Shown one piece after another: positions 1 to 29,091 of a stretch of DNA of 29,091 bases. Source of the DNA: a virus. The DNA is taken from IMG/VR virus record IMGVR_UViG_3300004369_000102, positions 1-29,091 of that record; one strand, given 5' to 3'. Both the position numbers and the translations under genes were made by a program. The notes below the pieces were generated by a model. That model did no database searches. It worked only from the letters and a program-made list of their open reading frames with translations, and had not been told where the DNA came from. The number at the start of each line of letters is the position of its first letter. Positions within the stretch are counted from its first letter, which is position 1.

Positions 1-129
1 ATGCCAGATGAGTTTAAACATGACACAAGCATTGACACTTTTACTGCTTACAAAATGTATATCGCATCCAAACCTTGGGTTGCATCTAATTATCTTCGTA
101 ACCCATCCAGAAAACCAGATTGGGTATGA
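1..129 (+). CDS. Small hypothetical protein or C-terminal end of a gene cut by the window edge
   Basis: An open frame runs from the first base to a TGA at 127-129 and gives 42 residues ending in NPSRKPDWV. The first codon is ATG, so this may be a complete small gene, but the window begins there, so an internal methionine of a longer gene is equally possible. The product is hydrophilic with several aromatic residues and has no recognisable motif. It lies 27 bases before the FmdB-like gene in the same direction and is probably co-transcribed with it. I do not recognise a function. Confidence 0.45.
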   Translation: MPDEFKHDTSIDTFTAYKMYIASKPWVASNYLRNPSRKPDWV

Positions 130-156
130 CTAAATAAAACTATACCATTCAAAATT

Positions 157-390
157 ATGCCTACTTATCCTGTTGTTAACAAAGTGACTGGGGAGAAACA
201 AGAACTCCGAATGTCAATGAAAGAATACTGCGACTGGAAAGATCAAAATCCTGATTGGGATAAAGATTGGTCCGCTGGTGTAGCAGGTGTTGCCGAAACT
301 GGCGAATGGAAAAATAAAGTTGATACAGGGTTCAAAGAAGTCTTGACTAATATCAAGAACAAGCACCCTGGCGCAACATTTGAAGTCTGA
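157..390 (+). CDS. FmdB-like small conserved cyanophage protein lacking the zinc ribbon
   Basis: This 77-aa protein begins MPTYPVVNKVTGEKQE, the start typical of FmdB-like regulatory proteins (MPTY, then a TGE-type turn, then an MS..E helix). FmdB proteins proper carry a CxxC zinc ribbon, but here there is no cysteine except the one in EYCDW, so metal binding is unlikely. The second half has conserved-looking NPDW, a Gly-rich stretch, EWK and a FKEVL..IK..HP helix. Small proteins of this kind are common in T4-like cyanophages; their role is unknown. It is followed 8 bases later by phoH, so the two probably share a transcript. The identity as a gene is firm; the FmdB relation is a family-level impression. 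Confidence 0.7.
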   Translation: MPTYPVVNKVTGEKQELRMSMKEYCDWKDQNPDWDKDWSAGVAGVAETGEWKNKVDTGFKEVLTNIKNKHPGATFEV

Positions 391-398
391 GTACAATT

Positions 399-1139
399 AT
401 GCCAAGAAAAAAACAATCTCTCGCTGATACAAGTGCTAAAGTGATGCGTCGGAAGAAACCGATCAACATCGATCAACTTCTAAGTATAGAACCTCTCACT
501 CCTGCACAAGACAAAGTTTTTGAAGATTGGAAAAACAATAAAAACTTGTGTCTTTATGGTTGTGCTGGTACTGGTAAAACATTTGTTGCCCTATACCTGG
601 CTCTAAAAAGTGTTTTAGATCCTAACACTCCATTTGAAAAAATTTACATTGTCAGATCTCTAGTTGCTACTAGAGAGATTGGTTTCCTTCCTGGAGATCA
701 TGAAGACAAATCTGCACTGTATCAAATTCCATACAAGAACATGGTCCAATACATGTTCGAAATGCCAGATGATGCTTCTTTTGAAGTTCTCTACGACAAA
801 CTAAAAGAACAAGAAACTATTTCTTTTTGGAGTACTAGTTTTATTCGTGGTACTACGTTGGATAATGCAATCGTCATCGTAGATGAAATGCAGAACTTGA
901 ACTTTCACGAACTTGATAGTATAATTACAAGGGTTGGTCAAGATACCAAGATTATTTTCTCTGGTGATGCTGTCCAATCTGACCTCGTTAAAACTAACGA
1001 ACGAAATGGTATTCTTAACTTTATGAGTATCATTCAAAGCATGGAAGAGTTTGGTTGTACTGAATTTAATATTCCTGATATTGTTCGTTCTGGTCTTATC
1101 CGAAGTTACTTAATTGCTAAAATTAATGCTGGGTTCTAA
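399..1139 (+). CDS. phoH: PhoH-like P-loop ATPase
   Basis: This 246-aa protein has a Walker A motif GCAGTGKT at residues 54-61 and a Walker B IVIVDE at 158-163 followed by MQN, plus a sensor-like IIFSGD near residue 190. This is the PhoH/SF1-helicase-like ATPase fold. Many T4-like and other marine phages carry phoH; E. coli PhoH belongs to the phosphate regulon, but the phage function is not settled, and a role in RNA or nucleotide metabolism is only proposed. The N-terminal 30 residues are basic (KVMRRKK). The length matches phage PhoH proteins. The stop overlaps the next start (TAATG), which suggests translational coupling to the exonuclease gene. No phosphate-box operator is obvious upstream. 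Confidence 0.93.
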   Translation: MPRKKQSLADTSAKVMRRKKPINIDQLLSIEPLTPAQDKVFEDWKNNKNLCLYGCAGTGKTFVALYLALKSVLDPNTPFEKIYIVRSLVATREIGFLPGDHEDKSALYQIPYKNMVQYMFEMPDDASFEVLYDKLKEQETISFWSTSFIRGTTLDNAIVIVDEMQNLNFHELDSIITRVGQDTKIIFSGDAVQSDLVKTNERNGILNFMSIIQSMEEFGCTEFNIPDIVRSGLIRSYLIAKINAGF

Positions 1140-1801
1140 TGTTTAATCATGTGAATATCGATCTGCCTTCTAAACTAAAACGGGAGGAGATCGATGGTAA
1201 AAGATTCTATAGAATCCCTGGTGATGAAGTAACCAAATTAGTTTCTGTTACCACTGTTACTAGTTTCCAATCTAGAAAATCTATTTCTGAATGGAGACAA
1301 AGAGTAGGTGCAGAAACTGCAAACAAAATATCTCAACGTGCTGCGAGTCGTGGCACAGATATGCATACCCTGGTAGAACATTATCTTAAAAATGAAAATC
1401 TACCAGAGGTACAACCATTATCAGAACTACTGTTCAAGTTTGCAAAACCAAGTCTAAACAAATTAGATAATATACACGCTCTTGAAAAGTCCCTATATAG
1501 TAAGAGACTGGGGATAGCAGGTACTGTTGACTGCATTGCAGAATATAATGGTGAACTTGCTATAGTTGATTTCAAAACATCAAAAGAACCTAAACCTAGA
1601 GAATGGATTGATGGTTATTTTGTACAAGCAGTTGCTTATGCTTGTATGTTATATGAACTAACTGGTATCTCAGTTAAAAAATTAGTTATTATTATGTCTT
1701 GCGAAAATGGAGAGTGTGAAGTCTATGAAGAGTCTGACAAAAACAAGTATATTAGACTACTTTTGCAGTACATCAGAGAATGGAAACAGCATAATGAGTA
1801 A
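1139..1801 (+). CDS. PD-(D/E)XK superfamily exonuclease (MGME1/Cas4/Dna2-like)
   Basis: This 220-aa protein has the motif order of RecB-family nucleases of the MGME1 type: an N-terminal helix with EWRQRVG and a following RG.DMH...E (H76, E80), then GTVD (D131), then VDFKTSK with D144 and K146 of the D-x-K core. These residues would bind the metal ions and cut single-stranded DNA ends. The position between phoH and the late-transcription and replication genes is consistent with a role in DNA processing, recombination or host DNA degradation. The gene starts at TAATG on the phoH stop and its last 8 bases overlap gp33. All key residues are present, so it looks active. The substrate cannot be read from the sequence. 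Confidence 0.85.
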   Translation: MFNHVNIDLPSKLKREEIDGKRFYRIPGDEVTKLVSVTTVTSFQSRKSISEWRQRVGAETANKISQRAASRGTDMHTLVEHYLKNENLPEVQPLSELLFKFAKPSLNKLDNIHALEKSLYSKRLGIAGTVDCIAEYNGELAIVDFKTSKEPKPREWIDGYFVQAVAYACMLYELTGISVKKLVIIMSCENGECEVYEESDKNKYIRLLLQYIREWKQHNE

Positions 1802-2063
1802 TCAAAAGGACGAACTAGAGAATCTACTGGAAGGTAAATTCTTAACTGCTTCTAAATTCTCTATGGAGATTGAGCAGATTGTTCGTGACTGTAAAGGTGA
1901 ACTCAATTATATTGAAGCTGTTATTTGTTATTGTGAAGAGAATCAAATTGAACTCGAAGGAATTGGTCGTTTAATTTCCAAACCACTTAAGGAAAAACTT
2001 CGTGCTGATGCACAAAGACTTAACTGTATTAAACGAACTACTAGAGCAAAGTTGCCACTGTGA
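1794..2063 (+). CDS. gp33: gp33, late transcription coactivator
   Basis: The protein from ATG 1794 has 89 aa, with the helical core FLTASKFSMEIEQIVRD, then NYIEAVICYCEENQIELE and a basic tail (KRTTRAKLPL). This resembles T4 gp33 (112 aa), which bridges RNA polymerase (beta flap) and the gp45 sliding clamp so that the gp55 sigma factor can fire late promoters. The frame is open further upstream, but those codons overlap the exonuclease gene and read as out-of-frame sequence; ATG 1794 gives the expected N-terminus. It overlaps the exonuclease stop by 8 bases and its TGA overlaps the GTG of gp59. Order 33-59-32 is the T4-like order, which supports the call. Confidence 0.8.
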   Translation: MSNQKDELENLLEGKFLTASKFSMEIEQIVRDCKGELNYIEAVICYCEENQIELEGIGRLISKPLKEKLRADAQRLNCIKRTTRAKLPL

Positions 2064-2656
2064 CTGGATTTGAAGTTTACAAAACTTACTTAGCAATCAA
2101 ATTACATTTTACAAAAGATACTTACAATTACTTTACTTTCAACGGAAAGTCTAGAGCATCAGAGAAGTCTTTTGAAAAAAGAAAGGATAGATACTTCTTC
2201 AAGAAACTTGCTTCCAAGTTTGATGAGGTAACTATCCTTCAATTTTTTGTATCTCATTTTGTAGAAAATAGTAGTACTTGGATTGGGGATATCTCTGTCT
2301 ACAATTCAAAAACATATACAGAATGGAAGAAAAAAATTCAATCGATGTCAAACACATTTGATAATGACATGGATTATATGTTAGGAATATGCTCCTTTGA
2401 GGATATATTCAAATGTAAATTAGGACAACACCCATACTTGATTCAAGCTTATATGGGTGATAGAATTACCCTAGAGACACTGGTGATCTTGAATCAATTA
2501 CTCAATTACATTCCAGACTTTGACAAACAAATCAAAGAACCAGTTGTTTGGCCCACGATCAAAAAAAAGGTAGTGAAATACGAACCATTTTTGTCAGTGG
2601 ATAAGAATAAATACAAGAGTATCCTGATGGAGAAGTTAGCACATGGCGTTTTTTGA
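2060..2656 (+). CDS. gp59: gp59, loader of the gp41 replicative helicase
   Basis: This 198-aa protein aligns by eye with T4 gp59 (217 aa): VYKTYLAIKLHF near the N-terminus, then KRKDRYFFKKLASKF, a segment with WIGDIS at about residues 76-81, and the C-terminal helical half with FETFI-like TLETLVILNQLLNYI. In T4 this all-helical protein binds forked DNA and gp32 and loads gp41 helicase. The start is a GTG at 2060-2062 inside the gp33 stop (GTGA), consistent with translational coupling; no ATG is available at a sensible place. It overlaps the next gene by 14 bases. Gene order next to gp33 and gp32 supports the assignment. Confidence 0.9.
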   Translation: MTGFEVYKTYLAIKLHFTKDTYNYFTFNGKSRASEKSFEKRKDRYFFKKLASKFDEVTILQFFVSHFVENSSTWIGDISVYNSKTYTEWKKKIQSMSNTFDNDMDYMLGICSFEDIFKCKLGQHPYLIQAYMGDRITLETLVILNQLLNYIPDFDKQIKEPVVWPTIKKKVVKYEPFLSVDKNKYKSILMEKLAHGVF

Positions 2657-2972
2657 CGAAGCTCACATCAGAGCCGAAGCAGCAGAACTCTTTGATCTAT
2701 ATCAAAGACTGATGCAACTAAGCATGGGTGGGTGCATTACTATGGAAACAAAAATTGAATACTTGGAAAAAATCTCTAGGGTAGTTGAACTTCAAAAGAT
2801 TATGTACTTCAGAGCAAAGTATTCCGAGGAAAAAGATGCAGCTGAATTCGTTCAGCATCTAACACAATGTGCTAACATGCTTGGATACGATGGGCATATC
2901 GATGAAGTCTTTGTCGATATGGAAGCGGACATCCATAAAGCCAACGAGATTTTAAAAAATCAAAAGGGTTGA
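2643..2972 (+). CDS. DUF1825-family protein (cyanobacterial-type unknown)
   Basis: This 109-aa, mostly helical, acidic protein begins MAFFDEAHIRAEAAELF and continues with LYQRLMQLS. This matches the start of the DUF1825 family of cyanobacteria, whose members begin MAFFD...EEA..LF.DYQ.LMQL and have roughly this length. The rest has alternating helices (YLEKISRVVELQKIMYFRAKYSE, read as separate segments) and ends in a lysine-rich tail. Function is unknown in host and phage. It starts 14 bases inside gp59 and its stop lies next to the gp32 promoter, so it is the last gene of the upstream operon. Placement between two replisome genes hints at a role in replication or in host takeover, but that is inference. 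Confidence 0.75.
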   Translation: MAFFDEAHIRAEAAELFDLYQRLMQLSMGGCITMETKIEYLEKISRVVELQKIMYFRAKYSEEKDAAEFVQHLTQCANMLGYDGHIDEVFVDMEADIHKANEILKNQKG

Positions 2973-2997
2973 CTGTCCGACCCAAACCGATTATAAT
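2969..2997 (+). promoter_or_regulatory. Strong vegetative-type promoter of gp32
   Basis: TTGACT (2969-2974) and a perfect TATAAT (2992-2997) are separated by 17 bases. The -35 box overlaps the stop region of the DUF1825 gene. Transcription would start near 3004, leaving a leader of about 48 bases before the gp32 ATG. The host housekeeping sigma factor should read it, so gp32 would be made early or in the middle period. GGGT (2967-2970) and ACCC (2980-2983) form a small inverted repeat over the -35 region. Confidence 0.8.
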
Positions 2998-3051
2998 GAT
3001 TAGGTGGACAACACCACACAGACCAAATACGAACAAATACGGAGAACACAC

Positions 3052-3948
3052 ATGTCTTTTTCTGCACTCAAGCGCGACTCTGGTTCCGCTTTTGAAAAAC
3101 TGACCCGCGAATTGGAAAAGGTTTCCTCGGGTGAAGGTTCCTCTAGGGATGATAATCTCTGGAAGCCCGAGATGGACAAGTCGGGTAATGGTTATGCAGT
3201 CATTCGATTTCTTCCTGCACCTGAAGGGGAAGATCTTCCTTGGGCAAAGATCTTTAGTCATGCATTCCAAGGTCCTGGTGGATGGTATATTGAAAACTCT
3301 CTTACGACTATTGGTAAGTCTGATCCTGTTGGTGATATGAATCGTCAACTTTGGAACTCTGGTTCTGATCGTGACAAAGAGACTGCTCGTAAACAGAAAC
3401 GTAAACTGTCTTATTACTCCAACATCTATGTTGTGAAGGATCCTCTTCATCCTGAGAATGAAGGTAAAGTCTTCCTTTACAAGTATGGTAAGAAGATCCA
3501 TGACAAGATTGTTGAAGCAATGCAACCTGCATTTGCTGATGAAACTCCCATCAATCCTTTCGATTTCTGGAAAGGTGCTGACTTCAAACTGAAGATTCGC
3601 AAACTTGATGGTTATTGGAACTATGATAAGTCGGAGTTTGATTCTCCTTCTACTCTTGGTGACTTCGATGATACCCAACTCGAAGCAATCTACAAGACCC
3701 AGTATTCTCTTGCTGAACTGACTTCTGCAGAACAGTTTAAGACTTACGAGGAACTTGAGAAACGTATGAACACTGTCCTGAACACTCGTAAACAACCTCG
3801 TATCGACAATGAGGTTGAAGATGAAGAAGATTTCCAGCCGGAAATGTCTACAACTTCTGAGACTGTGAGTGTCGGTGCATCTCGTTCTCCTGTGCAGGAC
3901 GAAGATGATGATGCTATGTCATACTTCGCTCGACTTGCCGAAGAGTGA
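3052..3948 (+). CDS. gp32: gp32, single-stranded DNA-binding protein
   Basis: This 298-aa protein follows T4 gp32 closely: a basic N-terminal LAST-like patch (KRDSGS), GNGYAVIRFLP at 45-55, GWYIEN near 77-82, NIYVVKDPLHPENEGKV (T4 has NILVVKDPAAPENEGKV), then an OB-fold core and an acidic tail (EDEEDF and DEDDDAMSYF). It binds single-stranded DNA cooperatively and contacts gp59 and the polymerase through the tail. Unlike T4 gp32 it has no cysteine at all; positions equal to zinc ligands C77, C87 and C90 are S83, about V93 and about M96, while the histidine (H70) remains. Start ATG 3052 is chosen over the upstream GTG 3004 because that GTG lies at the predicted transcript start and GGAG (3041-3044) precedes the ATG. 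Confidence 0.95.
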   Translation: MSFSALKRDSGSAFEKLTRELEKVSSGEGSSRDDNLWKPEMDKSGNGYAVIRFLPAPEGEDLPWAKIFSHAFQGPGGWYIENSLTTIGKSDPVGDMNRQLWNSGSDRDKETARKQKRKLSYYSNIYVVKDPLHPENEGKVFLYKYGKKIHDKIVEAMQPAFADETPINPFDFWKGADFKLKIRKLDGYWNYDKSEFDSPSTLGDFDDTQLEAIYKTQYSLAELTSAEQFKTYEELEKRMNTVLNTRKQPRIDNEVEDEEDFQPEMSTTSETVSVGASRSPVQDEDDDAMSYFARLAEE

Positions 3949-3956
3949 TATAAATA
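3949..3956 (+). promoter_or_regulatory. T4-type late promoter motif TATAAATA
   Basis: TATAAATA directly follows the gp32 stop codon (TGA 3946-3948) and is followed by G. It is identical to the T4 late promoter core read by gp55 sigma factor. Transcripts from it would meet the terminator at 3993-4029 after a few dozen bases, so its main product may be a short RNA unless readthrough occurs. Confidence 0.55.
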
Positions 3957-3992
3957 GTTATGTGCTGATCGTGCGGGTCACACAATATAAGA

Positions 3993-4029
3993 AGGGGTGG
4001 TTTGTCGCTTTGACTACCCCTCTTTTTTT
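3993..4029 (+). terminator. Rho-independent terminator after gp32
   Basis: AGGGGTGGT (3993-4001) pairs with ACTACCCCT (4013-4021), a 9-bp stem with one G-U pair and an 11-base loop, followed by C and seven T (4023-4029). The stem and T run fit an intrinsic terminator on the plus strand ending the gp32 transcript. Confidence 0.85.
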
Positions 4030-4046
4030 ATGAGTACAAATACGGA

Positions 4047-4075
4047 TTTACAATTTGTTTGGGATCACATATAAT
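4047..4075 (+). promoter_or_regulatory. Vegetative-type promoter for the small Cys-rich gene
   Basis: TTTACA (4047-4052) and a perfect TATAAT (4070-4075) are separated by exactly 17 bases. Transcription would begin near 4082 and run through the 56-aa gene at 4150 to the terminator at 4328. The leader of roughly 68 bases contains no convincing start codon of its own. Confidence 0.7.
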
Positions 4076-4149
4076 ACAAACATCTTCGGGATAACATAAT
4101 GTAAGAAAAAATCATTCTTTGTTATTAAGTAACTATTGCATGGAGAATT

Positions 4150-4320
4150 ATGCACAACCTTGTATCGTACAATCAGCTCGCAGAATGGAGACATTTTGCA
4201 GAGACTGTAGATAAACATAATGAAGAGTTAGATTTGATTAATGATTATTATAATTGTTTGATTGAATGTGACGATGACCAAGGATCATGTAAACGTATCT
4301 GTAGGAGAATACTGCAATAG
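4150..4320 (+). CDS. Small Cys-rich hypothetical protein (56 aa)
   Basis: ATG 4150 is preceded by TGGAGA (4141-4146) as ribosome binding site and opens a 56-residue frame ending in TAG 4318-4320. The N-terminal half is helical and charged (LAEWRHFAETVDKHNEELD); the C-terminal half has four cysteines in the order Cx3C, six residues, Cx3C (NCLIEC, then SCKRIC), a pattern that could form two disulfides or bind a metal. It has its own promoter (4047-4075) and its own terminator, so it is a single-gene unit between gp32 and the inverted gp53. Proteins with an ECDDD..CKRIC ending look familiar from other cyanophages, but no function is known to me. Confidence 0.75.
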   Translation: MHNLVSYNQLAEWRHFAETVDKHNEELDLINDYYNCLIECDDDQGSCKRICRRILQ

Positions 4321-4327
4321 TCTTTAT

Positions 4328-4352
4328 GGGGGGTTGACTACCCCTCTTTTTT
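4328..4352 (+). terminator. Rho-independent terminator of the small Cys-rich gene
   Basis: A G-rich run followed by GGGGT pairs with ACCCC (5-6 bp, loop TGACT), then T, C and an uninterrupted run of eight or more T. The block TGACTACCCCTCTTTTTTT is the same as in the terminator at 3993-4029. It lies between convergent genes, abuts the gp53 stop codon on the other strand, and has a T run only for the plus strand. Confidence 0.75.
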
Positions 4353-5060
4353 TTACTTAGATCTAACTAGAGGTTCAGAAATTCTAAAACCGTTTTGATC
4401 TATCTTGTACTCAGTATCGTAAGCAAGTAGAGTCTCTAGTTCTTCTTCTAATAAAGATAAGTATTTTTTTCTTGGAATAATAATATCTCTTTTACTTTCA
4501 TTCAACTGGTATTCATATTCACGATTAGTCACCGCTGTAAGACCCTGTGATGCGGTTACAGTGTTAACTACCTGTGTGGTAATGCCATTGGTTGTAGACG
4601 TTGTGTAGTAGGTAAATGACCAGTCTGGGAGGTAATTTGTTGCTTTTTGAGCAGTAGTACCTTGGTAGTATTCAATGATAGTTCCTTGTTCTAGTACAAT
4701 ACCAAGTTCAGTATCTGTAATTCTATCTGTTTCCCAGTGTCTAATATCATCAATTTTATCACCATACTTGTTATTAACGTATTCCTCTAGTTCATCTGGT
4801 GCAATGGGCCACTCAGATCTAACATCGGTAATGTTATTCAACAGTAGAATTGCCCAATAGTAATTTGGATTCTTATACTCATTATAAGAAACCTGATCTG
4901 GGGACTGTCCTGGGTTAATAGTATATGGCACCGAAGAGGAATAGATGGCATTAAAACTATCTCTCGCTCTCACACGACGAAATAAATTTTTAGATAACTT
5001 ATAGTTATCCTTTTCTTTAAAGTCTGGATAAAGAAAATTTGGTTGAGAATCGAAAAACAT
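4353..5060 (-). CDS. gp53: gp53, baseplate wedge subunit
   Basis: This 235-aa protein shows the gp53 signature: Y.INPGQSPDQVSYNEYKNPNYYWAILL (read as pieces: GQSPDQVSYNEY and NYYWAILLLNNITD) followed by SEWP, about residues 47-88. In T4, gp53 (196 aa) joins neighbouring baseplate wedges during baseplate assembly. The N-terminal region contains the expected F..YP.F and R..R...F.A.YSS segments. The C-terminal third is longer than in T4 and ends with RISEPLVRSK. The gene is on the minus strand, nine bases behind gp48 and transcribed with it; both run opposite to all other genes here. Start ATG 5060 follows the gp48 stop directly. Confidence 0.85.
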   Translation of the reverse strand: MFFDSQPNFLYPDFKEKDNYKLSKNLFRRVRARDSFNAIYSSSVPYTINPGQSPDQVSYNEYKNPNYYWAILLLNNITDVRSEWPIAPDELEEYVNNKYGDKIDDIRHWETDRITDTELGIVLEQGTIIEYYQGTTAQKATNYLPDWSFTYYTTSTTNGITTQVVNTVTASQGLTAVTNREYEYQLNESKRDIIIPRKKYLSLLEEELETLLAYDTEYKIDQNGFRISEPLVRSK

Positions 5061-5069
5061 TTTGAGTAA

Positions 5070-6104
5070 TTAGTAGTTTTCTAGAAGAACTTCGGTAGAA
5101 GTAATAATCTCAGTTTCTGTAAAGTTTAACGTCATGTTATATGCAACTGGGTCAGCACCTACATAGGTCGCCCAAACAGCATCTGGTGTGTAATTAATAC
5201 TAACACTGGTTAGAACGCATGGTTTGATTCTTGGCAGAGAAGTAATTTCTGTATTGTCATCTCCGTTTCTCCAACCAATTCTAAAAATTTTGGGAACGGT
5301 TAACCAACGATCAGAAAGATTTCCACTATCACCAGCTTCACTATTTTCTTTTAGACCCAACGTAGATGCATAGTCTGGCAGGGCATATGCTCTAAGTGTT
5401 TTAATAATTTGTTTAATGTTCGCAGTTTCGGAAGAATTTCTAGGAACTAACTTCCAGTCAAAAGAAAATGTTCTCATCGTAACACCATTAAATACCTGTT
5501 CGGTATATGGATTCATGATTTTACCAAAACCATTTTGTGTTACTTGAGCAGCACCACCTTGTCCTAATACAGAATCTAAAGCCTTCATTGCAAGACCAAT
5601 TTTTCCTCCACCCGCTAGAGCCTGAACATCTTTTGCGATACCAGCTGCAGACTCTTGGTTGATAATTCCTTTTGCGATTGATGGTAGAATCTTTCCAACC
5701 ACTCCACTACCCTCTTTGTATTGAGGAGAATCACTATAGTTTAGATTATTTGGTACAGGTAAAATTACTGTAGCAATTTTATCTGCATTAGTATTTGTTT
5801 TTTGTGCTTGGATGTTAGAGAGATAAGAAGTACCAGTGGAAATACCAGAATATTGTATTCCAGATTCTCCTTCCTTTGCCTCAGCACCCTCTGTACCAGA
5901 AGTTTGAGTTGCTCCAGTAGCTTGAAATTGTAGTTCTGTTGTTTTGACAAACTCTACAATATCAATCTGCATATAATCATAACCAAGACCAATAGGCCAC
6001 TGCAAATTACCAGTGGCTCCAAGAGTTTGACCACTAACAGCAGTATTAGCTGCAAATTGCCTTAGGTAATTTGGTAGCTCATCGGCGAATGATTTGGACG
6101 CCAT
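5070..6104 (-). CDS. gp48: gp48, baseplate tail-tube junction protein
   Basis: From ATG 6104 the protein has 344 aa (T4 gp48: 364), beginning MASKSFADELPNYLRQFAAN. It contains a Gly/Ala-rich middle (about 150-190) and a C-terminal domain with NPYTEQVFNGVTMRTFSFDW, IKTLRAYALPD and MTLNFTETEII, the tube-like fold that caps the baseplate hub and starts the tail tube. MNPYTEQ.F..v..R.F.F.WklvPR is shared with contractile-tail tube-initiator proteins. The frame extends upstream to 6170, but that would run into gp4 on the other strand and add 22 untypical residues, so 6104 is preferred. It is the first gene of a minus-strand pair with gp53 and lies back to back with gp4, 35 bases away. Confidence 0.85.
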   Translation of the reverse strand: MASKSFADELPNYLRQFAANTAVSGQTLGATGNLQWPIGLGYDYMQIDIVEFVKTTELQFQATGATQTSGTEGAEAKEGESGIQYSGISTGTSYLSNIQAQKTNTNADKIATVILPVPNNLNYSDSPQYKEGSGVVGKILPSIAKGIINQESAAGIAKDVQALAGGGKIGLAMKALDSVLGQGGAAQVTQNGFGKIMNPYTEQVFNGVTMRTFSFDWKLVPRNSSETANIKQIIKTLRAYALPDYASTLGLKENSEAGDSGNLSDRWLTVPKIFRIGWRNGDDNTEITSLPRIKPCVLTSVSINYTPDAVWATYVGADPVAYNMTLNFTETEIITSTEVLLENY

Positions 6105-6139
6105 AAATATTTCTAACCGATCTATTCCTATAGCTATAT

Positions 6140-6577
6140 ATGAACACTCTGAAGGGTAGATATATTCCAAGAAATATTCGTAAGTATAGAGGTGACTATA
6201 AAAATATTATTTACAGATCATCTTGGGAATTAAAGTTCATGAAATACTGTGATTTGAATGATAGTATTCTTGAGTGGGGCAGTGAGGAGGTTGTAATTCC
6301 ATACAGATCTCCACTTGACAATAGAATTCACAGATACTTTGTTGACTTTTATATTAAGGTTGAGGATGTGAATGGTAATATTAAAAGGTATTTGATTGAA
6401 GTCAAACCAAAAAGACAAACAACTCCACCGCCAAAACCAAAGAGACAAACTAAAAAATACATCTATGAAGTAACTGAATACGCAAAGAACCAAGCAAAAT
6501 GGAAAGCAGCATCGGAATTTTGTGAGGACAGACAATGGAACTTCATGATAATCACCGAAGACGAACTTAAGATATGA
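6140..6577 (+). CDS. gp4: gp4 (gp50/65), head completion protein
   Basis: This 145-aa protein (T4: 150 aa) has the characteristic start RGDYKNIIYRSSWELKFM, then EEVVIPYRSPLDNRIHRYF.DFY, EVKP, and NQAKWKAASEFC near the C-terminus. In T4 this protein finishes the packaged head before the tail joins. The E..VIPY, VDFY and LIEVKPK segments resemble the order of a Mrr/PD-(D/E)XK-like endonuclease core (E, D, ExK), a resemblance reported for T4 gp4 relatives; whether cleavage occurs here is not known. A proline- and lysine-rich linker (TPPPKPKRQTKK) sits at about residues 94-105. Its stop overlaps the next start (ATGA). No clear Shine-Dalgarno precedes the ATG. Confidence 0.85.
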   Translation: MNTLKGRYIPRNIRKYRGDYKNIIYRSSWELKFMKYCDLNDSILEWGSEEVVIPYRSPLDNRIHRYFVDFYIKVEDVNGNIKRYLIEVKPKRQTTPPPKPKRQTKKYIYEVTEYAKNQAKWKAASEFCEDRQWNFMIITEDELKI

Positions 6578-7059
6578 GTATCTTTACAGAAATAAAACAG
6601 GCAGCAGGAGATACACCCAGATCATATAACTGGTATCGGGAAAATGTAAGGATGTTTTTCCAGAACAATGATTTATTTGAAGATCTTGCTGGACTAGAAG
6701 AAACAATGACACCTTCCACTGGTGGGTTGTACATGTTTGAGTACAGAGCAGTTTATGCTGAGAGGTTAAATTTTTATGATAGATTTCCGTTAGTATATGT
6801 AACATCTGGCGGAAGTAATTTTAGAGGAATTAATTTACATTACTTGAATCTAAGGGACAGATTAAATGTTGCCTTGAATTTGGAGAATGGAGTTCTAATC
6901 AATGTACCCAAAAGGGCCTATCATAATTACCTAGGTAAGGGTTTAGAAACTCCATTGTTTCTCATAAATAAAGATGATTATAAAACAGCTGCTTTTATGC
7001 CTGTGGAAAACTTCGGGGGTATGAGTAAAACAGCAGTCTGGAACGGAGCAAAACAGTAA
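6574..7059 (+). CDS. Unassigned structural-module protein (161 aa)
   Basis: This protein of 161 aa sits between gp4 and the gp54-like gene, with ATGA overlap at its start and TAATG at its end, so it is clearly part of the late structural operon. It begins with a helix (SYNWYRENVRMFF), then has GGLYMFEYRAVYAERLNFYDRFPLVYV (as pieces: LYMFEY, NFYDRFPLVYV) and FRGINLHYLNLRDR at about 90-103. The combination YDRFPLV plus a G.NLHYL.L..R motif is one I associate with conserved small proteins in head/tail regions of diverse myoviruses, but I cannot assign a gp number. There is no membrane segment or signal peptide. Roles in head-tail joining or DNA-end protection are possible by position only. Confidence 0.75.
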   Translation: MSIFTEIKQAAGDTPRSYNWYRENVRMFFQNNDLFEDLAGLEETMTPSTGGLYMFEYRAVYAERLNFYDRFPLVYVTSGGSNFRGINLHYLNLRDRLNVALNLENGVLINVPKRAYHNYLGKGLETPLFLINKDDYKTAAFMPVENFGGMSKTAVWNGAKQ

Positions 7060-7838
7060 TGGCTGTAACTAATATCACAAATATAACTCAGATAAGCAAC
7101 TACAATGAGTTTAAATCTACTGTAGTCAAGCACGGTTATAGTACTTCAAACTTATATGATATTTTATTTGAACTGCCTGGAAGTGCCGGAGTTTTTAGTG
7201 AGTTCTTAGAAACCTTTAGAGGTGCATCTGAAGATGGTGAAATCACAGTACCAGAAGCACTACAGTTAATGAGAGTGTTTACTACAGAATGTACAATGCC
7301 TGGCGTTACAATGGCAGATAGTGAATATAGAGTTACAAATACTCCTCAATTAAAATATGCATATGGTGCGGTATTCAATGAATTCAATGTAACTTTTCTG
7401 ATGGATTCTAATTCCACAATCAGAAAGATATTTGATAAGTGGACTAATATCATTTATCCATATTCTAGATTTAGGGGCAATACATCTAACACTGGACCAC
7501 TAAGAACTTCATATAAAGATTCTTATATCTCCGATATTATAGTTGTGAAATATGAAAGAGGTCCATCTAGTTTGAGAAACAGATCTAGGGCAGCTAGAAT
7601 TCCTGGAAAGAGAATTGTATTTGATACAGAATCAAATGCTAATTCTTATTTCAGAGAAAATGTTCCTGTTCATGCTGTCAGGATGAAAAATGCTTTTCCA
7701 AAAACAATTGACTCTATGAATCTAACGAGTGGTGAATCTACACTCACACAATTCTCGGTAAGTTTTGAATATGAATCTTTGCAAGTAAGTACACTACCAG
7801 AACTACAATTATTTTCTTTTGAATTGCCCCAAGATTAA
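7059..7838 (+). CDS. Tube-like baseplate protein, probably gp54
   Basis: This 259-aa protein has the tail-tube/tube-initiator style: NLYDILFELP near the N-terminus, CTMPGVTMADSEYRV, then YAYGAVFNEFNVTFLMDSN and a helix IRKIFDKWTNIIYPYS (typical F..F..W..I). A C-terminal strand set STLTQFSVSFEYESL completes the fold. In T4, gp54 (320 aa) sits on gp48 and nucleates the gp19 tube; gp19 itself has the same fold (163 aa). Position beside gp4 and near gp48 and the hub genes favours gp54, but a tube-like paralogue cannot be excluded. The start is coupled to the preceding stop (TAATG). The late promoter at 7842 follows the gene. Confidence 0.7.
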   Translation: MAVTNITNITQISNYNEFKSTVVKHGYSTSNLYDILFELPGSAGVFSEFLETFRGASEDGEITVPEALQLMRVFTTECTMPGVTMADSEYRVTNTPQLKYAYGAVFNEFNVTFLMDSNSTIRKIFDKWTNIIYPYSRFRGNTSNTGPLRTSYKDSYISDIIVVKYERGPSSLRNRSRAARIPGKRIVFDTESNANSYFRENVPVHAVRMKNAFPKTIDSMNLTSGESTLTQFSVSFEYESLQVSTLPELQLFSFELPQD

Positions 7839-7841
7839 GCG

Positions 7842-7849
7842 TATAAATA
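7842..7849 (+). promoter_or_regulatory. T4-type late promoter of the hub operon
   Basis: TATAAATA lies 3 bases after the gp54-like stop and 24 bases before the gp26 start. It matches the T4 late core exactly and is in the right place to drive gp26 and the following hub genes up to gp5, which have no other visible promoter. Confidence 0.75.
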
Positions 7850-7873
7850 TTTCAAGATTATATCATTGTCGTA

Positions 7874-8587
7874 ATGCCTTTACCAAAGTTAAATGCCCCA
7901 ACATATGAGTTGGAACTTCCTTCGACAGGGAAAAAAATTAAATATCGTCCCTTCCTAGTTAAAGAAGAAAAAATTCTTCTACTTGCAATGGAGTCGGAAG
8001 ATGAAAAACAGATGCAGGAAGCTGTAAAAGAGATCTTAAAAAACTGTATTCTCACTAGAGGAATTAAAGTTGATGATCTTGCTGTTTTTGATATCGAATA
8101 TCTATTCTTAAATATTCGTGGAAAATCTGTCGGTGAAGAAGTACAGTTGAAAATTATTTGTCCTGATGACAAAACAACTGAGGTAGATGTTACTCTTGAT
8201 ATCGAATCTATCAAGGTCACTAAACCAAAAGATCATAGTAATATCATCAAATTGAATAATGATGTTGCAGTTGTGATGAAGTATCCAAGCATGGAAACTT
8301 TCGTGAAGAATAATATTACTGGCGATTCCAATGTAGAATCTATTTTTGATCTCTCCATCGGTTGTATGGATCAAATTGTAGAGGGTGAAGATGTATATGA
8401 GACTAAAAGTTTTTCTAAAAAAGAACTTTTAGAGTTCCTTGAAAGCATGGATAGTATTCAGTTTCAAAAGGTCCAAGAATTTTTTGAAACAATGCCTAAA
8501 TTATCCCATACAATTAACATCACAAACCCTGTAACAGGTGTTGATAGTGAAGTTGTTATTGAGGGCTTGCAGAGTTTTTTCGCGTAG
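7874..8587 (+). CDS. gp26: gp26-like baseplate hub protein (zero-frame product)
   Basis: This 237-aa protein begins MPLPKLNAPTYELELPS.GKKIKYRPFLVKEEKILLLAMES, the hallmark start of the T4 baseplate hub family of gp26/gp51 (T4 gp26: 208 aa). It continues with an ILTRGIKVDDLAVFDIEYLFLNIR segment and a strand-rich middle with a cysteine (ICPDD), and ends with a helical part. It acts in assembly of the central hub. The last codons (TTT TTC GCG TAG) hold a slippery sequence at which a fraction of ribosomes could shift to the -1 frame and extend the protein (see the next entries). A late promoter lies 24 bases upstream. The start ATG is fixed by family homology. Confidence 0.85.
   Translation: MPLPKLNAPTYELELPSTGKKIKYRPFLVKEEKILLLAMESEDEKQMQEAVKEILKNCILTRGIKVDDLAVFDIEYLFLNIRGKSVGEEVQLKIICPDDKTTEVDVTLDIESIKVTKPKDHSNIIKLNNDVAVVMKYPSMETFVKNNITGDSNVESIFDLSIGCMDQIVEGEDVYETKSFSKKELLEFLESMDSIQFQKVQEFFETMPKLSHTINITNPVTGVDSEVVIEGLQSFFA
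8561..8581 (+). promoter_or_regulatory. Probable programmed -1 frameshift site in gp26
   Basis: The heptamer T TTT TTC (8575-8581) is in the correct phase of the gp26 frame for tandem -1 slippage. GAGGG (8561-8565), a Shine-Dalgarno-like stimulator, sits about 10 bases upstream, the spacing known to stimulate E. coli dnaX frameshifting. The zero-frame stop follows two codons later (8585-8587). No strong downstream hairpin is obvious. Confidence 0.65.
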
Positions 8588-8769
8588 CCCTTGCACATGA
8601 ATCTCTAGAAAATTTTTACAGAACAAATTTTGTAATGGTTCAACATCACAAGTGGGACCTAGAACAACTGGAGAATATGATGCCATGGGAACGAGAAATT
8701 TACGTTCAAATGTTGATTGAGTACATTGAAGAAGAGAATGAACGAATCAAAGCACAAAATAATCGATAA
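8581..8769 (+). CDS. gp51: gp51-like C-terminal extension in the -1 frame (frameshift product of gp26)
   Basis: The -1 frame is open from the slippery site to TAA 8767-8769 and encodes 62 codons. After the shift it reads RVALAHESLENFYRTNF, then HHKWDLEQLENMMPWEREIY and a charged helix (LIEYIEEENERIKAQ). HHK....LE.MMPWER.IY is a strongly protein-like motif seen at the C-terminal end of hub-assembly proteins of the gp51/tail-chaperone type. No usable start exists at the frame's beginning; the first ATG (8635) would give only 44 aa, cut through the homologous part, and has no Shine-Dalgarno. The fused product would be about 298 aa. The next gene starts 3 bases after its stop, as expected if this frame is translated. 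Confidence 0.7.
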   Translation, partial: RVALAHESLENFYRTNFVMVQHHKWDLEQLENMMPWEREIYVQMLIEYIEEENERIKAQNNR

Positions 8770-8772
8770 GTA

Positions 8773-10923
8773 ATGGCACTACCAGCAATCGGCGGAGCAC
8801 TAGCAAGAGGACTTTTAGCAGGAGGAACTAGAGCTGCGGCGGCCGGTGCTGCAAAAGAAGTTGCAACTAATGCAGCTAAAAGTGGTATGAAGAATTTTGC
8901 CAAGAACATGGTTGGCAAAACTTCCGATGCTTATAAAGCAAACGTTCAGGGTATCAATCCAGAAACGGGAGAATACCTAACACCAGAAGAAAGAAAGGCA
9001 AGATTTAAAGGTTTTGTTGGAGGTGGTAGCGGTGGTATCGGCGGCGGTGGAGGTACTGACAGACGTTTATCTGCTGGACCATCGCAAGCTGTTGCTGCGT
9101 TACCACCATCCAAGGGATTCAATGCATCTGAAGATTCTCAAGGGGACTCTCAAAATAAAGTAGTAGATCATTTAGCAAAAGTTAAAGAGTATCTAGAAAA
9201 ACTATTAGTATTAGAGAACAAGGCATACGATAGATTACAAAATAGAATTTTAGATACTGCAAGAGAAGAAGAAAGAGACGCTGCATCTGCTGAAGAAGCA
9301 AAACAGGAGACTGGAACTAAAAAAAGAACTAAAAAGAATGAAAATCCATTAGTAAAAGGTGCGAAGAAAAAAGCACAAGGAATCTTTGGGTTCCTGATGG
9401 ATCTTGGGATGAAGTTTATTGGATTCAAAATTCTAGATTGGATTTCCAATCCAGAAAATCAGGAGAAGGTCCAAGGAATTGTTGAATTTTTCCAAGGTGT
9501 AATTAGTTTCGCAACAACTATTGCTAATGCAATTGGTACTGGGTGGAATTGGACGGTAGACACCGTAATAGCTGGCATAGAAGGAGTTAAAACTGTAGTC
9601 AACAGTATAAAAGAATTCTTTACATTTGAATGGTTAGATCTGGATGAAATATTTGCCCAGTTTGATGGGTTTATTTCTTTCTTTACAAAGACCGTACCAG
9701 AACTTGTAAAGAAAATTGTTGATTATGTAAGTCAGATACCAAAAGCTTTTAAAGGAATTGTAGATAAGTTAGTTGGCAGTTTCTTGGGGTGGTTAGGACT
9801 TGCTAAAGAGGATACGGCTGAAATCGAAGAACCAAAGAATAATGTTCCTGTATCAGATTCAGACTTACAAGGTTCAACCCCTCTACCACCAGGACCAGAA
9901 CCATCACAGAAAGATAAACCAAAAGCTACAACACCAGAAGCTGGAGAAGAAAATCCGAAGATGTCAAAAGGTGGTGCATTAAAGGGTCCAAGTCATTCTA
10001 AGGGCGGTGTTGATATTAATGCTGAGGGTGGTGAATATGTTTTGAATAAGAAAGTAGTATCTGCAATTGGAACTGCTGCACTCGACAGACTGAACTTTGG
10101 TATGTTCCCCAACAAACATAATGGGCCTGGATATGGTGCTGGTGGACACGTTGTTACTTCTTCTATGGGTAACAGATCGTTTGCCCTGTCTCCTGGTATG
10201 CACATGGGTGTTGATATCGGAACTGGTGTGGGTGAAAAATTACAAGCATTTAATGATGGTGTTGTGGAAGGTGCTGGATATGATGGTGGTTATGGTAACT
10301 ATGTAAGTTGGATTGATAATAAAACTGGACTTGGAAACTTCTATGGTCATATGAATCAACCAGCAAGAGTTAAACCTGGACAAAAAGTTTCCAAGGGAAC
10401 TGTCCTAGGTTACACTGGAAACACTGGTAGATCTAGTGGACCACACTTACACTGGGAGGTTGCCAAAAATCCAGCAGATACTGGAAGATCAAAGTCAAAC
10501 GTATTGTCTAGAATTAATCCACTGAGTAAGTATAGTAAAGAAGCTCCTTTTGGTGGAACCACAACTGCAGATTCTTCTTCTATTGCTGAAACTGAAAAGA
10601 CAGATTTGGATTCTAGTTACAGCGGGGAAGAAAATAAACAAGACACCACAACTACAGAAAGTGGTTTCCAACTCCCTAGTATTTCCGATGCTTTAGTTAC
10701 ATTTAGTAAACTGATGGGTGGTATGTCTGGTGAAGAATTGGATAAATCTCAAACAGAAAATAATAAACTCACATCAGCTGATGAGTCACCACTCAGTTCT
10801 GTATTTACAAAAGAAACTGCACCAAACTTCACAACCGCTTTTGATGAGAATACATTTGGTAATTATTCTCTCGGTGATAATGTTCCAGATTTATCACACA
10901 TATTCTACCCTGTTAATCTCTGA
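8773..10923 (+). CDS. Baseplate hub or tape-measure-like protein with C-terminal M23 peptidase domain
   Basis: This 716-aa protein begins with an Ala/Gly-rich stretch, followed by a charged coiled-coil (about 135-185), then a hydrophobic helical part with LDWISNPENQ (221-230). A proline-rich linker (about 345-390) leads to KGPSHSKGGVDINAEGGEYV near 405-425, a motif familiar from tail tape-measure and other tail proteins. Residues 470-570 are a lysostaphin-type M23 metallopeptidase: H477-x3-D481, YGH at 524-526, and HLH at 558-560 (zinc ligands H477, D481, H560). It could cut peptidoglycan cross-links during entry. By position it takes the place of T4 gp28/gp29. The C-terminal 140 residues are Ser/Thr-rich. 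The TGATG overlap couples it to the next gene, which shares the LDWIS-PENQ core. Confidence 0.8.
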   Translation: MALPAIGGALARGLLAGGTRAAAAGAAKEVATNAAKSGMKNFAKNMVGKTSDAYKANVQGINPETGEYLTPEERKARFKGFVGGGSGGIGGGGGTDRRLSAGPSQAVAALPPSKGFNASEDSQGDSQNKVVDHLAKVKEYLEKLLVLENKAYDRLQNRILDTAREEERDAASAEEAKQETGTKKRTKKNENPLVKGAKKKAQGIFGFLMDLGMKFIGFKILDWISNPENQEKVQGIVEFFQGVISFATTIANAIGTGWNWTVDTVIAGIEGVKTVVNSIKEFFTFEWLDLDEIFAQFDGFISFFTKTVPELVKKIVDYVSQIPKAFKGIVDKLVGSFLGWLGLAKEDTAEIEEPKNNVPVSDSDLQGSTPLPPGPEPSQKDKPKATTPEAGEENPKMSKGGALKGPSHSKGGVDINAEGGEYVLNKKVVSAIGTAALDRLNFGMFPNKHNGPGYGAGGHVVTSSMGNRSFALSPGMHMGVDIGTGVGEKLQAFNDGVVEGAGYDGGYGNYVSWIDNKTGLGNFYGHMNQPARVKPGQKVSKGTVLGYTGNTGRSSGPHLHWEVAKNPADTGRSKSNVLSRINPLSKYSKEAPFGGTTTADSSSIAETEKTDLDSSYSGEENKQDTTTTESGFQLPSISDALVTFSKLMGGMSGEELDKSQTENNKLTSADESPLSSVFTKETAPNFTTAFDENTFGNYSLGDNVPDLSHIFYPVNL

Positions 10924-13031
10924 TGGCAATCACAAGCGCTATAGTTCCATTTAAAGGAAACACTTCATCTGCTGTTATTAAACCACAACAGCAGATGACT
11001 TCTGCTATTGTTAAAGTAGAGAAACTAAAGGATGAATCAACTGAAGATCCAGCAAGAGAGATGCGAAAAAATGCATTGATGTTGTTGAGAAAGAGACAAC
11101 AAAGAGATAGACTGGAACAAAAATATTTTAAACTATTAGACCAAACTAAAGCCAGACAGAAAGCAAGAGAAGAAGAAAAGAAACAAGAATCAACTAGTTT
11201 TTTAACAAAGGCTGGTAGTGGTGTCAAGAAACAGGCAGAAAAACTTGGTGGTAATTTATTCAGTGCTATCGGTGATATCCTTGGTTTCTTGGCACTAGAT
11301 TGGATATCAAAACCAGAAAATCAAGCAACTCTTACTGGAATTGTAGAAGGTGTAAAACATATTTTTGCTTTTGTTGATTGGTGGGTTACTGGTTCTGTTG
11401 ATAATTTATTAACTGGATTCTCACAATTAGTTGGTAAAGATTCTACTCTTTTAGAAAGAGTCATTGGATTCTTTAAGGTAGCAGCTGGTGTTTTAGGTCT
11501 TAGATATTTCTTAAAACCATGGAAATTATTTACTGATGTCCAGAAACTTATTAAAACTCAGGGACTCAGAAAGTTAAATATATTTTTTAAGAAGTGGCAG
11601 AAGAAAGGAATAAAAGATGCACTAAAGTTTGCCTTCCCAAAAATTTCTTCTATTGTCTCTAAAGTTTTTAACGGAATTAAAGGAGCATTTTCAAAAGCAA
11701 GCGGTGGAATACTTGGTAAGATTGGTAATGCAATGTTAAGGGTTTTAAAAAAACCTGGATTTGAAGTTGTAAAGAAAGCAGTTGGAGCACTAGTAAAACC
11801 AGCACTTAAGGTTGTAAAAAAAATTCCATTTATCGGTCCACTGATTTCGTTTGGTGTGAGTATGGCATTTGGAGTGCCAATTGATAAAGCTATTTTTAGA
11901 GCAATTGGTTCTGGTCTTGGTTCTTGGTTGGGTGGTGGATTAGGTTCTCTTATATTCCCTGGTGTCGGTACTTTTATTGGTGGTGTGATTGGATCTTTTA
12001 TTGGTGAATGGTTGGGTGATAGAGTCTACGACATGATGCAAAATAAAAGTGCTAAGCCACCAAACGCAGAAGAAGCAAGAAGAATGGAAGCTATTAAATT
12101 GAAGGCAGAGTTATCAAAAAATAAAAATTTAAGTGAATCTGATATCGTTAAAGAAGTTGCAAAGAAAATGAAAATTAGTGAGGATGAAGCAAAAAAATTA
12201 TTAAGTAAGACACCATTACAAGCAGATCCAAAAGAACCAAAAGGAACTCCAACTATTGCTCCAGTTGCTGGTGGTGCTAAAGGTATATTGGCATTTATTG
12301 CTAAAGGTGAAGGTGGATATAATTCCATGAACCAAGGTACTAAAGGAAATCGTATCGTTGGTAGTACAGGAGATTCTAGTTCTAAAATTGGTAAAAAATT
12401 AACAGACCTCACTATTGAAGACATTATAAAAAGACAAGATTACTTGATGAATAAGAGTAATCCACAAGAAGGAAACTATGGTTTGTTTGCTGTAGGAAGA
12501 TATCAATTTATTCCAAGTACATTCAAGTCAATTGTCAGGGATACTGGAATAGATCCAAAAACAAAGTTCACTCCAGATGTTCAAGATAAACTTGGAATGG
12601 CTTTGTTGAGAAGAGATGCTCCAGCAGCTGCAGATTATATTGACGGGAAAAGTACGGATAGAGTTAGAGCTCTAACATCACTGGCAAAAGTTTGGGCATC
12701 AATTCCTCTACCAAATGGAAACTCTGCTTATGGTAGTGGTAATAGAGCAGGACATACACCACAAGAAGTTTATGCTGCACTTGATGCCGCTAGATCTAAG
12801 GGTGGTGGTTTACCATCATCCAGCATAAGAAAACAAATACCACAAAGATCTTCTTCAATGTCAAGTAGAAGTATGGATATGGTACAGAGCAAGAGATCTA
12901 GAAATAGAAAATCTAATATAATAGTAATCAATAACGGCGGACAGACAATTGCAAGTTATACTAATTTCAATGCTGTCCAAGCGCCTAGAGGGCTAAATAA
13001 TAGAAAAGTAAGCCATAAGAGAGGGCTCTGA
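10923..13031 (+). CDS. Baseplate hub or tape-measure-like protein with lysozyme/transglycosylase-like domain
   Basis: This 702-aa protein starts with a charged coiled-coil (about 40-90: RKRQQRDRLEQKY, REEEKKQE), then a helical hydrophobic core with LDWISKPENQ (125-134), nearly the same as in the preceding protein. Glycine-rich hydrophobic segments at about 310-370 (GSGLGSWLGGGLGSLIFPG) could be membrane-active, as in tape-measure proteins. Residues about 450-620 form a lysozyme-like domain: FIAKGEGGYNS with candidate catalytic E463, LT..DIIKRQ, then AVGRYQFIPSTF at about 523-534, the ordering of phage lytic transglycosylase or muramidase domains. The Ser/Arg-rich end (RSSSMSSRS) may be flexible. 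It is coupled to both neighbours by TGATG overlaps. Confidence 0.75.
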   Translation: MAITSAIVPFKGNTSSAVIKPQQQMTSAIVKVEKLKDESTEDPAREMRKNALMLLRKRQQRDRLEQKYFKLLDQTKARQKAREEEKKQESTSFLTKAGSGVKKQAEKLGGNLFSAIGDILGFLALDWISKPENQATLTGIVEGVKHIFAFVDWWVTGSVDNLLTGFSQLVGKDSTLLERVIGFFKVAAGVLGLRYFLKPWKLFTDVQKLIKTQGLRKLNIFFKKWQKKGIKDALKFAFPKISSIVSKVFNGIKGAFSKASGGILGKIGNAMLRVLKKPGFEVVKKAVGALVKPALKVVKKIPFIGPLISFGVSMAFGVPIDKAIFRAIGSGLGSWLGGGLGSLIFPGVGTFIGGVIGSFIGEWLGDRVYDMMQNKSAKPPNAEEARRMEAIKLKAELSKNKNLSESDIVKEVAKKMKISEDEAKKLLSKTPLQADPKEPKGTPTIAPVAGGAKGILAFIAKGEGGYNSMNQGTKGNRIVGSTGDSSSKIGKKLTDLTIEDIIKRQDYLMNKSNPQEGNYGLFAVGRYQFIPSTFKSIVRDTGIDPKTKFTPDVQDKLGMALLRRDAPAAADYIDGKSTDRVRALTSLAKVWASIPLPNGNSAYGSGNRAGHTPQEVYAALDAARSKGGGLPSSSIRKQIPQRSSSMSSRSMDMVQSKRSRNRKSNIIVINNGGQTIASYTNFNAVQAPRGLNNRKVSHKRGL

Positions 13032-14344
13032 TGTCACAAACGTTTGAAGGAGATTTTAGTTTAAAAAGTATAAAACTATATCCAGTAGTTAAGAATGGAT
13101 ATGGTGATGCTATTGACATCAAACAACTTATTGGCGAGATAACTTTTAAAGAAAGTGTACTTGCTACTAGTTTATATTGTACCGTAGTTCTGCAAGATAT
13201 CGAAGAGAACTTAATTGGTAATCTTCCCCTGATGGGTCAAGAAAGAATTGAGATAAAAGTTTCTGGTGGTGCAACACTTTGGACATTAAATTTTTATGTC
13301 TATAGTATTGACGGTAGAACAATGCAAGAGAAAAATCAAGTTTATGTTTTGCATTGTTGTAGTTATGAGGCACTCAGGAATGAATCCTTCCGAGTATCAG
13401 AAAGACTTGATGGTGTCAAAGCACATGAATTCATAGAAGAAAAATTAAAGATTATTAGCAAGAAAAAATTAAAATATGATGAGAGTCTTCACAAGTTTGA
13501 TATGTATATTCCAAACTGGAGATTCTTTGATACCGCTATTTGGTTTAGGTCTAGAACAGTTTCTGTAGGACATAAAGACTCCGTTGGATATTTGTTCTGG
13601 GAGGGATTTGACGGATATCATTTCAAATCTATTGATGGTCTCATTAAGCAGACTCAATATCCAAATGTCTCCACAAAATATGCTTTCGCCCAAGGTAACA
13701 CACCTAGTTCTGGTAGTAAGTACAGAATTATTAAATACGCATCTCCAAAAGCGTTTAATGTTTTTGATGACGCCAGATCTGGATCTTTCTCCCACGATGC
13801 ATGTTACATAGACATCAACAACAGAACTTATAGGATGTTTAGAACAACTGCTGATGAGTTCTGGGATGATAGTAAACATCTTGGCGATCTCAAACCATAT
13901 AGATCAGATGGTCCAGTTGATTTCAGCAAAGGATCTTCAAGACTTGTATACAGACCAACAACAATCAATACATTTGGCAAGTGGAATGAAAATCAAGATA
14001 CATCACAGAAAAATAATATAGATGAAGCAAATAAAGTCTTTGAGAAATCAATTTATAGATTCTATTTCATGGAATATAACAAATTAGAAGTTGCAGTCCC
14101 AGGAGATTTGGACATCAGAGCTGGTAACATCATTGAAGTTTCTGTACCATCACCATCTAAGTCAGATAATAATGAGGTTAAAAAAGATTCTAGACTTAGT
14201 GGAAAGTATCTAGTTAATTCAGTTACACACTCGATAAATAGAGATAAGTTAAGTACTCGGATAACACTAACCAGAGATTCTTTCGGCGGTAAAAATATTT
14301 CTGATAAAAAGTCCGAAGAAAAACAAGTAAACGTAGGTAACTAA
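13031..14344 (+). CDS. gp27: gp27-like baseplate hub protein
   Basis: This 437-aa protein (T4 gp27: 391) has the hub fold pattern of gp27/Mu gp44: an N-terminal strand-rich domain with DIKQLIGEITFKESVLATSL, then ENLIGNLPLMGQERIEI and NQVYVLHCCSYEALRNES, a helix AHEFIEEKLKII and a long middle region with FDMYIPNWRFFDTAIW, and a C-terminal strand domain ending in LVNSVTHSINRDKLSTRITLTRDSFGG, the typical end of a hub protein (H.i....y.t...l.Rd). As a trimer, gp27 would carry the gp5 spike and join it to the tube. It precedes the small 70-aa gene and gp5, so hub and spike are adjacent. Confidence 0.8.
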   Translation: MSQTFEGDFSLKSIKLYPVVKNGYGDAIDIKQLIGEITFKESVLATSLYCTVVLQDIEENLIGNLPLMGQERIEIKVSGGATLWTLNFYVYSIDGRTMQEKNQVYVLHCCSYEALRNESFRVSERLDGVKAHEFIEEKLKIISKKKLKYDESLHKFDMYIPNWRFFDTAIWFRSRTVSVGHKDSVGYLFWEGFDGYHFKSIDGLIKQTQYPNVSTKYAFAQGNTPSSGSKYRIIKYASPKAFNVFDDARSGSFSHDACYIDINNRTYRMFRTTADEFWDDSKHLGDLKPYRSDGPVDFSKGSSRLVYRPTTINTFGKWNENQDTSQKNNIDEANKVFEKSIYRFYFMEYNKLEVAVPGDLDIRAGNIIEVSVPSPSKSDNNEVKKDSRLSGKYLVNSVTHSINRDKLSTRITLTRDSFGGKNISDKKSEEKQVNVGN

Positions 14345-14346
14345 AA

Positions 14347-14559
14347 ATGGATAGTATTGAAAAACACATTGAGGCAGACAAAGAAGAACTTGCCAACCCA
14401 CAACTTTCCCCACAACGTCGTCGTCATATTGAAGGCGAACTGGAAGAACTAGAAGCATACGCAGAACGTCATCCAGAAGATCATCACGATCCAACTCCTC
14501 TGGAACTCTATTGTGATGCAAATCCATCTGCACTTGAGTGCAAAGTATTCGACGACTGA
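14347..14559 (+). CDS. Conserved small acidic protein between gp27 and gp5
   Basis: This 70-aa protein consists of an N-terminal helical hairpin (HIEADKEELANP, RRRHIEGELEELEAYAERH) with a very acidic and His-rich turn (HPEDHHDPTP) and a C-terminal LELYCDANPSALECKVFDD with two cysteines. I recognise it as a small protein often found at this place in cyanomyoviruses, without known function. It starts 2 bases after the gp27 stop and ends 6 bases before gp5. The two cysteines with eight residues between them and the HHD cluster might bind metal. A structural or chaperone role at the hub-spike junction is inferred only from its position. Confidence 0.75.
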   Translation: MDSIEKHIEADKEELANPQLSPQRRRHIEGELEELEAYAERHPEDHHDPTPLELYCDANPSALECKVFDD

Positions 14560-14565
14560 TAATCA

Positions 14566-17001
14566 ATGTCATTAAATCCAACCCTTGACAATCCAGCGTT
14601 CTTAGGTCACCAAGATTTCTCTTGGTGGTTAGGTTCTGTTGTAAATGCTGACGACAGGGATGCTAAATTAGGGAGAGTAAAAGTAAACATTTTAGGTTTT
14701 CACGAATCGGATACAAAACCTAAAGATCTTCCATGGGCGTTGGTTATGCAACCAACTACAAACCCAGCTGTAAGTGGAGTTGGAAACGCTGCAAGTCAAC
14801 TGAAACCAGGCAGTTTTGTGATGGGGTTCTTTCTAGATTACCCAGACTGTCAACAACCAGTTGTTATGGGTACGTTATTCAGTCAAATCAAAGAAGTAGT
14901 ACAAGAAGGAACCCAGAACAATAAAGATCGTATCAATGCTGCATATGTAAGTGAACCGAATACAGGTAGTGATGCAACAAAAACTGGACAACCAGCAGAA
15001 GCTGAAACTTCAAATGATGGTAAGGATCAAACTGTAAGTCAATCTACAGCTGCAGCTTCTTTACCAAGTTCAGAGTCAAATCCATCTGGAGTAAAGAAAT
15101 CAAACCTTGTTGCTGATGGTAAAAATAGTGTTGCTAATACAGTAGCTAGAGAAATTCAAGCTTGCATTGATGATCTAGCAAATGTATTTAAGACAGGTAA
15201 AATTTATAATCCAAATGCTGGTAACCCAGTATTGACAAGAGATTTAGAAGAAGAAGTTCAATTTATTTCAGTTAGTAACTCCAAGTCTTTTCCCCCGAGA
15301 GGAAAGATAAAAATTGGCAGTGAAATCATAGGTTACAACGGAAAAAACTCATTTGGTCTTACCCTCGCAAAGAGGGGGATGGAAAAGACAAAAGATGTTG
15401 CCCACAAGAAGGGTGCAAAAGTTGAATTTATATCAAAGACAACTTCAGCAAAAGAATTAGTAGGTCAGTTCTCAGATAAAGCAGTAGATCTACAAGCAGC
15501 AATGCAACACTGCTTTATGATTATTAAAAATTTGATTTGGTATATCGTGAACCAACTCAAAGCTTATATCATGAAAAAAGTAACTGAGATCTTGAACGCT
15601 ATTGGTTTAGCATCTATCAGTCCAATTCCATTATTTGTTAAAGGTGTTACCGAAATTATTATTCAGGTATTGAGAACTATTGGTTGTACTTTAGATGAAG
15701 CTTTGGTTAATGCCATCATGGGTGGTATCGAAGGATTTATCGAAGAGTTTGTTGACAAAACACTTAATGCATTAGCATCTGTTGCCGAAAGTTGGGTTGC
15801 GTTTGCTGAAAATTGTGTTAACCAGATTTTTGGTTCCATTTTCCAGTTAGTAGAAGTTGCCAACTCTATCTTGAGTGTTGTTGATAGTATTCAAGGTTTG
15901 ATTGAATCTGTTGGAAAAATTGAATCTCTTACAAATTTATCTGACTTAGCGGAAGTTGGTAATATTGTTGGTTTTATTCTTCAACTCTTAGGAATCGGAT
16001 GTAATAGAGATACAGACGACCCAATGCAAACTGATTGGAGTACTTGTGATATTACAGGTAATAATTGTAGTCCTTTTAACTTCTCTATTACTAATGTAAT
16101 ACCAGGAAGATGGTCTCCAGAGTACTCTAAGATGTTTATCCAAGCATCAGAGTCTGGACACCTTCTTGCTATGGATGATACCCCTGGTTCTTCGAGACTG
16201 ATTCTTGAACACGGACCTAGTAAGTCTGGTACTCACATTTATGACAATGGAGATGTGAGAGTTACTAATAGCAACGACAAGACAGAAATTACTATCAAGA
16301 ATAAAAATGTTATTGTTAAAGGTAACGCAAACATTGAAGTCCAAGGGGACTATCACTTGAAAGTAGGTGGCAACTATCACCTAGAAGTTCGTGGTCAAAT
16401 GAACATGTACTCTGTTAGGGAAAGTAAGTTTACTTTTGCTGGAGAGCACAAAACAATTTATAAAAATGATTCTGAGTTATCTGCTCATAATGGATTAGCA
16501 ATTGCTGGTTCTAAAGTTGGTATCTCCGCTTCTGGACAGTTTGATGCCATTGCACCAACAATTACAAATTTATGTACGGAACATAATACTGTAGCAACTG
16601 GATCTATCAACGAAATTTCAACTTATAATAATAGATTCACACTTTTAAATATTTTAAAACTTAGTGGTCTATCTGATATTAAATTAAATTTAGGTACTAC
16701 TGCTCGAGCAGCTTTAGGTACTGACAGTGACCTTGTTGCTGGTGCTCAAAACAAAATTAAATTGGGACAAGAAACAAATACTACAGTTGGTAATGAAACC
16801 AGAACTAAAATTGGTGCATCACAAGAAACGGAAGTTGGAGCAAAAGCAGAAAACAATTTGGCAGCAAAACTAAGAAACTTACTTGGAACTGATATATCGA
16901 ATGTTCTTGGCATTAAGAGTCAAACTAGCATCGGTATTCAAACTAAAGCAACACCAGTGATTAACATTGACATTGCAGGAGCTATTAAGCTTACTTGCTA
17001 A
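14566..17001 (+). CDS. gp5: gp5-like baseplate spike protein (VgrG/OB-fold, beta-helix) without lysozyme domain
   Basis: This 811-aa protein starts with a gp5/VgrG OB-fold: WWLGSVVNADDRDAKLGRVKV, LPWALVMQPT, and SFVMGFFLDYPDCQQPVVMG (about residues 20-105). The middle has a small beta domain (about 215-290, KIKIGSEIIGYNG) and a long helical hydrophobic region (about 300-480) absent from T4. The C-terminal third (about 545-811) has triple beta-helix-type repeats (NGDVRVTNSNDKTEITIKN as pieces, KGNANIEVQGDYHLKVGG, NYHLEVRGQMNMY), the membrane-puncturing needle. T4 gp5 (575 aa) carries a T4-lysozyme domain after the OB domain; no such motif (E...Y.D..G..TIGIG) is seen here. It is the last gene of the hub operon. 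Confidence 0.85.
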   Translation: MSLNPTLDNPAFLGHQDFSWWLGSVVNADDRDAKLGRVKVNILGFHESDTKPKDLPWALVMQPTTNPAVSGVGNAASQLKPGSFVMGFFLDYPDCQQPVVMGTLFSQIKEVVQEGTQNNKDRINAAYVSEPNTGSDATKTGQPAEAETSNDGKDQTVSQSTAAASLPSSESNPSGVKKSNLVADGKNSVANTVAREIQACIDDLANVFKTGKIYNPNAGNPVLTRDLEEEVQFISVSNSKSFPPRGKIKIGSEIIGYNGKNSFGLTLAKRGMEKTKDVAHKKGAKVEFISKTTSAKELVGQFSDKAVDLQAAMQHCFMIIKNLIWYIVNQLKAYIMKKVTEILNAIGLASISPIPLFVKGVTEIIIQVLRTIGCTLDEALVNAIMGGIEGFIEEFVDKTLNALASVAESWVAFAENCVNQIFGSIFQLVEVANSILSVVDSIQGLIESVGKIESLTNLSDLAEVGNIVGFILQLLGIGCNRDTDDPMQTDWSTCDITGNNCSPFNFSITNVIPGRWSPEYSKMFIQASESGHLLAMDDTPGSSRLILEHGPSKSGTHIYDNGDVRVTNSNDKTEITIKNKNVIVKGNANIEVQGDYHLKVGGNYHLEVRGQMNMYSVRESKFTFAGEHKTIYKNDSELSAHNGLAIAGSKVGISASGQFDAIAPTITNLCTEHNTVATGSINEISTYNNRFTLLNILKLSGLSDIKLNLGTTARAALGTDSDLVAGAQNKIKLGQETNTTVGNETRTKIGASQETEVGAKAENNLAAKLRNLLGTDISNVLGIKSQTSIGIQTKATPVINIDIAGAIKLTC

Positions 17002-17062
17002 GAGTTTCTTATCAACCCTGGCAGAGTTATTTTACTGACAATTTATACTTTTGTCTAGGCCC

Positions 17063-17091
17063 TTGACAGACCAAGGGTCTGGTGTTATAGT
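17063..17091 (+). promoter_or_regulatory. Strong vegetative-type promoter with embedded palindromes
   Basis: TTGACA (17063-17068) and TATAGT (17086-17091) are separated by exactly 17 bases. The -35 region lies in overlapping inverted repeats, CCCTTG/CAAGGG (17060-17065 with 17072-17077) and AGACC/GGTCT (17068-17072 with 17076-17080), which could be an operator. Transcription would begin near 17098, 7 bases before the next ATG. Confidence 0.75.
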
Positions 17092-17104
17092 AGGAGAGAA
17101 TTAA

Positions 17105-17308
17105 ATGAAACGTATGAACATTACGGACATCCCCGAAGACACTACTCTTGCTGGTGTCAAAATTAATATTTTGAATCGTACTATCAGTCTACTTGGTAAT
17201 CGCGGCGAAGAACTTCAACTTGTAGAAGCATCTGCCCGTGACTTCAGTGCAATGTGTAACTTTGTTAATGAAACACTGACTGATGACATGATCGAGTATA
17301 TTTACTGA
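17105..17308 (+). CDS. Small hypothetical protein (67 aa)
   Basis: This 67-aa protein (KRMNITDIPEDTTLAGVKINI..., VNETLTDDMIEYIY) starts with a short strand-like region (GVKINILNRTISLLGNRGEE) and ends with a helix and an aromatic EYIY tail. No known motif is visible. It has its own strong promoter at 17063 and ends before the terminator at 17354, so it is expressed independently of gp5 and probably early or middle. AGGAGAG (17092-17098) precedes the ATG but falls at or before the expected transcript start, so the start may be leaderless; a second ATG at 17114 is an alternative. I do not recognise it. Confidence 0.65.
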   Translation: MKRMNITDIPEDTTLAGVKINILNRTISLLGNRGEELQLVEASARDFSAMCNFVNETLTDDMIEYIY

Positions 17309-17353
17309 GGGAAAATCGGGCCTTAGTTACAAAAATACCGAGAAAAAAATTCT

Positions 17354-17380
17354 GGGCCAAAATTGACTATGGCCCTTTTT
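17354..17380 (+). terminator. Rho-independent terminator directly before tRNA-Leu
   Basis: GGGCC (17354-17358) pairs with GGCCC (17371-17375) around a 12-base loop, followed by five T (17376-17380). The T run ends on the base before the tRNA. The stem is short but GC-only, so it could terminate the 67-aa gene's transcript, or instead mark the 5' processing side of the tRNA. Confidence 0.6.
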
Positions 17381-17465
17381 GGGACGGTGGTGGAATTGGT
17401 AGACACACCAGACTTAAAATCTGTCGAGCATCGTGCTTGTGAGGGTTCAAGTCCCTCTCGTCCTA
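17381..17465 (+). tRNA. tRNA-Leu(UAA)
   Basis: A full class II tRNA can be folded: acceptor arm GGGACGG (17381-17387) with TCGTCCT (17458-17464) and discriminator A, D-arm with GGTAGAC, anticodon loop CTTAAAA (17413-17419) with anticodon TAA (17415-17417), long variable arm with AGCA/TGCT, and T-arm GAGGG-TTCAAGT-CCCTC. The long variable arm and TAA anticodon identify leucine (UUA codons). UUA is used often in this AT-rich genome, so the tRNA may supplement the host. No CCA is encoded. No integrase is nearby, so there is no sign that it serves as an attachment site. Confidence 0.95.
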
Positions 17466-17471
17466 TAAATA
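17464..17471 (+). promoter_or_regulatory. T4-type late promoter overlapping the tRNA 3' end
   Basis: TATAAATA begins on the last base pair of the tRNA acceptor stem and includes its discriminator base. It lies 20 bases before the ATG at 17492 and would drive the 124-aa gene late in infection. Confidence 0.7.
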
Positions 17472-17491
17472 AATTTGAATTTGATTTTGCT

Positions 17492-17866
17492 ATGTCTGAC
17501 AAAAATAAACTACCTGTAGAATTTCCTGGTGTATCTTTCAATCTTTCTGTTGAACAAGAACAAAAATTGGAAGAGTGGTTAGTAGAACAAAATACTTTAA
17601 TTGTTAAAGAACAGTTAGAAAAATCGGAAATGAACGAAACCCAACGTGAGATTCAAAAGAAATCTCTTGAGCTCGGGTTTCCTATTCCAATTTATGATCT
17701 AAATGTAGGATATTATAGTATCAGTTTTACACCAGTAGCCTGGGGAAATAGAATTTACGTTCATAATCACTTTACAGGAAAATCATTTAGATTATTCGAT
17801 AAAGAAGATTTTGATAATCAAACTTCAACCAGTGGATCTACCGATTCCGACAGGATTGAAGAATAA
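17492..17866 (+). CDS. Hypothetical protein (124 aa) expressed from a late promoter
   Basis: From ATG 17492 the protein has 124 aa (MSDKNKLPVEFPGVSFNLS...). The first two thirds are a charged helical region (QEQKLEEWLVEQN, KEQLEKSEMNETQREIQKK); the last third is strand-rich (YYSISFTPVAWGNRIYVHNHFTGKSFRLFD) with an acidic, Ser/Thr-rich tail. The open frame upstream of this ATG runs through the tRNA and reads as spurious protein, so that extension is rejected. The exact TATAAATA 20 bases upstream points to late expression, as for virion or assembly proteins. I do not recognise its family. Confidence 0.7.
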   Translation: MSDKNKLPVEFPGVSFNLSVEQEQKLEEWLVEQNTLIVKEQLEKSEMNETQREIQKKSLELGFPIPIYDLNVGYYSISFTPVAWGNRIYVHNHFTGKSFRLFDKEDFDNQTSTSGSTDSDRIEE

Positions 17867-17873
17867 TGTATGT

Positions 17874-17881
17874 TATAAATA
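17874..17881 (+). promoter_or_regulatory. T4-type late promoter of the 1758-aa structural gene
   Basis: TATAAATA followed by G lies 8 bases after the stop of the 124-aa gene and 39 bases before ATG 17921. It matches the late core exactly and probably drives the tail-fibre module. Confidence 0.75.
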
Positions 17882-17920
17882 GTTTTGACTAAAAAAAGAT
17901 AGTACCAGGGCTTTGCACAC

Positions 17921-20900
17921 ATGTCACTAACTCAAGTAACTACTCGCGGTATTGCGAAAGGTGTAGAAGTTGTACTTTCATCTGGTCTGACTGGAGATCC
18001 ATCACTAGCTTGGGCTGGTGATGAGGATACTGGACTTTATAGTAGTGCTGAGGGGTATACTGATTTTACTTCGAATGGCATTACTGTTCTAAGTATTGGT
18101 CCTAATGGTCTCAACTTCCCTTCAGGTTTTACAACACCAATCCAATTTAATGGTACTAATGTTGTAACGTTTGATGCGGATGGTCTTACCATTGCAAATG
18201 GAAAACAACTAATTCTACCTCAGGGATCCCCCGCAGCTCCATCTATTGGCTATACTGGAGATACCAATACTGGTATGTACAGTTCTGGAGACGGACAAAT
18301 TGATTTCGTTTCCAACGGTCAAGTAAAACTTTCTATTAACGCTACTGGTCTTGTTCTTCCTACTGGTTCGACAGGATCTTCCATTAACGTCACAAACAGT
18401 TCTAGAACTCTATACGTCAGTCAGGCTGACACACTAGCAACTGACTCTATTACAAACACTGGTAGATCTTTAAACAAACCTTTTAAAACTATTGAAAGAG
18501 CGCTTTTAGAAGCCGCAGTACAGTCTTGGCAAAATGGTCCTGGTGATGAAACAGGAGAATATGGTGCTGACCTATTCGAATACTTCACTATCATCGTTAT
18601 GCCAGGTGAGTATTATATTGATAACCGCCCTGGTGATGGATCTGCTACAAATGTTTTACTTCAGAGCTCTTATACAGATGAAACTCTGATGCAAAATATC
18701 TACAGATTTAACTCTGTAGAAGGTGGTGTTATTGTTCCTCGCGGTACATCCATTGTTGGTATGGATCTCCGTAAGACAATCATCCGTCCTAAGTATATTC
18801 CTTCTCCTGTTGACGCTTCTGCTGAACCAACAGCACTCTTCAGGTTGACTGGTGGTTGCTATATGTGGCAACTTACTATTAAGGATAACAATGAAACAGC
18901 ACCTTATAAGAGTGCATCTTCGACTTATACCAATGTTGGTGCAGATGTATTCCCATGCTCTCACCACAAACTAACAGTTTTTGAGTATGCTAGTTATCCA
19001 GATCTACAGGATTACTACGAAAAAGTTGATAAGTATAGTCCAAACGATGATATCGTCGTACAGTCTAATAGACACGCTGATGCAAGAAATCTTCTAGAAG
19101 CTAATAAGAGATTTATCGCTGAAGTTGCTGTAAGTAGAATGCTTGCAAACTTCTCTGCATTCTCTGTTCCTGGTGGAAGAGTTAATTGTGAAGATGACGT
19201 TGAAGATGTAATTGAAGCAATTGCATATAACGTTGCTTATGGTGGTAACGATAAAGTTTATGATGCTGCCGATCTATATGTTAACGGTGGTGTTTTACAA
19301 CACTTGGTTGGCGAAGAAACCGAATCCATCTATACTTTTAATCAAGCAGCAAATATTGCAAACGAAATTATCAATAACGTAACCGTTACGGTCAACCCTG
19401 GTGACACATCTCTTACACAAGTAAAAGATCTTACTATTACTGCTGACCCTGCTACTGGATCTAATACATCTCCACTATCTTGTGCAAATATTCAGGCAGC
19501 AATTACTGCATTTATGCAAATTATTACCGATTCCATCGGTACGCCATCTAGTCTTGCTGCAGTAACTAGAACAACTCCTCCTACAGCTCCTTCTTCCGAA
19601 GATTATATTCAAAGAGTAGAAGAAAACAGAATTGTTGGTCCTATCTCTGCTGCTGCATTGGTTGACACAGTTTCTTCCGCTTCTCCATATGTCTTCAACT
19701 GCTCTTTGAGATCTGTTTGGGGCCTGAACGGTCTGTATGCAGACGGTTCTAGGGCAACTGGATTTAAATCTATGGTTATTGCACAATACACTGGTATTGG
19801 ACTGCAAAAAGACGATAGAGCATTTACTGGTACTAACTTGTCGTTGGGAACCACGCAAACAAATGCTAATGGTAATCAATATCACATTGATACTGATTCT
19901 GTTTATAGAGATGACTGGAGACACTATCACATCAAAGCATCCAATGACGCTTTCCTTCAGGTAGTTTCTGTATTCGCTGTTGGTAACGCTGATCACTTCC
20001 TTGCTGAAACTGGTGGTGATATGTCTATCACCAACTCCAACTCTAACTTTGGTAATACTTCGCTCAAAGCAGTATCTCATAGACCAACTGCATTTGACCA
20101 AGATGCTGGTGGTTATATTGTTGGTGTCGTTCCTCCTAGAGGTATTGATGAAACTAATGATAATCTAATTGGAATTAGTGAAATTGATGTTGGTCATACG
20201 ATCACAGCCTATAATGGAACTGCCAACTCTGACAAAGCACTGTTCAAAAAAGTATATCTTAAGATCAATGGTTTGTCTGAAGTTAAAGAAGGGGATATTC
20301 CAGAATTTTACACTAAAGATGGATCTGGTAACATCACCAAAGCTGAACTTTTGGTTGACGGTCTAAATTATTCTATGGGTAAGAGAGTTCATAGTGATGG
20401 ACTTCCAGAAGCAATTTACGCTAATCTTTCTAAAACACCAGCTGATCCTACTAATGAACTATTTGGTGCTAGACTTCGTGCTAGAGATGCAACAAACAGT
20501 GTTGATCCAACAGTAACTTATAGTAGAATTTCTCCTGGAACTGGTACTTACACAACTAAAAATGATGTAAGAACTTATTATGCTTGGGAATATACCCAAA
20601 CTGATGGTAATGGGGATGATTTGGGTAGAGTTTGTCTATTAGTAAATGATAACCGTGCTCCTGCATCTGTAACTGTATCTGGCATTCCTACAGGATTTAC
20701 AATCCTCTCTGGTTCTGGTAATACATATCCAGACAAAGCTGCTGGTACTTACACCATAACTGCCACTGTTACTAATCCTGCTATACCAACTACACAATCC
20801 GATCCAATCGATGTTGTTGTTACTATCAACTCCAGTAACGAAATTACTGCTGTTGATCCTGCAACGAATGGTGGTACTCCTGGTACTCCTGGTACTGGAT

Positions 20901-23197
20901 CTGGTTCTGGATTCTCTGTAAATAATGAACTAACCCTATATGATGGTGTTGCTACTGGTCTTGGAACCAGAGTCGGCTCTGCTCCTATGGTAATTAGAGT
21001 ATCCAGTGTCGGAACTCTTAACAATGTTTCTTATACAGCTGATAACATTAAACCAGATGGTTATCTACCAAACTCTGCTGTTGGTGCAAGATATAAACCA
21101 ATCGATACTACCCAGACGATTGAAAATCAAACTACAGACAGACTGTCTCTCTTAAGAAGACTTACACAGAAAGTTGATTCTAACGCTGATGGTCAAACAT
21201 CCCTCGTTGATGATTTTGAATTCAGTTCTAACACAACAACTACTGCACAAATTAAGAGAATTCAAGATAATAGACAAGCATCTGGTTCTGGAGAACTGTT
21301 GTGGAGAATCATTTACAAACTTCCTAACACTGGAACTGTCAAGAGAAAACCACCAGAGTCTAGATTCACTATTCAATTGAGAGATACTGGTGCAGTATAT
21401 CCATTTACATACAATGGCACAAACACTGGATCCAAAACTTTCTATGTTTATAACGTAGAACCAATCATCGAATATCAGTTCGGTGCTGGTGGAAGAGACG
21501 GTTATTATCTGTTAACAGTTCTTGATGGTAATGTTATCACCAAGACCGATGGATCTACGTTTACAAACACCGTTAAGTATGGTGTCCAAACAGCATCTGG
21601 AAACGGATACACTGTTGCCGATACTGTAGTAACTGGTTGGGGTGTTTCTCAGAATATTAATTACCTCTATCCAGAGATTGATCTTGATAATCCTAAGTGG
21701 AATCCAAAACCATCTGAGTCTAGATACAGAACAGATGTTGGAAACACCATTGCACTAGATACAGATCTATCCGCCGATGGTTATGATCGTATTACTCAAT
21801 ATTCTATTACATCCGAAGCATTTAAGAATTTTGCTAACAACGTTCTTGCTGGCGGATCTATTAGTGGTTCCCTGTCTAATGAGTTGAATCTTGCGACATA
21901 TTTTGGTATTTCTAGTTTGACTGATTCCAAGATGGAGTCTCCTTATTCTGTTTCTGATAATAATGACTATGGTATTGACCAAAGTTCTGTAAGTGAATTT
22001 GTTGGTAATATTCCTCAGTTCACTTCTCGTTGTATTCTGTTCGGTAATAACGTAACTACTAGTGCAACCGCTGGTGTTCCTGTAAACCTTCACAGACCTT
22101 CTATTTTACGTGCTTCTGGACATACATGGGAATATGTTGGTATCGGTCCTGGTAACTACTCTACTGGTCTGCCTAGGTTCCAAACAGAGACACTTACTGC
22201 ACAAGAACAGGTTAATGCTCAAGGTCTAGAATCTGGTGGTGGTTTTATTGCCTCCTCTGGTACTAACTCTCAGGGTGACTTCTTCATCGGTAACCAAGTT
22301 ATTGACACCAAGGGTAATCAGTCCAACACTCTAAACTTCCCAAGAGTTAAGACATCTGCTGATAATAAACTGATTGACTTTGGAGATCCCGCATCTCTAT
22401 CTTCTAACTCTGCTTCTTCTTCCTTTAACCCATCTTCCTTCAGTGCAACTCTGACTCAATCTCTTGCAAATCTACAAGCTGCACAACAAAACAGCTTTAA
22501 GACTGCAAACCTTGAGGCAACAACCGCAACTATTGGAACTCTAAAGGTCAATACCAAACTGGATATTGCATCTAACGTATTTACCAATACTGCAAACTTC
22601 CCTGCCGCTGGTCCTGGAATTTATGGATTTGCTAAGAGAGCAGTTGATAACTGGTACAATCTTGCCGTTACAAGTACTCAATTCGAAAATGAGTATGATA
22701 GTTATGTTTCTCCTAAAGATTTGTATGATTGGGCAAACAAAAACGCCTTTATCACTACAGTTCCAATCACTTGGCCACTGCTGAGTACGGATATTCCTAC
22801 TGTAGCAACTTATAATGCTACGAGTAATGCTGGTGAAGTTACAGATGCTAATAGTCTCGTTAAAACATCCAACTTTACTTTCCAACCATATGATCCAACA
22901 GATACCAGATGGTATGACAGTGCCACTAGCGTAACAAATGCTGTTCTTGGTGGAATTACTGATTTGGTGGAATACTCTGGCAGAAGTGGACAAATCCTTC
23001 TGGTATATGATTCTAACGTTAACCTTGGTGGTATTCACCCAACCGCAACTTGGAAGCCAGTAACTGATACTTTCCGTGGTGTTGATCCTGTAACTGGTAA
23101 TCCAGTTAATTACCTAACAAGTCAATACTTCCTAGTTACTTATTATGTAACAAACGGAAAAGTTGTTTATGCTGTAAATGCGGTTAACTTAACCTGA
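17921..23197 (+). CDS. Giant tail-associated structural protein (1758 aa), beta-helix type
   Basis: This protein has two N-terminal repeats of about 40 residues, at 25-64 and 105-144 (PSLAWAGDEDTGLYSS and PSIGYTGDTNTGMYSS), typical of phage fibre proteins. From about 160 there is a pectate-lyase-3-like start (GRSLNKPFKTIERALLEAA) followed by a beta-helix-type region (FEYFTIIVMPGEYY, GGVIVPRGTSIVGMD). A possible Ig-like insert at about 905-980 (TYTITATVTNP, DPIDVVVTINSS) ends in a Gly/Thr/Pro/Ser-rich linker (984-999). The end (about 1640-1758) has strands with WYDSATS and LVYDSNVN. Very large proteins of this kind in cyanophages are often named VrlC or virion structural protein; I cannot confirm that name. 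It likely projects from the baseplate and binds or degrades host surface glycans. Confidence 0.75.
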   Translation: MSLTQVTTRGIAKGVEVVLSSGLTGDPSLAWAGDEDTGLYSSAEGYTDFTSNGITVLSIGPNGLNFPSGFTTPIQFNGTNVVTFDADGLTIANGKQLILPQGSPAAPSIGYTGDTNTGMYSSGDGQIDFVSNGQVKLSINATGLVLPTGSTGSSINVTNSSRTLYVSQADTLATDSITNTGRSLNKPFKTIERALLEAAVQSWQNGPGDETGEYGADLFEYFTIIVMPGEYYIDNRPGDGSATNVLLQSSYTDETLMQNIYRFNSVEGGVIVPRGTSIVGMDLRKTIIRPKYIPSPVDASAEPTALFRLTGGCYMWQLTIKDNNETAPYKSASSTYTNVGADVFPCSHHKLTVFEYASYPDLQDYYEKVDKYSPNDDIVVQSNRHADARNLLEANKRFIAEVAVSRMLANFSAFSVPGGRVNCEDDVEDVIEAIAYNVAYGGNDKVYDAADLYVNGGVLQHLVGEETESIYTFNQAANIANEIINNVTVTVNPGDTSLTQVKDLTITADPATGSNTSPLSCANIQAAITAFMQIITDSIGTPSSLAAVTRTTPPTAPSSEDYIQRVEENRIVGPISAAALVDTVSSASPYVFNCSLRSVWGLNGLYADGSRATGFKSMVIAQYTGIGLQKDDRAFTGTNLSLGTTQTNANGNQYHIDTDSVYRDDWRHYHIKASNDAFLQVVSVFAVGNADHFLAETGGDMSITNSNSNFGNTSLKAVSHRPTAFDQDAGGYIVGVVPPRGIDETNDNLIGISEIDVGHTITAYNGTANSDKALFKKVYLKINGLSEVKEGDIPEFYTKDGSGNITKAELLVDGLNYSMGKRVHSDGLPEAIYANLSKTPADPTNELFGARLRARDATNSVDPTVTYSRISPGTGTYTTKNDVRTYYAWEYTQTDGNGDDLGRVCLLVNDNRAPASVTVSGIPTGFTILSGSGNTYPDKAAGTYTITATVTNPAIPTTQSDPIDVVVTINSSNEITAVDPATNGGTPGTPGTGSGSGFSVNNELTLYDGVATGLGTRVGSAPMVIRVSSVGTLNNVSYTADNIKPDGYLPNSAVGARYKPIDTTQTIENQTTDRLSLLRRLTQKVDSNADGQTSLVDDFEFSSNTTTTAQIKRIQDNRQASGSGELLWRIIYKLPNTGTVKRKPPESRFTIQLRDTGAVYPFTYNGTNTGSKTFYVYNVEPIIEYQFGAGGRDGYYLLTVLDGNVITKTDGSTFTNTVKYGVQTASGNGYTVADTVVTGWGVSQNINYLYPEIDLDNPKWNPKPSESRYRTDVGNTIALDTDLSADGYDRITQYSITSEAFKNFANNVLAGGSISGSLSNELNLATYFGISSLTDSKMESPYSVSDNNDYGIDQSSVSEFVGNIPQFTSRCILFGNNVTTSATAGVPVNLHRPSILRASGHTWEYVGIGPGNYSTGLPRFQTETLTAQEQVNAQGLESGGGFIASSGTNSQGDFFIGNQVIDTKGNQSNTLNFPRVKTSADNKLIDFGDPASLSSNSASSSFNPSSFSATLTQSLANLQAAQQNSFKTANLEATTATIGTLKVNTKLDIASNVFTNTANFPAAGPGIYGFAKRAVDNWYNLAVTSTQFENEYDSYVSPKDLYDWANKNAFITTVPITWPLLSTDIPTVATYNATSNAGEVTDANSLVKTSNFTFQPYDPTDTRWYDSATSVTNAVLGGITDLVEYSGRSGQILLVYDSNVNLGGIHPTATWKPVTDTFRGVDPVTGNPVNYLTSQYFLVTYYVTNGKVVYAVNAVNLT

Positions 23198-23224
23198 TAA
23201 ATTATTAAAGAGGAACGTTAACAA

Positions 23225-25537
23225 ATGGCAGATTTAGGTTTTTGGGAGAAGAAAAGTTCTGGTGGCGGCTCTGTCGCCCCAGGATCTTTACAGGTAGACG
23301 TTACATTTACTACCGATAACTCTGGTAGTATGAGTGCTTTCCAAGATTGGTTGTTTGATCCAGCAACTGCAATTGCTTTGAATGATGCTCTAGTTGAAAA
23401 TGGTATTGGTTCTGTAAACCAAGCTGATCTTGATGATGCTAACTGCAATAGAATTGCAACATCTAAATATTCTGAAATGCTCCAGTTAGCATACAGAGAT
23501 TTAATTGTTGTACAAATGGCAAATTCATTGAGTGGATTATCCTCTGGTACAACAACATATTCTTTTAATGATGGTTCTGCAAATTATTCTGGATATACAT
23601 TATTCGCGTGGAATAATAGACAGTTTGTTTTTGGTTTAGATGCATCTAATGCTTCTTCTGTGAGTGTTGGTTCTGATTATATCGAATTTTCAAATCACAA
23701 GTTGGGTACTGGTGATAAAGTTGTCTATAATAATGGTGGTGGTGGATCTATTGGGGGATTGACAAGTGGTGATGCTTATTATGTAATTCGTGTTAATAAC
23801 AACAGATTTAGATTAGCATCAACAAAATCTGACGCAATTGCAGGTACGCCAGCTATCAACATAACTGCGTTGGGATCTGGAACTAATCATTCATTTACTG
23901 GTCCGTATGAAGTTGTTTTGAGAGAAACTGCTGGTGGTGGTAGCACATCTGATATTCCTATTGGATCGACAGCAAGTTGGGATGCATCAAACAGTGTATT
24001 GAAATTTAAAAGACTTTCTGTGCCATATACTTTCTACACTCCATGTGATGAAAGAATTAAGTATTTTTGGGCTACCAACAATAATGGAACTGGATATAAT
24101 CCGAATACTTCCAGTGCTGGTAATGCAACAACTCCATCAGGTGCTTTTGTTAATGGCATTCAGGAAGATTCTTATAACACAATTTATAATTTATATGCTG
24201 TTTCTAGAAATGGTGGTGATGATTATAAACCTAGATCTGGTGCTAGAGGTATTGTAGTTGCTTCTTCTAATCAACAATCTATTCTATCTCCTGCTTTACC
24301 AACAACTCCTGGTGGTAGTTATGAACTTACACTAAAGACCTTAAAGGACAATAATGTAAGTTATGTTGGTATGGTTGGTGGTTACATTGCAAGTACTATT
24401 GCAAACCGTGTAGAACCATACATCAGACAAGCACCAGACTTTGGTGAAACTGGTGTTCCTGCTGCTGATGTCCGTGGGTTTGTTCCTCTTGTTGGTGCTG
24501 TTTCTGGATCTGGACTTGACCTATCTTCTCAAGCAACTGTTACTGCTGGTATATTAAATTCGATTCCTACTGGGTGGTACAGAAATGTTAAATTTGTTCT
24601 TGCCTCTGGTGGAGCAAATTCAACCCCCAATAGAATTAGAAGTGGTGTACTTGCTAATATAAGATTTGATGCCGGCGGTAGTGGTGTATCGATCGGTGGT
24701 TATAGTGTATCGATCGGTGGTTATGGATTTGAAGTTGGTGATACATTAACAATCGCTTCCGATGATCCAGTATTTTCATCTTTAAACGAAGATTTTACTA
24801 TTGTTGTAAGTGCAACAGAAGATGAAGATTACAGCACAATGGGAAATACCATAATTGGTGGTGCTTTTACTACAAATGAATACCGAATAATTGTAATGAA
24901 TGGATATAATCCTTCTACTGGAGCTGGTGAAGCAACTGATTACAGAGTCAGAGAACTTAATTTAGCAACTTTTCCTGATACAATGTTGGGCGAAACTGGT
25001 TCATTTAGTCCTCAATCGACAATTCCTGCAACTGGATATGTTGATGGTTTTGGTAAAGAACTTGCTTCAAATGCTACTGCTGGAGACACAACACTGGTCT
25101 TGACTGATGTGTCTGGTATTTCTGTTGGTAACTATGTATATGACATTACATCATCTAATAACACATTGAGAATTCCATATGACATTACGGTAACGAATGT
25201 AGATTCTGGAACTAATACTATTACATTAAGTCATCCAATTAATGAAAACATTGCAAGTGGTGATACCAATTTCCGTGTCGGTCCTCTAGCAAGAGACACA
25301 TTCGGATGGGATTATATTAACTTGGCAAGAGAAACTGGCGGCGCGGTGTATTTTATGCCTGGTCCACATAATTGGTCTTCTGCTAATGTGATTGGAACAT
25401 CATCCTCATCTCCTGGTTCATCTTCTACTTATGCAACTAACGATTGGAATACTATTGCTATTTTCCAAACATGGAAAGTAACATTTGGTAGATCTATTGG
25501 TCGTGTGTTCGGTCAATATTTGTTCAAAACAGCCTGA
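23225..25537 (+). CDS. Tail adhesin-like protein with an interrupted von Willebrand A-type domain (770 aa)
   Basis: Residues 24-36 read VDVTFTTDNSGSM, a vWA first strand with a DxSxS MIDAS motif (D31, S33, S35). The expected later parts occur far downstream: RGIVVASSNQQS (about 341-352), LKTLKDNNVSYVGMVGGYI (about 370-388) and LARETGGAVYF (700-710). Between them lie beta-rich inserts, one with DAYYVIRVNNNRFRLASTK (about 183-201) and one with AGDTTLVLTDVSGISVGNYV (about 620-640). So a metal-binding vWA core appears to be decorated with adhesin modules. AGAGGA before the ATG is the ribosome binding site. A 21-bp tandem repeat lies at 24684-24725. It sits in the fibre module and probably takes part in host attachment. 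Confidence 0.7.
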   Translation: MADLGFWEKKSSGGGSVAPGSLQVDVTFTTDNSGSMSAFQDWLFDPATAIALNDALVENGIGSVNQADLDDANCNRIATSKYSEMLQLAYRDLIVVQMANSLSGLSSGTTTYSFNDGSANYSGYTLFAWNNRQFVFGLDASNASSVSVGSDYIEFSNHKLGTGDKVVYNNGGGGSIGGLTSGDAYYVIRVNNNRFRLASTKSDAIAGTPAINITALGSGTNHSFTGPYEVVLRETAGGGSTSDIPIGSTASWDASNSVLKFKRLSVPYTFYTPCDERIKYFWATNNNGTGYNPNTSSAGNATTPSGAFVNGIQEDSYNTIYNLYAVSRNGGDDYKPRSGARGIVVASSNQQSILSPALPTTPGGSYELTLKTLKDNNVSYVGMVGGYIASTIANRVEPYIRQAPDFGETGVPAADVRGFVPLVGAVSGSGLDLSSQATVTAGILNSIPTGWYRNVKFVLASGGANSTPNRIRSGVLANIRFDAGGSGVSIGGYSVSIGGYGFEVGDTLTIASDDPVFSSLNEDFTIVVSATEDEDYSTMGNTIIGGAFTTNEYRIIVMNGYNPSTGAGEATDYRVRELNLATFPDTMLGETGSFSPQSTIPATGYVDGFGKELASNATAGDTTLVLTDVSGISVGNYVYDITSSNNTLRIPYDITVTNVDSGTNTITLSHPINENIASGDTNFRVGPLARDTFGWDYINLARETGGAVYFMPGPHNWSSANVIGTSSSSPGSSSTYATNDWNTIAIFQTWKVTFGRSIGRVFGQYLFKTA
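24684..24725 (+). repeat. 21-bp tandem duplication in the vWA-like gene
   Basis: Two adjacent copies of 21 bases (24684-24704 and 24705-24725) differ only in the last base. Each contains the palindrome CGATCG and encodes VSIGGYS/G, giving a SIGGY-repeat. The repeat keeps the reading frame, so copy-number change would lengthen or shorten the protein by 7 residues. Confidence 0.9.
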
Positions 25538-25543
25538 TAAATA
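25536..25543 (+). promoter_or_regulatory. Variant late promoter motif GATAAATA at a stop codon
   Basis: GATAAATA, one base from the TATAAATA core and followed by G, starts inside the TGA stop of the vWA-like gene and lies 19 bases before the next ATG. Position and sequence fit a weaker late promoter; the single mismatch makes this less certain. Confidence 0.4.
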
Positions 25544-25562
25544 GTAACAAAAGCAATAAACA

Positions 25563-25793
25563 ATGGCCACTGTTTTTAAACCAAAAAGAAGTTTTACGGC
25601 CTCATCGGTCCCTTCTCTGAGTGATCTTCAGAGAGGGGAACTTGCTGTAAATACAGCTGATAAGAAAATTTATATTCGTGATGAAAGTGGTGGTGCAACA
25701 CCTGCAAACGATCAAGTTATTTTGATTGCTAACTATGATTCTGCTTCTGCATCAATCGATGATGCCATTGTCTTTGCAATTGCCCTGGGTTGA
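25563..25793 (+). CDS. Small fibre-type protein (76 aa)
   Basis: This 76-aa protein begins MATVFKPKRSFTASSVPSLS and continues DLQRGELAVNTADKKIYIRDE. The pattern (K.KRS...S.VPS...L..GELAVNTADKKIYI) is the short N-terminal module common in phage tail fibres and tail-associated proteins. Here it stands alone with a short hydrophobic end (DDAIVFAIALG), so it could be an adaptor that attaches a fibre to the baseplate, or a remnant of a larger fibre gene. It is followed 8 bases later by the next small gene; its stop overlaps that gene's GAGGTGA ribosome binding site (25792-25798). Confidence 0.75.
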   Translation: MATVFKPKRSFTASSVPSLSDLQRGELAVNTADKKIYIRDESGGATPANDQVILIANYDSASASIDDAIVFAIALG

Positions 25794-25801
25794 GGTGAAT
25801 A

Positions 25802-26128
25802 ATGGCAAACGTATTTAAAAGTATTACAGATACAGGAATCGGTACATCCCTGACCACGGTCTATACATGTCCAGCAGCTACAGTTGCTGTTGTAATTGGA
25901 TGCAATCTATCAAACACTACTGGAGATCAGATCTTATGTAGTGTAAAGGTTAATAAAAATACAGGTGATGACATTTATTTAATTAGAAATATTCCTATTC
26001 CGAATGGATCTTCTTTTGAATTTATTGCAGGAAGTAAATTAGTTCTCGAAGCATCAGATGCATTAGAGATCGAATCTGACACAGCTACGAGTGCTGATGT
26101 AATTGTTAGTGTACTTGAAAGTTCATAA
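25802..26128 (+). CDS. Small beta-rich structural protein (108 aa)
   Basis: This 108-aa protein (MANVFKSITDTGIGTSLTTVYTCPA...) is made of alternating strands (ATVAVVIGCNLSN, ILCSVKVNKN, DIYLIRNIPIPNGSSFEFI, SKLVLEASDALEIES, ADVIVSVLES), the order of a small beta-sandwich like those of fibre-associated virion proteins. SKLVLEASDALEI resembles a loop seen in many marine phage proteins of this size. It contains three cysteines but no known active site. It has a good ribosome binding site (GAGGTGA) and precedes the fibre gene by 12 bases, so a role as fibre-associated structural protein is likely; this is inference from context. Confidence 0.7.
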   Translation: MANVFKSITDTGIGTSLTTVYTCPAATVAVVIGCNLSNTTGDQILCSVKVNKNTGDDIYLIRNIPIPNGSSFEFIAGSKLVLEASDALEIESDTATSADVIVSVLESS

Positions 26129-26140
26129 TAGGAGGTCAAC

Positions 26141-28519
26141 ATGGGATATCAAGGTGTAGACCCTTATATTTTCAGGGGCACTTTTACAAATATTGATATA
26201 TTTGACACTCCATTACCACACTCTCCTGGTCCTGGTAGTGGATTTAATGGAACTCAAACAGATTTTAAACTTCAACTCAATGGAGCTGATGTAACTAATG
26301 TGTCAGCAAAGAGTTTGTTGATAACTCTTGGTGGCGTTACGCAGAGACCAACAACAGACTACACAATTTCTAATGGTATACTTACATTTACCACAGCACC
26401 TGTAAATGGATTGACTGTAGAAGTTAGAAAACTTCAGAATATTAATTCTGAGTATCAACTTCAAACGGATGAAAATATTGCGGGATCGTTAGGTATCAAT
26501 ATATCTGATCCAAGTTATTATGGATCTAATACAAAACTTGCTCTAGGAAGCACAACATCCAATAGTAATTTAACAATTGTTTCTCCTACAACTGGGGTTG
26601 GTAGTTTATTTTATGCTGATGGAAATGGTGATGCAAGTTATGAAGGATATCTTCAGTATAGACATGATACGAATCAGTTAAGAATCGGCACTGAAGGAGA
26701 AGAAAGAGTTCGATTTGGGTCTGGTGATGTAACATTATATCAATCTGGTACTAATGGAAATACTAGTACTCTTGGATTTGAAATATATGGTGGTACAGCA
26801 GCAGATGGCAATGGAATATTAGAATTTAAACGATCGAGATCTACTACACTTGGTACACAAGCAGCAGTATCTAATAATACACTAGGTCAGATAAAGTTTT
26901 CTGGATCTGATGGGACTTCTTTTGGAGAAGGTGCCAGAATTCAAGCAAAATCATTCTCTACTTGGAGTAGTAGTGATCGTGCAACTTATTTGAGTTTTCA
27001 TGTAACACCAGATAATAGCACCACCTTAACTGAGGCGATGCGAATAAAACAAGATGGTTATATTGGCATGGGAACAGATGACCCAGTTACTAATCTTCAC
27101 CTTGCTTTTCCTGGATCCAGCAGACCAAATTCTAGTGCTGTTTCCGCTTCTGGTGGACCAGAACTTTTAATATCTGGTATTGATAGTAGTCTAGATTTAT
27201 TAAGTGCGGACGATAATAGCACGGTGGCCACTTCTATTGGAATGGGTAGGTATGTAAACACAACCGATGGAACTTTAATTGATAAGTGGGGAATAGTCAC
27301 ATGGTATGATGTTGGAAACACGGGTGCTAATTTAAGTGACAGATTGGGAATTCACTATGGAACTGACCGTAGTCCTTGGGGATCTAATGAACTTGTTTCC
27401 ATTACTAGAGAGGGTAATGTTGGTATAGGAGTAACAGATCCACTAAATACATTTCATGTAAACGGAGCATATCCACAAATAAGAGTTCAGGATAGTGATA
27501 ATAATAACAGTGTAACCATTGGCACTGATGGCAGTGAAGATAATTTAAATATTGATTGGTTATCTTCAAGTCATAGAAATATTAATCTTATAAACAGTGG
27601 TACTGGAAATATTAGTGTTGGAATTAATACATCAACTCCAAATACTAGTTCAACATTACATGTCAACTCGACTAGTAGTATTATTATTCCAGTTGGCACT
27701 ACTGCCCAAAGACCTTCTAGCAATGTTGTTGCTGGTATGTTAAGATATAATAGTGATATTGACTACAAAACAGTTGAATATTACAATGGTGCAAGATGGA
27801 TATCAACAAATGCTCCATTAGGAACCGCATCAAATCCATATGCTAGTGTATTAACTGCTCAATCTAATGGTGCCCTTGAAGGACTTCATTATTTTGCAAA
27901 TTCTAATGGTGACGTTCAAGAATTATATTATGATCCTAATGATGGTGGATGGATCCTGGTTTCTTCCAACAATGCATCTAGCACAACAATTCCAGGTGGA
28001 ACTAGTAGACTAAATTTAGCATATACATTACATAGAAATGGAACTCTGGGAGCACTGGGAACTGCAGATCCAGATGATGACTACATTATTGGTGATTGGT
28101 ATAGTACTTTTAGTTTTACTAGAGTTCGAGTTTATGGATTTGGAGATAATTCCATAAACGGAACATATACTTGGTCTGGTAATAGAGGAAATTATGTTGA
28201 TGTTCAATTTCCAGCAACATCAAAAGCTGATGTTGTTCTATGGTCTTCTGGTAACGTAACTTGGGGTGGTAATAGTGGTGGTCGCTTCAATCTTGCAAAC
28301 TATTTTTCTATGGACAATATTTACCAGGACTATACTAATGGTGGTTTTAGTGCAAACGCAAACCAAACAACGATTGGTGGATATGCTTCAAATTCTAGTG
28401 CAGATCCCTCATCTGGAACATACTTAGGTCATGGAAGTAACGAAGGGTCTTATGAAGGTTGGTATAGCACCACCCACAGCGGCCAAAATGCTCAAGGATA
28501 TACTACTTGGATAAGATAA
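26141..28519 (+). CDS. Tail fibre protein (792 aa)
   Basis: The protein has an N-terminal attachment region (FRGTFTNIDIFDTPLP, then DFKLQLNGADVTN), then many short strands typical of fibre shafts (LYQSGTNGNTSTLGFEIYGG, YIGMGTDDP.TNLHL, NVGIGVTDPLNTFHVNG). The unit at about 515-555 (IPVGTTAQRPS.....GMLRYNSD, then YYNGARWIS) is a module seen repeatedly in marine phage fibres. The C-terminal about 170 residues are Gly/Ser/Asn/Trp/Tyr-rich (WSSGNVTWGGNSGG, YEGWYSTTHSGQN) and likely form the receptor-binding tip. A near-perfect Shine-Dalgarno AGGAGGT (26130-26136) suggests strong expression. The gene directly downstream is a likely folding or assembly helper. Confidence 0.8.
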   Translation: MGYQGVDPYIFRGTFTNIDIFDTPLPHSPGPGSGFNGTQTDFKLQLNGADVTNVSAKSLLITLGGVTQRPTTDYTISNGILTFTTAPVNGLTVEVRKLQNINSEYQLQTDENIAGSLGINISDPSYYGSNTKLALGSTTSNSNLTIVSPTTGVGSLFYADGNGDASYEGYLQYRHDTNQLRIGTEGEERVRFGSGDVTLYQSGTNGNTSTLGFEIYGGTAADGNGILEFKRSRSTTLGTQAAVSNNTLGQIKFSGSDGTSFGEGARIQAKSFSTWSSSDRATYLSFHVTPDNSTTLTEAMRIKQDGYIGMGTDDPVTNLHLAFPGSSRPNSSAVSASGGPELLISGIDSSLDLLSADDNSTVATSIGMGRYVNTTDGTLIDKWGIVTWYDVGNTGANLSDRLGIHYGTDRSPWGSNELVSITREGNVGIGVTDPLNTFHVNGAYPQIRVQDSDNNNSVTIGTDGSEDNLNIDWLSSSHRNINLINSGTGNISVGINTSTPNTSSTLHVNSTSSIIIPVGTTAQRPSSNVVAGMLRYNSDIDYKTVEYYNGARWISTNAPLGTASNPYASVLTAQSNGALEGLHYFANSNGDVQELYYDPNDGGWILVSSNNASSTTIPGGTSRLNLAYTLHRNGTLGALGTADPDDDYIIGDWYSTFSFTRVRVYGFGDNSINGTYTWSGNRGNYVDVQFPATSKADVVLWSSGNVTWGGNSGGRFNLANYFSMDNIYQDYTNGGFSANANQTTIGGYASNSSADPSSGTYLGHGSNEGSYEGWYSTTHSGQNAQGYTTWIR

Positions 28520-28522
28520 ATA
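28515..28522 (+). promoter_or_regulatory. Variant late promoter motif GATAAATA at the fibre gene stop
   Basis: GATAAATA followed by GG spans the fibre stop codon (TAA 28517-28519) and lies 11 bases before ATG 28534. It is the same one-mismatch variant as at 25536, which makes chance less likely, but the distance to the start is short. Confidence 0.35.
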
Positions 28523-28533
28523 GGTAAAAAACG

Positions 28534-28905
28534 ATGTATAACTGGTTTTCTTCTTTAAAAAAGAGATATGTTGAAGGAGTTGATTATTCGTTCCCAGATA
28601 ATCAATCAAGACTTTATGAGGATATGATTTGGTTATCTGGAGACAAACCTTCTCTAGATGATTTCAATTTAATGGCAGAAGAAGATACCAACAGCTTAAT
28701 GTTAGAATCTGTTAGGTCTCAAAGAAATCAACTTTTGCAGGAAACAGATTGGATTGTAATTAAAGCAAGAGAAACCAACACAAACGTTCCCGCAACGTGG
28801 AAAACGTATAGACAAGCTTTAAGGGACATAACAAGTCAGACAGATAACTGGTCTTGGAATTCAAATGGAGATTTGACTATCAACTGGCCAACGAAACCAG
28901 AATAA
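28534..28905 (+). CDS. Tail fibre/tail assembly chaperone (Phage_tail_APC-like)
   Basis: This 123-aa protein has at its centre SVRSQRNQLLQETDWIVIKA (as pieces: RSQRNQLL, ETDW) followed by VPATWKTYRQALRDITSQ. The pattern R..RN.LL.ETDW......P..W..YRQALRDI is the hallmark of the short phage tail assembly chaperone family encoded directly behind fibre genes. The N-terminal half is less conserved (MYNWFSSLKKRYVEG...). It would help the neighbouring 792-aa fibre fold or trimerise. The end (WSWNSNGDLTINWPTKP) is like the usual W....W.P.P tail. Gene order (fibre, then chaperone) supports the call strongly. Confidence 0.8.
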   Translation: MYNWFSSLKKRYVEGVDYSFPDNQSRLYEDMIWLSGDKPSLDDFNLMAEEDTNSLMLESVRSQRNQLLQETDWIVIKARETNTNVPATWKTYRQALRDITSQTDNWSWNSNGDLTINWPTKPE

Positions 28906-28917
28906 TTCTCTGGCCAC

Positions 28918-28951
28918 TTGACAGGGCGAGGAAACTGTAGTATTATAAATA
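28918..28951 (+). promoter_or_regulatory. Overlapping vegetative and late promoters
   Basis: TTGACA (28918-28923), a 17-base gap and TATTAT (28941-28946) form a vegetative-type promoter. TATAAATA (28944-28951, followed by G) overlaps its -10 box and matches the late core. The same start region could therefore be used by host sigma early and by gp55 late. The gene it controls is beyond the window. Confidence 0.7.
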
Positions 28952-29091
28952 GGTCAACAGGTTAAGAAACGTTAAGTTTTCTAATCTAGTGTAAACACCC
29001 GCTAACCGAGACCTATGGGTGTATAAATTACGTCTCTCATATCCCGCCTGAGGGTGGCGGGAGCATAGTATCACCACCATTTCCCTGATGG
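28952..29091 (+). other. Leader or non-coding RNA region with several inverted repeats
   Basis: No convincing gene lies in these 140 bases. They hold TCCCGCC/GGCGGGA (29042-29048 with 29056-29062, loop of 7), ACACCC/GGGTGT (28995-29000 with 29017-29022), and GAGAC/GTCTC (29008-29012 with 29032-29036), the last crossing the second in a pseudoknot-like way. No T run follows the GC-rich hairpin within the window. This could be a structured 5' leader, a riboswitch-like element or a small RNA; I match it to no known class. Confidence 0.35.

Follow-up and report, generated by a model that had tools for sequence, protein, structure and literature searches.

A conserved T TTT TTC heptamer at the end of gene 26 suggests that cyanophages and other T4-like phages make a tail assembly chaperone in two lengths by -1 frameshifting

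The closest described systems are those in which a tail assembly chaperone (TAC) exists in a short and a long form. In phage lambda, the short gpG and the -1-frameshifted long gpGT are encoded in the interval from the tail tube gene to the tape measure gene (Xu, Hendrix and Duda 2004), and our locus can be likened to it by layout. In T4-like phages, TAC genes were identified by Vladimirov, Gautam and Davidson 2022 (Virology 566:9, doi 10.1016/j.virol.2021.11.003), as cited in PMC10885494 and PMC12846349. According to the first of these citing papers, some T4-like phages have short and fused-long TAC genes, and according to the second, T4-like TAC-N genes carry poly-T -1 signals. As far as this work is related there, its gp26/gp51 TACs share their protein family with our locus (PF12322, phrog_150) and likewise comprise a short TAC-N and a long TAC-NC. 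The TAC of phage Adele and the Vandenendeviridae/Andersonviridae (PMC12846349) also resembles our locus: its TAC-N gene carries a poly-T -1 site at its 3′ end, and the ORF that follows is usually entered as a hypothetical gene of its own; its motif, however, is GTTTTT and it is found in other phage families, whereas the site described here is T TTT TTC. Direct literature searches on frameshifting in gp26/gp51 or in cyanophages returned nothing relevant, and the prior work was reached via citations. The lambda-type trick is therefore already known and, by the account of the citing papers, two-length TACs in T4-like phages, including the two-gene form, are published. What we add is quantitative: a heptamer that is invariant in the relatives examined except Vibrio phage D503, evidence that the extension is under coding selection, the spacing of a GAGGG element and examples of misannotation.

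We analysed a 29,091-nucleotide stretch of viral DNA (IMG/VR record IMGVR_UViG_3300004369_000102, hereafter the window), the relevant features of which are collected in Table 1. The zero frame of gp26 ends in GAG GGC TTG CAG AGT TTT TTC GCG TAG, with the heptamer in phase as a preliminary description of this DNA had stated; the same description placed GAGGG about 10 bases upstream, and the exact spacing is 9 nt. The predicted products are a short protein of 237 aa and a -1 fusion of 298 aa, whose predicted junction peptide runs across ...GLQSFFRVALAHESLENFYR, and both these lengths and the 62 open codons of the -1 frame agree with the earlier reading. In the window, the opening 54 nt of the -1 frame contain no ATG, GTG or TTG, and the earliest ATG (8635-8637) lies within the conserved domain, so that the earlier claim of a second frame lacking its own start at the junction is true of the window. 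Among the window genes that were checked, T TTT TTC is the sole in-phase A/T homopolymer slippery-type heptamer near a 3′ end, and it is the only X XXY YYZ on the + strand near the checked gene ends that has a -1 ORF of at least 60 codons behind it. Shuffled 186-mers with the composition of the -1 ORF are open at a frequency of 0.006. The slippery sequence of lambda is G GGA AAG and differs from the T TTT TTC of this locus. Taken alone, the window provides moderate evidence for frameshifting; the comparison of relatives provides sequence evidence that we regard as overwhelming.

Table 1. Positions in the window of the gp26/gp51 elements and of the neighbouring tail genes
Feature	Positions	Strand	Remarks
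Tail-tube-like protein, upstream neighbour	7059..7838	+	PF23849 Phage_TTP_2, E 1.1e-18; phrog_45 tail tube, E 1.3e-29
gp26-like ORF, 237 aa, predicted TAC-N (short chaperone)	7874..8587	+	Zero-frame stop TAG at 8585-8587
Shine-Dalgarno-like GAGGG, likely frameshift stimulator	8561..8565	+	Heptamer begins 9 nt downstream
In-phase slippery heptamer T TTT TTC	8575..8581	+	
-1 frame ORF, 62 codons (8581-8766) plus TAA (8767-8769)	8581..8769	+	“gp51”, predicted C-terminal extension of TAC-NC
Tape-measure-like protein with M23 peptidase domain, downstream neighbour	8773..10923	+	PF01551
Second large protein with glycine-zipper and lysozyme-like regions	10923..13031	+	PF13488; phrog_1200 endolysin; phrog_167/973/794 tape measure

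For this comparison we used 80 IMG/VR loci together with the record of the window, and a wider set obtained from four queries, from which 62 representatives at 80% identity and 218 usable loci were drawn; loci were gathered without selecting for the heptamer. The in-phase T TTT TTC is kept in all 81 close loci, 10 nt from the gp26 stop (7 nt in two). Every locus of the wider set has an in-phase T TTT TT(C/T/G), including 62 of 62 representatives, a set that extends to loci sharing about 25% identity with the phiM9 query, and T TTT TTN is in phase in 218/218 usable relatives. The cyanophages examined are invariant at this site, which is the alignment result that the preliminary description had called for. 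The heptamer is also present in KVP40-type phages, Ceceduovirus, Menderavirus, Busanvirus, Pootjesviridae and Desulfovibrio phage 7757; individual phages bearing it are Vibrio V09 (KVP40-type), Aeromonas AS-szw, Stenotrophomonas BUCT608, Acidovorax ACP17, Agrobacterium OLIVR5 and Atu_ph04, and the freshwater cyanophages BUCT-ZZ01 and S-CRM01. The variant in Sinorhizobium phiM9 is T TTT TTG. In three loci (L216, L217 and L219) the distance from the slippery run to the zero-frame stop is 31 nt, against 7-10 nt elsewhere, and the tail of the short product is longer.

Locus pairs share phylogeny, and the control was therefore a count of parsimony steps on the tree. Codon 235, the first Phe of the heptamer, is TTT in 218/218 loci and shows 0 steps, with no synonymous change anywhere on the tree, against 12-37 steps for other conserved Phe columns of the zero frame, away from the site, and 8 for the one in the -1 frame; codon 236 shows five. 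Codon 235 is preceded by T in every one of the 218 loci, and it ranks first for synonymous conservation among 291 columns (excess synonymous conservation 1.0). Collectively, these comparisons indicate that the in-phase heptamer is conserved beyond the need of the amino acids that it encodes.

Next, we consider the -1 frame itself. It is free of stops in 218/218 loci, where the other two frames average 5.5-6.6 stops, and dN/dS across these loci is about 0.05 in the -1 frame versus 1.0 in the zero frame, pointing to a real coding sequence under strong purifying selection. The -1 peptide has a match in phrog_634 (“baseplate hub assembly catalyst”, E 1.5e-28) and is collinear with the C-terminus of T4 gp51, so that the gp51-like tail proposed earlier is indeed there; no Pfam family was found for this piece. 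Furthermore, the peptide matches positions 231-276 of the 282 positions of phrog_150 (E 4.8e-7), of which gp26 covers positions 5-232, and the family profile therefore runs across the junction.

A conserved -1 frame could also be a separate small gene, gp51, whose translation begins past the gp26 stop through reinitiation or coupling. GenBank records treat it in this way, with a separate gp51 just past the gp26 stop or overlapping gp26 (P-SSM2, S-PM2 and others), while other public records leave an unannotated gap of about 180 nt in its place. In 24 of the 62 representatives a -1-frame ATG is found at +9 nt, and in 7 at +3. The position of the early start, however, shifts among representatives (0, 3, 6, 9, 12, 18, 24 or none) where the heptamer stays fixed, and 14 of the 62 (the window and 13 others) have no ATG, GTG or TTG in the first 30 nt of the frame. 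Moreover, a Shine-Dalgarno motif at start-codon distance was found in 0 of the 182 loci that have an early ATG. Among the translated peptides of the representatives the Met at +9 interchanges with Leu, as expected of an internal hydrophobic residue, and in T4 gp51 the same domain is fused to a gp26-like domain. Of the earlier expectation that relatives would have no start in the second frame, the part that stands is that no usable start is conserved; the part that does not is the absence of early in-frame ATGs, which are common. The exception to the heptamer is Vibrio phage D503, the one relative examined that lacks it. Since TAATG stands at the gp26 stop there instead, D503 may use a separate start for its gp51-like piece. 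In this locus (L246, 2932-3672 onward) the TAATG overlaps the gp26 stop and the -1 frame still codes for a gp51-like extension. For the locus as a whole we judge a separately translated gp51 to be very unlikely, with the qualification that a stand-alone gp51 may be made besides the fusion in lineages with an early ATG, since in many relatives an ATG follows soon after the site.

The region upstream of the heptamer bears on ribosomal slippage. GAGGG is found 9 nt upstream in 172/218 relatives and 8 nt upstream in 4 (176/218 together). The codon for Glu230 is GAG in 172 of the 196 sequences that encode Glu there, and GAG makes up 30% of all Glu codons in these genes. We consider that GAGGG, which can pair with 16S rRNA, is probably a frameshift stimulator. 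The E. coli dnaX frameshift has a Shine-Dalgarno stimulator, which the GAGGG of this locus resembles. No conserved downstream RNA structure was found over 24 cyanophage sequences. The window RNA just past the site (8582-8694) folds better than shuffles (z -2.81), a fold that is not conserved in relatives.

A homopolymeric T tract, present in every heptamer-bearing relative, could in principle let RNA polymerase slip on the T6-T7 run and restore the long frame in the transcript. Against this, conservation tracks codon phase (T TTT TTN, with the preceding T in 218/218), and the GAGGG spacing is near-fixed at 9 nt, both as expected for ribosomal slippage. Most relatives, moreover, have no more than 6 T in the run, which is short for transcriptional slippage; we find this explanation highly improbable. 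Homopolymers are error-prone and the window is metagenomic, but a sequencing or assembly error hiding one continuous frame is refuted as the source of the split by the same interruption in the isolates P-SSM2, S-PM2, P-RSM1, P-RSM6, ACG-2014d, KVP40-type phages and phiM9, as well as in every IMG/VR locus that carries this type of gp26, and we give it practically no credence.

As for the identity of the protein, residues 9-237 of gp26 match PF12322 T4_baseplate over positions 2-219 of 219 (E 3.5e-72). An AF2 model of the window gp26 (pLDDT 86.6) has as its top three PDB matches 3FGX (Z 8.0), 2OB9 (Z 7.8) and 3KLU (Z 7.1), the next row being at 5.2; the match is confined to residues 1-96 at an rmsd of about 4 angstrom, and a Z near 8 is by itself middling. 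All three are called tail assembly chaperone structures (PMC9603447). For 2OB9, HK97 gp13, the match spans residues 1-88 of gp26 (84 residues, rmsd 4.0 angstrom), so that the folds are alike in the N-terminal part of gp26, which differs in having about 150 further residues unmatched to any TAC. Searching solved structures by sequence with both profiles gave no meaningful match, and no TAC structure came up when a T4-type gp51 model was compared with the PDB (the best match, at Z 4.7, was unrelated), although this protein may still have a TAC fold. T4 gp26 and gp51 have been listed as hub assembly chaperones, gp51 being missing from the final particle (PMC3004832). The gene order was found to run from a tail-tube-like gene through gp26/51 to a tape-measure-like gene, the location expected of a TAC. 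Because the top three fold rows are all TACs and the gene order is of this kind, the best reading of gp26/gp51 appears to be a tail assembly chaperone pair, TAC-N and TAC-NC, rather than a hub component. Accordingly, the hub-assembly protein in two lengths of the preliminary description keeps its two-length coding capacity and is better called a tail assembly chaperone, given the HK97 fold match and the tape-measure synteny, while the proposed mirroring of lambda G/GT holds, with short and long chaperone frames between tube-like and tape-measure-like genes.

The tape-measure-like protein encoded just downstream is the probable client of the chaperone; for its residues 220-588, the best 15 tblastn records listed are all annotated as tape measure proteins. 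The product of the gene that follows it is possibly also tape-measure-related. Two consecutive large proteins (8773-13031) thus show tape-measure-like matches, and tape measure function may for this reason be split over two genes. Elsewhere in the window, a gp4-like head closure gene (6140-6577) lies on the + strand like gp26, and on the strand opposite to gp26 in P-SSM2 and S-PM2; its start overlaps an oppositely oriented ORF (5070-6170). A tRNA-Leu with a TAA anticodon lies at 17380-17466 and is covered by a called ORF (17363-17866) whose 5′ part is probably spurious.

We consider it very likely that “gp26/gp51” is a TAC-N and TAC-NC pair made by -1 programmed frameshifting, because of the heptamer conservation, the coding selection in the -1 frame, the collinearity with T4 gp51, the TAC-like predicted fold and the synteny; from these we infer the slippage itself, its efficiency, the role of GAGGG and the chaperone function. 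Under this proposal, most ribosomes would stop at the TAG at 8585 and release the 237-aa TAC-N (“gp26”). A minority, while T TTT TTC occupies their P and A sites, would slip back by one base from TTT TTC to TTT TTT, probably aided by GAGGG, which can pair with 16S rRNA, and would read 62 more codons to give the 298-aa TAC-NC (“gp26-gp51”). By analogy with lambda G/GT, both forms would together cover the tape measure protein, whose gene follows directly, and bring in subunits of the tail tube.

T4 offers a different arrangement. Its genes 26 and 51 are on opposite strands, and each of the two proteins matches the whole of PF12322. T4 gp51 (249 aa) is a single unbroken ORF that aligns collinearly with the cyanophage fusion, its extension included (blastp; phrog_150 positions 13-280 of 282), whereas T4 gp26 (208 aa) ends where the cyanophage short product ends, at the GL..FF point, with GAG TTC TTT as the codons there and the heptamer absent. 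T4 gp26 is the short paralogue of gp51, and T4 serves as a natural control for the frameshift. Searches with tblastn retrieved 1339 phage records for T4 gp51, of the full-length type and mostly enterobacterial, and 673 for the window gp26, mostly from cyanophages and Vibrio phages and at one place each. T4 and the Tevenvirinae examined thus have two paralogous genes without the heptamer; in the window and in other cyanophages, a single gene carries it. T4 gp26 (L089) also matches weakly the gp28 family phrog_1140 (E 0.00094), a hint of a third relative.

We lean slightly towards the view that the frameshift form is ancestral in the T4 superfamily, and that Tevenvirinae replaced it by duplication and in-frame fusion, losing the slippery site. 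If so, the T4 hub “catalyst” gp51, long a puzzle, would simply be the long form made permanent, and slippage would still be needed by nearly all relatives that have a single gene (about 670 phage records), while some lineages such as Vibrio D503 may have a third solution in a separately started C-terminal piece.

Taken together, these results would correct the annotation of marine T4-like phages: where their records show a “gp51” entry or leave some 180 nt unannotated, the sequence most likely encodes the last part of a long chaperone reached by frameshifting. One gene with slippage versus two genes provides a natural contrast for asking why phages need two chaperone lengths, and the role of T4 gp51 becomes testable in a laboratory phage.
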